Shown: positions 1-64,000 of the stretch, piece by piece | Layout: each line of letters begins with the position of its first letter | Numbering within the stretch: the stretch's first letter is position 1 | From: Mycolicibacterium madagascariense | GTDB lineage: Bacteria; Actinomycetota; Actinomycetes; Mycobacteriales; Mycobacteriaceae | DNA: 64,000 bases | NCBI RefSeq assembly: GCF_010729665.1 | Contig: NZ_AP022610.1 | Span: 1,674,001 to 1,738,000 of the forward strand | Direction of reading: 5' to 3' | Position numbers and translations under genes: made by a program | Notes under the pieces: model-generated | The model's input: only the letters and a program-made list of their open reading frames with translations | Databases searched by the model: none | Told to the model about the DNA's origin: nothing

Positions 1-410
1 CCGACATGACGACGTTCCCCCCGACGGTCAAGGCCGCGCGGGCGGCGATGACGATGGCCGGGGTGACGCCGCGTGACGTCGACGTGGCGGAGGTGCACGA
101 CTGCTTCACCGGGGTCGAACTCATCAGCTACGAGGATCTCGGCTTCGCCGAGCGCTTCGAGGGATACAAACTCGCAGAGGGCCGCGAGCACTACGTCGGC
201 GGGTCGATGCCCATCAACCCGAGCGGTGGACTGAAGGCCAAGGGACACCCCCCGGGCGCGACCGGTGTGGCGCAGTGCTACGAATTGTTCAATCAGCTGC
301 GCGGCGAGTCCGAGAATCAGGTCGACGGGGCGCGAATAGCCCTGGCGCACAACATCGGTGGGCCGACGGCGGTATCCGCCGTCACCATCCTGTCCAACGA
401 GAAGGGCTGA
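1..410 (+). CDS. SCP2-type thiolase / lipid-transfer protein, C-terminal part
   Basis: The frame is open at the left edge, so only about the last 135 residues are present and the first Met seen (position 6) is probably internal. Thiolase C-terminal signatures are visible: an HDCF motif around residue 32 of the fragment (active-site His/Cys region of SCP-x thiolases) and GGLKAKGHPPGATG (GHP active-site loop) around residue 73. The family performs thiolytic cleavage or condensation of acyl-CoA. The stop is directly followed by the start of a crotonase gene, suggesting co-translation in a beta-oxidation operon. The true 5' end lies outside the window. Confidence 0.88.
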   Translation, partial: DMTTFPPTVKAARAAMTMAGVTPRDVDVAEVHDCFTGVELISYEDLGFAERFEGYKLAEGREHYVGGSMPINPSGGLKAKGHPPGATGVAQCYELFNQLRGESENQVDGARIALAHNIGGPTAVSAVTILSNEKG

Positions 411-411
411 C

Positions 412-1221
412 ATGACCACCTCCGAGATGGCGACCCTCGCGGGCTACGAGGAGTTCGCCCCGTGGCTGCTGGTGGAGAAGCGCGGCAACGTCCACGTCGT
501 CAGCATCAACCGGCCCGAAGCGCTGAACGCCGTCACCGAAGAGGTGCACCACGCGTTCGCGACCATCTGGAAGGTGCTCGACGCCGACGACGACGTGAAG
601 GCCGTCGTGACCACCGGTGTGGGCAAGGCATTCTCGGCCGGTGGCGACATGGTGATGTTCGGCCGCCTGATCGAGGATCAGGTGGCACGCACGTTCCAGA
701 TCCACGAGGCCAGGACGGTCTTCCTCGAGGTGATCAACTTCCCCAAGCCGCTGGTGTCGGCCGTCAACGGACCCGCCGTCGGGCTGGGCTGTTCGATCGC
801 GCTGCTGTCGGATCTGTTGGTGATGGGGGAGAAGAGCTACCTGGCCGACCCGCACGTGGCGATCGGTCTGACCGCCGGTGACGGCGGAGCGGCGATGCTG
901 CCCCTGCTGATCGGCATGATGAAGGCCAAGGAGTTCGTCCTGCTCGGCGATCGGATCACCGCGCCCATCGCCGAGAAGCTGAATCTGGTGACGAAGGTGG
1001 TCCCCGACGAGACCGTGCTCGACGAGGCACTCGCACTCGGTGAACGCCTGGCCGCCCTTCCACCGCAAGCACTTCGGTCGTCGAAGGTGGCTTTGAACAT
1101 GCACCTGAGCCGGGCCGCGCAGGGTGTCTTGGAGTATGCGCTCGCCGAGGAGCTGGTGTCGTTCTCGACGCCGGAGTTCCAAGAGCGGGTCGCGGCGTTC
1201 CGGGCGCGGTCGAAGAAGTGA
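412..1221 (+). CDS. Crotonase-superfamily protein (enoyl-CoA hydratase/isomerase family)
   Basis: A 269-residue protein starting at ATG 412, with AGAAGGG ahead and the upstream thiolase stop one base before the start. It shows the crotonase oxyanion-hole segments (FSAGGD near 75, NGPAVGLG near 119-126). The two glutamates of classical enoyl-CoA hydratase are not conserved: the first position aligns to Ser128 (GLGCS) and the second to His148 (ADPH). Hydratase activity is therefore not assured, and an isomerase, hydrolase or C-C bond activity is possible. A paralogue with the same substitutions lies at 14242-15036. Starts further upstream in this frame would overlap the thiolase. Confidence 0.9.
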   Translation: MTTSEMATLAGYEEFAPWLLVEKRGNVHVVSINRPEALNAVTEEVHHAFATIWKVLDADDDVKAVVTTGVGKAFSAGGDMVMFGRLIEDQVARTFQIHEARTVFLEVINFPKPLVSAVNGPAVGLGCSIALLSDLLVMGEKSYLADPHVAIGLTAGDGGAAMLPLLIGMMKAKEFVLLGDRITAPIAEKLNLVTKVVPDETVLDEALALGERLAALPPQALRSSKVALNMHLSRAAQGVLEYALAEELVSFSTPEFQERVAAFRARSKK

Positions 1222-1233
1222 CGTCGGGACGCG

Positions 1234-1623
1234 TCAGGAGCTGACCAGTTCATTCGCAAGGGAAGCGCGTTCCTCTGTCGTCCATGGGCGCGCGCCGGCG
1301 CGATCCTTGGCGAGCACCACCTGAACGGTACGCACCGTGGCGCAGCGATGGGTCGCCGTACTGATGACGCTGACCGAGGTGAAGGAACTCGTCCCGATCT
1401 TCTCGATGGCCGAGGTGACCTCGACGAGGTCGTCGAGCAGGACCGGGTGGTGGTAGTCGATCCCGTTGTGCACGACGACGATCGAGCTCCACGCCTCAGG
1501 AACGAGACCGTGCAGCAGACGATTTCGTGCCTCCTCGGCATAGACGAGGAATACGCTGTTGTTGACGTGCCCGGCGGGGTCGAGGTCAGTCCAGCGGGGT
1601 TCGATGCGAAGCGGGGCGGTCAT
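1234..1623 (-). CDS. 4HBT-type hotdog acyl-CoA thioesterase
   Basis: A 129-residue single-hotdog protein. The N-terminal segment around residues 10-25 (RWTDLDPAGHVNNSVF) is the 4HBT signature, with the Asp expected to participate in thioester hydrolysis. It would act in the cytosol, releasing CoA from an acyl-CoA or trapping a dead-end intermediate. The start at 1623 is an ATG preceded by AGGAAGGA. It lies 9 nt downstream of the serine-hydrolase-fold gene on the same strand, so the two form one operon. It converges on the crotonase gene ending at 1221. The substrate is unknown. Confidence 0.87.
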   Translation of the reverse strand: MTAPLRIEPRWTDLDPAGHVNNSVFLVYAEEARNRLLHGLVPEAWSSIVVVHNGIDYHHPVLLDDLVEVTSAIEKIGTSSFTSVSVISTATHRCATVRTVQVVLAKDRAGARPWTTEERASLANELVSS

Positions 1624-1632
1624 GAGTCCTTC

Positions 1633-2715
1633 CTACGCGAGATCGCCTGCGAGATCTAGCAATACGATCGACAGATTCTTTCCCCAGCGGTCCAGCGCGT
1701 AACCCGACGCGGGGTAGCCGTTGGTGAGGAAGGCGAAGCTGACGCCCGTCACCGGATCGCAGAACGACTGCTGACACGGCGCTCCGCCATGGCCGAAGGT
1801 CTCCGGTGAACCCGTGGCAGGCATCCAGCCCTGCTGCCAGGATTCGCCGCGCACGGTGACGAACAGCCCCATCGAGATGGGGTGGTCGGTGCCGCCGTGC
1901 TCCAGCGGACCGTAGGCGGGTTCGCGGTAGCGTGCTCGGCTGCCCTCGGCGACTGCTTTCCGCGACCACACGTCGGAGTGCAGCATGCCTTGATAGTGCA
2001 TGGCGACATCTGCCGCGGTGCCGACGATGCTGTGCGAAGGTTCGCCTCGCTCAAGCACTTCGGCCGATTCGAGGTACCACGGACCCCACACGTCTAGTTC
2101 ATCGGCGCCGTCGCCGAGCAGCACCATGGGGGCGACATCACCCTGCTCCTCGATCGGAACGGCATCCTGCACCGTCAATCCGAGGGGAGTGGCAATCTGC
2201 TGCGCCAAATAGTCCGGTAGCGATAGCCCGGTGACGGCCTCCACGATCTCCCAAATCACCCACCCCGTCGAGGTGAGCGCGAACTGAATGCGGCCGCGCG
2301 TCTTGGGGTCGGGCTGCCAGCGCAGCATGGCCTCTAGCCGGGATTGCCGGGTGCCCATCCGCTTGGCGCCGAGTGGTGCATAGGCCAGCCCGGCGCGATG
2401 GGTTGCGACGTCCTCGAGGGTGATGCCTTCGCAGAACCCCGGAATCCACGTCGACACCGGTGCAGTGATGTCGAGATCATGCTCGTCGACCACCTTCCAC
2501 AGCACGCCGGCCACGAAAGGTCGGCTCACTGACTGAAGTCGGTACCGCGTCGAGGGGTCGGCGTCACCAAAGGTCTCGAATCGGACGAGCTGACCGGCGT
2601 GCCCCACGGCGACCTGCGCGCTGGGCAGTCGACCCTCGGCCACCTCGAGGGCGGCGCGGTCCACCAGCAGCGCCAGCTTGGACTCGTCGAGGACCGAGGC
2701 CTGATCTGTACTCAC
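1633..2715 (-). CDS. Serine beta-lactamase/esterase-fold protein with altered catalytic motifs
   Basis: A 360-residue protein of the beta-lactamase (class C/EstB-like, Pfam Beta-lactamase) family. The expected SxxK nucleophile motif reads Ser62-Val-Ser-Arg65, so Lys is replaced by Arg. The YxN motif region reads Phe145-Ala-Leu147. A GHGG segment near the C-terminus corresponds to the third motif. No signal peptide is seen, so it is probably cytosolic. The family hydrolyses esters, lactones or amides, but these substitutions make activity uncertain. The start is GTG 2715 with no clear Shine-Dalgarno; a palindromic operator lies only 9 bp upstream, which suggests a leaderless transcript. Operonic with the thioesterase at 1234-1623. 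Confidence 0.85.
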   Translation of the reverse strand: MSTDQASVLDESKLALLVDRAALEVAEGRLPSAQVAVGHAGQLVRFETFGDADPSTRYRLQSVSRPFVAGVLWKVVDEHDLDITAPVSTWIPGFCEGITLEDVATHRAGLAYAPLGAKRMGTRQSRLEAMLRWQPDPKTRGRIQFALTSTGWVIWEIVEAVTGLSLPDYLAQQIATPLGLTVQDAVPIEEQGDVAPMVLLGDGADELDVWGPWYLESAEVLERGEPSHSIVGTAADVAMHYQGMLHSDVWSRKAVAEGSRARYREPAYGPLEHGGTDHPISMGLFVTVRGESWQQGWMPATGSPETFGHGGAPCQQSFCDPVTGVSFAFLTNGYPASGYALDRWGKNLSIVLLDLAGDLA

Positions 2716-2723
2716 TCTGCGGA

Positions 2724-2737
2724 CTATACGTGTATAG
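2724..2737. promoter_or_regulatory. TetR-type operator, CTATAC-GT-GTATAG
   Basis: Perfect 6-bp inverted half-sites separated by 2 bp, immediately upstream of the GTG at 2715. The same pattern recurs at 8925, 15088, 15836, 18332 and 21319. Inferred to bind the TetR encoded at 15197-15793 or at 2875-3513. Confidence 0.75.
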
Positions 2738-2874
2738 GCGGTGTCGAGTTGCGAATTGCTCCGACTCTGCGTCCATGGTGCAGACGTGCGAGAGAGCGTG
2801 AGCCCGGGCCGCCCTGTGTGCAGAGTCGAATCTCCGCAGCCTCGGCGGTGTCGATCCTCAGCCGCTGAGTCAGT

Positions 2875-3513
2875 TCAGCCCTTGCGTGCCAAGCGAACCC
2901 GCAGACCGTCGATGATGGTGTCGACGCCGAACCTGAAGAAGTCGCGCCCCCCAAGTCCGGGGATCAAGGGCAGCAGCCTGGCGAGGGTCTCGTCCATCTC
3001 CTCGGGTTCCTCCCATTCGGCTCGCATGACGACCTGATAGCGCCCGAAGAGGTAGGTGTGAATCATCGCGTAGCCAAGCAGCACATCGGTATCCGAGAAA
3101 CCCGCGTCCAGCAGGATTCCCATGATGCCGCGGATCAGTCGTCGGTCCGTGCTCTGCATGCGCGCGAAGAGGATTTCGGCAATACCGGGATGCTGGCGGA
3201 GCCTAGCGTCGATGGCTTCGACGACGGCCCGCAGGCGGTCTTCCCAGGAACCCGATTCGGCCGAGGGTAGTGACACCTCCGAAAGCACTTCTCCTGCAAC
3301 GAGGTCGAGTAACTGCTGCTTGTCGGCGACGTACCAGTAGGGCGCCATCGCGGACCTGCCAAGTTCGCGGGACAAGCGTCGCATCGACAGCGCCTCGAGA
3401 CCCTCGCTCCGAATGATTTCGAGTGCGGCGTCGACGATTTCCTTCTCGGTCAGGTTGGGCGGTTTTCCGCGCTTGGCCGGAGTGGACGTGGACGACGCCT
3501 CGCTGCGAGGCAT
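2875..3513 (-). CDS. TetR-family transcriptional regulator
   Basis: About 212 residues with an N-terminal helix-turn-helix (residues ~22-65; EKEIVDAALEIIRSEG, then LSMRRLSRELG) and a larger ligand-binding domain with the WYV..KQQLLDLV segment typical of TetR/AcrR regulators. ATG 3513 is preferred because GGAG lies 7 nt upstream; an in-frame GTG at 3519 is too close to it. It reads away from the acyl-CoA dehydrogenase at 3584-4903 with no palindrome evident directly upstream. A ligand such as a CoA thioester is likely by analogy with catabolic TetRs. It is one of two candidates for binding the palindrome at 2724. Confidence 0.9.
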   Translation of the reverse strand: MPRSEASSTSTPAKRGKPPNLTEKEIVDAALEIIRSEGLEALSMRRLSRELGRSAMAPYWYVADKQQLLDLVAGEVLSEVSLPSAESGSWEDRLRAVVEAIDARLRQHPGIAEILFARMQSTDRRLIRGIMGILLDAGFSDTDVLLGYAMIHTYLFGRYQVVMRAEWEEPEEMDETLARLLPLIPGLGGRDFFRFGVDTIIDGLRVRLARKG

Positions 3514-3583
3514 ATTCACGCTCCGTTCGTCACAGGGGAATCAGGGGAGTCATCTTAACGCGACGACTCCCCAGGATCGGGCC

Positions 3584-4903
3584 CTAGAGACCGAGCCGTT
3601 CCAACAGCCGTTCGTGGGACAGCGCGGGCCCGCCGAACAGGAGGGACCCGGACAGCGCCCTGAGCAGGAGGGCCTCGGTAGCCTCGTCGGGTCCGAGTAG
3701 CTCGGCGGCAGCGGTGGCGGCCCGCACCGCGGCGGCCGAACACCCGACGTGCGCAGCAGCCGCAGCCGTCGAGGCATCCGGGGAGCCCGCCGCGTCCTCG
3801 GCGAGGGCGCGACGCCACAGCGCGGCGGCCGCGACGTGGTCGAGCGCGACACCGGCAAGTCGGCTCTCGAGTGCCGGAGCATCGACGAGATCTTTCGAAT
3901 GTGCGACGAGCATGCTCATCGCCTTCTCGATGAGGCCGACCTGTTCTGCGGCAAGGGCGGTCGTCGCGAGATCGATCACCCGCAACATCAATCGGCCGCC
4001 AGCGCCCTCGGTGCCCAGGAGGGTGGCGGGTGCGTCGGAGAACTCGATCTGCGCCAGCGGCCGACTCGGGTCCGCTACTTCCAGCGGTGTCACGGTGACG
4101 CCGGGGGCAGAGCCGTCGACTGCGAAGAGCGAGGGGCCCGCCGTGGATCGGGCGATCACGAAGTAGACGTCGGCACCCTCGGCTGCCGGCACGAACTGCT
4201 TGATTCCCGTTATCTGCCAACCATTTTCGACATTGGTGGCGCGGGTCTTGACCATCGCCGGATCCCACGATCCCGTCTGCTCGGCGACTGCAAGTGCGCC
4301 CTTGATGGAGCCGTTGGCGATTCGGTCCGCATAATCGTCGGCTGCGGTTCGGTCACCGATCACGGCGCGCAGGGTCTGCCAGGCCAACCCGATGTTGCCG
4401 TAGAACGGGGAGGCGCTGAGTGCATTGCCGTACCCGCGCATCGCCGCGCCGAGGCCCTGCACCCCATCCTGCGCGACGAGGTTCATCCACGTCGACTCGG
4501 CCGGGTAGTCGAGTTCTCGTGTCTGGTCTGCGACGTACTGGGAGGCGTGCGCCCGCACGTCGGCGAATGAAGCAGCGGCGGCGCGATCGAATCGGGCCGG
4601 ATCGATCGCCTCGTTCAGGAAGTGCGGCCGGAGTTGGTTACCGGTGTCGGCGATGAGCTTCGGTCCCAGCACGGCCGCCACGAAGCGGGCGGCAGACGAA
4701 TGGGCCCGCGCCCGGAGGGTGTCCACCGCAGTGGGGTCCTCATCGGATGACGCCGACCGGGCGGCGTCGATGTCTACCAGGAGGATCGCCAGGTCTCGAC
4801 GTAGCGCCCGGTCGTCCCAGGTCCACGTGGAGCGCATCAGCGCGGAAAGGGTGTCGGAGGTGAGTAGTTCGTCGAATGCGATCTGTGCGGTCGGAGAATT
4901 CAT
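3584..4903 (-). CDS. Acyl-CoA dehydrogenase-family protein
   Basis: A 439-residue acyl-CoA dehydrogenase-like flavoprotein. A recognisable central beta domain (VAEQTGSWDPAMVKT, then GWQITGIKQFVPAAEGAD, roughly residues 210-255) corresponds to the FAD/substrate-contact region. The canonical catalytic-Glu motif near the C-terminus is not apparent, and the N-terminal ~140 residues are divergent. ATG 4903 has AGGAGG upstream. It is transcribed divergently from the amidohydrolase at 5035, with a palindromic site between them. It probably dehydrogenates an acyl-CoA of the pathway, but could be a non-catalytic or specialised member. Confidence 0.8.
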   Translation of the reverse strand: MNSPTAQIAFDELLTSDTLSALMRSTWTWDDRALRRDLAILLVDIDAARSASSDEDPTAVDTLRARAHSSAARFVAAVLGPKLIADTGNQLRPHFLNEAIDPARFDRAAAASFADVRAHASQYVADQTRELDYPAESTWMNLVAQDGVQGLGAAMRGYGNALSASPFYGNIGLAWQTLRAVIGDRTAADDYADRIANGSIKGALAVAEQTGSWDPAMVKTRATNVENGWQITGIKQFVPAAEGADVYFVIARSTAGPSLFAVDGSAPGVTVTPLEVADPSRPLAQIEFSDAPATLLGTEGAGGRLMLRVIDLATTALAAEQVGLIEKAMSMLVAHSKDLVDAPALESRLAGVALDHVAAAALWRRALAEDAAGSPDASTAAAAAHVGCSAAAVRAATAAAELLGPDEATEALLLRALSGSLLFGGPALSHERLLERLGL

Positions 4904-4968
4904 CGCCGGGACCTCCTCTGATGATTGATGGCTTCGCGAGTCCGAGAAACCCTTATGCGTGGCTCAAC

Positions 4969-4982
4969 GTTACAGTGTAAAC
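4969..4982. promoter_or_regulatory. Variant TetR-type palindrome in divergent promoter
   Basis: GTTACAGTGTAAAC contains a perfect TTACA-G-TGTAA inverted repeat. It resembles the CTWTAC-NN-GTAHAG operators but with a 3-bp spacer between TTAC and GTAA, so membership of the same regulon is less certain. It sits between the divergent genes starting at 4903 and 5035. Confidence 0.5.
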
Positions 4983-5034
4983 TCAATTCCGAGCCCCGTG
5001 GCTAGGGGACTTCGCACTTAGAGGAGAGCCGACC

Positions 5035-6174
5035 GTGACGCAAGCTCAAGAACGTCCCGTAGATTCCGACGCGTCCACTTCGGAGGTGAAGAAGATCTGG
5101 GCGCACTCCGGAGATTCGCACGCCATGGAGCCGGAAGATCTGTGGACCTCGCGGCTGCCGAAGAACCTGGCGGACCGCGCACCGCGCACCGAACGCGGCG
5201 AGAAGTACGAGTTGATCTTCGTCGACGGCAAGCAGAAGAGCCGTCAGCTCAACGACTTCATGGACGCCATGCGGCCGCCGGGTTTCAAGGACCTGAAGAT
5301 CCGTCTGCAGGACCTCGACCAGGAGGGGGTGTGGAGCCAGCTCGCGTTCCCTTCGACCGGATTTTGGATGTGCGACATCGAGGATCCAATCTTGGCGCAG
5401 GCCTGCAACCGAGCCTGGAACGAATGGGCGATCGACGACCTGATGGCCAAGCAGGACCGCATCTTCACCCCCGCATGTATTCCACTCGTCGAGCCAAAAG
5501 ACGCTGCGGCAGAACTGGAATGGGCCGCCGGTCGGGGTTTTCAGTCGGTCTTCCTGCCCTGCACGATGCCCGCCAACAAGGACTGGGGGCTCGACATCTG
5601 GGAGCCGCTATGGGCAGCGGCCGCGGCGTGCAACATGCGGCTGGCGTTCCACATCGGCACCGGTGGTGAGACGGTCGTCTACCGCGGACCCGGTGGCGCA
5701 GTGGTCAACTACATGGAGACCACGTACCCGGGCATGCGGGTGGTGACCCACCTGGTGGCCAGTGGCGCGCTCGATCGCCATCCCGAATTGAAGGTCCTGA
5801 TCGCCGAGGGCGGTGCGGGATGGGTTCCCGCCGTAGGTGATCGGATGGACGAGGCGTACCGCCAGCACGGCATGTTCGTCCGGCCACGGCTGAGCCGGCT
5901 GCCCAGCGAGATCGTCCGTAGCCAGGTCTATGCGTCCTTCCAGCACGACGTGAGCGCCGTGCAAATCATCGAGGACACCGGTTACGACAACGTGATGTGG
6001 GGTGATGACTACCCGCATCTCGAGGGCACGTACGGCCACACGCAGCAGACACTGCACGACCTGTTCGACGACGTCGATCCCCGGATCCAGGATCGCGTGC
6101 TGCGAGGCACCTTCGAGGAACTCTTCAAGGTGCCCACCATGAGCGAGGACAAGCGGGTCGACCTGAGCCGCTAG
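5035..6174 (+). CDS. Metal-dependent amidohydrolase (amidohydrolase_2 / ACMSD-like)
   Basis: A 379-residue TIM-barrel protein of the COG2159 amidohydrolase-2 family, whose members decarboxylate or hydrolyse using a metal. The N-terminal metal motif reads DSHAMEP (residues ~28-34) in place of HxH. A later FHIGTG His and the C-terminal WGDDYPHLEG segment (metal-binding Asp) are present. It starts at GTG 5035 with GAGGAGAG upstream. Two paralogues lie at 21358-22566 and 51291-52526. It converges on the acyl-CoA dehydrogenase ending at 6263 across a strong hairpin. Ring hydrolysis or decarboxylation of a pathway intermediate is plausible, but the substrate cannot be inferred. Confidence 0.85.
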   Translation: MTQAQERPVDSDASTSEVKKIWAHSGDSHAMEPEDLWTSRLPKNLADRAPRTERGEKYELIFVDGKQKSRQLNDFMDAMRPPGFKDLKIRLQDLDQEGVWSQLAFPSTGFWMCDIEDPILAQACNRAWNEWAIDDLMAKQDRIFTPACIPLVEPKDAAAELEWAAGRGFQSVFLPCTMPANKDWGLDIWEPLWAAAAACNMRLAFHIGTGGETVVYRGPGGAVVNYMETTYPGMRVVTHLVASGALDRHPELKVLIAEGGAGWVPAVGDRMDEAYRQHGMFVRPRLSRLPSEIVRSQVYASFQHDVSAVQIIEDTGYDNVMWGDDYPHLEGTYGHTQQTLHDLFDDVDPRIQDRVLRGTFEELFKVPTMSEDKRVDLSR

Positions 6175-6190
6175 GTCTTTTGGCTCGACA

Positions 6191-6236
6191 CTGAATCTGG
6201 CGACGCAAGGCGCGAGTCTTGCGTCGCCAGAATCAG
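6191..6236. terminator. Bidirectional hairpin terminator between convergent genes
   Basis: Two 19-nt inverted arms (6191-6209 and 6218-6236) with a single mismatch and an 8-nt loop lie 17 nt after the amidohydrolase stop and 27 nt from the end of the convergent acyl-CoA dehydrogenase. No long U tract follows, which is usual for mycobacterial hairpins. Confidence 0.75.
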
Positions 6237-6262
6237 TTTCGGTGGCGGTGTCGATCTAGGCG

Positions 6263-7405
6263 TCAAAACCCCATCTTGCGGCCGATCAGATCGCGCATGA
6301 TCTCGCTGGTGCCCCCGTAGATGCGCTGCACCCGGGCGTCACGCCAGAGCCTGGCGATCTCGTATTCGTTGATGTAGCCGTAGCCGCCGTGCAATTGCAG
6401 GCACCGGTCGATGATCTGCCACTGCTGTTCGGTGGTCCACAGCTTGGCCCCGGCGGCCTCCTCGGCCGTCAACGTGCCGTTGTTGACGCCCGCGATGCAG
6501 CGGTCGACGTACACCTGCATGACGTCGAGCAGGACGCTCATGTCGGCGATGGCATGGCGGTTGACCTGGAACGTGCCGATCGCCTGGCCGAACGCCTTGC
6601 GTTCTTGTGCATACACTCTCGTCAACTCGAGCGCCCGCCGGGCCTGGGCCACCGCATGAATGGCGATGCCGAGTCGTTCGGCGGGTAGGTTGCGCATCAG
6701 GTGGTAGAAGCCGCGGTTCTCCTCGCCGATGAGGTTGGTGGCAGGCACGCGGACGTCGGTGTAGGACAGCTCGGCGGTATCCGCTGCGCGCGCACCGATC
6801 TTGTCCAGCTTGCGACCCTTCGTGAACCCCGGCGCATCGGCCTCGACGGCGATCAGGCTGACGCCCTTGTGACCCTTCTCCGGATCGGTCTTGACCGCCG
6901 TCACCACCAAATCGGCCAGGATGCCGCTGCTGATGAACGTCTTGGCGCCATTGATGACGTAGTCGTCGCCGTCGCGAACGGCGGTCGTCCGGATGCTCGC
7001 CAGATCGGACCCGGCCCCCGGCTCCGACATCGCCACCGCGGTGATGAGCTCACCGGAGACGAACCCCGGTAGCCATCGTTCCTTCTGCTCGTCAGTCGTC
7101 ATGTGCACCAGATACGAGGCCATGATGTCGTTTTGGAGTCCAAAGCCCACGCCGGTGCTACCCGTGGCGTAGTACTCCTCGGTCATGATGGCGTTGAACT
7201 TGAAATCGGTGATGCCTTGGCCGCCGAACTCCTCGGGTGCCTCCCAGCCGAGCAGGCCGGTCTCACCCGCCTTGAGCCACACCTCGCGATCGGTGATTCC
7301 GGCGTGCTCCCACTCCGCGGTGTGCGGAGCGACCTCCTTCTCGTAGAAGGCTCGGGCGGTGGCGCGGAACTCGTCGTGCTCGGGTTCGAAGATGTCGCGC
7401 TTCAT
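6263..7405 (-). CDS. Acyl-CoA dehydrogenase (FadE family)
   Basis: A 380-residue FAD-dependent acyl-CoA dehydrogenase. It shows MSEPGAGSDLAS (FAD/substrate loop, ~125-140), INGAKTFIS, and a C-terminal GGYGYINEYE then YGGTSEIMRD. The Glu used at the end of the protein in MCAD is absent (YGGTSE), whereas NLPAERLGIA fits the helix-G Glu used in isovaleryl- and long-chain dehydrogenases. ATG 7405 is chosen for GAAGGAG 6 nt upstream; the TTG at 7423 would overlap that site. It is divergent from the thioesterase at 7499, with operator-like half-sites between. A close paralogue is at 28357-29499. Confidence 0.93.
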   Translation of the reverse strand: MKRDIFEPEHDEFRATARAFYEKEVAPHTAEWEHAGITDREVWLKAGETGLLGWEAPEEFGGQGITDFKFNAIMTEEYYATGSTGVGFGLQNDIMASYLVHMTTDEQKERWLPGFVSGELITAVAMSEPGAGSDLASIRTTAVRDGDDYVINGAKTFISSGILADLVVTAVKTDPEKGHKGVSLIAVEADAPGFTKGRKLDKIGARAADTAELSYTDVRVPATNLIGEENRGFYHLMRNLPAERLGIAIHAVAQARRALELTRVYAQERKAFGQAIGTFQVNRHAIADMSVLLDVMQVYVDRCIAGVNNGTLTAEEAAGAKLWTTEQQWQIIDRCLQLHGGYGYINEYEIARLWRDARVQRIYGGTSEIMRDLIGRKMGF

Positions 7406-7425
7406 GACCAACTCCTTCGTCAAGT

Positions 7426-7445
7426 TTTTACCGTACAGCGTATAG
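7426..7445. promoter_or_regulatory. Composite operator-like half-sites in divergent promoter
   Basis: TTTTAC, GTACAG and GTATAG occur in a row with 1-bp gaps. Each half resembles one half of the CTWTAC-NN-GTAHAG operator, but no pair has the standard 2-bp spacer. It lies between the acyl-CoA dehydrogenase start (7405) and the thioesterase start (7499). Confidence 0.4.
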
Positions 7446-7498
7446 TTTCGATACTACAGTGGTTGATCGCGCTGCCTCTACGACGGACGGGCGACGAA

Positions 7499-8047
7499 AT
7501 GACGCAGGACGACACGGCTTCCGACCTTCTGGCCTGGATCGGGTCGGATTCGGTGGGACGCCCGATGACCGACGGCGGGGTGACGTTGTGCGGCTCGTGC
7601 CGGGCGTCTCGGAACTGCCGGTTGGGCGTGACGCGCGAGTGGTTGGAAGACGACGCTAAGAAGGAGCATGGCGCGCACTTCGAGGTCACCTGCCCGCGCG
7701 ATCAGGAGGGCGGCCCGAACGTCGCGCACGGTGGCTGGACGGCCGGGGTGATGGACGAGATGCTCGGGCACGTCCCACTTCTGCATGACCAGATGTCGGT
7801 GACGGCGACGTTGACCGTCGACTTCAAGAAGCCCGTGCCCGTCGAGCGGCCGTTGGTGGCTCGTGCCTGGATCGACAAGGTCGAGGGCTCGAAGTGGTTC
7901 ATCTCCGGTGAGCTCCTGCTGCCGCCGAGGCAGAGCGTGCTGGCGACGGCTACCGGCATCTGGATCGCCCGGGACCCTTCGCATTTCGCGCGTTATGAGA
8001 AATGGTTGGCCGAGCAGGACGAGGCAGACGCCACCGAGGGAGAGTGA
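7499..8047 (+). CDS. PaaI-family hotdog thioesterase with N-terminal cysteine cluster
   Basis: A 182-residue protein. The C-terminal two thirds is a PaaI-type hotdog with the HGGWTAGVMDE signature (His77-Gly-Gly, Asp86), consistent with acyl-CoA thioester hydrolysis. Unusually, the first 65 residues carry Cys31, Cys34, Cys40 and Cys65; CGSC followed by RNC could bind zinc. ATG 7499 is chosen because upstream in-frame sequence overlaps the divergent promoter; the Shine-Dalgarno is weak. It is followed after 2 nt by the SDR gene, so it begins the 7499-14227 transcription run. Confidence 0.82.
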   Translation: MTQDDTASDLLAWIGSDSVGRPMTDGGVTLCGSCRASRNCRLGVTREWLEDDAKKEHGAHFEVTCPRDQEGGPNVAHGGWTAGVMDEMLGHVPLLHDQMSVTATLTVDFKKPVPVERPLVARAWIDKVEGSKWFISGELLLPPRQSVLATATGIWIARDPSHFARYEKWLAEQDEADATEGE

Positions 8048-8049
8048 GC

Positions 8050-8865
8050 ATGGGTCTCCTGGACGGCAGGGTCGCCTTCGTGACCGGAGCAGCCCGCGGA
8101 CAGGGTCGCAGTCACGCGGTGCGGCTGGCCCGCGAAGGTGCGTCGATCATCGCGATCGACGTCGCTGCCGACGTGTCGCCCGACAACGGCTACCCGCCGG
8201 CCACGCGGGCCGATCTCGGCGAGACCGTGACGATGGTCGAGGCCGAGGGGCGCGAGATCCTCGCCCGTGTGGTGGACGTTCGGGACTCGGATGGCATGAA
8301 CGCCATCCTGGCCGAGGGATCAACGAGGTTCGGGCGCCTCGACGTGGTGGTCGCCAACGCGGGCATCGTGAGCTGGGGACGATTCTGGGAGATGTCAGAA
8401 GAGCAGTGGCAGACCATGATCGACGTCAACCTGACCGGGGTGTGGCGGACGATGAAGGCCGCGGCCCCCTACATGATCGACGCGGGTAATGGTGGTTCCA
8501 TCATCGCCATCAGCTCGGTGTCGGGCATCAAGTCGCTTCCCGGGCAGGCGCATTACAGTGCGGCCAAGCACGGGGTGGTGGGGCTGACCAAGACCGCCGC
8601 GATCGAACTCGGCGAATACGGGATTCGAGTGAACTCGATTCATCCCTGGGGGGTCGCCACCCCGATGGCCGCCGAAGACGCGAACATGGCGAAGCTGTTC
8701 ACCGAACACCCCAACTTCGGAATGTCGTTCGCGAGTGCGTTACCCAATTTGCCGCTGGCCGAGCCGGACGACATCTCCGATGGCGTCGTCTACCTGGCCT
8801 CGGATTTGTCGCGGGCGGTGACGGGCACGCAGCTCACCATCGACATGGGGGCTACGAAGGTCTGA
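8050..8865 (+). CDS. Mycofactocin-coupled short-chain dehydrogenase/reductase
   Basis: A 271-residue SDR with TGAARGQGRSHA (nucleotide-binding Gly motif, ~12-23), NAG, catalytic Ser and YSAAK. An insert after the second beta strand (residues ~48-66, containing NGYPPATRADLGETV) is the hallmark of the TIGR03971 family, whose NAD is held tightly and reoxidised through mycofactocin. It probably oxidises a secondary alcohol of the pathway. ATG 8050 has GAGGGAGAG upstream and lies 2 nt after the thioesterase stop. No mycofactocin biosynthesis genes are in this window, so these must be elsewhere if the assignment is right. Confidence 0.88.
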   Translation: MGLLDGRVAFVTGAARGQGRSHAVRLAREGASIIAIDVAADVSPDNGYPPATRADLGETVTMVEAEGREILARVVDVRDSDGMNAILAEGSTRFGRLDVVVANAGIVSWGRFWEMSEEQWQTMIDVNLTGVWRTMKAAAPYMIDAGNGGSIIAISSVSGIKSLPGQAHYSAAKHGVVGLTKTAAIELGEYGIRVNSIHPWGVATPMAAEDANMAKLFTEHPNFGMSFASALPNLPLAEPDDISDGVVYLASDLSRAVTGTQLTIDMGATKV

Positions 8866-8924
8866 TCAGACGGCACCCCTCGCCTCATTTGCGATGGCCG
8901 ATCAGCTCGATGTGATAACTTCAC

Positions 8925-8938
8925 CTTTACACGTACAG
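8925..8938. promoter_or_regulatory. TetR-type operator, CTTTAC-AC-GTACAG
   Basis: Matches the CTWTAC-NN-GTAHAG pattern and lies 36 bp upstream of the P450 start, suggesting that the P450/CoA-transferase/ligase genes have their own controlled promoter. Confidence 0.65.
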
Positions 8939-8973
8939 TGTCGGTCGTCACAGCCCTCTGGGAGTAGGTAGTC

Positions 8974-10185
8974 ATGGAGCAGCCCCCCCGGTTCGACCCA
9001 CGGATCGCGCCGTTCTCGCAGTCGGTCAAAGACCTACCGGACCCTCAGAGGGTCTACTACGACAAGGCGAAGAACGTCCGCGCCGAGCGCATCGAAGGCG
9101 TCGTCCACCTCTATCGGATGGCCGACATCGTCGCCATCAATCGCCATCCCGCCGTCACCGGAACGGGTGGGCGCGGCGGCAGTTTCGGCAATGCCGGTGC
9201 ACTAATCCCACTGGAGATCGACGGCGATGAACACAAGAAGTGGCGCCGCCTGCTGGACCCGCTATTCGCCCCGAAACAGGTGAGCCGCATGGAGGATTCG
9301 GTTCGCAGCCTCGCCGCCGAGCTCATCGACGGTTTCGCCGACGACGGCAAGGTGGATCTGGCCGAGGAATTCTGTGTTCCCCTGCCCTGCTTGACTTTCC
9401 TGCGACTCCTTGGAGCGCCGGTAGAGGATCTCGACTTCTTCCTCGAATTCAAGGATGGCGTGATCCACCCGCAGGGTGACACGGTCGAGGAAATGGACGC
9501 CAACATGGCGTTGGCCGGCGGCAAGCTGCTCGAGTACTTCTCCAACTTCCTGGCCAAGCGCCGCGCGGAGACCGAACCGGGTGAGGACGTCATCGCCCGG
9601 CTGCTGAATTCGGAGGTGGAGGGCGAGGCGCTGACCGACCTCGAATTGCTGAACATCCTGTTCCTGCTCATGTTCGCCGGCCTCGACACCGTCACCTCGT
9701 CGCTGTCGTGCACGCTTGCCTGGCTGGGTCAGCATCCGGAGGAACGCCGTCGACTCGTCGAGGACACGTCGTTGATCCCCGCCGCGGTCGAGGAGATCAT
9801 GCGCTTCGAGTCGCCGGTACCCGGCGGCATGAGGTACTCCGACCAGGAGGACATCGACCTGGGCGACGGACTGGTGATCAAGAAGGGTGAGGCCATGTAT
9901 CCGCTGTGGGCGGCGGCCAACGTCGACCCCAACGCCTTCGAGAACCCCCTGGAGGTCGACTTCAGCCGACGCGCCAATCACATCGTGTTCGCCAGCGGAC
10001 TGCATCGCTGCCTGGGCTCACACCTCGCTCGGTTGGAGATGCGACTTGCCGTCGAAGAACTGCTGGCCCGGATTCCGGAGTACTCCATAGCCGAAGGCGA
10101 AGAGCTCGTCTACGACAACATCTCGGTCCGCAACGTCACGTACCTGCCGATCACGTTCAAGCCGCGGGTCGGCGCTTCGGCCTGA
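8974..10185 (+). CDS. Cytochrome P450
   Basis: A 403-residue bacterial class I P450. Visible motifs: I-helix AGLDT (235-239), ExxR (Glu274-Arg277) and the haem-thiolate loop FASGLHRCLG with Cys346 as iron ligand. It would hydroxylate an unactivated carbon of the substrate in the cytosol, using ferredoxin partners that are not adjacent. ATG 8974 has GGGAG upstream. A controlled promoter site lies at 8925, and a family III CoA-transferase gene follows after 20 nt. The CYP family cannot be assigned by eye. A second P450 is at 43647-44867. Confidence 0.95.
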   Translation: MEQPPRFDPRIAPFSQSVKDLPDPQRVYYDKAKNVRAERIEGVVHLYRMADIVAINRHPAVTGTGGRGGSFGNAGALIPLEIDGDEHKKWRRLLDPLFAPKQVSRMEDSVRSLAAELIDGFADDGKVDLAEEFCVPLPCLTFLRLLGAPVEDLDFFLEFKDGVIHPQGDTVEEMDANMALAGGKLLEYFSNFLAKRRAETEPGEDVIARLLNSEVEGEALTDLELLNILFLLMFAGLDTVTSSLSCTLAWLGQHPEERRRLVEDTSLIPAAVEEIMRFESPVPGGMRYSDQEDIDLGDGLVIKKGEAMYPLWAAANVDPNAFENPLEVDFSRRANHIVFASGLHRCLGSHLARLEMRLAVEELLARIPEYSIAEGEELVYDNISVRNVTYLPITFKPRVGASA

Positions 10186-10205
10186 CCTGGGACAGGGAGA
10201 GATCG

Positions 10206-12608
10206 ATGAACCGCATCCTCGACGGCCTCAACGTGCTCGAGCTCGGCTCGGGCAGCGTGGCCGCCTCCATTGCCGGCGTGGTCCTGGCCGACGCAGGGGC
10301 GCGGGTGATCAAGGTCGAGCCGCCCGACGGCGACCGGTTGCGCGTCGACAATCCCAGCGGCTTTCTGGTTTGGAATCGCGGCAAGGACAGCACGATCGCC
10401 GATCTGCGAACCGCTGACGGTCAGGACCGGCTCAGGGATCTGGCGCGCGGCGCGGACGTCGTCATCGAGGGCTTCGCGCCGGGCGTGACCGATCAGTGGG
10501 ACGTCGGGGCCGACACCCTACGGTCGATCAACCCGGCCCTTGTCCACCTGTCCATCACCGGTTTCGGCAAGACCGGCCCATATGCAGCCCTCAAGTCCTA
10601 CGACTCCTTGGTCGCCGCGAAGGCGGGCCTCTGGGCGCGCGGCAGCTGGGGCCACCGCGACGGGCCGATCATGTTTCCCGTGCCGTGGGCCAGCTTTGGG
10701 GCTGCGATGCAGTCGGTGGCCGGCATCATCGGTGCACTCCTGGTGCGAGAGAAGACGGGTCGGGGTCAGGCCCTCGACTCCACCCTGGTCGCCGGACTCG
10801 ACCCGATCGACTACTTCGTCTCGACGATCGTTCAGTTGATGGCCAAGAAAGGTGAAGCAGCAAGCGGGGATTCACGTTCCCTCACCGGCGCCAGTCGTTT
10901 CGGCGTGCTGCTCGCAACCAGGGACGGGCGGTTCATTCAGACGTCGACCATGCTGCCGCACCAGGGTAGGGCGCTGTGCGAGGTCGCCGGGATCGGTGAG
11001 GTCGTCGCGAAGGACCCGCGCTTTGGTGGGCTGCCGAGTTTCGCCAACCCCGAGGACGCTCAGGAGTGGGAGGACCTGCTCATGGAGGCGTTCCGCGCGA
11101 AGGACCTGGACCACTGGCTTCCGCTCCTGCAGGCCAGCCCGGACATTGCCTTCGAGGTCGCGGTGACCAGTGAGGAGGGGCTGGACCACCCGCAGATCGT
11201 CCACAATGGTGACGTCATCACCGTCGACGACCCGAGGCTTGGCGAGGTTCGCGAGATCGGCCCCGTCGGCCACTTCTCGCAGACCCCCATCGTCATCGAG
11301 CGATCGGCTCCGGAACTCGGGTCGGCCACCGAAGGCTTTGGCGCACATGACTTCCCGAAGGGTGGCCGGGAGGCGCCGCCACATCCCTTCGCCGGAATCA
11401 CCGTCGTCGAGTTCGGCTACTTCTACGCCATGCCCTATGCCACCGCGATGCTGGCTGCGCTGGGTGCCCGGGTCATCAAGATCGAAGACGGGAAGGGCGA
11501 TCCGCACCGCAATTCGTTCGGGCCCGAGGTCGCCAGCACGAAGACGACGGCGGGCAAGGAGAGCGTCTCGATCGATCTCAAGAGCGCGGAGGGCCGCGCG
11601 ATCGCGCAGTCGATCATCGCCAAGGCCGACGTGTTCCTGACCGGCTTCCGATCGGGTGTCGCAGACAAGATGGGCCTCGGCTACGACGAACTCCGGGAGC
11701 TCAACCCGCGCCTGCTCTACGTGCACGCCGCGGGCTACGGCACGGATGGACCGTACGCGAACCGCGCGCTGTACGCGCAGGCCGCGCAGTCGGTGGCGGG
11801 CAGTTTCGGTCGCCAGGTGGGTTATTGGACGGACCCGGCGCAGAGTGACGGCTTCAGCGTGTTGGAGCTACAGGCCGTCGTGATGCCGCACCTCAACCAG
11901 CTGGTCGACGGTGACAGCAACGCAGCGCTGACGCTCTTGGCTGCCCTGTCGCTCGGTCTGTACCACCAGCAGCGAACCGGTGAGGGCCAATTCCTCGGCA
12001 CCTCGATGATCGGCGGCAACGCGTGGGCATACTCCGATGACTTCTGCAGCTACGCCGGTAAGCCGCGAACGCCGTTGTGCGACAGCGAGTATTACGGCAC
12101 CAGCGCACTCGACCGACTCTACGAAGCCGCCGGCGACAGCTGGGTCGCGCTCACGGTGCGGTCGGACGCCGAGTTCGCCGCGCTGTGCAACGCCATGGGT
12201 CTCGAGGCGGACGACCGATTCTCGACCGCACCGAAGCGCACCGAGCACGACGACGATCTGGTCGATCTCTTGGGGAAGGCGTTCGCGGAAAAGCCTGCAG
12301 CGGAATGGGAATCGACCCTCAGTGCCGCACGGGTGGGCTGCGTTGAGGTCAACCTGCTCGGCCAACCCGTCTTCACCTCCTTCGATCCGGTGCTGCGCGA
12401 GACGGGTCTCACGGTGACCGTCGAGCATCCCGTCTATGGCGAGATCGTCCGAACCGCTCCGCCGGTCAGCTTCTCAGAGACTCCGGGTCGGGTGGCACCG
12501 CCCTGCGTGCGCGGGCAGCACAACCGGTCGATCCTGTCGGAGTTGGGTTACAGCGACGGAGACGTCACCAAATTCGAGGAGCTCGACGTCATCACCGCGC
12601 CCGCCTAA
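10206..12608 (+). CDS. Two-domain family III CoA-transferase (CaiB/BaiF fusion)
   Basis: An 800-residue protein made of two complete CaiB/BaiF-like domains (about 1-385 and 393-800); the family is normally about 400 residues. Each half begins with a typical segment (LDGLNVLELGSG and FAGITVVEFGYF), followed by a LADAGARVIKVEPP-like or LAALGARVIKIEDG-like strand and an ITGFGKTGPYA or HAAGYGTDGPYA loop. It should move CoA between carboxylates. Such tandem fusions act as intramolecular dimers in related steroid and bile-acid clusters. ATG 10206 has GGGAGAG upstream, 20 nt after the P450 stop. Confidence 0.9.
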   Translation: MNRILDGLNVLELGSGSVAASIAGVVLADAGARVIKVEPPDGDRLRVDNPSGFLVWNRGKDSTIADLRTADGQDRLRDLARGADVVIEGFAPGVTDQWDVGADTLRSINPALVHLSITGFGKTGPYAALKSYDSLVAAKAGLWARGSWGHRDGPIMFPVPWASFGAAMQSVAGIIGALLVREKTGRGQALDSTLVAGLDPIDYFVSTIVQLMAKKGEAASGDSRSLTGASRFGVLLATRDGRFIQTSTMLPHQGRALCEVAGIGEVVAKDPRFGGLPSFANPEDAQEWEDLLMEAFRAKDLDHWLPLLQASPDIAFEVAVTSEEGLDHPQIVHNGDVITVDDPRLGEVREIGPVGHFSQTPIVIERSAPELGSATEGFGAHDFPKGGREAPPHPFAGITVVEFGYFYAMPYATAMLAALGARVIKIEDGKGDPHRNSFGPEVASTKTTAGKESVSIDLKSAEGRAIAQSIIAKADVFLTGFRSGVADKMGLGYDELRELNPRLLYVHAAGYGTDGPYANRALYAQAAQSVAGSFGRQVGYWTDPAQSDGFSVLELQAVVMPHLNQLVDGDSNAALTLLAALSLGLYHQQRTGEGQFLGTSMIGGNAWAYSDDFCSYAGKPRTPLCDSEYYGTSALDRLYEAAGDSWVALTVRSDAEFAALCNAMGLEADDRFSTAPKRTEHDDDLVDLLGKAFAEKPAAEWESTLSAARVGCVEVNLLGQPVFTSFDPVLRETGLTVTVEHPVYGEIVRTAPPVSFSETPGRVAPPCVRGQHNRSILSELGYSDGDVTKFEELDVITAPA

Positions 12609-12613
12609 TCCCC

Positions 12614-14227
12614 GTGACCGACGGCGTCGCAGGAGTACCAATCCCGGAGGAGTTGCGTCGCCGGTATCTCGACGAAGGTTATTGGGAAGATTCGTCATTG
12701 GGCTCGATGCTTGCCACCTATCTGCGGGCTCGACCCGATCAGACCGTGCGGGTGTGGTCGAAGACGTCGCCGCGGGTGACGACGTTCGGGGGCCTCGACG
12801 ACTTGTCGCGGCGCTTCGCGGCGGGTCTGCGAACGCTCGGCGTGCGTGCCGGTGACCGTGTCGTCTACCAATTACCCAATGGCGTGGAGGCCGCCGCCAC
12901 GTTTCTCGGTCTGGCGGCGCTGGGTGCGGTCCTGGTGCCGGTCGCCGGCTTCTACGGCCGCAAGGAACTCATCGACATCGTCAATACGGTGCACGCCTCG
13001 GTGCTCGTGACGACCGCCCGACACGGCAGCCGAAACTACCTTGACGAGCTTCGTGATTCACGGTCCGCGATGCCGGGCCTGACGACGGTGGTGCTGTGCG
13101 GCAGCCCGCCCGTCCCCGACGCCATCGCGTTCGAGGAGTTGTGCACCGCCGCGCCGCTGCCAACGATCACCGGCGTCGAACCCGACGGTCCCTGTCTGTT
13201 CGCGTTCACGTCGGGAACGTCCGGCCGGTCGAAGGCCGTGCTGCACACCCATCGGACATTGGGGGCCGAGGTGCGTCTGCACTTGGCGGCCATCGTGCCT
13301 CGCGGAATGACGCCGCAGATCATGGCATCGCCGATCGCTCATGCCGCGGGCATGACCATGGGGCTGCTCGGGCCGCTGCTGCGCGGCGAGCCGATCAACT
13401 ACGTCGACGCCTTCGACATCGACTTCATCCTCGACGTCTGTGCGCGCCAGCGACTCGCCCCCGGCGGCGGCGCGGTGGTCTTCCTCTCCGCCCTCATCGA
13501 TCATCCCGGTTTCACCGATGAGATCGCCAAGCGCATGGGCTACGTCGTCCTCGGCGGATCGATCGTGCCGGAGGTGTTGGTGGACAAGGCCGCTCGACGC
13601 GGTATCACCGTGCTGCGGTCCTACGGATCCACCGAGCACCCGACCATCAGCAGCGGTCTGATCACCGACAGCGCGGAGCAGCTTCGCCGCACCGACGGAC
13701 GGGTGCTGCCGGGTGTGGAGGTGGTCATCAGGCGGCCCGACGGTTCGCCCGCGCCCACGGGTGTCGAGGGTGAGATCTACAGCCGGGGGCCGGACCGCTG
13801 TGTGGGCTATCTCGACGCGCGGGAGAACGATGGAACGTTCGACGCAGATGGCTGGCTCGCGACCGGCGATCTCGGAATCCTCGACAGCGCAGGTCATCTC
13901 GCGATCACTGGACGGACGAAGGATCTCATCATCCGCAACGGCTACAACGTCTCGCCCGCCGAGGTGGAGAATGCGCTGTTGACGTGCGAGGGAGTGGGGG
14001 AGGTGGCCGTCGTCGGGGTTCCCGATGCCAACACCGGCGAGCGGGCCGTCGCGTTCGTCGTGCCCAGGGGATCGGGCACGCCGGCGTTGGCCGATCTCAC
14101 GGCGCACCTCGCGGCGATCGGACTGGCGAAACCGAAGTGGCCGGAGGAACTTCGCATCGTCGACGCGTTTCCACGCACCGCATCGGGAAAGGTTCAGAAG
14201 TACGTGTTGCGCGAGCGCAGGCGCTGA
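12614..14227 (+). CDS. Acyl-CoA synthetase / CoA ligase (FadD family)
   Basis: A 537-residue ANL-superfamily ligase: P-loop TSGTSGRSKAVLHTH (~197-211), an STEHP segment (A5), TGDLG (A7), GRTKDLIIRNGYNVSPAEVE (hinge and A8) and terminal ASGKVQK with the catalytic Lys. It activates a carboxylate to the acyl-AMP and then the acyl-CoA. The start is GTG 12614, 5 nt after the CoA-transferase stop. It is the last gene of the plus-strand run and converges on the crotonase at 14242 with a 14-nt gap. Substrate unknown. Confidence 0.93.
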   Translation: MTDGVAGVPIPEELRRRYLDEGYWEDSSLGSMLATYLRARPDQTVRVWSKTSPRVTTFGGLDDLSRRFAAGLRTLGVRAGDRVVYQLPNGVEAAATFLGLAALGAVLVPVAGFYGRKELIDIVNTVHASVLVTTARHGSRNYLDELRDSRSAMPGLTTVVLCGSPPVPDAIAFEELCTAAPLPTITGVEPDGPCLFAFTSGTSGRSKAVLHTHRTLGAEVRLHLAAIVPRGMTPQIMASPIAHAAGMTMGLLGPLLRGEPINYVDAFDIDFILDVCARQRLAPGGGAVVFLSALIDHPGFTDEIAKRMGYVVLGGSIVPEVLVDKAARRGITVLRSYGSTEHPTISSGLITDSAEQLRRTDGRVLPGVEVVIRRPDGSPAPTGVEGEIYSRGPDRCVGYLDARENDGTFDADGWLATGDLGILDSAGHLAITGRTKDLIIRNGYNVSPAEVENALLTCEGVGEVAVVGVPDANTGERAVAFVVPRGSGTPALADLTAHLAAIGLAKPKWPEELRIVDAFPRTASGKVQKYVLRERRR

Positions 14228-14241
14228 GCTCACGCTCGGCG

Positions 14242-15036
14242 TCACGAGGACTTCGTGCGCGCGGCGGTCACCGCTGCGGCGTGCTCCGGTGAACCCATGC
14301 TCGCCTCCTCGCCCTTGAAGGCCTTCTCGAAGGCGTTCTCCAGCTGCGCCTCGACGTAACCGTTGAGCGCTAGCTTGGTGTCCCGCAGCGCAGCTTGCGG
14401 CACCTCGGCCAAGCGATGGGCAAGGGTGAGCGCCTCGGTCATCAGGTCCGCGGCGGGGACCACGCGGCTGGCCAAGCCCAGTTCAACGGCTTTGTCCGGC
14501 AGGATCTTCGAGCCAAGGAACAGGTATTCCTTGGCACGCGCCAGTCCGACGAGTAGCGGCCACACCATGCCGCCGTCACCGGTCACCAGACCCATCCGCA
14601 GATGAGGATCGGCCAGAAAGCTGTTGTCCGACAACAGGACCAGATCCGAGAGTACGGCCATGCTGCAACCGAGGCCGACCGCGGGGCCATTCACCGCGGC
14701 GATCACGGGGATCGGCAACCGGACGATGCCGCGGACAATGGCGCGCGCCTCGAGCATGGTCTGCGTACGCATTTCGGCGTCGTCGATGTTCTCCTGCATG
14801 TATCCGAAGTCGCCGCCCGCACTGAACGCGAACCCGCTGCCGGTCAGGATCACCACCCGCGCCTCGGCGTCCTCGGCGAGCGCGGACCACACCCGCGCGA
14901 GCGCCTGATGCAAGACCCGGGTGGCACCGTTGAGGTTGTTGGGACGGTTCAGGGTGACGATGCGGATCGGTCCGTCGGCGGTGACGACGAGTTCATCGGG
15001 TAGCCCATACATCGCTTCGGTGTCGTTCGACGTCAT
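14242..15036 (-). CDS. Crotonase-superfamily protein (EchA-like)
   Basis: A 264-residue crotonase, a clear paralogue of 412-1221. The oxyanion-hole segments FSAGGD and NGPAVGLGCS are present. As in the paralogue, the two hydratase glutamate positions are Ser125 and His145, so it is not a standard enoyl-CoA hydratase. ATG 15036 is preceded by GAGAGAAG; longer in-frame extensions would run through an operator at 15088. It stands alone on the minus strand behind that operator and is probably under the same TetR as the flanking genes. Confidence 0.9.
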   Translation of the reverse strand: MTSNDTEAMYGLPDELVVTADGPIRIVTLNRPNNLNGATRVLHQALARVWSALAEDAEARVVILTGSGFAFSAGGDFGYMQENIDDAEMRTQTMLEARAIVRGIVRLPIPVIAAVNGPAVGLGCSMAVLSDLVLLSDNSFLADPHLRMGLVTGDGGMVWPLLVGLARAKEYLFLGSKILPDKAVELGLASRVVPAADLMTEALTLAHRLAEVPQAALRDTKLALNGYVEAQLENAFEKAFKGEEASMGSPEHAAAVTAARTKSS

Positions 15037-15087
15037 CGTGACTTCTCTCTCGCTGTCGCGCCCGCAACGGTAGGGCGTAAGGTGTGG

Positions 15088-15101
15088 CTTTACGTGTATA
15101 C
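15088..15101. promoter_or_regulatory. TetR-type operator, CTTTAC-GT-GTATAC
   Basis: Matches the recurring operator at 12 of 14 positions relative to the site at 2724. It lies 52 bp upstream of the crotonase start at 15036 and downstream of the TetR gene. Confidence 0.6.
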
Positions 15102-15196
15102 CATCGCTGCAGTTGCCATCACCAAGACCGTGACAACCTCGTCGGACGTCAGCGACCATTACCGCGACCGAGGTTGGTGGGACGCGCGCTCTTGCG

Positions 15197-15793
15197 CTAG
15201 GACGGCACCCTGTCGGCCAGCGCCGTCAGCGCGCCGTAGAAGGCGGCCCGTGACCGCAGTGTCGCGATGTAGTCGCGGATTTCGTCGTCGGGATGAGGGG
15301 TGGCGCTGACGTGGAAGTTGGAACTCTCCTCGATCAACAGCCGCCCGAGGACCAGGGTCTGAACACCCGCGTAAACCTCTTGCGCGGCAGCGCGACTCAG
15401 CCCGCCGCGTTCGAATTGATGGATGCAGAACTTGACCAGCCGTCGTGCGTTGGGCAGCATCTTCGACGTCAGCAGCACCGGACTCAGCCCCCGCACCTCG
15501 AGCAGGGCATCGACCGCCGCCATCGACGTGGAGACGAATAGTTCGCGCCAGTCCCCGGAGTCTGGATCCGGGAGTTCGACGTGGCCGAGGACGTCGTCTC
15601 CGACGAGCCGCAGCAGCTCGTCCTTGTCCTCGACGTGGTGGTAGAGCGCCATCGCGGAGACGTCGAGGCGGGCGGCGACTGCGCGCATCGTCAGCTTCTC
15701 GACGCCGACCTCGTCAATCATCTCCATTGCCGTGGCCGCAATGCGCGGGCGGTCCAACGGAGCGCGGACGGCAGAAGGCTTCTTGTCCGCCAT
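15197..15793 (-). CDS. TetR-family regulator, likely local repressor
   Basis: A 198-residue TetR: a helix-turn-helix at ~17-60 (IDEVGVEKLTMRAVAARLDVSAMALYHHVEDKDELL) and a C-terminal ligand domain. ATG 15793 has GGGGACGA just upstream. A site fitting the local operator pattern (15836-15849) lies 43 bp ahead of the start, consistent with autoregulation, and further copies lie at neighbouring promoters. This is my preferred candidate for the regulator of the 2.7-21.3 kb half of the island. The effector is probably a CoA thioester or the substrate, by family analogy only. Confidence 0.92.
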   Translation of the reverse strand: MADKKPSAVRAPLDRPRIAATAMEMIDEVGVEKLTMRAVAARLDVSAMALYHHVEDKDELLRLVGDDVLGHVELPDPDSGDWRELFVSTSMAAVDALLEVRGLSPVLLTSKMLPNARRLVKFCIHQFERGGLSRAAAQEVYAGVQTLVLGRLLIEESSNFHVSATPHPDDEIRDYIATLRSRAAFYGALTALADRVPS

Positions 15794-15835
15794 TCGTCCC
15801 CCGTCATTCGTCGATTCGACACTCTCGGTTCCGTA

Positions 15836-15849
15836 CTTTACGGGTACGG
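15836..15849. promoter_or_regulatory. TetR-type operator, CTTTAC-GG-GTACGG
   Basis: Fits the CTWTAC-NN-GTAHAG pattern except for one base in the right half. It also forms part of a CCGTAC...GTACGG inverted repeat (15831-15849). It lies between the SDR stop and the TetR start, so it probably governs the TetR gene itself. Confidence 0.55.
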
Positions 15850-15879
15850 CCCAGAAGCAGGGACGCCGCGACCGCTAGA

Positions 15880-16770
15880 TCAACGATCGATCTGCTCACG
15901 CAGTTCGTCGGGAATGGCTCCGGCGGTGATGTCGCCGCTCTCGCCGGTGTCGGTCGGGAAGACGATCGATGTGCGGGCGAACTGTCCACCGTCGACGGAT
16001 TGGATGGTCTGTCCGGACATGTAGGCGGATTCGTCGGAGGCCAGGAACAACGCAAGGTAGGCGTTGTCCCGGATGACCGGGGGACGGTCCAGTCGCAGCG
16101 GCATCGCCCTGTTGTCGGGGTCCCACGGCGACATCTCTTCATACGACTTGCCGAGCACGTCGGCTTCCGGCGGCAGGGCGAAGTTCACCGACATGCCGTG
16201 GGTGGGACACAGCGCATTCGCTCGGATGCCGAACTTGCCGAGTTCCATTGCCGCAGAACGCACCAGCCCGTTCGCCGCGGCCTTGGACGCGGTGTACATC
16301 GGGAACCCCGGGTAGGCGACGAACGCGGACGCCGACGTCGTCGCGAGCAGGTTGCCCTGGCGCTTGTTGGTCACCATCCATCGTGCCGCGTGCTTCCACG
16401 CCAGGTAGATGCCCGTGGCGTTGACGCTGAAGATGTCGTTCCAGTCGTCCAGCTCTGAGTCGATGAATCCCTTCATGCCGAAGCCGGGCTCGGGGATGCC
16501 TGCGTTGGCCCACATCACGTCGATGCGGCCGAAGTGGTCGATCGCCTCGCTGACCAGCCGCTGCATGTCGGCCTCGACGCGCACGTCCGCGTCGAGCCCG
16601 TGGGCGGTTCCGCCCGCCGCTTCGACCTCCTTGGCCACTGCCTGCGCGCGGCCGGCCACCACGTCGCTGGTGACGATCGTGGCCCCCTCCGAGGCAAAGA
16701 GCAGCGCGGCATCACGGCCCAATCCGGATCCGGAACCGGTGATGACGACGACCTTGTCCGCGAGTCTCAT
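15880..16770 (-). CDS. Short-chain dehydrogenase/reductase
   Basis: A 296-residue SDR with the TGSGSGLG nucleotide-binding motif (~11-18), an ANAG segment, the Ser-Tyr-Lys active-site region (TTSASAF...YTASK) and a C-terminal extension after VDGGQFAR. It should interconvert an alcohol and a ketone on an acyl-CoA or a free intermediate using NAD(P). ATG 16770 is preceded by AAGGAG. It follows the aldehyde dehydrogenase stop by 14 nt on the same strand, so the two are co-transcribed from the promoter near 18332. Confidence 0.92.
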   Translation of the reverse strand: MRLADKVVVITGSGSGLGRDAALLFASEGATIVTSDVVAGRAQAVAKEVEAAGGTAHGLDADVRVEADMQRLVSEAIDHFGRIDVMWANAGIPEPGFGMKGFIDSELDDWNDIFSVNATGIYLAWKHAARWMVTNKRQGNLLATTSASAFVAYPGFPMYTASKAAANGLVRSAAMELGKFGIRANALCPTHGMSVNFALPPEADVLGKSYEEMSPWDPDNRAMPLRLDRPPVIRDNAYLALFLASDESAYMSGQTIQSVDGGQFARTSIVFPTDTGESGDITAGAIPDELREQIDR

Positions 16771-16784
16771 CTGCTGTGTCTCCT

Positions 16785-18263
16785 TCAGTTCTTGGCCGGG
16801 CTGGCAATGGATTTGACCTGCAGGTACTCCCGGAACCCATCTTCGCCGTGCTCGACGCCGCGACCGCTGATCCCGTAGCCGCCGAACGGGGCGTCGGGCG
16901 AGAGATAGAACGAGTCGTTGATGTTGACCGTGCCCGCCTTCAACCGCTCGGCGACCCACCAGGCCCGGTCCTCGTCACGGGACTGGACGTATCCGGACAG
17001 GCCGTACTCGCTGTTGTTGGCTACCCGCACGGCCTCGTCGTCGTCGCCGTCGTAGCGGATCACGGACAGGACCGGGCCGAAGACCTCGGTCTGAGCGATC
17101 TCGGAATTCTCGTCGACGTCGGCGACGACGGTGGGCTCGAACCAGAATCCCCTGCCGCCGCGATCACCGCGCTTGCCGCCGGCGACGATGCGGGCGCCGG
17201 CCTCGGCTGCGCGGTTGACCAACCCCTCCATGCGCTCGAGCTGTTCGAGTCGGATGATCGGGCCGACCAGGTTGCCCGGGTCTCTCGGATCGCCCCACGG
17301 CAACCCGCTGACGAACGCCTGCAGGCGTCCGACCACGTCGTCGTAGATATCGGCGTGGACGACCATCCGGGTGGCCAGCGCACAACCCTGACCGCTGCTG
17401 TTCATGCACATGGCAACCCCGAGTCCGCAGGCCATGTCCAGGTCGGCGTCGGGCAGCAGCACGTTGGCGGACTTGCCGCCGAGTTCCAGCACCACGTGCC
17501 GGATCCCGACCGCGGCGTTCTGGGCGATGCGCTGTCCGACGGCGGCCGAGCCGGTGAAGTGCAGCAGACCCACCCGCCGATCGGTGGTCAGGGCTTCCCC
17601 GGCAATTGCCTTGTCGGCGGAGCTGATTGCGTTGAAGATACCCGCGGGGATCTCGGTCTGTTCCGCGGCGATCCGAGCCATCAGGGCACCCGTCAGCGGG
17701 GTGTCGGGGGCGCTCTTGAGCACTACCGCGTTGCCGGTCGCCAGCGCGTGGCCGACCTTCCAGATGTTGGTCATGAAGGGTGCGTTCCATGGCGTGATCG
17801 CGCCGACGACTCCGAACGGCTCGTAGCGGACCCGCCGATTGCTCTGCATGCCAAGCAGTTCGTACGGCGGAAGATCGCGTTCCCAATGCCAGGTTCCGAT
17901 GAGCCCGTTGAAGTAGCTCATGTCCTCGATCATGGCGTCGACGTGCGTGGGATGCACTAGCGCCGGCGTGCCCGCCTCGGAGACCAGCACGTGCTTGATC
18001 AGCTCGGATTCGTTGCGCAGCGCGTCCTGAAACTGCTTGAGCACCTTTTGCCGAAACGCGTGGTTGGTGGTCCAGTCGGTGGTGTCGATCGCCGTGACCG
18101 CGGCGTCGACCGCGCGGGTGACGTCCTCGGGCCCCGCGTCGGCGGCGCTCGCGACGACCGTTTCGTCGGCCGGATTGATGACGTCGTAGCGGCGGCCGGA
18201 GGAGGATTCCTCGAACTTGCCGTCGATGAAGAGGCGACCTTCGAGGTCGACGCTGGTTGTCAT
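16785..18263 (-). CDS. NAD(P)-dependent aldehyde dehydrogenase
   Basis: About 492 residues of the ALDH superfamily. Key residues visible: ITPWNAP (cofactor domain), FTGSAAVG, general-base Glu260 in LELGGK, and catalytic Cys294 in SGQGCA. It oxidises an aldehyde to the carboxylate, fitting a P450/alcohol/aldehyde/acid sequence that leads to CoA activation. ATG 18263 is chosen for GGAG 5 nt upstream; a GTG at 18269 overlaps that site. It is divergent from the acyl-CoA dehydrogenase at 18395 across a perfect 18-bp palindrome. A paralogue is at 31829-33316. Confidence 0.95.
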   Translation of the reverse strand: MTTSVDLEGRLFIDGKFEESSSGRRYDVINPADETVVASAADAGPEDVTRAVDAAVTAIDTTDWTTNHAFRQKVLKQFQDALRNESELIKHVLVSEAGTPALVHPTHVDAMIEDMSYFNGLIGTWHWERDLPPYELLGMQSNRRVRYEPFGVVGAITPWNAPFMTNIWKVGHALATGNAVVLKSAPDTPLTGALMARIAAEQTEIPAGIFNAISSADKAIAGEALTTDRRVGLLHFTGSAAVGQRIAQNAAVGIRHVVLELGGKSANVLLPDADLDMACGLGVAMCMNSSGQGCALATRMVVHADIYDDVVGRLQAFVSGLPWGDPRDPGNLVGPIIRLEQLERMEGLVNRAAEAGARIVAGGKRGDRGGRGFWFEPTVVADVDENSEIAQTEVFGPVLSVIRYDGDDDEAVRVANNSEYGLSGYVQSRDEDRAWWVAERLKAGTVNINDSFYLSPDAPFGGYGISGRGVEHGEDGFREYLQVKSIASPAKN

Positions 18264-18331
18264 GGTCACTCCATCACGCTCGATGCTTCACGGGCTTTTT
18301 TCGGCCGCTGTGGTTTCACTCGGGACGAGCC

Positions 18332-18349
18332 GACTATACATGTATAGTC
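18332..18349. promoter_or_regulatory. Perfect 18-bp TetR-type palindrome in divergent promoter
   Basis: GACTATACATGTATAGTC is a perfect palindrome and the best copy of the local operator. It lies between the aldehyde dehydrogenase (start 18263, minus) and the acyl-CoA dehydrogenase (start 18395, plus), so one bound repressor could control both directions. Confidence 0.85.
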
Positions 18350-18394
18350 CGGCTATGTGTGAAGAACTCCACACCCGTTCGAATCGAGGTCAGC

Positions 18395-19569
18395 GTGACA
18401 ACTGTCGACGTCGCCGTCACCGACGCAGATGAAGTCCTGGACGCCTTCGCCGACGCGCTCGACGCGGCCTCGGAACGTTTGGCTCACCTTCGCGAGCCCA
18501 GCGTCGACTCCGATCAACAGAAGGCGTTTTCAGCAGAACTGCTCGGCTGGCTCTACGACGGCGGGTGGGTGCGGTGGGGCTGGCCCGAAGAGGTCGGCGG
18601 CCGCGGTGGTTCGGCCACCATCCGCGGTCAGATCTACGAACGACTGGCATTGTGCGGCCACGTCATTCCGGACCATCTCTACGTCCTCGAGGTGTGCGGA
18701 CCGGCCGTCGTCAACCATGCCCCGACGCTGGCCGCCGAGATACTGCCGGCCGCGCTACGCGGTGAGCGACTGTGTCCCAGGGATTCTCCGAACCGGAGGC
18801 GGGAAGTGACCTCGCTGCGTTGCGTACCAGGGCGGTTGCGGACGCCGATGGCAACTTTCGGGTCTCCGGCCAGAAGATCTGGACCTCCTACGGCTCGCGC
18901 GCCGACGAGATCATGCTGCTGGCCCGCACCGGCACTGCCGAGAGTCGGCACCGCGGTTTGACGATGATGCTCGTCGATCTCGACCAGCCGGGTGTGGAGC
19001 GCAGGCCGATCGCCCTCGCCGCCGGACGCGAGGAACTCGCCGAGATCTTCTTCAGCGACGTTCCCGTCGATCGCGACCGCGTCATTGGAGCGGTGGACGG
19101 CGGGTGGGGGGTGGCGATGGATCTGCTGCAATACGAGCGCGGCAACTACGCCTGGATGCGCATGGCCGCCACCGCAAGTCATCTGCAGGAGATGCTGCAG
19201 TCTGCGAACGTCTCCGGTGCCGACCCGCTGGCCGCGGTTGCCGTGGGCCGGGCATACCTGAGTCTGGCCGCGTTGCGAGCCAGGACGTCGTCGACGTTGC
19301 GCAAGCTCGCGGCCCACGAAGCCGTCGGATCGCAGACCAGTGTCGACAAATTGCTGCTGTCCTCGGCGGAACAGGACGTCCTCGACGCGTCGCTGGCGGT
19401 GTTGGACACCCAGGTCCTGCTCGGTGACGAGCCGCACGACGCCCGATGGCGCGACGAATGGTGGTATTCGCGGGCGTCGTCGGTGTACGGCGGAGCCCGC
19501 GAGATCCAGCACAGCATCATCGCCGACCGCATCCTGGGCCTGCCGAAGGAGGGTTCCGGTGGACGCTGA
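18395..19569 (+). pseudogene. Acyl-CoA dehydrogenase alpha-type subunit, frameshifted
   Basis: Read with one frame change this is a ~392-residue acyl-CoA dehydrogenase similar to the alpha subunit at 30510-31718. The first part runs in frame from GTG 18395 (GAGG upstream) to about 18774. There the expected ERLW-SQGFSEPEAGSD reads ERLC-PRDS, and the coding frame resumes in the next frame as SQGFSEPEAGSD through to LGLPKEGSGGR. One G appears to be missing in ctgtg|tcccag. Both halves are otherwise well conserved, so this is either a recent inactivation or a sequencing error. The beta-type partner overlaps its end at 19559. Confidence 0.85.
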
Positions 19570-20476
19570 CACCCGCGAGCTGCTGGCCGGCTCGATTCGA
19601 GAACTCCTGCGGTCACCAGGCGAAGTGGTGTCCGGACTCGACGAGTTGGGTTGGGCAGAGGTGGTTTCCGACGATCCAGCCGCGGCGATCGAACTGCTCT
19701 TCACCGAGCAGGGTCGCGCGGGTGCGGCGTCGGGGGCCCTCGACCGCATCGTGGTCGACGCGGTTGCCCCCGTGTCCGGGCCGGTGGTCGTCGTACATTC
19801 ATTCGGAAGCGCGACGAGCACGGTGATCGGCGAACGCCTGAACGTCGACGGCGTCGCGCTGGCCGAGCCGGAACCGGGCGCCTGCTACGTCGTCCTCGTC
19901 GGTGACGCGGTGTTCACGGTGCCCGTCGACGACTCGGCCGCGGAGGTCAGGGGTTTCGACCCGGCGTCGCGGCTTCGTCGAGTTCGTCTGAGCGCCAACG
20001 CCTTTCAAGACCACACGGACAATGGGATAGCCGCCACCGCGGCGGCGCGCAGGGCGCTGGCTAGCGAGCTGATCGGCAATGGGCGAGCGATGCTCGGCAT
20101 CGCCGTCGACCAGGTCACCCAGCGTCGGCAATTCGGAAGGCCGATCGGGGCCAATCAGACGCCGCGCCATCGCCTCGCCGACGCATACGTTCAATTGTCG
20201 GCCGCGACCGAACTCGTCCAGATCGCCTGGGCCAGCGGCACCCCGTGGGATGCCACGGTTGCCAAGGCCTACGCCGGCCAGGCCGTCGAGACGACCGCCC
20301 GCGCCTGTCTACAGGTGTGTGGCGCAATGGGTTTGACGGCGGAGCATCCGCTGGGCAACTACGTGAAACGGGCGCGCACCCTGGATGCGCTCCATGGCGG
20401 ATGGCACCATGCGATGCGTGCGCTCGGCGAGGGGCTGCTGACGGCGCGCGCCATTCCGCAGGGGGTACGAGTGTGA
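19559..20476 (+). CDS. Acyl-CoA dehydrogenase beta-type subunit
   Basis: A 305-residue acyl-CoA dehydrogenase relative that lacks most of the FAD-contact motifs and keeps the C-terminal helical domain (VTQRRQFGRPIGANQTPRH, CLQVCGAMGLTAEH). This fits the catalytically incomplete partner of alpha2-beta2 dehydrogenases known from steroid side-chain oxidation. GTG 19559 overlaps the alpha gene's stop by 11 nt, with GAAGGAGGG upstream, and its own stop overlaps the next crotonase start (GTGA). Paralogous beta genes are at 29524-30513 and 40920-42065. If the alpha frameshift is real, this subunit may be orphaned. Confidence 0.87.
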   Translation: MDADTRELLAGSIRELLRSPGEVVSGLDELGWAEVVSDDPAAAIELLFTEQGRAGAASGALDRIVVDAVAPVSGPVVVVHSFGSATSTVIGERLNVDGVALAEPEPGACYVVLVGDAVFTVPVDDSAAEVRGFDPASRLRRVRLSANAFQDHTDNGIAATAAARRALASELIGNGRAMLGIAVDQVTQRRQFGRPIGANQTPRHRLADAYVQLSAATELVQIAWASGTPWDATVAKAYAGQAVETTARACLQVCGAMGLTAEHPLGNYVKRARTLDALHGGWHHAMRALGEGLLTARAIPQGVRV

Positions 20477-21282
20477 GCGACGCAGATGAACCGCATGCCA
20501 TCTTCGAGACGATCGGCAAGGGGATCGCTCGTCTGCGGATCAACCGTCCGGACCGGCTTGGCGCCTACACCCCGCGGATGTGCGCCGAGATGCTCGACGG
20601 CATCCGGCGATTCCGCTTGGACGACGCGCTGCGGGTGCTCATCCTCACCGGTTCGGGCCGCGGCTTTTGCGCCGGTGGCGACGTCTCGCCCGACGCGGGC
20701 TTCGCCGACGACCTCACCAAGCAGGTGGGGCGCGCACGCGAACTGCGCGAGGACTCGCACGCGGTCATCACGGCCCTGACCAAGCTCGACAAACCGGTGC
20801 TGTGTGCGGTCAACGGGATCGCCGTCAACGGCGGACTCGCCTTCGCGCTCGCCTGTGATCTGCGGATCGTGGCGGAGAGCGCCCGACTCGGTGACACCAG
20901 CGGCCGGGCCGGTCTGCTGCCTGACGAGGGCGGTGCCTGGCTGTTTCCCCGGGCCATGGGTTATGACAGGGCATTTCGCATGGTGGCGCTGTCGGAGATC
21001 TACGACTCCGCTACCGCGTCGACCCTCGGATTGGCCACCGAGGTCGTGCCCGACGCCGAATTGGAGTCGCGCTCCATCGAGCTCGCCGAGCGGTTCGTGG
21101 CTGCCGCACCGCTGGCGGTTCGGGCCGTCAAGACCATGATGCGACGCGGTCTGGAATCCACCCTGGACTCCTCGCTCGGGGATGCCCAGCAGGCGGTGCT
21201 CTGGGTCGGACCCAGCGATGACGCGCAGGAGGGCAAGGCGGCGTTCCTGGAGCGACGCGCTCCGAAGTTCACTGGTCACTAG
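20473..21282 (+). CDS. Crotonase-superfamily protein (EchA-like)
   Basis: A 269-residue crotonase. FCAGGD (65-70) and CAVNGIAVNGGLA (111-123) form the oxyanion hole. The positions of the hydratase glutamates are Ala123 and Ser143, so neither is retained, although acidic residues lie close by (Asp141 and DEGG at 151). It may be a hydratase with a shifted base, an isomerase or a ring-opening hydrolase. GTG 20473 is translationally coupled to the dehydrogenase by a 4-nt GTGA overlap. It is the last gene before the operator at 21319. Confidence 0.88.
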   Translation: MSDADEPHAIFETIGKGIARLRINRPDRLGAYTPRMCAEMLDGIRRFRLDDALRVLILTGSGRGFCAGGDVSPDAGFADDLTKQVGRARELREDSHAVITALTKLDKPVLCAVNGIAVNGGLAFALACDLRIVAESARLGDTSGRAGLLPDEGGAWLFPRAMGYDRAFRMVALSEIYDSATASTLGLATEVVPDAELESRSIELAERFVAAAPLAVRAVKTMMRRGLESTLDSSLGDAQQAVLWVGPSDDAQEGKAAFLERRAPKFTGH

Positions 21283-21318
21283 GGAAAACGAATCGACTGA
21301 ACGTTCTCCGACACTCAG

Positions 21319-21332
21319 CTATACATGTATAG
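21319..21332. promoter_or_regulatory. TetR-type operator, perfect 14-bp palindrome CTATACATGTATAG
   Basis: Identical in its core to the site at 18332 and placed 25 bp upstream of GTG 21358. An ATG inside the palindrome is in frame with the amidohydrolase, but the GTG with its ribosome site is the better start. Confidence 0.8.
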
Positions 21333-21357
21333 TCAGCCCCAAGGAAAGGACAACACC

Positions 21358-22566
21358 GTGGCACTCATCGAAAACAGCGTCGGCGAACTTCCCTATCGGC
21401 TGACCGACTTCGACCAACACTCCTACGAGGCCGAGGACTGCTTTTCGCGGTTCATGCCGAAGGCAAAGCTCGACACCGCCGTGCGCACCATCATCGCGCC
21501 GAGCGGGCGAAAGATGTTGCTCGCCAACGATCGCCTCGTCACCGCACTCGAAAACGACATGGATCAGGCCTACGTCCCGGGCTCACTGGTGGAGATGCTG
21601 AAGCAGCGCGCATCCGGCGATGCCACCGACGCCGACCGGTTCTATGAACCAATGCAGATCGAGTACCTGGACAAGGAGGCGCGCCTCAAGCAACTCGACG
21701 AGCAGCAGATCGAGCGGACCATCATGTATCCGGGTGGCTGGGCACTGTTCGCCGAGCAGTACCTGACGGGGATCGAGCCCCTGTATGACAACCTCGAGTC
21801 GTTCAACAAGTGGATCGACGAGGACTGGGGTTTCGCGCACCAGGACCGCATCTACGCTCCGGCGATGCTGTCCTTCCGCGACCTCGACCGTGCCGTCGAG
21901 GAACTCGAGCGCGTCCTGAACGCCGGCGCCCGATTCATCGTGCTGCCCGCTGGCCCGGCCTACGGCCGCTCACCCGGCGACCCGTACTTCGATCCGATCT
22001 GGTCGCGCATCAACGAAGCCAGGGCCGTGGTGTGCTACCACATCTCTGAATTCCACTACCAGGACAACGTCGCCTCCCACTGGGGTTGGGAACTGAAGCC
22101 GCCGTTCCAGTTCTCGGCGTGGCAGTGGCAGAACACCTACGGTGAGCGCCCAATTACGGATACGTTGTCGGCCTTGATCTTCGACAACGTCTTCGGGCGC
22201 TTCCCGAACATCAAGGTGCTCGTCAGCGAGTTCGGTGCGGAATGGGTACCGCACTTCATCCGTCACATGGACAAGAGCCGCGGCATGGCTCGGGGCGGCC
22301 CGTGGCTGGGCGGACAGCTCACCGAGCGGCCCAGCACGATCTTCAAGAGACACGTCCGGGTGGTGCCCTACCCGGAGGACGACACCATCGGCCTCATCGA
22401 GAAGCTTGGCTCCACCGAGACCCTGCTGATGGGGTCGGATTGGCCGCACGCCGAGGGTCTGCGCGAGCCCGCCGACTTCTGGAACAAGGTCGACGGCCTC
22501 GACGACGAGACCAAGCGCCTCTTCCTCCGCGAGAACGGCATGAAACTCAGCAGCGGTATCGTCTAA
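21358..22566 (+). CDS. Metal-dependent amidohydrolase (amidohydrolase_2)
   Basis: A 402-residue TIM-barrel protein of the same family as 5035-6174 and 51291-52526. The first metal motif is FDQHSYE (residues ~18-24), a DxHxxE form instead of HxH. CYHISEFHY carries candidate metal His residues, and MGSDWPHAEG supplies the C-terminal Asp. GTG 21358 follows AAGGAAAGGA. It opens a five-gene operon ending at 26642 with a DUF35 protein, an aldolase, a CoA ligase and a hotdog protein. The role is probably hydrolytic or decarboxylating within that branch. Confidence 0.87.
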   Translation: MALIENSVGELPYRLTDFDQHSYEAEDCFSRFMPKAKLDTAVRTIIAPSGRKMLLANDRLVTALENDMDQAYVPGSLVEMLKQRASGDATDADRFYEPMQIEYLDKEARLKQLDEQQIERTIMYPGGWALFAEQYLTGIEPLYDNLESFNKWIDEDWGFAHQDRIYAPAMLSFRDLDRAVEELERVLNAGARFIVLPAGPAYGRSPGDPYFDPIWSRINEARAVVCYHISEFHYQDNVASHWGWELKPPFQFSAWQWQNTYGERPITDTLSALIFDNVFGRFPNIKVLVSEFGAEWVPHFIRHMDKSRGMARGGPWLGGQLTERPSTIFKRHVRVVPYPEDDTIGLIEKLGSTETLLMGSDWPHAEGLREPADFWNKVDGLDDETKRLFLRENGMKLSSGIV

Positions 22567-22568
22567 CC

Positions 22569-23036
22569 GTGACCGGGCATCGTCGCGAAGAGCCATACCC
22601 GTCCAATGGTGAACTGGTGCAGCGCTTTCCGGGAGAGCCGATCACGCATGACAACGCGGCGCACTACCGTGGTCGGTTGCGCAAGCAGCTACTCGTGAAC
22701 CGCTGCGACGATTGCGCGATCTGGCATGCCCCGCCAAAGCCGGTGTGCCCCGAGTGCTGGTCGGCGAACGTCACCGCCACCCCGGTCACCGGCAACGGCG
22801 AAATCTTCATGAACGTCTTTCTCCACCAGGGTCCCCCCGCTCCAGGCGTCGACTATTCGACTCCGTATCCGGTGGTGACCGTGGAGCTGGAAGAGCAGGT
22901 GGGACTGCGGTTTACCGCGACCGTGGCCGACGCAGACAACGACGACATCCGGATTGGTCAGGCCGTGCGCCTCGACTGGCGGGAGCGAAACGGTGCGCCG
23001 ATGCCGGTCTTCGTCCTGGCCGGAGCCGGCGCGTGA
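22569..23036 (+). CDS. DUF35 OB-fold protein with zinc ribbon (aldolase/thiolase partner)
   Basis: 155 residues: a rubredoxin-like zinc ribbon with Cys46, Cys49, Cys60 and Cys63, then an OB-fold ending in a beta-rich segment. DUF35 proteins form obligate complexes with thiolase-like proteins. In mycobacterial cholesterol degradation the DUF35 domain of ChsH2 binds the aldolase Ltp2. GTG 22569 lies 2 nt after the amidohydrolase stop and its stop overlaps the next start (GTGA), so equal expression with the thiolase-like gene is expected. Confidence 0.9.
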   Translation: MTGHRREEPYPSNGELVQRFPGEPITHDNAAHYRGRLRKQLLVNRCDDCAIWHAPPKPVCPECWSANVTATPVTGNGEIFMNVFLHQGPPAPGVDYSTPYPVVTVELEEQVGLRFTATVADADNDDIRIGQAVRLDWRERNGAPMPVFVLAGAGA

Positions 23037-24208
23037 GCAACTCGTCGCGCAATCCCATGAAGGACCACGTGGCCATCGCCGGTGCCTCGACCACCGGTTT
23101 CGTCGCGAGCAATCTCGAACGCAGTCAGACCTCGCTGGCCGCAGAGGCGTGCATCGACGTGATCCGGAAGTGCGGACTCACTGCGGCCGACGTCGACGGA
23201 CTGTGCGGCAGTTGGCCGAACGCGGAGATCCTGCAGGCAGCGCTGGGGCTACCGGAAATAACTTGGTCGGGTAATCCGACGATTCCGATGGTCGACCACG
23301 TCGCGACGGCTGCTGCGGCCGTTCACAGTGGGCTTTGCGAGGTGGCGCTGGTGTACCACGCCGCCTACCGCTCGGCGTGGAATACCACCTCCTCGCTCAA
23401 GGACCCGTTCCGCCGCATTGCCACTCCTGGTCTATCGGATCCACACCCCGGGCCGGAGTCGGTCGCCGCTGCGGTGGGCTATACCGCGTGGGCATCGCGG
23501 TACATGTACGAGTACGGGGCGACCAGTGAGGACTTCGGGCTGGTCGCCATCAACGACCGGACCAACGCGGCCCGCAATCCCGCTGCGGCCAAGCGTGATC
23601 CGATGACGATGGAGGACTACCTCGCCTCTCGGATGATCCGCTGGCCGCTGCGTTTGCTCGACATGGACGTGCCGGTGGACGGCGCCGACGCCTTCATCGT
23701 CACGACGACCGAACGGGCCCGCGATCTGCCGCTGCCGCCGGTGCTGATCAACGCCGCGGTGCTCGGACAGGTCGCACACAATGAAGAGGACCAGACCGTC
23801 AGCCTGCGTCACCACGGTCAGCAGGTGGTGGTCGACACGTTGAAGCGCAAGGGCGACTTCTGGATCGACGACGTCGACGTCTACTTCCCCTACGACGGTT
23901 TCACCCCCATCACGCTGAATTGGATCGAGAACGCGGGGTGGTGCAAGCCGGGAGAGGCGGGCGACTTCCTTCGGGAGCACTGGGTTCCGGAAGAGAAGCG
24001 CGCGTTGATCAACGGCCGGATTCCGATCAACCCGCACGGTGGGTCGCTGTCCGAAGGCGCGACGCAGGGTTCCGGTCACGTCCGCGAGGCCGTCCATCAA
24101 CTCCAGGGGCTCGCCGGCGACCGTCAGGTGCCCGATGCGCGCACGGCGCTGGTCACCGCGGGCGGATTCTTCTTCAATGCCCAAGGCCTGACATTGCACA
24201 CGGGTTGA
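23033..24208 (+). CDS. Ltp2-like thiolase-fold aldolase
   Basis: A 391-residue thiolase-superfamily protein (ATG 23057 is an alternative start). The Cys of the first thiolase loop is not seen; that region reads GNPTIPMVDHVATAAAAVH. The C-terminal half has FPYDGFTPITLNWIENAGWC and INPHGGSLSEGATQGSG in place of the GHP loop. This matches the Ltp2 class, which performs retro-aldol release of a short acyl-CoA from a tertiary hydroxyacyl-CoA. Coupling to the DUF35 gene by a GTGA overlap supports that assignment. A relative is at 56827-58017. Confidence 0.87.
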   Translation: MSNSSRNPMKDHVAIAGASTTGFVASNLERSQTSLAAEACIDVIRKCGLTAADVDGLCGSWPNAEILQAALGLPEITWSGNPTIPMVDHVATAAAAVHSGLCEVALVYHAAYRSAWNTTSSLKDPFRRIATPGLSDPHPGPESVAAAVGYTAWASRYMYEYGATSEDFGLVAINDRTNAARNPAAAKRDPMTMEDYLASRMIRWPLRLLDMDVPVDGADAFIVTTTERARDLPLPPVLINAAVLGQVAHNEEDQTVSLRHHGQQVVVDTLKRKGDFWIDDVDVYFPYDGFTPITLNWIENAGWCKPGEAGDFLREHWVPEEKRALINGRIPINPHGGSLSEGATQGSGHVREAVHQLQGLAGDRQVPDARTALVTAGGFFFNAQGLTLHTG

Positions 24209-24216
24209 GTCGGCAG

Positions 24217-25809
24217 ATGTCGGAGACCGTCCTGGACATGTTCCGCCGCAACGTCACCGACGCTCCGGACAGCCCGATGCTGGCATACTTCGACGGCGTC
24301 CTGACGGTGGGGGACGTCGACCGGGTCTCCAATGCATTGGCCGTGGCGCTGACCGACGGTGGCTTCACCCGCGGTGACCGTCTGGCGCTGTACCTGCAGA
24401 ACGTTCCGCAGTACGTCATCGCGTTGATTGCAGCGTGGAAGCTGGGCGGCATCGCGGTCGCCATCAATCCGATGCTGACTCCGCGCGAGATCGACAAGCT
24501 GATCGCCGACTCGACCCCGACGACGTTCCTCGCGCTGAGCGAACTGTATTCCGACGATCTCGCCACGACTCTCGATCGATCGTCGGTGACGCGGGTGATC
24601 ACCACGAGTGCTGTCGACTTTCAGCATGCGAACGACGCTCGCGTCCTTCCCGCCGAACGGCTTTCGACTCCGGTGGGTACCGACGACCTCACCGATCTCG
24701 TCGACCATTTCGACGGCCAGACGCCTGAAGTCCTGATGGTCACGCCCGACGACGTCGCCGTCATCACCTACACCTCTGGCACCACCGGTGTGCCCAAGGG
24801 TGCGATGAACACTCACCACAACGTGGCGACCGGCGGGTCGGCCTACCGCGACTGGTTCGGTCTCGGTGCCGACGACGTCATTCTCGGGGTGGCCCCGCTG
24901 TTCCATGTCACCGGACTGTCCGGGCACATCGCGGTTGCGATCGCCGCGCGCGCGTCACTGGTGCTGTCCTACCGCTTCGACATCGGCGTGACACTCGACA
25001 TGATCCGTGCGTACGCGCCGACCTTCACCGTCGGTGCCATCACGGTCTTCATCGCTCTGGCCAATTCGGCTGACGTCACGAACGACGCGCTGTCGTCGCT
25101 GGCGACGATCGCCTCGGGCGGTGCCCCGATCCCAGCCGCCACGGTGGAGCGCTTCGAGACTCGCTTTGGCGTGTACGTCCACAACGTCTACGGGATGACC
25201 GAGACGACGTCGCCGGTCCTGAGCGTGCCGATGGGCACGAGGGCGCCGGTGGGTGCGGAGACCGAGGCGCTGTCCGTCGGCGTCCCGGTGCTGAGCGCCG
25301 AGGTGCGCGTGGTCGACGAGACAGGTGCGGCGCTGCCGGCCGGGCAGCTCGGCGAGCTCGCGGTACGCGGACCTCAGATCGTTCCGGGCTACTGGCGCAA
25401 CGAGATCGAGACCTCCGCCGCGATCAAGGGCGGCTGGCTGCTGACGGGTGACGTCGGCTACGTCGACGACGACGGCTGGTACTACCTCGTCGACCGCAAG
25501 AAGGACATGATCGTCGTGAGCGGCTACAAGGTGTGGCCGCGGGAGGTAGAGGACGTGCTGTACACCCACGACGCCATTCTCGAAGCTGGCGTGGTGGGCA
25601 TACCCGATCCTTACCGCGGTGAGACGGTGAAGGCGTATGTCTCTCTGCGCGATGGCTTTACGGTGGAGCCGCACGAGCTGGTCGACTTCTGCCGGGCTCG
25701 GATGGCCGCCTACAAGTATCCGCGCGAAGTGGAGATCGTCGACGTGATTCCGAAGACCGCGACCGGAAAGATCCTGCGGCGCAGTCTGCGGGACGGGGTC
25801 AGCCGATGA
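24217..25809 (+). CDS. Acyl-CoA synthetase / CoA ligase
   Basis: A 530-residue ANL ligase: YTSGTTGVPKGAMNTHHN (P-loop, ~186-203), YGMTETTS (A5), TGDVGYVDDDG (A7), KKDMIVVSGYKVWPREVE (A8) and TGKILRR with the terminal catalytic Lys. It makes an acyl-CoA from a pathway carboxylate. ATG 24217 lies 8 nt after the aldolase stop and its end overlaps the next gene by ATGA. It belongs to the operon that starts at 21358, presumably supplying or recycling an acyl-CoA for the aldolase branch. Confidence 0.93.
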   Translation: MSETVLDMFRRNVTDAPDSPMLAYFDGVLTVGDVDRVSNALAVALTDGGFTRGDRLALYLQNVPQYVIALIAAWKLGGIAVAINPMLTPREIDKLIADSTPTTFLALSELYSDDLATTLDRSSVTRVITTSAVDFQHANDARVLPAERLSTPVGTDDLTDLVDHFDGQTPEVLMVTPDDVAVITYTSGTTGVPKGAMNTHHNVATGGSAYRDWFGLGADDVILGVAPLFHVTGLSGHIAVAIAARASLVLSYRFDIGVTLDMIRAYAPTFTVGAITVFIALANSADVTNDALSSLATIASGGAPIPAATVERFETRFGVYVHNVYGMTETTSPVLSVPMGTRAPVGAETEALSVGVPVLSAEVRVVDETGAALPAGQLGELAVRGPQIVPGYWRNEIETSAAIKGGWLLTGDVGYVDDDGWYYLVDRKKDMIVVSGYKVWPREVEDVLYTHDAILEAGVVGIPDPYRGETVKAYVSLRDGFTVEPHELVDFCRARMAAYKYPREVEIVDVIPKTATGKILRRSLRDGVSR

Positions 25810-26642
25810 CCAACACTGCAGAAAGACACGATGCTGCGCCCGATCCGCGAGGCGACTGGGCACCCAGCCGGGGCGTGCTCATGAGCTACGCCTACCTCGG
25901 CTCGTGCCCCCAGGCGATCGATCGCACGCATGCGCAGAACGTACTGCGGCTCAGGGAGGACCTTCGCACGTCCGCGGGCGCGGTCATGGCGGCTCCGCTG
26001 GCGATAGGGATGCTGGACGCGGCGGTGGTGAACGTCGAGTCGATGCACGTCCGCGCCGTCACGCAGGTCGACGTCACCGTCGTCGACTGTGCGCTCGACG
26101 TGGAGCGGGTGCTGTCGGCGGGGGCGATCACCGCCGAAGCCCGCTCGCAACTGTTCACCGAGGCCGCGATCGCCGACGCGGACGAGCCGCAGCGTCGGAT
26201 CGGCTTCGGCAGCGCCAACTGGGCGGTGGTCGGGACGACACCGCAACGATTCTGCTTTCCCGAACCGGCTGCCGTCCTTCCCGGCGCCGGTGCGCTCCCG
26301 CCACTGTGGCATGCCTACTCGGCTCGGCGCCGCTTCGACGGCCTACTCGAGATCCCGCGGTTGCAAGACCCAGGTGCCGAGCGACTGCACCACGCACCGA
26401 TGCTGGTCGTGGCCGAGGCGGTGGCGTTGGAACACGCCGTCGAGACGCTGGGTACCGACCAACTGTGGGTCGATTCCCTGAGCATGTCCCTTGTCGCGCC
26501 CGGCCGGGTGGGTCCGTTCATTGCGACGCCCGTGTTCAGCGCGGTCGACACCGAAACGGTGGGTTGTCGGGTGGAGTTGCGCGATACCGGCTGGGACGAC
26601 TGTCTGGTGGCTGCGGCATTCATCCGCATGCAGTCCTACTGA
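25806..26642 (+). CDS. Hotdog-fold thioesterase-like protein (double hotdog)
   Basis: A 278-residue protein whose length and two beta-rich halves fit a double hotdog (acyl-CoA thioesterase-like) arrangement. No HGG or 4HBT catalytic signature is obvious, so the function is a family-level guess. It starts at ATG 25806 inside an ATGA overlap with the CoA ligase and ends the operon. It converges on a second 278-residue hotdog gene 36 nt away. Similar length and placement suggest related roles in thioester hydrolysis or acyl-CoA binding. Confidence 0.6.
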   Translation: MTNTAERHDAAPDPRGDWAPSRGVLMSYAYLGSCPQAIDRTHAQNVLRLREDLRTSAGAVMAAPLAIGMLDAAVVNVESMHVRAVTQVDVTVVDCALDVERVLSAGAITAEARSQLFTEAAIADADEPQRRIGFGSANWAVVGTTPQRFCFPEPAAVLPGAGALPPLWHAYSARRRFDGLLEIPRLQDPGAERLHHAPMLVVAEAVALEHAVETLGTDQLWVDSLSMSLVAPGRVGPFIATPVFSAVDTETVGCRVELRDTGWDDCLVAAAFIRMQSY

Positions 26643-26677
26643 GGACGTCGTGGCGTTGCCCGAGAGAAGATTTCGGC

Positions 26678-27514
26678 TCAGCGGTAGCCGGTGGCCCGCG
26701 CCACCAGCGCCACCTTGCCGTCGTCGCCGATGGCCTGCGCGTCGGCGACGCCACTGCTGCGGCCGACGCGCACCGCCGCTCCCACGTAACGGGTCCGCGC
26801 CCCAGCGACGAAGGGGCGCAGGAAGTTCACCCGCAGCGATGCGGTCTGCAGGGGAGTGTCGGCGCGGCCCTCGTTCATCGCCGCCGATGCCGCGAACTCC
26901 AGGGCGGCCGATGCGACGCCGCCGTGCACGATGTCGATCTCGTTGTTGAGGCAGGGGTCGACCCGCTGCGACAGGACGTGGCCGGTGGCGTCGGATGCCA
27001 CGCGCACGGCCATGCGATCGGCGATCGGCGTCTCGTGGGTGAGCTCCAGTGTCTCGGCCGGCCACTCCGACGAGCGGGCCTCGACGGCCACGAAGAAGGA
27101 ACGGACGGTGCCGCTGCCGATCACGGTTCCGTCGTAGCTCAGCATGCAGATGCCCAGGGATGTCGTGCCCAGAGGACTGAGTGCGTGTGCGGTCGCCAGC
27201 ACGGGACCGTCGAGGTCGCCGAGACCGTCGAGACCCACGTCCATCGACAACTCGCTCGACACCGTCCAGTGGCCCGGCGGCCGACGGTAGTGATTGACGA
27301 TCCCCGCTGCCGCGTCGACCAGGATGGCGAGCGGCCCCACCGTCGGCGCAGCCGTGAAGGGATTGCGGTAGCGATTCATCTCCATGGCGATCGACGCAGT
27401 CGCGGCGGCGACGTCGGATTCGAGGTAGGTCATCCCGAACCGCACCTGAATCGAGTCGGGCGTTTCGAGGTCCCGGTGGTCGACCTCGTCGACACCGGTG
27501 TCGACGTCGGTCAT
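26678..27514 (-). CDS. Double-hotdog acyl-CoA thioesterase-like protein
   Basis: 278 residues in two hotdog halves. The C-terminal half has a clear PaaI-type signature (DIVHGGVASAALEFAAS, ~190-206) and a typical LRVNFLRPFVAGA strand. The N-terminal half lacks the motif. It would hydrolyse or bind an acyl-CoA. It starts at ATG 27514, overlapping the upstream GntR stop by ATGA, so it is cotranscribed with the regulator and may help tune the level of its effector. Confidence 0.83.
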   Translation of the reverse strand: MTDVDTGVDEVDHRDLETPDSIQVRFGMTYLESDVAAATASIAMEMNRYRNPFTAAPTVGPLAILVDAAAGIVNHYRRPPGHWTVSSELSMDVGLDGLGDLDGPVLATAHALSPLGTTSLGICMLSYDGTVIGSGTVRSFFVAVEARSSEWPAETLELTHETPIADRMAVRVASDATGHVLSQRVDPCLNNEIDIVHGGVASAALEFAASAAMNEGRADTPLQTASLRVNFLRPFVAGARTRYVGAAVRVGRSSGVADAQAIGDDGKVALVARATGYR

Positions 27515-28251
27515 TCGAGGAGGTCGACGACCGTGGACATCTCCGAGCCCGTGAGGACGAATTCCTCGGCCTTCTGCAGGTGGCGCTTCCAGAGTTCGCC
27601 GGCCTTGTCGGCGTCGCCCGCCTTGATCATGTCCAGCACCATGCGGTGGGTCTTCGACGACCGCCGGACCGCCTGCTCCGCTCGCGCACCCGCGGTGGGT
27701 TGCAGTGAGCGGTTGGCCTTTTCGATGATGTGATGGAGCATGTCGCTGACGATCTGCAGGGTGTCGTTACCCGACAGCCGGGCGATCGCCGCATGGAAGT
27801 CGGTGAGTTGGTCGACGGCGTCGCTGCCGGGGTTCAACTGGGCTTCGCGCTCGACGATCTCCTCGAGTTCGGCGATTGCCTTGGGGTCGCGGTCCCGTGC
27901 CAGCCGCTCGACCATCGGCACCTCGAGGGCGGCCCTGGCGTCGTAGACGTCCTTGACCTTGACGCCCTCGTATTCGAGGATCAACCCGGCGTACCGGGCC
28001 AGGGTCTCGCGCCGAGGGCGGGTGACGCGGGCTCCGCCGCGGACGCCACGCTGCACCTGGATGAGCGACTCCGATTCGAGCACCCGGAAGGCTTCGCGCA
28101 GCGTCGGCCTCGACACCCCGAAGCGCTCCATCAGTTCCGACTCCGGGGGCAGCATGGTGCCCTCGGTGATCTCGCCGCGGATGAACATCCGCCGCAAGAC
28201 CGTGGCCACCCGATCGGCCATCTTCGGTTCCCGAAGACTGGTGACCTCCAT
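27511..28251 (-). CDS. GntR-family regulator, FadR/FCD subfamily
   Basis: A 246-residue regulator. The N-terminal winged helix (~10-75) contains LPPESELMERFGVSRPTLREAF and ESLIQVQRGVRGGARV, classic for GntR. The C-terminal FCD helical domain (~90-235) carries spaced Asp/His residues (DARAALE, DFHAAIARL, THRMVLDMI) typical of metal-assisted ligand binding. ATG 28251 follows GGAGG; a GTG at 28263 would overlap that site. An AAAYAGTTA box lies ahead of the gene and related boxes mark most promoters from 28 to 61 kb, making this the likely regulator of that half. Confidence 0.93.
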   Translation of the reverse strand: MEVTSLREPKMADRVATVLRRMFIRGEITEGTMLPPESELMERFGVSRPTLREAFRVLESESLIQVQRGVRGGARVTRPRRETLARYAGLILEYEGVKVKDVYDARAALEVPMVERLARDRDPKAIAELEEIVEREAQLNPGSDAVDQLTDFHAAIARLSGNDTLQIVSDMLHHIIEKANRSLQPTAGARAEQAVRRSSKTHRMVLDMIKAGDADKAGELWKRHLQKAEEFVLTGSEMSTVVDLLE

Positions 28252-28285
28252 GACAACCTCCACGAGTGACGCCGATAGAAACAGC

Positions 28286-28294
28286 TAACTATTT
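28286..28294 (-). promoter_or_regulatory. AAATAGTTA box upstream of gntR
   Basis: On the minus strand it reads AAATAGTTA, 35 bp upstream of the GntR start, flanked by GCTG. It is one of seven related AT-rich boxes in the right-hand half. It may be an operator for autoregulation or part of a promoter. Confidence 0.5.
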
Positions 28295-28356
28295 GTCAGG
28301 TTAAACGACTTCCTGGCAGGAACCTGCAGTGACGTGTGCGTCAGTGACGAAGATCA

Positions 28357-29499
28357 TCAGTACCCCATCGCCCGTCCCATGAGGTCCTTCATGATCTCGG
28401 TCGTGCCGGCGTAGAGGCGCTGAACCCGAGAATCGCGCCACAGCCTGGCCACTTCGTACTCGTTGATGTAGCCGTACCCGCCATACATCTGCAGGCAGCG
28501 GTCGATGATCTCCCACTGCACCTCCGAGGTCCACCACTTCAGGCCCGCGGCATCCTGATCGCTGAGCGTGCCGTCGTTCACCGAGAGCACGCACTGGTCC
28601 AGGTAGGTCTGGGCGGCGTCGAGCTTGGTCTGCATCTCGGCCAGGAAGTGCCGGTTGACCTGAAACTTGCCGATCGGTTGCCCGAATGCGGTGCGTTCGG
28701 ATGCGTACTGCTTGGTCAGGTCCAGGGCGCGACGAGCCGCGGGTAGTGCGTAGCAGGCCACGCCGACCCGTTCGCTCGGCAGGTTGCCGACCAGGTGGTA
28801 GAAGCCCCGGTTGAGCTCACCCACAAGATTCTCCTTGGGCACCCTGACGTCTTCGAAGAAGAGCTCGGCGGTGTCGGCGGAGTACTGGCCGATCTTGTCC
28901 AACTTGCGGCCGCGGCTGAACCCCTCCATGCCGTCCTCGATCATCAGCAGACTGATGCCCTTGTGACGCTCGGACGGCTCGGTCTTGACGGCGGTCAGCA
29001 CCAACTTGGACAGCAGGCCGTTGCTGATGAAGGTCTTCTGACCATTGACCACCCAGTGGTCGCCCGCGTCGCGCGCCGTCGTCTTGATGCCGCCGAGATC
29101 CGACCCGGCTGCGGGTTCGGACATCGCGATCGAGCCGATCAGCTCGCCGGTGACGAAGCCGGGCAGCCAGCGCTCCTTCTGCTCGTCGGTGGTGAGGTTC
29201 TGCATGTAGGGCATCAAGATGTCGTTCTGCACGCCGAGGCCGATGCCGACCGACCCGGTCAGGAACATCTCCTCGGAGATGATCTGGTTGAACCGGAAGT
29301 CCTTGACGCCGAGACCGCCGTACTTCTCGTCGAACTCCCACCCGATGAGGCCGGCGGCGCCGGCGGCCAGCCATGCCTCGCGGCTGACCTTGCCGTCCTT
29401 CTCCCACTTCTCGACGTTCGGCACGCACTCCCGTTCGAAGAATGCGCGTGCGGTGGCGCGGAAGTCGTCGTGGACGTCTTCGAAGATGTTGCGGCGCAT
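28357..29499 (-). CDS. Acyl-CoA dehydrogenase (FadE family)
   Basis: A 380-residue paralogue of 6263-7405 with MSEPAAGSDLGG, VNGQKTFIS, NLPSERVGVA and YAGTTEIMKDLMGRAMGY. As there, the C-terminal MCAD-type Glu is absent and the helix-G Glu in NLPSER is the likely base. FAD-dependent alpha,beta-desaturation of an acyl-CoA is expected. ATG 29499 lies 24 nt after the beta-subunit stop, so it is third in the 31718-28357 operon. Two members of one subfamily in two separately regulated blocks suggest parallel or sequential use on related intermediates. Confidence 0.93.
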   Translation of the reverse strand: MRRNIFEDVHDDFRATARAFFERECVPNVEKWEKDGKVSREAWLAAGAAGLIGWEFDEKYGGLGVKDFRFNQIISEEMFLTGSVGIGLGVQNDILMPYMQNLTTDEQKERWLPGFVTGELIGSIAMSEPAAGSDLGGIKTTARDAGDHWVVNGQKTFISNGLLSKLVLTAVKTEPSERHKGISLLMIEDGMEGFSRGRKLDKIGQYSADTAELFFEDVRVPKENLVGELNRGFYHLVGNLPSERVGVACYALPAARRALDLTKQYASERTAFGQPIGKFQVNRHFLAEMQTKLDAAQTYLDQCVLSVNDGTLSDQDAAGLKWWTSEVQWEIIDRCLQMYGGYGYINEYEVARLWRDSRVQRLYAGTTEIMKDLMGRAMGY

Positions 29500-29523
29500 G
29501 GTGATTCCTTCTCTGCTCGGGCT

Positions 29524-30513
29524 CTAGTCAGACCAACCGGCGAGCGTGGGAAGCGCGCCTTCGGACGAGTCGTCGATGAGGCGTTGGGCCAGCAGCGCCT
29601 CGATCTGCTGATGTGAACCGCAGAGCGCATCGAGCTGGAAGCCACGGGTCACGTAGCGGTGCAGATCGTGTTCGATGGTCAATCCGATTGCGCCGCATAC
29701 CTGTAGGGTCGCGTCCGCGACGGTGCGGTGGGCCCGTCCGGCGGCGGCCTTGGCGATCAGGGCCGAGAATTCCCCGCCGTAACGCCACGTCTCGTCGAGC
29801 AGCGCACGAGCGCCCTCCAGGTTCGCCTTCGCCTCGGCGAGGAGGTGGCGCGGCGACTGGAACGCGCCGATGGGCGAGCCGAACTGCACGCGCACGGTGA
29901 CGTGCTCGACGGCGATGCGCAGCGCCTCGTCCGCGAGCGCGACGAGTTCGGTGGCCAGCGCGCGGTGCGCCGCCGCGATCGCCAGGCTCCACTCCGCGGT
30001 CGCGGGGACCACGTCCCCGTCGAGCGGCCCGCCGACCCGGGTCCAATGGGCAGACGAGTCGAAGGTGTCCATCCGGGTGCCCACGAGCCGCTCGGCGTCG
30101 ACGACCTCGAGCGACACGGTGCCCAACGCGCCCGCCACCGGAACCACCAGTCGCCCGGTGCTCGGAATCGGCCCCAGGACGATGCCGTCGACCTGCTGCG
30201 TGTCGGCGGAGGGTGTGAAGCCCAGCGCGACGGCGGGTAGCACGATGCCGACGACGTCGGTGCCCACGGCTGGCGCCAACTCGGCCAGGATCACCTTGGC
30301 GAGGCTGTCGGTGTGGGCGAGTGACCGACCTTCGGCCCGAAAGAGCAACTCGCAGGCGGCAATTGGATACTCCGCCTCGATGTCGGACCAGCCGAGCTCC
30401 GCCAGCGGCGGTCCGATCGCGACGTGGCCGCCGGGGTTCTTCGTAGCCACCTCGTCGAAGAGCCGGAACACGGCTTCCTCGACCATCGCCCACGATTCGT
30501 CGGGTGTGCTCAC
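29524..30513 (-). CDS. Acyl-CoA dehydrogenase beta-type subunit
   Basis: A 329-residue dehydrogenase relative with a degenerate N-terminal half and a recognisable C-terminal helical domain (VTVRVQFGSPIGAFQSPRH, LQVCGAIGLTIEHDLHRYV). This matches the partner subunit of alpha2-beta2 acyl-CoA dehydrogenases. GTG 30513 overlaps the alpha gene's stop by GTGA. It is closely similar in layout to 19559-20476, including the CGAxGLT-EH segment. Confidence 0.88.
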   Translation of the reverse strand: MSTPDESWAMVEEAVFRLFDEVATKNPGGHVAIGPPLAELGWSDIEAEYPIAACELLFRAEGRSLAHTDSLAKVILAELAPAVGTDVVGIVLPAVALGFTPSADTQQVDGIVLGPIPSTGRLVVPVAGALGTVSLEVVDAERLVGTRMDTFDSSAHWTRVGGPLDGDVVPATAEWSLAIAAAHRALATELVALADEALRIAVEHVTVRVQFGSPIGAFQSPRHLLAEAKANLEGARALLDETWRYGGEFSALIAKAAAGRAHRTVADATLQVCGAIGLTIEHDLHRYVTRGFQLDALCGSHQQIEALLAQRLIDDSSEGALPTLAGWSD

Positions 30514-31718
30514 CGCTTCTCCTTCGGTAGCCCGAGCAGGTGATCGGCGATGATGCCCTTCTGCACTTCGGCGCTGCCGCCCATGATCGTGGCGGCGCGG
30601 GTGTACCACCACTTCGCGCGGACGGCGTCGAGCTCCGTGTGATCGCCCTCGCCGGCCCCGGCGATCACCCAGTCACGCCGAACGTCGAGCACCAGATCGT
30701 TGATGTCCTTCTCGGCCCTGGCGAACAACAGTTTGTCCACGCTGCTCTCCGGCCCGACCATCCGACCGTCGGCGAGCGTCCGGACCGTGGTGGCGCCGCG
30801 CGCCTGAGCGGCCAGGACGGCGACGTAGGTCTGCGCGAAACGCTCGCGATGGGCCTGCGAGGCGCCGTGGGCGACGATCTCGTGGCGCAATCTGCCCAGC
30901 TCGGTCAACGCCGTGGTGGTCACCGCGTAGCCGTACATGCCGCGTTCGTACTGCATCAGATACATCACGACGCCCCACCCCGCGCCGACGTCGCCGATGA
31001 GGCGGTCACGCGGCACCCGGACGTCGTCGAAGAAGACCTCGGCGAGTTCGCGGCGTCCGCTGGCGAGCGTGATCGGACGGACGGTGACCCCTGGGGTGTC
31101 GGCGTCGACGAGGAAGGTGCTCAGGCCGCGATGCCTGCTCTCGGGCGTCCCGGTGCGCGCCAGCACCATGAACCGCGTCGCCGTCGGGCCCTGGCTGGTC
31201 CAGATCTTCTGACCGTTCAGGACGAACCCACCCGCGCCGTCGTCGGAGGCGCGGCAGCGCAGGCTGGCGAGGTCGCTGCCCGACTCCGGCTCGGAGAAAC
31301 ACTGCCCCCACCACTCGGCGCCGCGGAGGTAGTTGGGTAGGACCTGGGCGGCCAGCTCGGGCGCATACGTGTAGGTCGCCGGCCCGATCACCTCGAGGGT
31401 CCAATGCTGTTCGGGTACCGGCAGCATCGCGGCGGCCAACTCGTCGAAGTAGGCCGCGCGGTGGACTTCGTTGCCTCCGAGTCCGCCGAACTCCTGCGGC
31501 CAGCCGTACCTGTTCCACCCGGCTTCGTGGAGGCGGCCCATGATCGCGGCGTGCTGGGCGAGTTCGTCCTCGGCGTTGTCGAACACCGCCGAGCGCCATT
31601 CGTCGGCCCAGGTCAGCTCCCGAAGCCAACGTCGGAATTCCTCGCGATACACGGCGACGTCGGAGGCATACTCGTCGTGGCGGTGGCCGGTTGCGGCACT
31701 GTCGACCGGGGCGGACAA
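30510..31718 (-). CDS. Acyl-CoA dehydrogenase alpha-type subunit
   Basis: A 402-residue acyl-CoA dehydrogenase with FSEPESGSDLASLR (~150-163), NGQKIWTS, HRGLSTFLVD, and a C-terminal IMGGSAEVQKGIIADHLLGLP. It is the FAD-binding half of an alpha2-beta2 enzyme with the overlapping beta gene. The frame opens at TTG 31718, with AGGGGA about 6 nt upstream. It is divergent from the aldehyde dehydrogenase at 31829 over an AT-rich region holding two box repeats. Its closest relative in the window is the frameshifted gene at 18395-19569. Confidence 0.92.
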   Translation of the reverse strand: MSAPVDSAATGHRHDEYASDVAVYREEFRRWLRELTWADEWRSAVFDNAEDELAQHAAIMGRLHEAGWNRYGWPQEFGGLGGNEVHRAAYFDELAAAMLPVPEQHWTLEVIGPATYTYAPELAAQVLPNYLRGAEWWGQCFSEPESGSDLASLRCRASDDGAGGFVLNGQKIWTSQGPTATRFMVLARTGTPESRHRGLSTFLVDADTPGVTVRPITLASGRRELAEVFFDDVRVPRDRLIGDVGAGWGVVMYLMQYERGMYGYAVTTTALTELGRLRHEIVAHGASQAHRERFAQTYVAVLAAQARGATTVRTLADGRMVGPESSVDKLLFARAEKDINDLVLDVRRDWVIAGAGEGDHTELDAVRAKWWYTRAATIMGGSAEVQKGIIADHLLGLPKEKR

Positions 31719-31766
31719 CCAGTTCCCCTTCCTGGACGTTGATCTGCCTGTGCGGCCGAATCAGCT

Positions 31767-31789
31767 AAACAGTTATCTATAAACGGTTA
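31767..31789 (+). promoter_or_regulatory. Two AAACRGTTA boxes in divergent promoter
   Basis: AAACAGTTA (31767-31775) and AAACGGTTA (31781-31789) are direct repeats 14 bp apart between the divergent genes starting at 31718 and 31829. The first, with its flank CAGCT, is identical over 14 bp to the box at 60876. Confidence 0.6.
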
Positions 31790-31828
31790 CAATAGCCCAC
31801 ACCGCCACTTCTGTGAGAGGGACCGCCA

Positions 31829-33316
31829 ATGACGGCTTCACCCATCGCCGCCTCCACCGTCAGCTTCCATCCTGAGACCCGTCTCTTCATCGATGGCCAG
31901 CTGCGGGAGTCGTCGTCCGGTACCACCGCCGACAACGTCAACCCGGCCACCGAGGAGGTGCTCGGCGTCGCGGCCGATGCCGGTGCCGAGGACATGGACG
32001 CCGCGATCGCCGCCGCCCGACGGGCGTTCGACACGACCGACTGGTCGACCAATCACGACTTCCGTCAGCACTGTCTGATGCAACTGCACGATGCACTCCA
32101 GGAGGAGAAGGAGGACATGCGTGCCGAGGTCGTCGCCGAAGCGGGGGCTCCGCTCGGCATGACCTACATCGCGCAATTGGACTGGCCGCTCGCGGAGGCG
32201 ATCCGCTGGCCGGCCGCGTTCATCTCCGAATTCGCCTGGGAGCGACAGCTCGACGAGGCCGCTCTCATGGGCGTGCCCTATCAACGCGTCGTGGTCAAGG
32301 AGCCGATGGGCGTCGTCGGCGCCATCACGCCGTGGAACTTCCCGGTCGAGATCATCAGCAACAAAGTCGGTCAGATTCTGGCGACCGGCAACACCATGGT
32401 CCTCAAGGCGCCCATCGAGACCCCGTGGACCGCGCTGCGCTGGGGCCGTGTGATCGCGGAGAAGACGGACATCCCCGCCGGAGTGGTGAACATCGTCACC
32501 GCGTCGGACAACGACGTCGCGCAGCGCCTCCTGACCGATCCGCGCACCGACATGATCTCGTTCACCGGGTCGACCGCCGTCGGTGAGCTGATTCAGCGAC
32601 TCACCGCCTCGACGATGAAGCGCAATCTGATGGAGCTGGGCGGCAAGTCGGCCTATCTGCTGCTGGAGGATGCGGACCTGACCTCGACGGTGCCCGGGTG
32701 CATCGGGGCACTGATGCACTCCGGTCAGGGCTGCGCGCTGACCACGCGGATGCTGGTGCCGCGCAACAAGTACGCCGAGGCAGTGGAGATGGCCACCGCC
32801 ATGTTCGGTGGTGTCACCGTCGGCGATCCGACCGATCCCGCCAACTTCTGCGGTCCGCTGGTGTCGGCGAAGCAGCGCGACCGCGTCATGGAGTACATCC
32901 GGGTGGCCAAGGAGCAGGGTGCCAGGGTGACGGTCGGTGGCGGCAAGCCCGAGGGGCTGGACCGCGGATACTTCGTCGCACCAACGATTCTCGCGGACGT
33001 CGAGCCGGATCACCGGGTCTTCCAAGAGGAGATCTTCGGGCCCGTCGTGACGATCACGCCGTACGACGGCGGCGACGACGGCGCCGTCGCGATGGCCAAC
33101 GACTCCATCTACGGCCTGGCGGGCACCGTGCTCGGTGATCCCGACCGGGCGATGGCCGTCGCCCGGCGGATCCGCACCGGATCGGTGAACGTCAACGGTG
33201 CCATCTTCTACGGGGCCGACGCGCCGTTCGGCGGATACAAGATGAGCGGTATCGGGAGGCAGAACGGCCTCGAGGGGTTCGAACAGCATCTCCAGACCAA
33301 AGTCATTGCCTACTAA
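31829..33316 (+). CDS. NAD(P)-dependent aldehyde dehydrogenase
   Basis: 495 residues, ALDH superfamily, paralogue of 16785-18263. ITPWNFP (~167-172), FTGSTAVG, Glu269 in MELGGK and catalytic Cys302 in SGQGCA are all present, so it should be active in oxidising an aldehyde to a carboxylate. ATG 31829 follows GAGAGGGA. It heads the plus-strand operon with a CoA-transferase, VOC protein and SDR. Two ALDHs under two different promoter motifs suggest separate aldehyde intermediates or substrates. Confidence 0.95.
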   Translation: MTASPIAASTVSFHPETRLFIDGQLRESSSGTTADNVNPATEEVLGVAADAGAEDMDAAIAAARRAFDTTDWSTNHDFRQHCLMQLHDALQEEKEDMRAEVVAEAGAPLGMTYIAQLDWPLAEAIRWPAAFISEFAWERQLDEAALMGVPYQRVVVKEPMGVVGAITPWNFPVEIISNKVGQILATGNTMVLKAPIETPWTALRWGRVIAEKTDIPAGVVNIVTASDNDVAQRLLTDPRTDMISFTGSTAVGELIQRLTASTMKRNLMELGGKSAYLLLEDADLTSTVPGCIGALMHSGQGCALTTRMLVPRNKYAEAVEMATAMFGGVTVGDPTDPANFCGPLVSAKQRDRVMEYIRVAKEQGARVTVGGGKPEGLDRGYFVAPTILADVEPDHRVFQEEIFGPVVTITPYDGGDDGAVAMANDSIYGLAGTVLGDPDRAMAVARRIRTGSVNVNGAIFYGADAPFGGYKMSGIGRQNGLEGFEQHLQTKVIAY

Positions 33317-33340
33317 TCGATCTGCGAAGCGAAGGAACCA

Positions 33341-34552
33341 ATGTCTGACATTCTCAGCGGAATCCGTGTCGTCGAGTTGGCGGCGTGGACGTTCGTCCCC
33401 GCGGCCGGTGCCGTCCTTGCCGACTGGGGTGCGGACGTCATCAAGGTGGAGCATCCCGAGACCGGCGACCCCCAACGGGGGCTGATCAGCTCCGGGCTCG
33501 TCACCGGCGCGGGCGGTGTGAACCACTTCATCGAGCAGCCGAACCGGGGCAAGCGCAGCATCGGCCTGGACACCTCGTCCCCGGAAGGTCTCGAGCTGTT
33601 GATGAAGCTGATCGAGACCGCCGACGTCTTCGTCACCAACCTCCTCCCGGATTCCCGGGCGCGCATGGGAATCGACGTCGATCAGGTGCGGGCCCGCAAC
33701 CCCAAGATCATCTACGCCAGGGGTCACGGGTACGGCACCAAGGGCGATTTGGCTTCCCAGGGGGGTTTCGACCTCGCCGCGTACTGGGCGCGCGGCGGCA
33801 TCGCCGATGCGTACTCCGACGGCAAGGGGTCCTATCCGCCGATCCAGCGGCCGGCATTCGGTGACTCCTACGGCGGGCTGGCCATCGCCGGTGGCATCGC
33901 CGCGGCACTGCTGAAGCGCGAGCGCACCGGTGAACCCTCAGTGGTCGACGTGTCTCTGCTGAACGCCGCCATCTGGCAACTCGGACCCGACATCGTCGGA
34001 TCGGGCGTCACCGGTCAGGACATCCCGAAGTTCGACCTCGCGGAGATGCCGAACCCGGTGGCCAGCATCTACAAGACCCGTGACAACCGCTTCATCGCGT
34101 TCGTGCTGCTGCAGGCCGACCGGTTCTGGTCGGACTTCTGCACCAGGCTCGGCCGAACCGACTTGATCGGCGACGAGCGCTTCGCCAGTGCGGCAGTGCG
34201 TTTCGCCAATCGCAAGGAGTGCATCGCCGAGATCCGATCGGCGTTCGAGGGGCAGGATCTGTCCCACTGGGAGAAGGCGTTCGCCGGGTTCGACGGGGTG
34301 TGGGACGTCATGCACACGGCGCACGAGGTACACAGTGACCCCCAGGTCATCGCCAACGGCTACCTGCCGCACGCCACCAACACCAGCGGCATCGAGTTCG
34401 CCCTCGCTGCCAGCCCGGTGCAGTACGACGAGACACCGCTGACGTTGGACCGCGCCCCAGAACACGGGGAGCACACCGACGCGCTCCTGGCCGAACTCGG
34501 ATTCAGTGAGGACGAGATCATTCAGTTCAAGATCGACTCGGTCGTGCTGTAG
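33341..34552 (+). CDS. Family III CoA-transferase (CaiB/BaiF)
   Basis: A 403-residue single-domain CoA-transferase: LSGIRVVELAAWTF at the N-terminus, LADWGADVIKVEHP (~27-40), and GGFDLAAYWARGG holding the Asp expected to form the mixed anhydride with the donor acyl-CoA. It activates a carboxylate by CoA exchange rather than ATP use, for instance the acid made by the preceding aldehyde dehydrogenase. ATG 33341 has GAAGGA upstream, and its stop overlaps the next start by one base. Confidence 0.93.
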   Translation: MSDILSGIRVVELAAWTFVPAAGAVLADWGADVIKVEHPETGDPQRGLISSGLVTGAGGVNHFIEQPNRGKRSIGLDTSSPEGLELLMKLIETADVFVTNLLPDSRARMGIDVDQVRARNPKIIYARGHGYGTKGDLASQGGFDLAAYWARGGIADAYSDGKGSYPPIQRPAFGDSYGGLAIAGGIAAALLKRERTGEPSVVDVSLLNAAIWQLGPDIVGSGVTGQDIPKFDLAEMPNPVASIYKTRDNRFIAFVLLQADRFWSDFCTRLGRTDLIGDERFASAAVRFANRKECIAEIRSAFEGQDLSHWEKAFAGFDGVWDVMHTAHEVHSDPQVIANGYLPHATNTSGIEFALAASPVQYDETPLTLDRAPEHGEHTDALLAELGFSEDEIIQFKIDSVVL

Positions 34553-35493
34553 TGGGGTCTGACCACCTCGCCCGACGCTTCCTGCACGTCAACCTGAACT
34601 GCGCATCGCTCGATGCGACCGAGGGTCTCTACGCGGCCAGGCTCGGTCTCTCGGCACGGATGCGGACCGATCCGAGCGTCGCCACCGACGGCAGCATCCT
34701 GGGCCTCGACGGCGAAACCTTCTGTGCGACATCGTTTCTCTACGATTCGCGGGGCGGTCGCGGCGGGTGTGCCCTCGAGGCCATCGAGTACTTCGATCCG
34801 AAGCTCGCGCAGGATTCGAGCACCGACCCGACCCGGCCGGGCATTCGATCGGCGTTGCTCACCGTCGCCGATCTCGACGCCACCATCGCGACCCTGCGCG
34901 AGAGCGACATCGCCACGAGCGACGCCGTCGACGGGTTGATCTCGGGCGCCGAGGCGGTGCTCTTGGTCGATCCCGATGGCGTGGTCGTCGAAATCGCCGA
35001 GGCGCCGAGCGACAAGCCGGGTGCGCTGTTCGCCGGCATCCGCATCGCCGCCATCGACGCCGTCGCCACGGGGGAGTTCCTGACGGCGATCGGCTTCATC
35101 GAGGTCGAGGCCCCCGCCGCGGCGAAGATCGCTACCGATCGACTCACACCGGGCGGCTCAGCGGAGCCGGAGGAATGCGTCGTCGCACGGTATGTGCTCG
35201 CCGAGGACGCTCAGCAGTTCAGTCTGTGCGTCGTTCAGCATCCCGACACCCGTGGCAAGGATCCGGTGCCGTGGGGTGGCAATCGCCAGGGTCTCTACCG
35301 CGCGGCGCTGCGCGTCGAGGACGTCCACGCCGCGATGGCCGAGCTGCCGAATCACGTTCAGCGCATGGGTGATCCGGTGTGGTGTCCGTTGCCGGGCACG
35401 AAGATCGAGGGCCTGCACATCTCGTTCCTGCGGTCACCCGACGGCGTGGTGTTCGAGTTCGTCGAGCGCCCGCTGAGCTTCTTCGCGCGATGA
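34552..35493 (+). CDS. Two-domain VOC (glyoxalase/dioxygenase-fold) protein
   Basis: A 313-residue protein with two vicinal-oxygen-chelate modules (~8-155 and 160-310). Features such as FLHVNLNCASLDATEGLYA at the start, VLLVDPDGVVVEIAE midway and SPDGVVFEFVE at the end mark the paired beta-alpha-beta-beta-beta units. VOC proteins bind a divalent metal and act as lyases, epimerases or ring-cleaving dioxygenases, or have no catalysis. It starts at GTG 34552, sharing one base with the CoA-transferase stop. The exact reaction is unknown. Confidence 0.8.
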   Translation: MGSDHLARRFLHVNLNCASLDATEGLYAARLGLSARMRTDPSVATDGSILGLDGETFCATSFLYDSRGGRGGCALEAIEYFDPKLAQDSSTDPTRPGIRSALLTVADLDATIATLRESDIATSDAVDGLISGAEAVLLVDPDGVVVEIAEAPSDKPGALFAGIRIAAIDAVATGEFLTAIGFIEVEAPAAAKIATDRLTPGGSAEPEECVVARYVLAEDAQQFSLCVVQHPDTRGKDPVPWGGNRQGLYRAALRVEDVHAAMAELPNHVQRMGDPVWCPLPGTKIEGLHISFLRSPDGVVFEFVERPLSFFAR

Positions 35494-35504
35494 GGGTGTG
35501 ACCG

Positions 35505-36293
35505 GTGGATCTTCAGATGGTGGGCAAGGGGTACGTCGTCGTCGGTGGAACGGCGGGCATGGGGCTGGCGGCGGGGCGGGCACTGGCGCGCGAGGGCGCC
35601 TCCGTCGTGCTGGTCGGACGCGATGCCGACCGGGCGAAACGGGCTGCCGAGGACGTCGCCGCCGCGGGTGCCGCGGCGGCGCATGGACTGTCCTCCGACG
35701 TGAGTCAACCCGGAGCGGCCGTGGCCGCGGTGGAGGAGGCGGTTCGGATCCTTGGCAGGCTCGACGGCATCGCGATCACGATGGGCACCGCGGGCATGAT
35801 GCCCATCGACTCGGATGACGACGCCTGGGAGACGGCGTTCCGCGACGTGTTGCTTGCCACGACGCGCAGCGTGCAGGCCGCGCTGCCGCACCTGACGGTC
35901 AACGGCGGCGCGATAGTCACCACGGCGGCCTACTCGGCGCGCTCGCCGCACGAGCCGCGACTTCCGTACGCCAGCCTCAAGGCCGCGGTCGCCACGTTCA
36001 CCAGAGGCATCGCCCGCACGCACGGCAAGGCGGGCATCCGCGCCAATAGCGTGGCACCGGGGGCAGTGGAAACCGATGCGCTGCATGCCATTCGGGGATA
36101 TGTCGCCGAGAGCAAGGGCTACCCCTACGAGGAGGCGCTGGAGCGGGCGCTGGTGGAGGACTTCGGCTTCGACGCTGCCCTCGGGCGGCCCGGCCAGCCG
36201 GACGAGATCGGTGCCTTGATCGCCTTCCTGCTGTCGGACGTCGCTGCCTTCGTCACCGGGCAGACCATCTTCGCCGACGGCGGGGCGCCCTGA
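35505..36293 (+). CDS. Short-chain dehydrogenase/reductase
   Basis: A 262-residue SDR. GGTAGMGLAAG (14-24) is a slightly variant nucleotide-binding motif, and YASLK supplies the catalytic Tyr and Lys. NSVAPGAVETDA and TGQTIFADGGAP are typical C-terminal segments. GTG 35505 lies 11 nt after the VOC stop and is the last gene of the 31829-36293 operon. It probably acts on a hydroxy- or ketoacyl intermediate. Confidence 0.9.
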   Translation: MDLQMVGKGYVVVGGTAGMGLAAGRALAREGASVVLVGRDADRAKRAAEDVAAAGAAAAHGLSSDVSQPGAAVAAVEEAVRILGRLDGIAITMGTAGMMPIDSDDDAWETAFRDVLLATTRSVQAALPHLTVNGGAIVTTAAYSARSPHEPRLPYASLKAAVATFTRGIARTHGKAGIRANSVAPGAVETDALHAIRGYVAESKGYPYEEALERALVEDFGFDAALGRPGQPDEIGALIAFLLSDVAAFVTGQTIFADGGAP

Positions 36294-36327
36294 GATGAAG
36301 AACCCCGTAACGCGGAGTCACGGTATG

Positions 36328-36360
36328 TTGGTAATGAATGCCAAGTTGATACATTGCCAA
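36328..36360. promoter_or_regulatory. Inverted repeat upstream of vapB (likely autoregulatory operator)
   Basis: TTGGTAATG (36328-36336) and CATTGCCAA (36352-36360) form a 9-bp inverted repeat with one mismatch, 16 bp upstream of the antitoxin start. VapBC complexes usually bind such palindromes at their own promoters. Confidence 0.6.
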
Positions 36361-36376
36361 CAGTTGGAGTGTTCAG

Positions 36377-36598
36377 GTGGCGGTGACACAAATCGACCTC
36401 GACGATGAAGCGCTGGCCGAAGTCATGCGGATCGCCGGTGTGCGCACCAAGAAGGATGCCGTAAACCTCGCGATGCGCGATTTCGTCGAGCGTTTTCGCC
36501 GTATCGAGGCCCTGGCCGGGTCTCGCGAGCAGTCAAAGAACTGGGATTACGAGAGCAGTCTTGCCGTACGTGCCGCCGAAAAGACCGTCGGGGCTTGA
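36377..36598 (+). CDS. VapB-family antitoxin
   Basis: A 73-residue type II antitoxin. The N-terminal half (VTQIDLDDEALAEVMRIAG, then TKKDAVNLAMRDFVERFRR) is the ribbon-helix-helix-like VapB pattern found in mycobacteria; the C-terminal part would wrap its PIN-domain toxin. It starts at GTG 36377 behind an inverted repeat. The downstream toxin frame is broken, so this antitoxin is probably an orphan that could still repress its own promoter. Confidence 0.85.
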   Translation: MAVTQIDLDDEALAEVMRIAGVRTKKDAVNLAMRDFVERFRRIEALAGSREQSKNWDYESSLAVRAAEKTVGA

Positions 36599-37033
36599 TC
36601 TCGTTCTTGGTGAACTCATCTGCAGTGTGGCGTCTGCAGCGTCACCCCGGAACTCACCGAGGCCTGGCACTCCTCGCTCGTCAGTGGCGCCATTGGTTCG
36701 TGTGAACCGCAACGAGCCGAGTTCCGCCGGTCAGCCCGGAATCGTGCCGAGTTCGATGAAATGAACGAGATGTTTCGCGATGTCTACCCCGACGTGCCGT
36801 TGCCGAAATCGGTATGGCGATGGATGGATTCAGCACAGCACCGACTCGCGGGGTCGGGTGCAGTGCGTGCCCTATCCGTTGTCGACCTGCTGATCTGCGG
36901 TATCGCGGCGGCGCGGGATCTCGTCATTCTTCATGACGACAACGATTACGAACTTGCCGAGCGTCACCTGCCAGGCATCAGAGTGCGACGTGTCGTTCGG
37001 CCCGGCCAGCGGCTGACCGGCGGGGCGCCCTGA
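36595..37033 (+). pseudogene. VapC PIN-domain toxin, frameshifted and mutated
   Basis: Reading from TTG 36595 (overlapping the vapB stop) gives a VapC-like start with VNSSAVWRLQRHP, where family members usually have VDSSAVW; the first PIN acidic residue is thus Asn. In the run of four C at 36645-36648 the frame is lost. Dropping one C restores LTEAWHSSLVSG, EPQRAEFRRSARN, and the rest of the PIN domain including SVVDLL and HDDNDYE. Two separate lesions suggest real decay instead of a sequencing slip. It probably carries no active RNase. Confidence 0.8.
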
Positions 37034-37034
37034 C

Positions 37035-37475
37035 TCACGCCGTCGACCCCGGCCGCTTCCCGTCGATCGAGACCCGACGCCGGGCGAACAACCAGTGGCC
37101 ATCGACCGGCACCAACTCGTCGCGGTAGCGACCCCAGTGGTCGACCGCGTCGACCAGGAACACCGCGAAATAGGCGTCCGAGGTGATCCGGTCGGGCGCG
37201 ATCGAGGTGAACAGCAGGTTGGCGACGTAGTGCCGCATGATGTGATGCGTGCCCGGCGGCGGCGCGTCCGTGCGGGGGAACTGAGCGGCCACCTCGCCGA
37301 GCGTGGCCGCGATCTCGCTTCTGCCGTGTGCGCTGAAGCGATCCTTGACCTCGAGCACACCGTCCTCGGTGAAGCACTCGGCCAACTCCGCCAGGCGCCC
37401 GCGGTCACCCGCGTGGTTGTAGCGGGCGTAGGTGTCGCGCACGGATTCTCGCGCGAGCAATTCCTCCAGTGTCAT
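37035..37475 (-). CDS. SnoaL/NTF2-like protein
   Basis: A 146-residue NTF2-fold protein. The N-terminal helix MTLEELLARESVRDTYARY and the AGDRGRLAELAECFTEDGVLEV segment are typical of SnoaL-like/SgcJ domains, followed by strands such as HHIMRHYVANLLF and GHWLFARRRV. Members act as isomerases, dehydratases or hydrolases, or only bind ligands. ATG 37475 follows GGGAG. It is the last gene of the long minus-strand operon 43570-37035. The function within the pathway is unassigned. Confidence 0.85.
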   Translation of the reverse strand: MTLEELLARESVRDTYARYNHAGDRGRLAELAECFTEDGVLEVKDRFSAHGRSEIAATLGEVAAQFPRTDAPPPGTHHIMRHYVANLLFTSIAPDRITSDAYFAVFLVDAVDHWGRYRDELVPVDGHWLFARRRVSIDGKRPGSTA

Positions 37476-37498
37476 GGCACTCCCATCGGGTGTCTCGT

Positions 37499-38410
37499 CT
37501 ACGTGGCGGGCAGCGGCCCGACCAGTCCGCGCGGTGACGTACCGTACAGCCAGCTGACGGCCTGGCTGAGCTCCGAGAACGTCAGCGCAGCACCATCTTT
37601 CGCGTAGTACGCGCCAGGTGCCTCGGTGAAGCCCTGGATGCGTGTCAGCTTGCCACCGTTGATCCGTAGGATCTGTCCCGTCAACCAGGACGACTGCGCG
37701 GATTGCAGCCAGGCGACCACTGCCGAGCTGCGGGCGGGATCCAGAGCGGGATCGTCGGCGCGGTCGGCGAACACGTCGGCGGTCATCCGGGAGGCCGCCA
37801 ACGGTGAGATCGCATTGACCGCAACACCGTATCGCTGCGCTTCGAGCGCGGTCACCACGGTCAGATTGGCGATGGCGGCCTTGGCGGCGCCGTAGGCGCT
37901 CTGCCCGACGTTGCCCCACAGCCCGGCTCCCGACACGGTGTTGACGACGTGTGCGTCGATCGGATTGCCCGCCTTGGACTGGGCCCGCCAGTATTCGCAG
38001 GCGTGCCGGGTGACGGCGAACGTGCCTTTGAGGTGTACCGCGATGACGGCGTCCCAGTCGGCCTCGGTGGCGACGGCGACCATGGCATCCCGCAGGATCC
38101 CGGCGTTGTTCACCACCCCGGTCAGCGACCCGAACGTGTCGACGGCCGCCGAGATCATGTCGGCGACGTCGGCCCAGGCCGAGACGGAACCGGTGTGCGC
38201 GATGGCCTTTCCGCCGGTCGACTCGATCTCGGCCACGACGTCGGCCGCCGGCCCCGAGCCGTCACCGCTGGAGCCGTCGGTGCCGACCCCCGGGTCGTTG
38301 ACGACGACCGCGGCGCCTTGGCGCGCCAGCTCGAGGCAGTGTGCACGGCCGATCCCGCGACCGCCCCCGGTGACCAGGACGACCTTGCCGGTCAGCGGAC
38401 CTTCAGACAT
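37499..38410 (-). CDS. Short-chain dehydrogenase (MFE-2/hydroxyacyl-CoA dehydrogenase-like)
   Basis: A 303-residue SDR with TGGGRGIGRAH, an insert NDPGVGTDGSSGDGSGPAAD (residues ~38-57) typical of peroxisomal-MFE2-like 3-hydroxyacyl-CoA dehydrogenases, NNAGILRD, and a Ser...YGAAK active site. It probably oxidises a 3-hydroxyacyl-CoA with NAD. ATG 38410 has GGAG upstream; a TTG at 38419 is possible but weaker. It lies between the CoA-transferase and the SnoaL-like gene with short gaps. Confidence 0.92.
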   Translation of the reverse strand: MSEGPLTGKVVLVTGGGRGIGRAHCLELARQGAAVVVNDPGVGTDGSSGDGSGPAADVVAEIESTGGKAIAHTGSVSAWADVADMISAAVDTFGSLTGVVNNAGILRDAMVAVATEADWDAVIAVHLKGTFAVTRHACEYWRAQSKAGNPIDAHVVNTVSGAGLWGNVGQSAYGAAKAAIANLTVVTALEAQRYGVAVNAISPLAASRMTADVFADRADDPALDPARSSAVVAWLQSAQSSWLTGQILRINGGKLTRIQGFTEAPGAYYAKDGAALTFSELSQAVSWLYGTSPRGLVGPLPAT

Positions 38411-38428
38411 CTTCGGCAATCTCCTTCA

Positions 38429-39619
38429 TCACGAGAACAATTCGGCGATCAGGCGCTGACGCTCCGACCAACTGGCCGCGCGCAGATCCGCGTGACCGCG
38501 CTCGGTGACGATGACGTCGACGTCGTGTGCCGGGGTCGATGCCGGTCGGCTGAGTCGCTCGACCAGGGGTGGCCTTCCGTTGACGCGCGACGGCACGGCG
38601 ATGATCGACAGGCCGCCTTCGCTGAGTCGGCCGGCGGTGCAGTAGTCCGGGTGACCGCCGATGCCGCCGAACACCTTCTCGCCGATGCCTTCGACGTTGA
38701 CCTGGCCGTAGGGATCGATCTCGATGGCGGTGTTCACCGCGACGAACGGCACTCCGCGCGACAGTCGGGTGAGGTCATGGGTGTGTTCGACGCCGTGCAG
38801 GATGGCGCGGCCGTCGGCCCAGTCATACAGCTCGTCACCACCGAAGAGGTACGTCGCCGACGGCGTTCCCTCGAGCAGACCGTTCTTGTCGAGGTCGACC
38901 ACGGCGTCGGTGAGCATGCCGGTATCGATCCGCAACGGCACCTGCGCGCGTCGCAAGAGCGCCGTCCCGAGCTGACCCGGCCCGTACTGCAGACGGGCAC
39001 CAGCCGGGATCAACCGCAACACGTGATCGGCGAGCGCGTCGTGCAGCGGTTCGGGATCGCGCTGCGGCACCTTCGTCAGGCCGAATCGCACCGTGCCGAG
39101 CACCTCGACCTCGGAGTCGTCGAGCGCGGGTCCGGCGGCCGCAGCGGGCGCCCTGGCGTCGACGACACCCAAAGTCCGCGTGCCGGAGTCGAACACCGCG
39201 CGCTGCCAGGACACCTCGCTGCCGAACTGCAACCGGCCGTCACGACGCACCAGTCGGGTGAGCAGCACGTCGGGCCGCAACACGTCGGCCACGAGCGCAG
39301 GGATCGCGGCCAACCGCGTCGGCAGGAAGCGCGCGGTGGGGCTGCGCAAGACGTCGCGCACGCCCCACCCCGGCATCAGCGCCACCACCTCGGCGAAGGC
39401 GTCGGCGTCCAACCCGTCGACGGGCGTCGGCAGCCAACCCACGATCAGACGGATCCCACCCACCTCGCGCGCGACCGCGCTCAGCGACGCTCCCACTGAT
39501 GCGTCGTCGTCGAGGCGGCACAGCGTGCCCACGCCATCACCGAGTGCCAGCGTCATCCCGGGGCGCAACGCTCGCCGCAGCGCACCCTCCAGGGCGGTAG
39601 CCGTCAATCGCATCGTCAT
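38429..39619 (-). CDS. Acetyl-CoA hydrolase/CoA-transferase family protein (Cat1-like)
   Basis: A 396-residue family I CoA-transferase resembling acetyl-CoA hydrolase/4-hydroxybutyrate CoA-transferase. Its C-terminal half holds VNTAIEIDPYGQVNVE (catalytic-Glu region), GGIGGHPDYCTAGRLSEGG and VDVIVTERGHADLR. It should transfer or hydrolyse CoA. ATG 39619 overlaps (ATGA) the stop of the last of four 11-codon minicistrons in a tandem repeat, which favours this start over the ATG two codons later. No other ribosome site is evident. Confidence 0.87.
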   Translation of the reverse strand: MTMRLTATALEGALRRALRPGMTLALGDGVGTLCRLDDDASVGASLSAVAREVGGIRLIVGWLPTPVDGLDADAFAEVVALMPGWGVRDVLRSPTARFLPTRLAAIPALVADVLRPDVLLTRLVRRDGRLQFGSEVSWQRAVFDSGTRTLGVVDARAPAAAAGPALDDSEVEVLGTVRFGLTKVPQRDPEPLHDALADHVLRLIPAGARLQYGPGQLGTALLRRAQVPLRIDTGMLTDAVVDLDKNGLLEGTPSATYLFGGDELYDWADGRAILHGVEHTHDLTRLSRGVPFVAVNTAIEIDPYGQVNVEGIGEKVFGGIGGHPDYCTAGRLSEGGLSIIAVPSRVNGRPPLVERLSRPASTPAHDVDVIVTERGHADLRAASWSERQRLIAELFS

Positions 39620-39743
39620 CGGGATACTCGGCTATTCGCGCAAGCGCTCATCGGGATACTCGGCTCTTCGCGCAAGCGCTCATCGGGATACTCGGCTCTT
39701 CGCGCAAGCGCTCATCGGGATACTCGGCTCTTCGCGCAAGCGC
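39616..39743 (-). repeat. Four tandem 32-bp repeats forming coupled minicistrons
   Basis: Units at 39616-39647, 39648-39679, 39680-39711 and 39712-39743 are identical except for one base in the first. On the minus strand each encodes M-S-A-C-A-K-S-R-V-S-R then TGA (Asn for Lys in the last unit read), and each TGA overlaps the next ATG as ATGA. The chain begins at the dehydrogenase stop (39744-39747) and ends at the CoA-transferase start (39619). Confidence 0.95.
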
Positions 39744-40889
39744 TCATCGCGGTTCTTTGGGGAGCCCCAAGACCCGCTCCCCGAGGATGTTGCGCTGAAT
39801 CTCGCTGGTGCCGCCCAGGATGGTCTGGGCTCGACCGACGAGCATGTGGTGCACCAGTTCGTCGTCCGCAGGGTCGACGCAGGCGTCCACCCCGAGCACC
39901 TCGGTGGCCATGTCGCCGAGGTCCTGATCGGTCTCCGAGGTCATCAGCTTGAGCACCGAGAACGCCGGTGACGTCAGATCACCCGACGCGATCGCGCGCT
40001 GCCAGGTGTAGCGCAGCAGCCACATTCGAGACCACAGCTTCGTCATCGACCGCCCCAACACCGGGTCGAGGAGATCGTGTTCGCGCGCCGCATCCACCAT
40101 GCGCTCGTGGAGTCGAAACATCGACACGGCCTGGGTGCCCAGCGTCAACCGTTCGCGGCCGAGCGTCACCATGGCGACGGCCCAACCCTGCCCCACGTCA
40201 CCCACGAGCGCGTCGTCTCCGACTTCGGCGCCGTCGAAGAACACCTCGTTGAACTTGCTCTCACCGTCCATCTGGATCAGCGGCCGCACCGTCACGCCAG
40301 GGGTGTCCATCGGCAGGACGAACATCGACAGGCCGCGATACCTGTCGGGACCCGTGCGCGCCAGCAGCAAGCCGTAGTCCGCCGAGGCGGCCGCCGAACT
40401 CCACACCTTCTGACCCTCTATGCGCCAACCGTTCTCCGTACGCTCGGCGCGAGTGCGGAGGCCGGCGAGGTCCGAGCCCGCGCCCGGCTCGGAGAACAGC
40501 TGCGTCCAGACGGCGTCGCCGAGCCGGATCGGCTCCAGATAGCGCTCCTTCTGCTCGGGGCTGCCGAAGGCGATCAGTACCGGACCCACCAGATCGACGC
40601 CGGTGATGTTCAGTTGGCGGGGCACACCTGCGCGGGCGCACTCCTCGGCGAAGACGGCCTGATACGCAACCGACGCTGCGGCACCGCCGAATTCGAGCGG
40701 CCAGTCCAGGCATGTGTAACCGTGATCGGCGAGATACCGGTGCCACGCACGGCCCGGCTCGACGTCGTGGGCAGTGGGCGTGGGTCCGTAGTTCCGCAAC
40801 CCGGCGGGTTTCGGTGCGCTGGTGAGGAATTCGCGAAATTGCGCGCGGAGGGCGCCGATGTCCTCGACGAGGTCGGGGGAGGCCGTCAC
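39744..40889 (-). CDS. Acyl-CoA dehydrogenase alpha-type subunit
   Basis: A 381-residue dehydrogenase with FSEPGAGSDLAGLR, EGQKVWSS, YRGLSMFVLPMDTPG and C-terminal ILGGTSEIQRNILGERVLGLPKEPR. GTG 40889 is chosen for GAAGGAG 6 nt upstream; extension to 40916 would include that site. It pairs with the beta-like gene at 40920-42065, giving the third alpha/beta set in the window. Its TGA overlaps the first ATG of the tandem-repeat minicistrons. Confidence 0.92.
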   Translation of the reverse strand: MTASPDLVEDIGALRAQFREFLTSAPKPAGLRNYGPTPTAHDVEPGRAWHRYLADHGYTCLDWPLEFGGAAASVAYQAVFAEECARAGVPRQLNITGVDLVGPVLIAFGSPEQKERYLEPIRLGDAVWTQLFSEPGAGSDLAGLRTRAERTENGWRIEGQKVWSSAAASADYGLLLARTGPDRYRGLSMFVLPMDTPGVTVRPLIQMDGESKFNEVFFDGAEVGDDALVGDVGQGWAVAMVTLGRERLTLGTQAVSMFRLHERMVDAAREHDLLDPVLGRSMTKLWSRMWLLRYTWQRAIASGDLTSPAFSVLKLMTSETDQDLGDMATEVLGVDACVDPADDELVHHMLVGRAQTILGGTSEIQRNILGERVLGLPKEPR

Positions 40890-40919
40890 CGAGACTCCTT
40901 CAGAAGAGCTGGCCACTGG

Positions 40920-42065
40920 TCACCGTCCGCCGAGGAGGTTGGTCACCGCGGCCAGCCGGTCCCAATGCTGGGCGGGGGAGCCGAGCACCACTTCGTCGGT
41001 TCGCGCCCGCCGGAGGTAGAGGTGTGCGGGGTCCTCCCAGGTGAAGCCGATGCCGCCGTGAATCTGCACGTTGGTGGCCGCGGCGTTGCGCAGGGATTCC
41101 GAGCACACCGCCTTGGCCATGCTGGCGCGCCACGGCGCCTCCTCGGCGATGGTGGGGTCGTCGGTGTCGCACGCCTGGAGTGCGGCCTGAGACGCCGAGC
41201 GTGCCCATTCGAGGTCGACGAGCATGTTGGCGCACTTGTGCTTGACGGCCTGGAAGCCGCCGATCGGACGACCGAACTGCTCGCGGGTGCGCGCGTGCGC
41301 GGTGGCGATCTCGAGCACCCGCTCGCAGGCGCCGACCTGTTCGGCCGACAGCACCGCGAGAGCCACGTCGACGTTGCGCTGCACGACGTCGTCGATCGGC
41401 CCGTCCCAGGAGATGCGGGTGGCCGACGCCCCGCTCAGCGTGATGGTGGCCATCGGTCGGGTGCCGTCCAGTACCCGTTCGGAGTGCACGTCGACGCCGT
41501 CGCCCCCGGCGTCGAGGAGGAAGACCGCGGGCTCGCCGTCGGCGTTGGCGACGACGACGACGTCGTCGGCCGCGGCGCCACCGAGCACGTGGCGCACGGT
41601 GCCGTCGACGCGCCACTGGCCGGCGGACTGCTTGGCGTGCAGCGTGATTGCCGACCTGCGCCACACGCCGCCGTCTCCGGTGAGTGCGGCTGCTGCCGTG
41701 CGCCGTCCCTCGACGAGCGCGGTGAGCCGCTTCTCCGCATCGGGGTCGTGGTCGGCCAGATCGAGCAGCAGCCCGGTCGCCAGCACCGTGGAGCTGACGA
41801 AGGGCACGGGCGCGAGCACGCGCCCCAATTCGTGAGCGACGACGCCCAGCGCCGACGTGCCGTAGCCCGCGCCGCCGAACTCCTCCGGCAGCGCGATGGC
41901 GGCGATGCCGACCTGATTGCAGAGCACGTCCCACAGCGCGGTGTCGAAGCCGGCACCGTCAGCGTAGGCGACGGCGCGCACCCTCTCCTCGGGTGCCAGA
42001 CGTTCACAGGCGGAACGCACGGACTGCGCCAGCTCCCGGCGTTCGTCGTCTGCCAACGCCGTCAT
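40920..42065 (-). CDS. Acyl-CoA dehydrogenase beta-type subunit
   Basis: A 381-residue acyl-CoA dehydrogenase relative. The N-terminal domain (LPEEFGGAGYGTSALGVVAHELG) is clear, but the central FAD segment is degenerate (AAALTGDGGVWRRSAITLHAK). The C-terminal domain has AHARTREQFGRPIGGFQAVKH and QIHGGIGFTWEDPAHLYLRR. It fits the second subunit of a heteromeric dehydrogenase. ATG 42065 overlaps the CoA ligase stop by ATGA. It precedes the alpha gene by 30 nt, the reverse gene order of the other two pairs. Confidence 0.9.
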   Translation of the reverse strand: MTALADDERRELAQSVRSACERLAPEERVRAVAYADGAGFDTALWDVLCNQVGIAAIALPEEFGGAGYGTSALGVVAHELGRVLAPVPFVSSTVLATGLLLDLADHDPDAEKRLTALVEGRRTAAAALTGDGGVWRRSAITLHAKQSAGQWRVDGTVRHVLGGAAADDVVVVANADGEPAVFLLDAGGDGVDVHSERVLDGTRPMATITLSGASATRISWDGPIDDVVQRNVDVALAVLSAEQVGACERVLEIATAHARTREQFGRPIGGFQAVKHKCANMLVDLEWARSASQAALQACDTDDPTIAEEAPWRASMAKAVCSESLRNAAATNVQIHGGIGFTWEDPAHLYLRRARTDEVVLGSPAQHWDRLAAVTNLLGGR

Positions 42066-43570
42066 GTGCCGCCTCCTGCAATGGTTTTGGCGAGTTCGGA
42101 CCTCGCGACCTTGCCCAGTCCGGTCATCGGGAACTCGTCGACGACGACCAACCGCTCCGGCCACTTCTGCTTCATCAGCCCGCGTTCGTCGAGGAACGCG
42201 CAGACCTCGTCGAGCGTGACGTCGCGGTGCCGGGGTGACCGTCGCACGACCGCGCACACCAATTCGCCGCGCACCTCGTCCGGTTGGCCGACGACGGCGA
42301 TCTCGTCGATGAGGGGGTGGGCCAGCAGTTCGTTCTCGATCTCGTCGGGCGCGATGTTCTCACCCTTGCGGATGATGAGGTCCTTCGTGCGACCCGTGAC
42401 GACGATCCGCCCGTCGGGCCGGAGGTAGCCGCGGTCCCCGCTGCGAAACCAGCCGTCCTCGGTCCTGGCGGCCTCCCACTGGGCCCGGTCCAGATACCCC
42501 GGGGTGAGATTGCCGCCCCGCAACTCGATCTCGCCGGTCGCACTGATGCGAACGTCGGAGCCCGGGATGGGGCGACCGGTGCTGTTGGCCAACTGCTCCT
42601 CGGTGTCTGCGGCCTCACTGACGCAGATCATGGGTGCCTCGGTCATGCCATAGGCGTGCACGACCGGGATCTTCAGGTGTTCGCGCACCTGCCGGTGCAC
42701 CTCGGGCGGGCACGCCGCGCCGCCGCCGATCAGCATGCGCAGTGTGGGCACCAGCAGTTCGTCTGTCGCCGTGGACATTTGAGCGGACACCAGCATCTGG
42801 TAGAACGCCGTACTGGCGCCGGTCACGGTGACGCGGTGCTCGGCGAGCAGCCGGGGCAGCTCGTCGGCGGTCACCTTCGGAACCAGGAGCACAGGGAAGT
42901 CGCCGAGCAGCGCGGCGGCCAGGTACACCATTCCGCCGACGTGGGCGATCGGGAACGCGATCGTGCCGACTTCCTCGGGGTGCCAGCCCAACCCGACGTG
43001 CGCGACGTATCCGCGCGAGGCGCTCAGCAGGCTGACGTCGGTGTGTCGGACCCCCTTGGGAGTGCCCATGGTCCCCGAGGTGAAGTACACCCAACTGGGT
43101 TCGTGGGCATCGAGCGGACCGCTGAGTTCGGGATGTGGTGATCGCATCGAGACTTCGAGGCGCTCGACGAGGTCGTCGGGGACCACGACGGTGCGGATGC
43201 CCGCCGGGGCGTTGGCGGCGGTCGACACGTCGACGAGCAGCAGGTCCGCGCCAGCGACGTCGAGGGTGACGTGCACCTCCCGCGCCCGGTAGAGGTGCAG
43301 CACCGGCGCCTGGACGACGGGTGCGCGGGCCAGAGCCAACATCAGCAGCGCCGCGTTGACCGTCGACGGCAACTGCCAGGCGACGGTCATGCCCGGTCGC
43401 ACGCCCGCCTCCCACAGCCAGCGCGTGGCGGCGGAGGAGAGCGCGGCGACCTCGCACGTCGTCAGCGCCGCTCCCGTGACGTCGAGCAGCAGGGGGCGGT
43501 CCGGTCGCGTGTCGGCGCACTCGTCCAGCAGCTCGGCGATCGTGCCTGCCGTCACCGCATCTCCCGTCAT
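42062..43570 (-). CDS. Acyl-CoA synthetase / CoA ligase
   Basis: A 502-residue ANL ligase: YFTSGTMGTPKGVRHTDV (P-loop, ~162-179), YGMTEAPM (A5), SGDRGYLRPDG (A7), GRTKDLIIRKGENIAPDEIE (A8) and GLGKVAR with the terminal Lys. It is the first gene of the long operon running down to 37035, behind an AAACATTTA box at 43586. It probably starts a branch by activating the free acid before the dehydrogenase pair. Confidence 0.93.
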   Translation of the reverse strand: MTGDAVTAGTIAELLDECADTRPDRPLLLDVTGAALTTCEVAALSSAATRWLWEAGVRPGMTVAWQLPSTVNAALLMLALARAPVVQAPVLHLYRAREVHVTLDVAGADLLLVDVSTAANAPAGIRTVVVPDDLVERLEVSMRSPHPELSGPLDAHEPSWVYFTSGTMGTPKGVRHTDVSLLSASRGYVAHVGLGWHPEEVGTIAFPIAHVGGMVYLAAALLGDFPVLLVPKVTADELPRLLAEHRVTVTGASTAFYQMLVSAQMSTATDELLVPTLRMLIGGGAACPPEVHRQVREHLKIPVVHAYGMTEAPMICVSEAADTEEQLANSTGRPIPGSDVRISATGEIELRGGNLTPGYLDRAQWEAARTEDGWFRSGDRGYLRPDGRIVVTGRTKDLIIRKGENIAPDEIENELLAHPLIDEIAVVGQPDEVRGELVCAVVRRSPRHRDVTLDEVCAFLDERGLMKQKWPERLVVVDEFPMTGLGKVARSELAKTIAGGGT

Positions 43571-43585
43571 ACGCTCTTAAGTTCT

Positions 43586-43594
43586 AAACATTTA
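43586..43594 (+). promoter_or_regulatory. AAACATTTA box upstream of CoA-ligase operon
   Basis: Matches the AAAYAGTTA family at 8 of 9 positions, set in an AT-rich stretch (43579-43604) 15 bp upstream of the ligase start. Confidence 0.45.
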
Positions 43595-43646
43595 ACCAAT
43601 TAGATGGCGCGCGCTCCAACTTTTGCCGCAGTCGGGCTGCGCGGTC

Positions 43647-44867
43647 TCAGTTCATCCGTCGGCCGGGAGTGAATCGGACCTTCAGTGCGCGCACGGCATA
43701 GACCTCGCCGGCGTCGTCGAACAGCTGGGGTTCCTCCGCCAGTTCGAAGTCGGGCAGTCGTCGCAGGATCTGGGTCAGCATGACGTCGAACATCATCTTG
43801 GCGTAGTGCGAACCGAGGCAGCGGTGCATGCCGACGCCGAAGGCCATCTGCTTCTTGGCATTGGCACGCGCGAGGTCCAACTGGTCGGGGTTCTCGAACA
43901 CCGCGGGGTCACGGTTGGCCGCCGCCCACATCAGAATCGCCCGGTCACCCCGACACAGCGGCTGACCGTGGAATTCGGCGTCCCGCGCGACCGTTCGTGC
44001 CAGTCCGAGAGTCGGCGTGTAGAGCCGCAGCAGTTCGTCGGTACCCTTCTTGATCAGGCCCGGGTCGGCGATGAATTGCTCACGTAGGGCGCGGTCTTCG
44101 CACAGTCGCCGCAGCACGTTGCCGGTGAAGCCACTGGTGGTGTCCATCCCGCCGAGCATCATCAACACGGTGTACATCGTGATTTGACCGTCATCGAGCG
44201 GCGTGCCGTTCAGGGTGCCCCGCAGGATGTCGCTGAACAGGTCGTCGCCGAGCCCGTCGGCGCGACGCCGCTCCATGTGCTTGACGATCTCGCCGAACAT
44301 CTCCATGCCCGCGACTCCGGCCTTCTCCGGATCGTGGGCGCGGTCGTGCACCGTACTGTGCACCCACCGCACCCAGTCCATGTGCCGCGACTCGTCGAAG
44401 TCGAGCAGGCGCAGAATCAGGCGGGCGGGCAGGGGTGTGGTCAGTTCACCGACCAGATCGCACTCACCGCGCTCGATGAAGGCGTCGATCGCCTCGTTGG
44501 TCATCTCGATCGCGGCCTCGCGGAACCGCTCCGCCGAACCTGGTGAGAAACGCTTGAGCGTGACCTCGCGCAATTCCTGGGTCTCCGGTGGATCCGACTC
44601 GATCGGCAGGATCGGCAGTGGCATCTCGCTGGCGGGTACGCCGACCGACGGGAAGGAGTTGAAGAGCGCGTCGTCGCGTGCGGCGTCGAACACCGAGGCG
44701 TAGTCGACGAGCGCCCAGAAGCCCTCATAGTGATCGGAATACGCCACCGGACAACCCGATTCACGCATGCTCCGGAAGCGGGCGTGAGGATCCTCGCGAA
44801 ACGCCGGTGAGTGGTGGTCGAGGTCCACCTCGGCACGTGGTCGTGAGTCGGCGTGAACGTCGGTCAT
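43647..44867 (-). CDS. Cytochrome P450
   Basis: A 406-residue P450: I-helix GGMDTT (239-244), ExxR (Glu278-Arg281) and haem loop MAFGVGMHRCLG with Cys350. It would hydroxylate the substrate or an intermediate, requiring ferredoxin and reductase supplied elsewhere. ATG 44867 follows GGGGAGC. It lies 22 nt downstream of the thiolase-like gene, in an operon starting at 46044. It shares little beyond family motifs with the P450 at 8974, so the two are probably different families. Confidence 0.95.
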   Translation of the reverse strand: MTDVHADSRPRAEVDLDHHSPAFREDPHARFRSMRESGCPVAYSDHYEGFWALVDYASVFDAARDDALFNSFPSVGVPASEMPLPILPIESDPPETQELREVTLKRFSPGSAERFREAAIEMTNEAIDAFIERGECDLVGELTTPLPARLILRLLDFDESRHMDWVRWVHSTVHDRAHDPEKAGVAGMEMFGEIVKHMERRRADGLGDDLFSDILRGTLNGTPLDDGQITMYTVLMMLGGMDTTSGFTGNVLRRLCEDRALREQFIADPGLIKKGTDELLRLYTPTLGLARTVARDAEFHGQPLCRGDRAILMWAAANRDPAVFENPDQLDLARANAKKQMAFGVGMHRCLGSHYAKMMFDVMLTQILRRLPDFELAEEPQLFDDAGEVYAVRALKVRFTPGRRMN

Positions 44868-44889
44868 CGGTGGTGCTCCCCTCGTCGGC

Positions 44890-46044
44890 CTATCTCGAAA
44901 GAATGGCGACCGCGGCCGTGCCCGGCGCCCCGTAGAGCTGGGCGAGCCCAACCCGCGGATCGTTGGGTACCTGGCGGTCACCTGCGGTACCCCGAAGTTG
45001 TTGTACGAGTTCGTAGACCTGGCGAAGGCCGGAGGCGCCGACCGGCTCGCCGTTGGCCAGCAGTCCGCCATCGGTGTTGACCGGGAGCCGGCCGCCGATC
45101 GTGGTCACGCCGTCGGCGAGGAGGGCCTCCTGCTCGCCGTCCTTGCACAGGCCGGTTTCGGCCATGTGGATGATCTCCGAACCCGAGTCGGTGTCCTGCA
45201 GCTGCGCGACGTCGACGTCCTCGGGTCCGATCCCGGCCATCTCGTAGGCGGCATGGGCGGCCTGCGCCGTCGTCCCCGGCACGATGGGCAGCTCGATCGA
45301 GGTGCGCAACAGCTCGTAGGCACCCTCCTGTCGGGAGCGCAACGCGGTGGCGCGCAGGTAGATCGGACGGTCGGTGTACTGCGTGGCCTTGTCCGCGCGG
45401 CACACCACCACGGCGGCCGCGCCCTCATTGGGGTTGCAGTACATGAATTGGCGCAGTGGAGCATTCACCAACGGAGAGCTCAGGATGGCCTCGACGCTCA
45501 TCGGCTTGCGCCGCCAGGCGTGGGGCGCCAGGGCTCCGTTGTCGAAGTTCTTGGCGGCCACGCGGGCGAGGGTCTCCTCGCTGATGCCGTGATCGTGCAT
45601 GTAGCGCATGATCTTGGTGCCGAAGTAGTGGGTCGTCAGGAACATGCCTTGATCGCCGTACCACTGGGGCAACCCCGATACCGAGGGGTCCGCGCCGAAG
45701 GCGCCGCGGGGATGCTTGTCCAGCCCCACGCCCACCGCGATGTCCGCCTCGCCCAACTGGACGTCGCGCGCCGCCAGCGTGAGCAGCGAGTTGCCGGTCG
45801 CGCACCCGCTGAGCGTCGCCCTGGCGGGAATCCCGGTCATGCCCGCGAGCCCGGTCACGGCCTCGGGGTTGGACACCTCGAGAGAACCGGCGTACAGGCT
45901 GCCGACGGCAGACCACTGCACCCCGGCGTCGCGCAGCGCGCGACTGATGGCGACCGCGCCCATCTCCAGCGCCGATCTGTCCTCGTAACGCCCGAAAGGA
46001 TGGAGTCCGACGCCGATGATGGCGATGTCGGGCGCGCTGCTCAT
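44890..46044 (-). CDS. Thiolase-like lipid-transfer protein with altered GHP loop
   Basis: A 384-residue thiolase-superfamily protein. The nucleophile loop is intact (SGCATGNS, Cys81), as is CNPNEGAAAV, but the HDCF-type segment reads QDTDSGSEI and the GHP loop is GGLLANGEPVGASG, with Glu for His near residue 333. Classical thiolase chemistry needs that His, so it may act as an acyl-transferase or aldolase variant, or be specialised. ATG 46044 is divergent from the CoA ligase at 46177. It is operonic with the P450 downstream. Confidence 0.85.
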   Translation of the reverse strand: MSSAPDIAIIGVGLHPFGRYEDRSALEMGAVAISRALRDAGVQWSAVGSLYAGSLEVSNPEAVTGLAGMTGIPARATLSGCATGNSLLTLAARDVQLGEADIAVGVGLDKHPRGAFGADPSVSGLPQWYGDQGMFLTTHYFGTKIMRYMHDHGISEETLARVAAKNFDNGALAPHAWRRKPMSVEAILSSPLVNAPLRQFMYCNPNEGAAAVVVCRADKATQYTDRPIYLRATALRSRQEGAYELLRTSIELPIVPGTTAQAAHAAYEMAGIGPEDVDVAQLQDTDSGSEIIHMAETGLCKDGEQEALLADGVTTIGGRLPVNTDGGLLANGEPVGASGLRQVYELVQQLRGTAGDRQVPNDPRVGLAQLYGAPGTAAVAILSR

Positions 46045-46093
46045 GGGGTTCCCTCCGGACTGCTCCGCGTTGACGACGATGTCTCTAAGCCTA

Positions 46094-46102
46094 TAACTAT
46101 AT
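46094..46102 (-). promoter_or_regulatory. ATATAGTTA box in divergent promoter
   Basis: On the minus strand ATATAGTTA matches AAAYAGTTA at 8 of 9 positions. It lies in an AT-rich patch between the thiolase (46044) and CoA ligase (46177) starts. It could also be part of a -10 element. Confidence 0.4.
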
Positions 46103-46176
46103 ATCTGATTCGATGGCGTGACGCTAGAATCATCGGGCGCCCGAGACGGCGCCGTCGCAATGAAGGCTGAGGACCC

Positions 46177-47673
46177 TTGAGTATTTCGCTACTGCTGGAG
46201 ATGGCTGAGTCCGGCGACCCCGATCGCGTGGCGGTGGTCGACGGTGATCGACGGTTCACCACGAGCGAGCTCAGCGGCCTGGCCGACGGGGGAGCGGGCG
46301 TGATCGCGGCCTCGGGCGCCCAGCACGTCGTCTACGTCGGCGCGGGCGGCGTGATGCAGCCGCTGCTGATCTTCGCCGCGGCGCGTGCCGCCAAGCCCTA
46401 CACGCCCATCAACTACCGCCTCAGCGCGGAGGCCATTCGAGAACTGGTGGACCGGCTGCCCGATCCGTTCGTGATCGTCGACGATCGCTACCGCGACATG
46501 GTGGCGAGCGACGATCGGCTGCAGACGTCGGAGCAGTTCCTGGCCGCCGCACGGACGGCAGAACCGGTCGTCGAGTTCGCCGATCCCGACGACGTCGCGA
46601 TCGTCCTGTTCACCTCGGGCACCACGTCCAAGCCCAAGGCGGTCGAGCTGTCGCACGGCAACCTCACCAGCTACATCACCGGCACCGTCGAGTATGGCGC
46701 GGCCGACCCCGATGACGCGGCGCTGATCTGTGTTCCGCCCTACCACATCGCCGGGGTCAACGCCGCGATGTCCAATCTGTACGCCGGCCGAAAGATGGTG
46801 TACCTGACCAACTTCGACCCCGGCGAATGGGTGCGGCTGGTCGCCAGCGAGAAGGTGACGACGGCGACCGTCGTGCCCACCATGCTCGACCGCATCGTCC
46901 GTGCGCTGGAGCGGGAGCCGACGGCCCTGCCGTCACTGCGCAACCTGGCGTACGGCGGCTCGAAGGTTGGTCTACCGCTGGTGCGCAAAGCGCTGGAACT
47001 CCTGCCCGAGGTGGGATTCGTCAACGCCTACGGCCTGACGGAGACCAGTTCCACGATTGCGGTGCTGACACCCGAGGACCATCGCACCGCGCACGGGAAT
47101 GAGGACGCCACCATCGCCCGGCGGCTGGGCTCAGTCGGTCAGACCGTGCCCGGCATCGAAGTCGAGGTCCGCGACGACACCGGTGCCGTGCTCGGCCCCG
47201 GTCAGCCGGGCGAACTCTTCGTGCGCGGAGAGCAGGTGTCCGGCAAGTACACCGGCGTCGGATCGGTGCTCGACGAGCACGGGTGGTTCCCGACGAAGGA
47301 CATCGCGATGCTCGACGAGGAGGGCTATCTGTTCATCACCGGGCGTTCGGATGACACCATCATCCGCGGCGGTGAGAACATCGCCCCCGCCGAGCTCGAA
47401 GACGTCCTCGTCGAGCATCCGCACGTTCACGAGGTTGCCGTGGTCGGAGTTCCGGATCCGCAGTGGGGCCAGGCGATCGTCGCCGTCGTCGTTCCCGCCG
47501 AAGGCGTCGAGCCCGATGCCGACGAGTTGCGCGAGTACGTCCGCACGCTGCTGCGCGGATCCCGTACGCCGGACCGGGTCGTGTTTCGCGACGAGTTGCC
47601 CACCAATGCGACCGGTAAGCTCCTCCGGCGCGACATCATCGCCAGCCTGCACGACGCACGTGCCGAGAAGTAA
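46177..47673 (+). CDS. Acyl-CoA synthetase / CoA ligase
   Basis: A 498-residue ANL ligase: LFTSGTTSKPKAVELSHGN (P-loop, ~146-164), YGLTETSS (A5), KDIAMLDEEG in the A7 region, GRSDDTIIRGGENIAPAELE (A8) and TGKLLRRD with the terminal Lys. The start is TTG 46177 with GAGGA about 6 nt upstream. A small conserved-looking protein follows after 11 nt. It activates a carboxylate; the substrate is not inferable. Confidence 0.92.
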   Translation: MSISLLLEMAESGDPDRVAVVDGDRRFTTSELSGLADGGAGVIAASGAQHVVYVGAGGVMQPLLIFAAARAAKPYTPINYRLSAEAIRELVDRLPDPFVIVDDRYRDMVASDDRLQTSEQFLAAARTAEPVVEFADPDDVAIVLFTSGTTSKPKAVELSHGNLTSYITGTVEYGAADPDDAALICVPPYHIAGVNAAMSNLYAGRKMVYLTNFDPGEWVRLVASEKVTTATVVPTMLDRIVRALEREPTALPSLRNLAYGGSKVGLPLVRKALELLPEVGFVNAYGLTETSSTIAVLTPEDHRTAHGNEDATIARRLGSVGQTVPGIEVEVRDDTGAVLGPGQPGELFVRGEQVSGKYTGVGSVLDEHGWFPTKDIAMLDEEGYLFITGRSDDTIIRGGENIAPAELEDVLVEHPHVHEVAVVGVPDPQWGQAIVAVVVPAEGVEPDADELREYVRTLLRGSRTPDRVVFRDELPTNATGKLLRRDIIASLHDARAEK

Positions 47674-47684
47674 AGGAACACAGC

Positions 47685-47987
47685 ATGATCAAGAACGGCA
47701 CGCGACTCCGCAGCCAGGTCTGCGACACCCAGATCATCGTCGTCAAAGCCGCCGCCAGCCTCGACGACCTTCGCTGTGGCGGGCAGCCGATGCTGGCGCT
47801 CGACGCCGACCGGCCCGAGGGATTGACCCCCGACGCGAATTTCGCCGATGGCACGACGATGGGCAAGCGCTACGTCGACGACGGTGACGCCGAAGTCCTC
47901 GTCACGAAGGCGGGGGCCGGTTCCCTCAGCGTGGGCACCACGCCGTTGGTGATCAAGGAAGCCAAGCCACTGCCTGCCAGCGACTGA
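47685..47987 (+). CDS. Small hypothetical protein linked to CoA ligase
   Basis: 100 residues, no function recognised. It has two cysteines (Cys13 and Cys31, the latter in DDLRCGGQPM), a Gly-rich middle (DGTTMGKRYVDDGDAEVLVTKAG) and a predicted mostly beta structure, with no signal peptide or membrane segment. ATG 47685 follows AAAGGAAC, 11 nt after the ligase stop, so the two are co-transcribed. My impression is that similar small proteins accompany actinobacterial ligases, which I cannot verify here. It ends 3 nt from the convergent ligase. Confidence 0.75.
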   Translation: MIKNGTRLRSQVCDTQIIVVKAAASLDDLRCGGQPMLALDADRPEGLTPDANFADGTTMGKRYVDDGDAEVLVTKAGAGSLSVGTTPLVIKEAKPLPASD

Positions 47988-47990
47988 TGG

Positions 47991-49619
47991 TCAGTCCGGC
48001 TCGACGAGAGCCTGGAGCTCTCGGCGGACGATCTTTCCGGTGCTGCCGCGCGGGAGTTCGTCGAGCACCGTAATGGTCCTTGGCACCTTGTAGTTCGCGA
48101 GGTTCCTCCGGACGTGAGCCTTGAGGTCTTCGGGCGTCGCGGCCGCACCGTCGGCGAGGACGACGAACGCGACCAGCCGTTGCCCGTACTGCGCGTCGTC
48201 GACGCCGAGCACCGCGGCTTCGTGGACGTCGGCGTGCCCCGACAGCGCCTTCTCCACCTCGATGGGGTAGACGTTCTCGCCCCCGGAGACGATCATCTCG
48301 TCGTCGCGGCCCACGACGAACAGGCGGCCCGCATCGTCGAGATGGCCGACGTCGCCGGAGGACATGAAACCGTCCCGAAAGTCCTTGGTGGCGCCCGAGG
48401 TATAGCCGTCGAACTGGGTGGAATTGCGAACGTAGATGGTGCCCGTCTCGCCGGCGGGCAGATCCTGGAAGTCGGGGCCGAGGATGCGAATCTCGGTGCC
48501 GGTTGCGGGGGTGCCCGCAGTGTCCGGGGCGGCGCGGAGGTCCGCTGGCGTCGCGGTGGCGATCATGCCCGCCTCGGTGGCGTTGTAGTTGTTGTAGATG
48601 ACGTCGCCGAACTGGTCCATGAACGCGATGACCACGTCGGGGCGCATCCGTGAACCGGAGGCGGCGGCGAATCGCAGAGAGCGGCAGCTGTATCGGGCGC
48701 GCACGTCGTCGGGGAGTTCGACGATGCGGTCGAACATGACGGGCACGACGCACAACCCCGTGGCTTGGTGCTCGTCGACGAGGGCGAGGGTGGCCTCTGG
48801 GTCGAACCGGCGGCGGGTGACGACGGTGCACGCCATCAGGGCGGCGAAGGCCAGCTGACCGAACCCCCACGCGTGGAACATCGGGGCCACGATGACGACG
48901 ACCTCCTCTGCGCGCCAGGGGGTCCGGTCGAGGATCGACACGAGGGCGTCGGGACCGCCGCCGGAATGCTTGGCCCCCTTGGGTGATCCCGTGGTACCCG
49001 AGGTCAGCAGAACGAGCTTCGACTGGCGGTCGGTCGGTGACGGGCGCTGGCCGGCGTGCCCGCTGATGAGGCCGTCGACCGTGACGGCGTGCGCGCCGGG
49101 CTCGTCCGTCCAGGCGACGATGCGCGCGGCGTTGGGCCGCTCCGAAAGAGCTTCGGAGATCGAGGGTGTGAACTCCTCGTCGAAGATGACGGCGTCGACC
49201 TCCTCGCGCGCCACCACTTCCGCCAGGGCGGGCCCGGCGAAGGACGTGTTGAGGAGCAGGACGTCGGCGCCGATCCGGTTCGCCGCGACGAGGGATTGCA
49301 CGAACCCGCGGTGGTTGCGCGCCATGATGCCGACCACTCGCGGCGCGCCTGCGGGCAGGTCCTGTAGTGCCGCGGCCAGCGCGTTACTCTGCTCGTCGAG
49401 CTCCCGCCACGTCAGTGTGCCGCGCTCGTCGATCAACCCCGGACGGTCCGGGCACCGTTGCGCGCTGATGGCGAATCCCGTAGCGGCAGAGACACCTTCG
49501 CGTCGCACGGCGCGCCCCATCCGCAGATATCTATCGGGTCGCATCGGTGCGATGAGCCCTGCGCTCACCAGCGTTCCGAGAAGTCCCGCGGTCGTCCTGA
49601 CGCGATCGGCGATACCCAC
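47991..49619 (-). CDS. Long-chain acyl-CoA synthetase (FadD family)
   Basis: A 542-residue ANL ligase with an N-terminal extension (MGIADRVRTTAGLLGTLVSAG; partly hydrophobic). P-loop LTSGTTGSPKGAKHSGGG, YNATEAG (A5), SGDVGHLDDAG (A7), GRDDEMIVSGGENVYPIEVE (A8) and STGKIVRR with the terminal Lys are all present. It is similar in build to mycobacterial FadD12/FadD2-like ligases. GTG 49619 lies 4 nt after a small upstream reading frame. It is divergent from the WS/DGAT gene, suggesting a lipid-storage link. Confidence 0.92.
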   Translation of the reverse strand: MGIADRVRTTAGLLGTLVSAGLIAPMRPDRYLRMGRAVRREGVSAATGFAISAQRCPDRPGLIDERGTLTWRELDEQSNALAAALQDLPAGAPRVVGIMARNHRGFVQSLVAANRIGADVLLLNTSFAGPALAEVVAREEVDAVIFDEEFTPSISEALSERPNAARIVAWTDEPGAHAVTVDGLISGHAGQRPSPTDRQSKLVLLTSGTTGSPKGAKHSGGGPDALVSILDRTPWRAEEVVVIVAPMFHAWGFGQLAFAALMACTVVTRRRFDPEATLALVDEHQATGLCVVPVMFDRIVELPDDVRARYSCRSLRFAAASGSRMRPDVVIAFMDQFGDVIYNNYNATEAGMIATATPADLRAAPDTAGTPATGTEIRILGPDFQDLPAGETGTIYVRNSTQFDGYTSGATKDFRDGFMSSGDVGHLDDAGRLFVVGRDDEMIVSGGENVYPIEVEKALSGHADVHEAAVLGVDDAQYGQRLVAFVVLADGAAATPEDLKAHVRRNLANYKVPRTITVLDELPRGSTGKIVRRELQALVEPD

Positions 49620-49623
49620 GGGC

Positions 49624-49752
49624 TCAACCCCGCCCGCGGACCTGCGCGCGGTGCCGGCCCTCGATCACCGGTCGGATGATGCCCCTCAACCGTTCGGTGA
49701 GTACGGGGTCCCACGTGGCGATGACCGACGAGTCCCTGTCAGACGGGGTCAC
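49624..49752 (-). CDS. Small ORF (42 aa), possibly remnant of an acyltransferase
   Basis: GTG 49752 is preceded by a clear GGAGG at 5 nt and opens a 42-codon frame ending 4 nt before the FadD start. The peptide contains WDPVLTERLRGIIRPVIEG and then RAQVRGRG. That pattern resembles the N-terminal start of PlsC-like acyltransferases, which continue with a long catalytic domain absent here. It may be a truncated remnant or a leader peptide coupling translation to the ligase. Function unknown. Confidence 0.55.
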   Translation of the reverse strand: MTPSDRDSSVIATWDPVLTERLRGIIRPVIEGRHRAQVRGRG

Positions 49753-49777
49753 TCGGGCCTCCTGCCCTCGATATCGA

Positions 49778-49794
49778 TAGATGTTTAGATGTTA
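49778..49794 (-). promoter_or_regulatory. Tandem TAGATGTT boxes in divergent promoter
   Basis: TAGATGTT occurs twice in a row on the plus strand (49778-49785 and 49786-49793). On the minus strand the first reads AAACATCTA, 7 of 9 to the AAAYAGTTA pattern. It lies between the small ORF/FadD (minus) and WS/DGAT (plus) starts. Confidence 0.4.
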
Positions 49795-49853
49795 CCCACG
49801 CCACAGGGCGGGTACTCCCGTACCTACGGGTGGAGCTGGGGTCGGGAGGAATT

Positions 49854-51251
49854 GTGAAGCGACTGGGCGGCTGGGACGCGGTCCTGCTCTACAACGAGAC
49901 GCCCAACCTGCACCAGCACACCGTGAAGATCGCCGTCGTGGATGCATCGGAATGCGACGACTTCGGGTTCGACCGATTCCGCCAGACGCTCGCGCGACGA
50001 CTGCACCTGCTCGAGCCGCTGAGGTACCGCCTCGTCACCATTCCCGGTCGCCTCCATCGTGAGATGTGGTTGGAGAACTGCGACGTCGATCTCGACTATC
50101 ACCTCCGTCGCCTGCAGGTGGGCCCGCCCGGTGGGCGGCGCGAGCTGGACGACGCGATCGGAGCCGTTGCCAGCATTCCGCTCGACCGCAGCCGTCCGCT
50201 GTGGGAGTTCCACTTCGTGGAGGGTATGGCGGACAACAGATTCGCCATCATCGGGAAGGTTCACCACGCACTCGCCGATGGGGTCGCCTCGGCCAATCTG
50301 ATGGCGCTCGGTTTGGATCTGCCGAATGCTCCGCAGTCCGAGCGCGACGACTACTCCGCAGATCCCACCCCGTCGCAGGCTCGACTCGTCGGGTCGGCGC
50401 TGCGTGACCACGTCGACCACCTCGTGGAACTGCCGCGACTGGTGTGGGACACCGCGGCCGGAATACGCCGGGTGCGCCGAAAGTCGCGGTCGGCAACCGG
50501 ATTGGCCCGTAACTTCCATCCGCCTCGGACGTTTCTCAACCACGTGGTCGCGCCCGGTCGCACCTTCGCCAGCGTCACGCTCCCGCTCGCCGACGTGAAG
50601 AGCATCGGCAAACGACTCGGGGTCACCATCAACGACATGGTGCTCGCCGTCACTACCGGGGCGCTTCGTTCGCTGCTGATGACGTACGACGGCCAGGCCG
50701 AGGAGCCCCTACTGTGCGGAGTCCCGATGAGCATCGACGCCTCGCCGGACCGGATCTCGGGCAACGAGCTGGGGACGGTCGTGGTGTCGCTGCCCGTTCA
50801 GGTCGACGATCCGCTCGAGTGGGTGCGGCTGGCGCGCATCGGGGCGACGATCGGCAAGGAGAACGCCACGCTGCTCGGTCCCGAGCTCGTCAGCCGATGG
50901 TCGAGCTATGCCCCACCGACGTTGACGGAGTGGATGTTTCGGCGCATCGGCACCGGTGAGTCGCCCAACAAACTGATCAACGTGCCGGTGTCCAACGTGC
51001 CGGGACCGCGCGAGCCGGGTCGGATCGCGGGGGCGCCCGTCACCGAGATCCTCTCCGTCGGGCCCCTCACCTTCGGGGTCGGGGTGAACATCACCGTCTG
51101 GAGTTACGTCGACCAGCTCAACGTCTCGGTGTTGGCCGACGACGCCACGTTCGACGATCCCCACGAGGTCACCGACGCGATGGTCGACGCCTTCGCGCTC
51201 ATCCGGCACGCGGCCTCGACCGCGCGAGCAGACGCAAATACGCCGAAATAG
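49854..51251 (+). CDS. WS/DGAT wax-ester synthase / diacylglycerol acyltransferase
   Basis: A 465-residue WS/DGAT-family acyltransferase. The catalytic HHxxxDG motif is His137-His138-Ala-Leu-Ala-Asp142-Gly143, and the C-terminal half has PVSNVPGP and a GPLTFGVGVNIT segment typical of the family. It transfers an acyl group from acyl-CoA to diacylglycerol or an alcohol, forming storage lipid at the membrane/lipid-body interface. GTG 49854 follows GGGAGGA and gives the usual MKRL-GWD start; GTG 49830 is an alternative. The last codons lie inside a terminator hairpin. Confidence 0.95.
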   Translation: MKRLGGWDAVLLYNETPNLHQHTVKIAVVDASECDDFGFDRFRQTLARRLHLLEPLRYRLVTIPGRLHREMWLENCDVDLDYHLRRLQVGPPGGRRELDDAIGAVASIPLDRSRPLWEFHFVEGMADNRFAIIGKVHHALADGVASANLMALGLDLPNAPQSERDDYSADPTPSQARLVGSALRDHVDHLVELPRLVWDTAAGIRRVRRKSRSATGLARNFHPPRTFLNHVVAPGRTFASVTLPLADVKSIGKRLGVTINDMVLAVTTGALRSLLMTYDGQAEEPLLCGVPMSIDASPDRISGNELGTVVVSLPVQVDDPLEWVRLARIGATIGKENATLLGPELVSRWSSYAPPTLTEWMFRRIGTGESPNKLINVPVSNVPGPREPGRIAGAPVTEILSVGPLTFGVGVNITVWSYVDQLNVSVLADDATFDDPHEVTDAMVDAFALIRHAASTARADANTPK

Positions 51252-51282
51252 GCCCTCTCACGGCGCTTTTGCGTCTGCTCGC
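51224..51282. terminator. Bidirectional hairpin overlapping the WS/DGAT stop codon
   Basis: 22-nt inverted arms (51224-51245 and 51261-51282) with two mismatches and a 15-nt loop. The WS/DGAT TAG (51249-51251) is inside the loop, so the protein's last residues are encoded by the hairpin. The other arm is next to the convergent amidohydrolase end at 51291. Confidence 0.8.
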
Positions 51283-51290
51283 GGATGGAA

Positions 51291-52526
51291 TCAGGCGCCG
51301 GCGTGGGCGAATTCCGGGGGCTTGACCGCGGAGGGATCGGGGTTGGCCAGCGGCAGTCCCATGAAGCGGCGGGCGTTGTCACCCATGAAGTCATAGGTGC
51401 GACGCACGTCCATGCCCTCGGCGTACTTCCAGTAGCCCTTCGGGGTGGCCAGGCCTTCGGGGTGCGGCCAGTCCGAGCCGAACATGACCTTGTCCCAGCC
51501 GACGGTCTCGACGACGTCGGCCACCGAACCCTCCCAGAACGGGCTCACCCAGCAGTTGCGACGGAACACGTCGTGCGGGTGCTCGGGGAAGTTCTGCGGC
51601 ATCTTCTTGTAGGTCATCTCGAGATCGTCGAAGAGCGGCTTGATCCAAGCACTTCCGTTCTCCACGCTCGCGATGCGCAACTTGGGGAACCTCGTCAGCG
51701 TGCCGTGGCAGATCAGGCTGGTGAGCATGTCGGCGATCTCGCGGTGGCCCAGTGCGGTCCACTTGAACGCCGACATCTCGAAGGCGTTGCTCGTGTCGGC
51801 GGGCTCCCACATCTCGATGTACTCCTGCAGCGGAGGCTGGCTCGCGTGCAGGACGATCGGCAGTCCGGCGGCCTCGACGTCGCGCCAGAACGGGTCGAAT
51901 TCGGGCAGCGCCGGGGAGCGCCACCCCTTGTAGCCCTTGACCGGAGCCGGCTTGATGAGCGCGACCTTGGCGCCGTTCTCCAGGATGTACTCCAGCTCGC
52001 GGCGGCCCTCGTCGACGATGCCGAGGTTGATGACCGGGGTCGAGTAGATCCGATTCTCGTAACTGAAGCCCCAGTGCTCGAGCATCCACTGATTGAGCGA
52101 GTGGATGATGGCGGCCGTCAGCTCGGGATCCTCGGCCGAGGAGTGCTCGACGAGGTTGGCCAGCGTCGGGTAGTTGATGCAGGAGTCGACGCCCTGTCCG
52201 TTGAGTTCGGCGATGCGATCCTCGGGATTGCGCGCACCCGGGGGCGTGTCGATGCCGCGGCCGGACATCTCCCGCATCGTCAGGCCCTCGGGGTTCTGAC
52301 CGGAGTAGAACCTCTCGTGCGCGCCGGGCGCGGCCACCCGATCGAACGTCGGGTTGGGCATGTAGTCGGTGATCTTGTTGAGGATCGCGATGCGGGTGTG
52401 CCGACCGATCTGCACGTACTGAACCTTGGACTTGTACTTCTCGGGCAGGTACTTCAGCAGCGCATCGGGGGTCTCGTACATGTGCTGGTCGGCATCGAAG
52501 ATCGGTGCGTCGGTGAACTGGGTCAT
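51291..52526 (-). CDS. Metal-dependent amidohydrolase (amidohydrolase_2)
   Basis: A 411-residue TIM-barrel protein closely similar to 21358-22566. Its N-terminal motif is FDADQHMYE (DxHxxE form), VLHAS carries a candidate metal His, and MFGSDWPHPEG the C-terminal Asp. ATG 52526 has GAGAGGC upstream. It is divergent from the TetR at 52675 across two TTGAC/GTCAA palindromes, so this gene is probably controlled by that TetR and not by the two regulators that dominate the window. Confidence 0.88.
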   Translation of the reverse strand: MTQFTDAPIFDADQHMYETPDALLKYLPEKYKSKVQYVQIGRHTRIAILNKITDYMPNPTFDRVAAPGAHERFYSGQNPEGLTMREMSGRGIDTPPGARNPEDRIAELNGQGVDSCINYPTLANLVEHSSAEDPELTAAIIHSLNQWMLEHWGFSYENRIYSTPVINLGIVDEGRRELEYILENGAKVALIKPAPVKGYKGWRSPALPEFDPFWRDVEAAGLPIVLHASQPPLQEYIEMWEPADTSNAFEMSAFKWTALGHREIADMLTSLICHGTLTRFPKLRIASVENGSAWIKPLFDDLEMTYKKMPQNFPEHPHDVFRRNCWVSPFWEGSVADVVETVGWDKVMFGSDWPHPEGLATPKGYWKYAEGMDVRRTYDFMGDNARRFMGLPLANPDPSAVKPPEFAHAGA

Positions 52527-52576
52527 CGGGGTGCCTCTCGCTTCCTGACAGGGGGGCCGAAATCGAGCATGCGGCA

Positions 52577-52596
52577 ACTTGACAGTTGTGTCAAGT
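52577..52596. promoter_or_regulatory. TetR operator 1, ACTTGACA-N4-TGTCAAGT
   Basis: Perfect 8-bp inverted arms with a 4-bp spacer in the divergent region between the amidohydrolase and the TetR at 52675. Typical size and position for a TetR site. Confidence 0.8.
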
Positions 52597-52642
52597 ACGA
52601 TTTCGGAGTGCGCCCGAAAGTGATTCCATCTGCACCGATTGC

Positions 52643-52662
52643 ACTTGACGGCAGTGTCATCT
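52643..52662. promoter_or_regulatory. TetR operator 2, imperfect ACTTGACG-N4-TGTCATCT
   Basis: A second copy with the same layout as 52577-52596, three arm bases differing. It ends 12 bp before the TetR ATG; TTGACG inside it could also serve as a -35 element. Confidence 0.65.
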
Positions 52663-52674
52663 ACTGTGGCTGCC

Positions 52675-53274
52675 ATGACCACCACCTCGGGCGACCTGGC
52701 AGCTCGGACTGCCGACGTCGGACGCGGTGAGCGGACCCGTTCGGCAATCCTCGAGGCCAGTCGCAGGCTGTTCCTCGAACGTGGCTATGCCGGCACCCCC
52801 ATCAACGCGATCACCGAGGCGTGTGGCATCTCGCGGGCCGGCTTCTACACCTACTTCAAGGACAAGCGCGAGATCTTCAACGTCCTGGGCGAGACGGCGT
52901 ACCACGACGTCCTCGCCGTCATCGCGGAGTGGGCGAATGCCGAGGAGCCGTTCACGCCCGCCGACGTCCGAAACTGGGTGGGGCACTACTTCGACTACAT
53001 GGACCGCCATGGCGCATTCGTGCTCGCCTCGGCCCAGTCGGCACCCGACGACGAGGCATTCCGCCTGTCTCGCAACCGAATGGTGAGCCGGGCGTCGTGG
53101 AAGTTGGGCCATGCGATTGCCGGTGCCGATGCGCACTCACCGGACGTCGTCGGCGTTGCGGTGATGGGGCTGTTGGACCGCGCGTGGCAGACGGTCCACC
53201 GCCAGACGGTCGCCGTCGAACGTCACGAGATGGTCGCCGTCGTCGCCGAGATGATCACCGCCATGGCGCGCTGA
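52675..53274 (+). CDS. TetR-family regulator
   Basis: A 199-residue TetR: helix-turn-helix at ~20-62 (RSAILEASRRLFLERGYAGTPINAI, then GISRAGFYTYFKDKREIF) and a helical effector domain. ATG 52675 is chosen because the alternative TTG at 52639 precedes and overlaps an operator. No strong Shine-Dalgarno is seen, so a leaderless transcript is possible. It probably represses itself and the divergent amidohydrolase through the two palindromes. Confidence 0.92.
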   Translation: MTTTSGDLAARTADVGRGERTRSAILEASRRLFLERGYAGTPINAITEACGISRAGFYTYFKDKREIFNVLGETAYHDVLAVIAEWANAEEPFTPADVRNWVGHYFDYMDRHGAFVLASAQSAPDDEAFRLSRNRMVSRASWKLGHAIAGADAHSPDVVGVAVMGLLDRAWQTVHRQTVAVERHEMVAVVAEMITAMAR

Positions 53275-53367
53275 CGGGAATCCCAGTTCCTCCCAAGGGG
53301 ATTGGACTGGGGAATTGTGGATATCCCATGACTGCACGGCGGACCACCACACGTAGAGGAGTGCGAC

Positions 53368-53523
53368 ATGTCAGGTTTCGACACCAGCCAACCGATCACG
53401 GACGAGGCGTCCCTCGACGAGGCCGACGACGCCACGAAGGCGGCCACGCCAACCGAACCCGAGGCGTCGACGCCGCCTGCCGATCCCGACGAACTCGGCG
53501 ACGCCACACCCGGCCCGCGCTGA
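53368..53523 (+). CDS. Small acidic disordered protein (51 aa)
   Basis: ATG 53368 follows GAGGAG and opens a 51-residue frame ending 2 nt before the convergent DUF2889 gene. The peptide is rich in Asp, Glu, Ala, Thr and Pro (for example DEASLDEADDATK, then PTEPEASTPPADPDELGD), with no Cys or hydrophobic segment, so it is probably unstructured. No family is recognised. The good ribosome site and mycobacterial-type codon use favour a real gene, but expression is unproven. Confidence 0.55.
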   Translation: MSGFDTSQPITDEASLDEADDATKAATPTEPEASTPPADPDELGDATPGPR

Positions 53524-53525
53524 CG

Positions 53526-54542
53526 CTACGCCTTCTGCAGGACGCCGATCAACGCGCCCGCGTCCGCGACGCTGCGCAGCAGATCGTTGAGATGCGTGCA
53601 CGTGCTGGTGCCGGACAGTTCCTGCCGGACCCGAAAGTGTAGTTCGCTCAACGTCATTCCTTCGATGCGCTCGGCGCTGGCGACCGCTCCGGGGCACTCC
53701 TGCCACGGCAGCACGCGTGGGATCGCGCGAGAGTCCAGGATGACCGCGGTCTCGGGATCGACGGCGACGTCGAGGGTGTACTCGTGGATGATCGTCTCGA
53801 CCCCGTCGGCTCGCACGTAGGTATCCCGGAACATCGCGTCGATGCCGATGCTGCCGTCCACGGCGTCGAACACGTCGATCCGGCGCAGTCGGCGCATGCC
53901 GTGGCGCGGGAGTTCCGCCATGGGGTGCCAGGCGTCTGGGTCGTCGTCGTGGTCGAGATCGGGTGCCTCGGGGCCGGTCACGACCACCGGATCGCCCGCC
54001 TCGAACGAGTTCATCAGCAATCCACCGGTGGCGAAGCCGGCGCACTGGTCTGCGACGGGGAGATAGCCCGACGTCGCGACGTCCTCGAGGACGCCGGAGG
54101 CCGACAGTGCGTGACCGGAGATCAAGGTGGCCACGGGGACGTCGTCGAGCAGCGTGTACCGCAGATCCCGGGTTGCCCGCAGCCACGGCGCAACCTCGTC
54201 GGCGGCGGCTCGGAACCCGCTCATCGCCGGCGCGCCGCAGAGCAAGGACACCGCGTCGACCGGCGGGGTGACCTCGACCCGACGCACGACCCGCGCGATC
54301 AATTCGATGGTCGCCGACAACCCGGAGGTGGCCAATGGCGTTGCACTGCCGTCGGATTCGGTCCAGACGTCACGCGCCGCACCACTCAGGTGAACCGGAT
54401 CCAGTGACCCGTCGCTGCGGGTCATGTCGATCGACGTGGTACGGCGCGCCGATCGCGGACGCCGGGGCGGGTTGTGGGTCGTCGGTTCGTGCCTGCCGTG
54501 CAGCGGATGCAGGCCGAACGACGGGACGCCCAGATCGGTCAC
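53526..54542 (-). CDS. DUF2889-domain protein
   Basis: A 338-residue protein. The last ~50 residues (LPWQECPGAVASAERIEG, then ELHFRVRQELSGTSTCTHLNDLLRS) match the conserved end of DUF2889, including the Cys/His-bearing TCTHLND. The N-terminus has GLHPLHGRHEPTTHNPPRRP, also in keeping with the family. Function is unknown; members occur in aromatic and steroid-type catabolic clusters. GTG 54542 is 10 nt after the DUF35-like gene's stop, making it third in an operon with thiolase and DUF35. Confidence 0.8.
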   Translation of the reverse strand: MTDLGVPSFGLHPLHGRHEPTTHNPPRRPRSARRTTSIDMTRSDGSLDPVHLSGAARDVWTESDGSATPLATSGLSATIELIARVVRRVEVTPPVDAVSLLCGAPAMSGFRAAADEVAPWLRATRDLRYTLLDDVPVATLISGHALSASGVLEDVATSGYLPVADQCAGFATGGLLMNSFEAGDPVVVTGPEAPDLDHDDDPDAWHPMAELPRHGMRRLRRIDVFDAVDGSIGIDAMFRDTYVRADGVETIIHEYTLDVAVDPETAVILDSRAIPRVLPWQECPGAVASAERIEGMTLSELHFRVRQELSGTSTCTHLNDLLRSVADAGALIGVLQKA

Positions 54543-54552
54543 GCCGCGACGG

Positions 54553-54981
54553 CTATCCCTGCGGGCGGAACGCGAAGGTCGTCAACGACCGGCCGTCCTC
54601 GGTCTCCAACGTCGTGGTGGTCGACACCAGTCGCTGGCCGATGGCGAGTTCGTCGGCGGTGGTGTCGACGATCAACGACTCGACGAGCACCCCTTCGGGC
54701 AGCTCGACGAAACCCACGACGTACGGTGTGAAGACCTTGGGATCGCGAATCCCCTTGTAGGGCAGCGGAGGTGGGAACTGCTGGGTGGTGTAGGTGAACA
54801 GTGTCCCCTCGGTGGAGAGTTCGACCGCCTCGATGTCCTCCTGGACCTGGGGATCGCCGTCGAAGAGTTCTGGCCGCTCGGCGGGAAACTTCACCACGCC
54901 CGACGAACGCCGCCGCGATGCCTGGAGCACCGCGCGGTCGTCGTCGATCCGGAACAGGCCCTCGGCGATGAGCGTCGTCAT
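54553..54981 (-). CDS. DUF35-like OB-fold protein without zinc ribbon
   Basis: 142 residues consisting mainly of an OB-fold of the DUF35/Pfam OB_aCoA_assoc type (PELFDGDPQVQEDIEAV, TYTTQQFPPP, TPYVVGFVELPEGVLVES). The four-Cys zinc ribbon of the relative at 22569 is missing: no cysteines are present. ATG 54981 lies 1 nt after the thiolase stop. DUF35 proteins usually partner thiolases, and the adjacent gene is a thiolase, so a complex is inferred. Confidence 0.8.
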   Translation of the reverse strand: MTTLIAEGLFRIDDDRAVLQASRRRSSGVVKFPAERPELFDGDPQVQEDIEAVELSTEGTLFTYTTQQFPPPLPYKGIRDPKVFTPYVVGFVELPEGVLVESLIVDTTADELAIGQRLVSTTTTLETEDGRSLTTFAFRPQG

Positions 54982-54982
54982 C

Positions 54983-56233
54983 TCACGCCACCTCGATGAC
55001 CATCGCGGCCCCCATGCCGCCGCCGGCGCACATCGAGAGCACGCCGATACCGCCTCCGCGCCTACGCAATTCGTGGATCGCGGAGGTGACCATGCGGGCG
55101 CCGGTCGCGGCGATGGGATGCCCCAGGCTGATGCCCGAGCCGTACACGTTGACGATCTCCTCGTCGAGTTCGAGCTCCCGCGCGCACGCCACCGCCTGCG
55201 CGGCGAACGCCTCGTTGATCTCGAACAGCGCGACGTCCTCGAGCTTGCGGCCGGCGAGTTCCAGAGCCTTGGGAATGGCCTTGATCGGCCCGCTGCCGGT
55301 ACGCGTGGGGTCGAGCCCGACCTGCGTCCACGACAGGACGTGTGCGAGCACCTCCTGGGTCGTGTCGGGCGCGGCGAGGGCGACGACCGCGGCGGCGTCG
55401 TTGATGCCCGAGGAATTGCCCGCGGTCACCGTGAAGCCGTCGATCTCGGGGTGCAGCACCTTGAGCCCGGCCAACGACTCCATCGACGTGCTGCGCCGGG
55501 GATGCTCGTCGACGGCGAAGGTGATGGTGCTGCCGTCGGCCTGGGGGACCTCGATCGGGACGATCTCGTCGACGAAGGAGCCCGCGTCGATGGCCTTGAT
55601 CGCGCGCTGATGGCTACGCAGTGCCCATTCGTCCTGCTGCTCGCGGGTGATTCCGTACTGCACGTTGCAGTTGTGGGCGACCGTGATCGACATGTCCATC
55701 GCGGGCGCTTCGGCGGTCGGAGGGTGCGATTCGGGGAACCACTGCGCGTAGTCCTCCGGCGACTTGCCGGTCGTGAACGGCTTGCGCTTCTGCATGATGG
55801 GTCCGGTCGAGATCGATTCCATCCCGCCCGCGAGAATGGCGCCGCTCATCCCGGACGCGATCTGACCCGCGCCGACGGCGATCGCCGAGAGGCTCGACGC
55901 GCACTGGCGGTTGACCGCGATCCCGGGAATGTCGACGAGGCCGAGGGCCACCGCGATGTAGCGGGCGCTGTCGCCGCCGCCCTGCATGCTCTCGGCGAGG
56001 ACGAAGTCGTCGAAGTCGGCGGGGTCGAGCCCGGAGCGTTCGATGACCGCCGAGACCACGGGCTTGGCCAACTCGATGGCCGGCACGTTCGCCAGCGTGC
56101 CGCGGCGGGACGTGCCGATCGCGGTGCGGGCGGCGGCGACGATCGCGGCACGCGAAGTCTTAGGCGAGCGGAGCGACGGGGTGTGCGGCGTCTGGGGCGA
56201 GCGGAGCGACGGGTTGTGCGGCACGGTGGCCAT
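54983..56233 (-). CDS. Acetyl-CoA acetyltransferase-type thiolase (FadA-like)
   Basis: A 416-residue thiolase with all catalytic elements: Cys111 in RQCASS, NEAFAAQ, GHPIAATGARM and SMCAGGGMGAA. It cleaves 3-ketoacyl-CoA. An unusual 27-residue N-terminal extension precedes the normal SRAAIVAAARTAIG start and contains an 11-residue repeat (PHNPSLRSPQT / PHTPSLRSPKT) encoded by a 27-bp DNA duplication. No in-frame start is available after the extension. ATG 56233 is divergent from the MaoC gene, with an AT-rich box between. Confidence 0.93.
   Translation of the reverse strand: MATVPHNPSLRSPQTPHTPSLRSPKTSRAAIVAAARTAIGTSRRGTLANVPAIELAKPVVSAVIERSGLDPADFDDFVLAESMQGGGDSARYIAVALGLVDIPGIAVNRQCASSLSAIAVGAGQIASGMSGAILAGGMESISTGPIMQKRKPFTTGKSPEDYAQWFPESHPPTAEAPAMDMSITVAHNCNVQYGITREQQDEWALRSHQRAIKAIDAGSFVDEIVPIEVPQADGSTITFAVDEHPRRSTSMESLAGLKVLHPEIDGFTVTAGNSSGINDAAAVVALAAPDTTQEVLAHVLSWTQVGLDPTRTGSGPIKAIPKALELAGRKLEDVALFEINEAFAAQAVACARELELDEEIVNVYGSGISLGHPIAATGARMVTSAIHELRRRGGGIGVLSMCAGGGMGAAMVIEVA
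56163..56222. repeat. 27-bp duplication inside thiolase N-terminus
   Basis: Copies at 56163-56189 and 56196-56222 differ at one base and have a 33-nt (11-codon) period, so the reading frame is kept. They encode the repeated PSLRSP segments of the thiolase extension. Confidence 0.9.
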
Positions 56234-56296
56234 GTGTCTCCCAAGGATCATCGGGGTGGGGTGGTTGCCCAGCGAGCGGGGCCAGTCTATACCGTT

Positions 56297-56305
56297 AAAT
56301 AGATA
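56297..56305 (+). promoter_or_regulatory. AAATAGATA box in divergent promoter
   Basis: 8 of 9 match to AAAYAGTTA, in an AT-rich patch between the thiolase (56233) and MaoC (56340) starts, 34 bp upstream of the latter. Confidence 0.4.
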
Positions 56306-56339
56306 TCGGAATAGCGGGTCCAGTGACGGGAGACGTCTG

Positions 56340-56798
56340 GTGAAGGTGATCACGTCGGTCGACGACGCGATGGCGACGATTGGCGAGGAACTCGGCACGA
56401 GTCGATGGGTGGAGGTCGACCAGGACCGCATCGATGCGTTCGCCGACGTCACGATGGACCACCAGTGGATCCACGTCGACGTCGAGAAGGCCAAGGCCGA
56501 GAGTCCTTACGGCGCAACGATTGCGCACGGCTTCCTGACGCTGTCCCTCATTCCCGGCGTGAGCAAGGACAACTACCGCGTCGAGAACGCCAAGATGGGC
56601 ATCAACTACGGGCTGAACAAGGTGCGCTTCCTCTCCGCCGTCACGGCGGGCAGTCGCGTCCGGGTCCGGTCCGAACTCGCGGACGCCACGAAGGTCGCCG
56701 ACGACACCGTGAACCTGACCGTCCGGCACACCGTCGAGCTCGACGGCTCCGACAAGCCGGCTGCAATCGCCGAACTCATCGCCCGGTTCGTGTTCTGA
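56340..56798 (+). CDS. MaoC-family (R)-specific enoyl-CoA hydratase
   Basis: A 152-residue single-hotdog hydratase. TMDHQWIHVD (~37-46) and SPYGATIAHGFLTLSL (~57-72) form the hydratase-2 motif with the catalytic Asp and His; INYGLNKVRF follows. It resembles mycobacterial HtdZ (Rv0130). It hydrates trans-2-enoyl-CoA to the (R)-3-hydroxyacyl-CoA, an alternative to the crotonases here. GTG 56340 heads a short operon with the Ltp2-like gene 28 nt downstream. Confidence 0.92.
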   Translation: MKVITSVDDAMATIGEELGTSRWVEVDQDRIDAFADVTMDHQWIHVDVEKAKAESPYGATIAHGFLTLSLIPGVSKDNYRVENAKMGINYGLNKVRFLSAVTAGSRVRVRSELADATKVADDTVNLTVRHTVELDGSDKPAAIAELIARFVF

Positions 56799-56826
56799 TG
56801 ACCACTGCAGACGAGGAGACGACGCG

Positions 56827-58017
56827 ATGAGCGGACCGTTCGAGGGCAGAGCCGTCCTGACCGGGGCGGGTAAGTCGCAGGTCGGACGCAGACTGGGCCG
56901 AACGGGCCTCGACCTCACGCTCGAAGCCGTGCTGCGCGCCATCGAGGACGCCGGGCTGAGCGTCGACGACGTGGACGGCATCGCCAGTTATCCCGGGCCG
57001 GGCGTGCCCGACGCGGGCTTCTCCGGTGCCACCGTCCAAGAGGTCCGCAACGCACTCGGTCTGCGCTCGCGGTGGTACGTCTCGGCGATGGAGACCGCGG
57101 GACAGATCGGCCCCGCCATCGAGGCGTGCATGGCGGTCAGCCTCGGCCTGGCCAACCACGTCGTGGTGTATCGATCGGTGTGGGAGTCCACCGCGGCGCA
57201 GCAGGCCGGCGGCGGTCGGGCCTCGGTGCTCTTCGGCGGCGGCGAGCTTCCGCCGCACCTGGAGTGGACGGCCCCGTTCGGAGCGCTGTCGGCGGCCAAC
57301 TGGCTGGCGATGCCCGCCCAGCGCTACATGCACGACTACGGCTTGACGCGAGAACACTTGGGCCGCATCGCCATCAACGCGCGCACCAACGCGGGCCTCA
57401 ATCCCGACGCCGTCTACCGCGAACCGATGACGATGGACGACTACCTCGGCGCCAGGATGATCTCCGAGCCACTGTGCCTGTATGACTGCGACGTCCCCTG
57501 TGACGGAGCGACCGCAGTGATCGTGTCCCGCCGCGACGCCGCCAACGGCCTACCGAGGCATCCGCTGACGGTCGAGTCCGTCGGCCCCGGGATGTTCGAA
57601 CGCGCCACCTGGGACCAGCGTGCCGACGTGACCACGATGGCCGCGCACGATTCGGCGGCCACGCTGTGGCAGCACACCAGCCTGACCCCCGCAGACGTGG
57701 ACATGGCGCAGCTGTACGACGGCTTCTCGTTCCTCACCGTGATGTGGCTGGAGGCCCTGGGGTTCTGCGACCACGGCAAGGTCGGCGAATTCCTCGACGA
57801 CGGTGCGCGGATCGCGCTCGACGGCGCACTCCCCATCAACACCAGCGGTGGTCAGCTCTCGGGTGGCCGCCTGCATGGCATGGGATTCCTGCACGAGGCG
57901 TGCGTGCAGATGTGGGGGGACGGCGGCGAGCGGCAGGCGCCCACGACGCCGGAGGTCGTCGCCGTCGGCGTCGGAGGCGGTCCGGTGGCCGGCTCCATGC
58001 TGCTGAGCAGCCGGTAG
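56827..58017 (+). CDS. Ltp2-like thiolase-fold aldolase
   Basis: A 396-residue thiolase-superfamily protein without the nucleophilic Cys (that loop reads SAMETAGQIGPA) and without a GHP loop (INTSGGQLSGGRLHGMG). QLYDGFSFLTVMWLEALGFC matches the Tyr-containing segment of Ltp2-type aldolases and of the paralogue at 23033-24208. It probably performs a retro-aldol cleavage, with a DUF35 partner that may be the protein at 54553-54981 or another. ATG 56827 follows GAGGAGACGACG. Confidence 0.87.
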   Translation: MSGPFEGRAVLTGAGKSQVGRRLGRTGLDLTLEAVLRAIEDAGLSVDDVDGIASYPGPGVPDAGFSGATVQEVRNALGLRSRWYVSAMETAGQIGPAIEACMAVSLGLANHVVVYRSVWESTAAQQAGGGRASVLFGGGELPPHLEWTAPFGALSAANWLAMPAQRYMHDYGLTREHLGRIAINARTNAGLNPDAVYREPMTMDDYLGARMISEPLCLYDCDVPCDGATAVIVSRRDAANGLPRHPLTVESVGPGMFERATWDQRADVTTMAAHDSAATLWQHTSLTPADVDMAQLYDGFSFLTVMWLEALGFCDHGKVGEFLDDGARIALDGALPINTSGGQLSGGRLHGMGFLHEACVQMWGDGGERQAPTTPEVVAVGVGGGPVAGSMLLSSR

Positions 58018-58071
58018 CGTCCGTGCCGTTTCGGCCTGGCGTCGAACGTCGATCGCGGTCAGGCCTTCTCG

Positions 58072-58686
58072 CTAAACCCTCGTCGCGTCGTGGGTTCCGT
58101 CGCTGAGCGCGGCGGTGAGCAGGGCCGCCAGCTCGTGGTAGGCGTGGGCATGGTCGAGACCGGTCGCAGCGCGGACACCGCCCTGCTGTATTCGGACCAT
58201 CATGGTCGCCGCGAGGTCCGCGGCGAAGCCGGCGTGCACCGAGCGGAACTCCCGCGCGGCGACGCCCTCGTCGATCAACTCCTGAACCCGGCGGGCCGCG
58301 ATGTGGGTGTTCTGCTGATAGACCTCGCGTGCGGGGGCAAAGGCATCCAGGTCGGACATGAACCGATCCGACGCCGCACCCAGCGCGACGCCGACGGCCG
58401 ACAGATAGGCGGTGATCCGTTCTCGTGCGCCGGACTCCGCCGCGACCCGAGCCTCGACGTCCTCGGTCGCACGGCGGAAGAAGTGCACGGTGGCCACGCG
58501 CACGAGCTGCTCCTTGCTGTCGGCCAACGTGTACAGGGTCGACTTGGAGCAGCGCAGCCGAGACGCCATGTCCTCGAGGGTGAGATGCGCGAAGCCCCGG
58601 CTGAGGAACAGGTCCACGAGCGCGTCGAAGAGCGTGACGCGCCGCGGGGTGAGGTCGGGTCGGACCAGGCGTTCCATGGGTTGCAT
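58072..58686 (-). CDS. TetR-family regulator
   Basis: A 204-residue TetR with an N-terminal helix-turn-helix (~15-58; FLSRGFAHLTLEDMASRLRCSKSTLYTLADSKEQL). The start may be ATG 58686 or 58677; neither has a good Shine-Dalgarno, and the first abuts an AGTACT box, suggesting a leaderless message. It is divergent from the acyl-CoA dehydrogenase at 58768, and four GTACTG boxes fill the gap. It is probably the repressor of that operon. Confidence 0.9.
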   Translation of the reverse strand: MQPMERLVRPDLTPRRVTLFDALVDLFLSRGFAHLTLEDMASRLRCSKSTLYTLADSKEQLVRVATVHFFRRATEDVEARVAAESGARERITAYLSAVGVALGAASDRFMSDLDAFAPAREVYQQNTHIAARRVQELIDEGVAAREFRSVHAGFAADLAATMMVRIQQGGVRAATGLDHAHAYHELAALLTAALSDGTHDATRV

Positions 58687-58750
58687 AGTACTGACGGGAC
58701 GTTTGCTGTACTGTCCGCGTCGCAGTACTGTGACGAGGGCCGTAGTACTG
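58687..58750. promoter_or_regulatory. Four GTACTG boxes, TetR operator cluster
   Basis: GTACTG starts at 58688, 58708, 58725 and 58745, giving spacings of 20, 17 and 20 bp: two equally spaced pairs. Three copies carry AGTACT. They lie between the TetR (58686) and acyl-CoA dehydrogenase (58768) starts. Confidence 0.75.
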
Positions 58751-58767
58751 CAGTCCGGAGGGGATTC

Positions 58768-59910
58768 GTGGCCGTCGATCGACTATTGCCCACCGACGAC
58801 GCGCGTGAGCTCATCCAACTCACCCGCGACGTTGCCGATAAGTTCTTGGCGCCCATCGTCGATGAGCACGAGAAGTCTGAGACCTACCCCGAAGGCTTGT
58901 TCGCCACCCTTGGTGAAGCTGGTTTGTTGAGCGTGCCCTATCCCGAAGAGTGGGGCGGCGGCGCACAGCCCTACGAGGTCTATCTGCAGGTCTTGGAGGA
59001 ACTCGCCGCCCGGTGGGCCGCGGTGGCGGTCGCGGTGAGCGTGCACGGGCTGTCGTGTCATCCGCTGTTCGCCTACGGGACCGATGAGCAGAAACGCACC
59101 TGGCTGCCAAATATGCTGGGCGGCAACACGATCGGCGCCTACAGTCTGTCGGAACCGCAGGCCGGATCCGATGCCGCCGCACTGGCGTGCAAGGCGGTGG
59201 CAGGTGCGGCGGGTTATGTCGTGACCGGTGAGAAGGCATGGATCACCCACGGCGGCATCGCCGATTTCTACACCCTCTTCGCGCGCACCGGCGAGGGGTC
59301 TCGAGGCATCTCCTGCTTCCTGGTCGACAGCGATACTCCCGGTCTCAGCTTCGGCAAACCCGAGGAGAAGATGGGTCTGCACGCCGTGCCCACCACCTCC
59401 GCCCACTACGACCACGCGGTGATCGACGCCGGGCGCCGGATCGGGGAGGAGGGCCAGGGCCTGCAGATCGCGTTCAGCGCTTTGGATTCCGGGCGGCTGG
59501 GCATCGCGGCGGTCGCCGTCGGCCTTGCCCAGGCCGCCCTCGACACGGCGGTGACCTACGCGCAGGAGCGAACTGCGTTCGGCCGCAGGATCATCGACCA
59601 CCAGGGTCTAGGATTCCTGCTGGCCGACATGGCTGCGGCCGTCGATTCCGCGCGGGCTACCTATCTCGATGCCGCCCGGCGCCGGGATGCCGGCCTGCCC
59701 TATTCCCGCCAGGCCTCGGTGGCCAAGCTCGTGGCCACCGACGCGGCGATGAAGGTGACCACCGACGCGGTTCAGGTGCTCGGAGGCTACGGCTACACCC
59801 GCGACTTTCCGGTGGAGCGGTACATGCGCGAAGCCAAGATCACCCAGATCTTCGAGGGCACCAACCAGATTCAGCGCCTGGTCATCAGCCGCTCCCTCGC
59901 GGCGAATTGA
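58768..59910 (+). CDS. Acyl-CoA dehydrogenase (FadE family)
   Basis: A 380-residue dehydrogenase with SLSEPQAGSDAAAL, TGEKAWITHGG, EKMGLHAVPTT, ERTAFGRRI and the C-terminal catalytic motif IFEGTNQIQR, in which Glu is the MCAD/SCAD-type base. It therefore differs from the two single FadEs at 6263 and 28357. GTG 58768 has GGAGGGG upstream; upstream in-frame sequence overlaps the TetR gene on the other strand. It is followed by a protein of unknown function and a Bfd-like ferredoxin, likely one operon under the TetR at 58072. Confidence 0.95.
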   Translation: MAVDRLLPTDDARELIQLTRDVADKFLAPIVDEHEKSETYPEGLFATLGEAGLLSVPYPEEWGGGAQPYEVYLQVLEELAARWAAVAVAVSVHGLSCHPLFAYGTDEQKRTWLPNMLGGNTIGAYSLSEPQAGSDAAALACKAVAGAAGYVVTGEKAWITHGGIADFYTLFARTGEGSRGISCFLVDSDTPGLSFGKPEEKMGLHAVPTTSAHYDHAVIDAGRRIGEEGQGLQIAFSALDSGRLGIAAVAVGLAQAALDTAVTYAQERTAFGRRIIDHQGLGFLLADMAAAVDSARATYLDAARRRDAGLPYSRQASVAKLVATDAAMKVTTDAVQVLGGYGYTRDFPVERYMREAKITQIFEGTNQIQRLVISRSLAAN

Positions 59911-59966
59911 CCCCCCATGCGTCATCGCTTACCTCATCGGCTCCAGTCGATGGCGGGGAGCACGGC

Positions 59967-60596
59967 ATGAGCGACCCCGGCGCCGCGCATTCGCTCGTAT
60001 TGGCCTCGATCTATCGAGTACGTGATCCGGAGCGTATGTGGGCTCAGGTCAAGGAGAGACGGGCTCAGCTCGCGATGCTGGGAGCCCGCCACGCCGTGGT
60101 CTACCACTCGACGCAGCAGCCAGGCCTGGTGCTGGTCACGATCGGCGTACGGCATCGCGAGCCGGTGACGAAGCTGATGCGCTCGCCGGCGATTCGTGAG
60201 TGGTTCGACGTCGCGGGCGTAGAAGACTACCCCATGGTCTTCGCCGGTGAGATGGTGGAGAAGATCAATCTCCTTGCCCCGGTTGACGTCCCGCCCGGCG
60301 TCGTCGTGGCGGTGGTGAACACGGTGGAATCGGTCGAAGGAGTCGGCGCCGTGATCCGCACCGCCACGCACACCCTGCGAAGTGCAGGTGTCCGCAAGCT
60401 GTGGACCTACCGCGCGCTCGACTCCCCCCGGGAGATGTTCGTTCTCCACGAATTCAACGACGCCCCGCACGCCGCTGACTGGATCACCTGCCCGGTGGCG
60501 GCGGCGAGTTGGATGCCGCGCCTCGTATCGGGCCCATACCCGCCGCCGTTCGTCGGCAGGCTGGTGGACGTGCTGTCGATCGACGCGGCCGGGTGA
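59967..60596 (+). CDS. Uncharacterised protein (209 aa) downstream of FadE
   Basis: No firm family is recognised. Two similar halves seem present (LVLASIYRVRDPERMWAQVKER and VVVAVVNTVESVEGVGAVI), with alternating beta and alpha content that recalls a ferredoxin-like alpha/beta-barrel fold. There is no signal peptide, membrane helix or Cys cluster. ATG 59967 follows GGCGGGGAG, 56 nt after the FadE stop; a Bfd-like gene follows after 9 nt. It is likely part of the same operon, but its role is unknown. Confidence 0.75.
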   Translation: MSDPGAAHSLVLASIYRVRDPERMWAQVKERRAQLAMLGARHAVVYHSTQQPGLVLVTIGVRHREPVTKLMRSPAIREWFDVAGVEDYPMVFAGEMVEKINLLAPVDVPPGVVVAVVNTVESVEGVGAVIRTATHTLRSAGVRKLWTYRALDSPREMFVLHEFNDAPHAADWITCPVAAASWMPRLVSGPYPPPFVGRLVDVLSIDAAG

Positions 60597-60605
60597 GCCG
60601 TAGCG

Positions 60606-60803
60606 ATGTACGTATGCCTGTGTCGAGCCGTGACGTCACAGACGGTCAGGGACGTGATCGCCGCGGGCGCGTCGACGTCACGGCAGATCGCCGAGGCCTG
60701 CGGAGCCGGGGCCGAATGTGGCCGCTGTCGTCGTAGCGTGCGCACCATGATCGACGCCATGCAGCAGCCAGGCCATGACGTCGAGCAAGGGCTCGAACGG
60801 TAG
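60606..60803 (+). CDS. bfd: Bacterioferritin-associated ferredoxin-like [2Fe-2S] protein
   Basis: A 65-residue protein with Cys4, Cys6, Cys38 and Cys41, the same spacing as the four [2Fe-2S] ligands of E. coli Bfd. Bfd transfers electrons to bacterioferritin to release iron. No bacterioferritin gene is nearby, and placement behind an acyl-CoA dehydrogenase suggests an electron-transfer or iron-related role in that operon instead. ATG 60606 is 9 nt after the upstream stop, with no strong ribosome site, so translation may be coupled. Confidence 0.9.
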   Translation: MYVCLCRAVTSQTVRDVIAAGASTSRQIAEACGAGAECGRCRRSVRTMIDAMQQPGHDVEQGLER

Positions 60804-60875
60804 GTGGCGCACCGTCCCCGATCGCCCTTCGGCACGAGCGATCGCCGACCCTGGACGGCGCCAGCCTAAGCAGCT

Positions 60876-60884
60876 AAACAGTTA
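60876..60884 (+). promoter_or_regulatory. AAACAGTTA box
   Basis: With its flank it reads CAGCTAAACAGTTA, identical over 14 bp to the site at 31762-31775. The only gene reading away from it is the broken MPT51-like gene at 61014, so it may be a promoter left over from a lost target. Confidence 0.55.
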
Positions 60885-61013
60885 CCGCATTCATCGGTCT
60901 CGTCTACAGTCAGGTCGGTCACTGTCGGCGAATCGATGGGCGACGGTGTTGCGCACCAGGCTTCGCGAGTTGCATCTCGCGCGGGGTGTCGTGGGTGGAC
61001 GGATGGAGTTGGT

Positions 61014-61794
61014 GTGAGGGCTGTTTCGGTGTTGGTGCGGTTGGCGTGCACGGTGGTGTTGGTGTTGGTGGCGGTGGGGGTGGGCTCGTCGGTGGGGGTG
61101 GCGGGGGCCGCGCCGGGTTATGAGTCGTTGATGGTGCCGTCGGCGGCGATGGGGCGTGACATCCCGGTGGCCTTCCTTGGGGGTGGGCCGCATGCGGTGT
61201 ACCTGTTGGATGCCTTCGATGCGGCTCCGGATGTCAGTAATTGGGTGACGCAGGGCAATGCGATGGGAACCCTTGGTGGTAGGGGGGTTTCGGTGGTGGC
61301 GCCGGCGGGTCATGGTGTGGTCGGGGCGTCGCAGGGTGGGTATGCGGCGCTGGCGTTGGCGACGTTTCATCCGGATCGGTTTCGGTATGCGGGGTCGATG
61401 TCGGGGTTCTTGACGCCGGAGCGGACGGGGATCGATGGTGCGATCACGGCGGGGTTGATGCAGTACGGGGGTGGACACGCGCAACATGTGGGGTTTGCCG
61501 CAGTTGGGGAGGTGGAAGTGGCATTCGCCGAATGCGCACGTTCAGTCGTTGGCGGACAACAACACTCGGTTGTGGGTGTTCAGTCCGACGACGTTGACCA
61601 CCTCTGATCCGGCGGGGATGATCGGTTATCCGGATCAGGCGCAGGGCACCAATCGGGCGTTCTTCGCCCATTACAACGACGCCAATGGACACAATGGTCA
61701 CTTCGAGTTCCCGCCGACCGGTGATCATGGGTGGTCGTCGTGGGGTCCGGAACTGGCCGTGATGTCCTCAGACCTCATCGCCAACGTCAAGTAG
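61014..61794 (+). pseudogene. MPT51/FbpD-like secreted protein, deleted and frameshifted
   Basis: GTG 61014 (GGAG upstream) begins a signal peptide with a long hydrophobic stretch and an Ala-rich cleavage region (VAGAAPGYESLMVPS). The mature part follows the antigen-85-like MPT51 pattern: MGRDIPVAFLGGGPHAVYLLDAF, then DVSNWVTQGNAM. About 39 residues expected between VVAPAG and HGVVGASQGGY are missing in frame. In the five-G run at 61467-61471 the frame is lost; adding one G restores VDTRNMWGLPQLGRWKWH through GHNGHFEFP. Third-codon GC is visibly lower than in the neighbours. I judge it a decayed gene. Confidence 0.8.
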
Positions 61795-62350
61795 CACCAC
61801 GGCGCGGGGAGAGCACCTCCTCGGCGATGGCCAACGCCGCCGCCCGGCGCTCGGACTCGTCGGCGTGCTCCGGGTCGCTCGTCGTGCCGAGGTGCAGGCT
61901 GGACAGGGCGACGCGGGCGCGCAGCCGTCCCTCCAGGTGTGGACCAGGGGGGCTCAGCAGATCGAACAGCGCGAGGTAGCAGTCGCTGATCCTGGTTCGC
62001 AGCGCGTCATCCCGGATCGCCGGAAGTCCCTCGCGCACGAGCCGGGCGAGCAGCGCCGTGGGCCCGGACAGCAGCGCGTCGTAGCGGCGCAGCACCTCGA
62101 CGCGGGTGTCGGCACCGGCGGGTGACGACGTGCCCCAGCGCAGCAGTTCGTCGAGTCGGCCGAGGAAGTCCTCGATCGAACTCACCAGGATCTCGTCCTT
62201 GGAGCGAAAGTGGTAGTACACCGCGGCCTTGGTGATTCCCAGCACGTCGGCGATCTCCCGCAACGACGTGGCGTCGTAACCCTTCTCGGCGAACAGCGAC
62301 AGCGCTACCGACTGCAGCTGGGAACGGGTGTCGGTTCGGCGTAGGTCCAT
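61787..62350 (-). CDS. TetR-family regulator
   Basis: A 187-residue TetR: helix-turn-helix at ~10-52 (LFAEKGYDATSLREIADVLGITKAAVYYHFRSKDEIL) and a short effector domain. ATG 62350 follows AAGGAG. It is divergent from the methyltransferase at 62440, with a 9-bp-arm palindrome between them, and overlaps the end of the MPT51-like pseudogene on the opposite strand by 8 bp. It probably represses itself and the methyltransferase. Confidence 0.92.
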   Translation of the reverse strand: MDLRRTDTRSQLQSVALSLFAEKGYDATSLREIADVLGITKAAVYYHFRSKDEILVSSIEDFLGRLDELLRWGTSSPAGADTRVEVLRRYDALLSGPTALLARLVREGLPAIRDDALRTRISDCYLALFDLLSPPGPHLEGRLRARVALSSLHLGTTSDPEHADESERRAAALAIAEEVLSPRRGAT

Positions 62351-62372
62351 CCATGCTCCTTCGGCGGCCGCC

Positions 62373-62400
62373 CTAGCTTACTTTACGACCGGTAAGCTAG
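62373..62400. promoter_or_regulatory. TetR operator, CTAGCTTAC-N10-GTAAGCTAG
   Basis: Perfect 9-bp inverted arms (62373-62381 and 62392-62400) with a 10-bp centre in the divergent region between the TetR and methyltransferase starts. Confidence 0.85.
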
Positions 62401-62439
62401 TTGCAGACAGTCCGTAACCCGGCGATGAAGGGAACCGAA

Positions 62440-63378
62440 GTGGCCAGAACCGACGACGACACCTGGGACATCAACGAGAGCGTGGGCGCCACCGCGCTCG
62501 GCGTGGCCGGTGGCCGGGCAGCGGAGACCAACAGCGAGAACCCCCTCATCGAGGACCCCTATGCGCAGCTGTTCCTCGAGGCGGCAGGCGACGGAATCTG
62601 GAAGATGTACCTCCAGGACGAACCGCCCGCCGAGCTCGCCGAGATCGATCCCCACTTCGCCGAGCGGATGGTGTCGATGAAGAGCTACATGGCCTCGCGG
62701 ACGAAGTTCTTCGACGACTTCTTCCTCGCCGCGGCGGCCGCCGGCATCCGCCAAAGCGTGATACTGGCCGCGGGACTCGACTCCCGCGCCTGGCGGTTGG
62801 CGTGGCCGCAGGGCAGCGTTGTCTACGAGATCGACCAACCCAAGGTGCTCGCGTTCAAGCTCGACACGCTGGACTCCCATGGCGTCTCGTCGATCGCCAC
62901 GCACGTCGGCGTCGGCATCGACCTTCGTCAGGACTGGCCAAAGGCGTTGGTGGAGGCCGGGTTCGACCCGAAGCAGCCGACGGCGTGGTCGGCCGAGGGA
63001 CTGCTGCCCTACCTGACGGCCGATGCGCAGGACCTGCTGTTCGACCGCGTGCAGTCACTGAGCGCTCCCGGCAGTCGGATCTCCGTGGAGGCCTTCACCA
63101 ACGCCTTCTTCAGCGCCGAGAGCTTCAGCCGGCGGGAGGCCCAGATGGAGCAATATCGCGAGATCGCGAACAAGTTGGGCGGCAAGGACATCACCGAATC
63201 CGGCAACCTGCTCTACGAGGAGGAACGCACCGAGGTCACCGACTGGTTGGAGGCACACGGTTGGGACGCCACCGGGATCGGCGCCGAGGATCTGATGGCC
63301 GGCTTCGGTCGCCGCGTCGACAGCGACCTCGAGGAGGCCTTCCCGGACAGCGTGTTCGTCGAGGGTCGACTCGCCTAG
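62440..63378 (+). CDS. Class I SAM-dependent methyltransferase, TIGR00027 family
   Basis: A 312-residue methyltransferase of the mycobacterial TIGR00027/leucine carboxyl methyltransferase-like family. [11 protein letters not shown] at the start, [15 protein letters not shown] (SAM-binding, ~103-117), [12 protein letters not shown] (acidic loop) and [10 protein letters not shown] are diagnostic. GTG 62440 follows GAAGGGA and gives the family's usual N-terminus; an upstream TTG at 62401 abuts the operator. Natural substrates of this large mycobacterial family are mostly unknown. It is probably controlled by the adjacent TetR. Confidence 0.95.
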
Positions 63379-63391
63379 CCAGGAGGCGTCG

Positions 63392-64000
63392 TCAGGGTTG
63401 GTCGCTCACCTCGATGACCGTTGCGGCGATGTACCGGTCGACGTCGGTCTCGGGTGGGTAGGCGGGCCCCTCGCGGCGCTGCGGGCTGACCACGACGTCG
63501 AGGAGCCCGTCGGCCATTCCGGCGAGTTGGTCGGGCGAGCCCTCGATCGCCAGGCTGTGCTGCACCGAGACCAGGCCGTGCAGACCCGTCCACAGCGTGT
63601 GGGTGGCCTGATAGAGCGGCAGCGACAACGGGTAGCCCGCGTCGGCGGTTGCGGCCAGGGCGCGGCGCAACCTGGCCGACACCAACCGCGCCGGGTGCAG
63701 CCCCATCCGTTCGCGCTCGACGACCGGCTGCCGCACCTCGTACATCAGCCGGTAGTGGCCGGGGTTCTCCATGGCGAATCGGCAGTACGCGTGCACCTGG
63801 GCACGCAGCCGGTCGCGGGGTCCCGTAGCGGCCGAAGCGGCCTCCGCGGCGGCCATCTGATCGGCCAGCTGCCGGTACTTGTCGGCCAGTGCCGCCCAGA
63901 CCAGCTCGGTCTTGTCGGCGAAGTGCAGATAGATGCTGCCCGGAGTGACCCCGACGGCGTGGGCCACCGCACGCATCGTCAGCTTCTCGTCGCTACCCCA
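63392..64000 (-). CDS. TetR-family regulator, N-terminus cut by window edge
   Basis: About 202 residues are present with the frame open at the right edge. The sequence begins inside the helix-turn-helix (GSDEKLTMRAVAHAVGVTPGSIYLHFADKTELV), so only some 20-40 N-terminal residues are missing. The C-terminal domain resembles the TetR_C_13-type effector domains (YEVRQP, ATHTLWTGLHGLVSVQ). It converges on the methyltransferase with a 13-nt gap. Its target presumably lies beyond 64000. Confidence 0.9.
   Translation of the reverse strand, partial: WGSDEKLTMRAVAHAVGVTPGSIYLHFADKTELVWAALADKYRQLADQMAAAEAASAATGPRDRLRAQVHAYCRFAMENPGHYRLMYEVRQPVVERERMGLHPARLVSARLRRALAATADAGYPLSLPLYQATHTLWTGLHGLVSVQHSLAIEGSPDQLAGMADGLLDVVVSPQRREGPAYPPETDVDRYIAATVIEVSDQP

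Follow-up and report, generated by a model that had tools for sequence, protein, structure and literature searches.

REP and BIME repeats are short, dispersed and extragenic, with a palindromic unit that has a stable stem-loop. The unit of a MIRU carries a small ORF which overlaps both of its neighbours, and DTGA was reportedly named as the MIRU insertion target by Supply et al. (1997). Our further descriptions of MIRUs are drawn from excerpts of PMC12548453, PMC2734929, PMC4213456 and PMC2453075. According to these excerpts, MIRUs are apparently mobile, insert at start codons and hold an internal ORF coupled at -4 spacing, with a probably minimal effect on expression (PMC12548453); they measure 40-100 bp and occupy 41 places in M. 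tuberculosis H37Rv (PMC2734929). The MIRUs between senX3 and regX3 have units of 77 and 53 bp, are confined, according to the excerpt, to M. leprae and the M. tuberculosis complex, and lie in a region with promoter activity, which means that such arrays can also act in other ways (PMC4213456). For VNTR3239 (ETR-F), at rnc/fpg1 of M. tuberculosis, the excerpted text reports flanking genes separated by just a few bases in the non-tuberculous species that it lists and a relation between repeat length and mRNA level, longer repeats going with higher fpg1 mRNA, yet in one passage the strain of repeat type 6 is the lowest (PMC2734929). Excerpts of two other papers report that MIRU repeat numbers show no evidence of convergent evolution (PMC7481465) and an overrepresentation of RTGA-coupled small ORFs in mycobacteria (PMC4633059).

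The window analysed here, a 64-kb stretch of Mycolicibacterium madagascariense DNA, holds four 32-bp units at 39616-39747 of the minus strand, each with an 11-codon ORF and with an ATGA overlap at every join. The features of the junction are the following.

39744..40916, minus strand: acyl-CoA dehydrogenase gene, upstream (ORF list; Pfam Acyl-CoA_dh N, M and C; frame trace)
39712..39747, minus strand: mini-ORF 1, MSACAKSRVSR, first unit (32-bp match 39712-39743; unit match, frame trace)
39680..39715, minus strand: mini-ORF 2, MSACAKSRVSR, second unit (32-bp match 39680-39711; unit match, frame trace)
39648..39683, minus strand: mini-ORF 3, MSACAKSRVSR, third unit (32-bp match 39648-39679; unit match, frame trace)
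39616..39651, minus strand: mini-ORF 4, MSACANSRVSR, fourth unit (32-bp match 39616-39647; unit match, frame trace)
38429..39619, minus strand: CoA-transferase gene, downstream (ORF list; Pfam AcetylCoA_hyd_C; frame trace)

The earlier note on this DNA had described four near-identical 32-bp units, with 11-codon ORFs joined by ATGA overlaps, between the dehydrogenase stop and the CoA-transferase start. Tracing of the frames found every join in place, on a strand that the note had left unstated and that is the minus strand. The dehydrogenase TGA (39746-39744, minus strand) lies inside the first ATGA, the mini-ORF ATGs are at 39747, 39715, 39683 and 39651 of the same strand with the TGA of each within the following ATGA, and the TGA of mini-ORF 4 overlaps the CoA-transferase ATG at 39619 within the last one. 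Units 1-3 are identical and unit 4 differs by one base change. Tandem Repeats Finder gave this array a score of 261 (period 32, 4.2 copies, 99% matches) against 62 for the second-best array in the window, and a chance repeat was therefore rejected. An in-frame coding minisatellite has a period divisible by three and one reading frame; here the period is 32 and there is a stop in every unit.

The 32-bp unit is a member of a dispersed, genus-wide mycobacterial repeat family. A 17-base core, allowing up to 2 mismatches, matched 37 places in the window genome, compared with 12 for the reversed pattern. Ten further places in this genome were inspected (L036-L045), and units or arrays were present at nine of them: at seven they lay directly at a gene junction, with a period of 32 or 33 or as a single unit, at L042 in a longer spacer and at L039 inside coding sequence. 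The tenth, L044, was a core match within a gene. Across the genus, a 20-base core with at most 1 mismatch was found in 99/148 sampled genomes (the reversed control was zero in every row), and a tandem pattern in 134/297 genomes, again with controls at zero. Because a family sample gave matches in 4/6 same-genus genomes but in only 1/95 genomes of other genera, the family seems to be confined to the genus.

The consensus of the approximately 32-bp unit, ATGAGCGCTTGCGCGAAGAGCAGAGGGCACCG, was drawn by eye from position counts. One-mismatch variants of the core are frequent among the matches listed (GCTCGC for GCTTGC; AAGAA or AAGAC for AAGAG), and the unit tail is common to the copies of one array and different between loci. 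Array periods were taken from 145 rows covering 24/134 matching genomes, with five rows of array G201 C10 left out; the G280 row was entered as period 30, the true value being 27, in the same phase class, and the 92 arrays include G107, seemingly a chance match inside a gene. All 92 had a modal unit between 26 and 33 bp among the matches listed. Within this scope the period was of the form 3n+2 in 66/92, 3n in 23/92 and 3n+1 in 3/92; it was 32 in 61/92, 33 in 18 and 31 in 3 (31 versus 33, p 0.0015). A single array of period 52 was seen, at L151, where three copies seemingly take in flanking sequence, as if the upstream flank had been caught up in a tandem duplication.

The position of the units relative to genes was determined for 128 loci, fetched regardless of context as a discovery set and a second set, and counted after removal of duplicates within each set, not between sets; 73 loci entered the discovery set, 5 of which were duplicates. 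Left out of the position and frame count were L044 (the match within a gene), L100, L104 and L106 (repeats of others) and L102 (another genus). The upstream-stop rule was rewritten at this count, after the second set had been fetched. Among the 98 loci with a sense upstream coding signal, the upstream stop lay exactly at +1 or -2 of the unit start codon in 81, as ATGA (+1) in 59 and as TGATG (-2) in 22, and elsewhere in 17. The upstream signal was unclear in 20 of the remaining 30 loci, and the upstream gene was antisense in 10.

At L080, L096, L156, L179 and L193 a unit stands exactly at an upstream stop with no clear sense gene behind it, and the target may consequently be the context of a stop codon, not a start codon. 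CG directly precedes the ATGA of the unit in 54/59 loci, compared with 13/42 unoccupied DTGA junctions, an enrichment which could reflect either a target preference or a part of the element itself; the insertion at L065 follows AA. Extended homology between unit and target was tried and rejected, the second codon being AGC at 18/43 coupled starts compared with 11/42 background DTGA junctions (p 0.17).

The rule for the downstream frame was already in use before the second set was fetched. Overlap needs the downstream gene to be in phase 2 relative to the start of the last unit, and this was the case for 37/48 assignable loci of the discovery set and 30/36 of the second (67/84 in total), with another frame in 17/84. 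When homologous downstream genes were grouped across both sets, phase 2 was found in 47/61 families, where one third would be expected (p 3e-12). Where the unit was coupled upstream, the mini-ORF stop overlapped the downstream start at 43/57 loci (39 DTGA, 4 TGATG). Much of the phase-2 excess follows partly automatically from the entry of a 32-bp unit into an already coupled junction, and the loci in which the closest downstream start lies at a distance other than 32 are more telling on frame keeping: 18/28 of these are still in phase 2 (p 8e-4), with coupled starts at 29, 35, 41 and 44. A complete relay chain was present in 32/37 and 26/27 loci; same-length shuffles pass this test in 0.57 and 0.67, which makes the chain test supportive and not decisive, and the frame test the better of the two. 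Together these results are good evidence that the element keeps stop-start coupling. The tendency of length variants to keep the frame, together with the absence of Shine-Dalgarno enrichment in the units (see below), favours termination-reinitiation. In 3n arrays the units run together in a single frame, and a stepwise relay is thus not universal.

Orthologous junctions with and without units were compared by eye. At 24 loci related to the window junction, 16 were bare DTGA overlaps, two were occupied and six were otherwise different (L057, L060 and L063, plus L067-L069 from other genera). Copy number at this dehydrogenase/CoA-transferase junction thus differs between species, with four units in the window, two, with a different tail, at L055, one at L065 and none in 16 relatives. 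L046, at 86% protein identity the nearest of the 24, has a bare junction. L057 holds an unrelated spacer in which a small ORF can likewise be read, closing with a TAGTG overlap. A later search found any CoA-transferase match in 21/61 relatives and close orthologues in only three other genomes of the genus. Two of these, L230 and L231, are bare TTGA overlaps; the third, L229, has a 17-nt spacer from ATGA to GTGA that forms an ORF of six codons in the coupled frame and may be what is left of an element after loss of its core.

The second locus examined is what we take to be a YrbE-like permease pair. Five of its 30 orthologous junctions were occupied (L198, L202, L203, L205 and the diverged L210), 11 were bare overlaps and 14 had other spacers, again judged by eye. 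At L203 the unit ATG reads ATT, and a GTG one codon upstream overlaps the upstream stop in the same mini-ORF frame. Because many orthologous junctions are bare stop-start overlaps (16/24 and 11/30), the element most likely enters junctions that are already coupled; these comparisons suggest that it spreads by insertion, probably followed by local tandem amplification. A different short recurring spacer (GCGATGGTGA... then GATGAG) was observed at the permease stop-start junction of L216, L217, L218, L221 and L223, in genomes that lack the 32-bp element; it is possibly another junction repeat.

A separate promoter and a strong internal ribosome site for the CoA-transferase had been named beforehand as findings that would speak against a relay. 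A simple scan, which cannot exclude a promoter, gave no sigma-70-type promoter or terminator match in 39400-40100, and an equally simple and equally non-excluding comparison with the anti-Shine-Dalgarno tail gave weak pairing at the CoA-transferase start (-2.5 kcal/mol); in eleven relatives with bare sites the pairing ranged from -2.1 to -5.2 kcal/mol. The units were rejected as a Shine-Dalgarno module, since 115 internal units averaged -5.7 kcal/mol, weaker than the -6.9 of shuffles, and -6 kcal/mol was reached by 48% of them versus 61% of shuffles. Some units may nevertheless bind ribosomes unaided, given that 48%. The fold of the array was not unusual (z -0.50), and the sole Rfam match, mir-1986, scored 21.1 against a cut-off of 50; a structured RNA was rejected on these grounds.

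We consider it highly probable that a dispersed mycobacterial repeat of approximately 32 bp, which enters stop-start overlaps (DTGA or TGATG), makes up the array in four tandem copies, with an adapter ORF relaying ribosomes to the CoA-transferase. Each copy carries an 11-codon ORF that shares bases with the upstream stop at its start codon and with the next start at its stop codon, and a ribosome finishing the dehydrogenase would re-initiate on successive mini-ORFs and lastly on the CoA-transferase. As 32 is 3n+2, coupling would stay intact at any copy number. The overlaps, the weak CoA-transferase site, the lack of a promoter or terminator match and the ordinary fold all favour termination-reinitiation as the route to the CoA-transferase, and from these sequence features a ribosome relay in the cell appears plausible. 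The evidence against it is that 17/98 upstream stops lie elsewhere, 17/84 loci are in other frames, 23/92 arrays are 3n, shuffles often pass the chain test, some units may attract ribosomes directly and some stand at a stop that lacks a sense gene behind it. The relay by termination-reinitiation put forward in the earlier note is partly upheld: its anatomy is real and is found again, with evidence of a kept coupled frame, at many unrelated junctions of the genus. The array is thus part of a dispersed repeat and no local invention, which the note had missed.

What the number of copies does is a separate matter. We find it fairly likely that the element is near-neutral at its junctions, the adapter ORF making insertion tolerable while arrays grow and shrink via slippage or unequal exchange and copy number has no regulatory role. 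The scattering of units over unrelated genes and the variation of array size at one and the same junction point in this direction, as does the minimal impact on the target gene proposed for MIRUs in an excerpted review (PMC12548453); on the other hand, excerpts of PMC2734929 link tandem repeat length to fpg1 mRNA, in passages that are not uniform on the direction. It seems rather unlikely that copy number is a dial, in which every unit would be a lossy re-initiation step and the array would set the ratio of CoA-transferase to dehydrogenase. Such tuning would fit the four intact relay steps, the weak Shine-Dalgarno at the CoA-transferase start and the copy numbers of 4, 2, 1 and 0 among species, but the bare junction in 16/24 relatives makes a dial dispensable, and the lack of convergent evolution of MIRU repeat numbers in the excerpt of PMC7481465 speaks against tuning.

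We regard as very improbable a promoter, attenuator or RNA-structure element in place of a translational adapter: the MIRU-holding senX3-regX3 intergenic region does drive senX3-independent expression (PMC4213456, in excerpt), but a local promoter or terminator was rejected for want of a match in 39400-40100, the array fold and the single Rfam match far under its cut-off argue against structure, and neither would predict the observed frame bias. That the 11-residue peptide is itself functional is barely credible. In its favour, MSACAKSR returns at the head of the peptide, owing to the repeated core DNA; a conserved peptide was rejected in view of common one-mismatch core variants that alter residues, a tail that varies widely and the reading of the same DNA elsewhere in another frame, as DERLREEPAST repeats.

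That other reading was observed at L039, approximately 2020-2480 (window genome C1:4218820-4219270), where the repeat has a 33-bp form. Translated in frame, it gives an 11-residue motif (DERLREEPAST or a variant of it) 14 times over, immediately ahead of a nicotinate phosphoribosyltransferase domain. Having a period divisible by three and one reading frame, this 33-bp relative is an in-frame coding minisatellite, and the element seems to have been absorbed into coding sequence. At L038, approximately 1985-2050 (window genome C1:4832284-4832350), two 33-bp units separate a response regulator from a histidine kinase, much as MIRUs separate senX3 from regX3. We offer tentatively, as a possibility we would not bet on, a mobile genus-wide family of approximately 30 bp, shorter than MIRUs, with its own re-initiation adapter and with some copies absorbed into coding; as its units would enter overlapping stop and start codons, operons would gain translational relays of variable copy number.

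If each unit is a re-initiation step, these junctions offer a natural series of 1, 2, 3 and 4 or more mini-ORFs of nearly the same sequence, a ready-made test which would probe how far bacterial ribosomes pass successive termination and re-initiation. The element would also illustrate how operons can take up a spreading repeat and still keep their translation coupled, and its units may serve as typing markers for non-tuberculous mycobacteria.

Literature searches with core strings returned no mycobacterial paper, only matches whose titles concern wheat and a human/mouse metabolic gene, and within the literature searched no title named such a unit of approximately 32 bp. Among described systems, REP and BIME repeats share with the 32-bp unit that they are short, dispersed and extragenic, but the array here has no significant fold (z -0.50) and its position is set by stop-start overlaps. 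VNTR3239 likewise consists of intergenic tandem repeats; its units, however, are of 55 and 79 bp and reportedly do not occur outside the M. tuberculosis complex, and its effect was measured on mRNA rather than translation (PMC2734929, in excerpt). In the RTGA-coupled small ORFs the TGA also overlaps the start of the next gene, but these are discussed, in the excerpt of PMC4633059, at the start of leaderless transcripts, whereas the present small ORF belongs to a repeated, dispersed unit inside an operon. MIRUs come closest. Like them, the 32-bp family is dispersed, often tandem, intergenic and variable in copy number, it stands at start codons with an internal ORF coupled to its surroundings (81/98 upstream, 43/57 downstream), and its unit bears a small ORF overlapping both neighbours. 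Unlike them, it has a unit of approximately 32 bp, outside the 40-100 bp given for MIRUs in the excerpts, and it is widespread in the genus, in contrast to the range given there for the senX3-regX3 MIRUs; a published senX3-regX3 primer, used to seek MIRU sequence, matched 0/396 genomes of the genus. As the unit is below the quoted MIRU length and the likeness is one of description only, we do not file it as a MIRU, even though it is MIRU-like in its working. The finding is real and more general than a view of the single window would give, a junction element of the known MIRU-like kind with a shorter unit, and from the likeness of the descriptions we would class it as a short, MIRU-like junction element, a dispersed insertion-type repeat.
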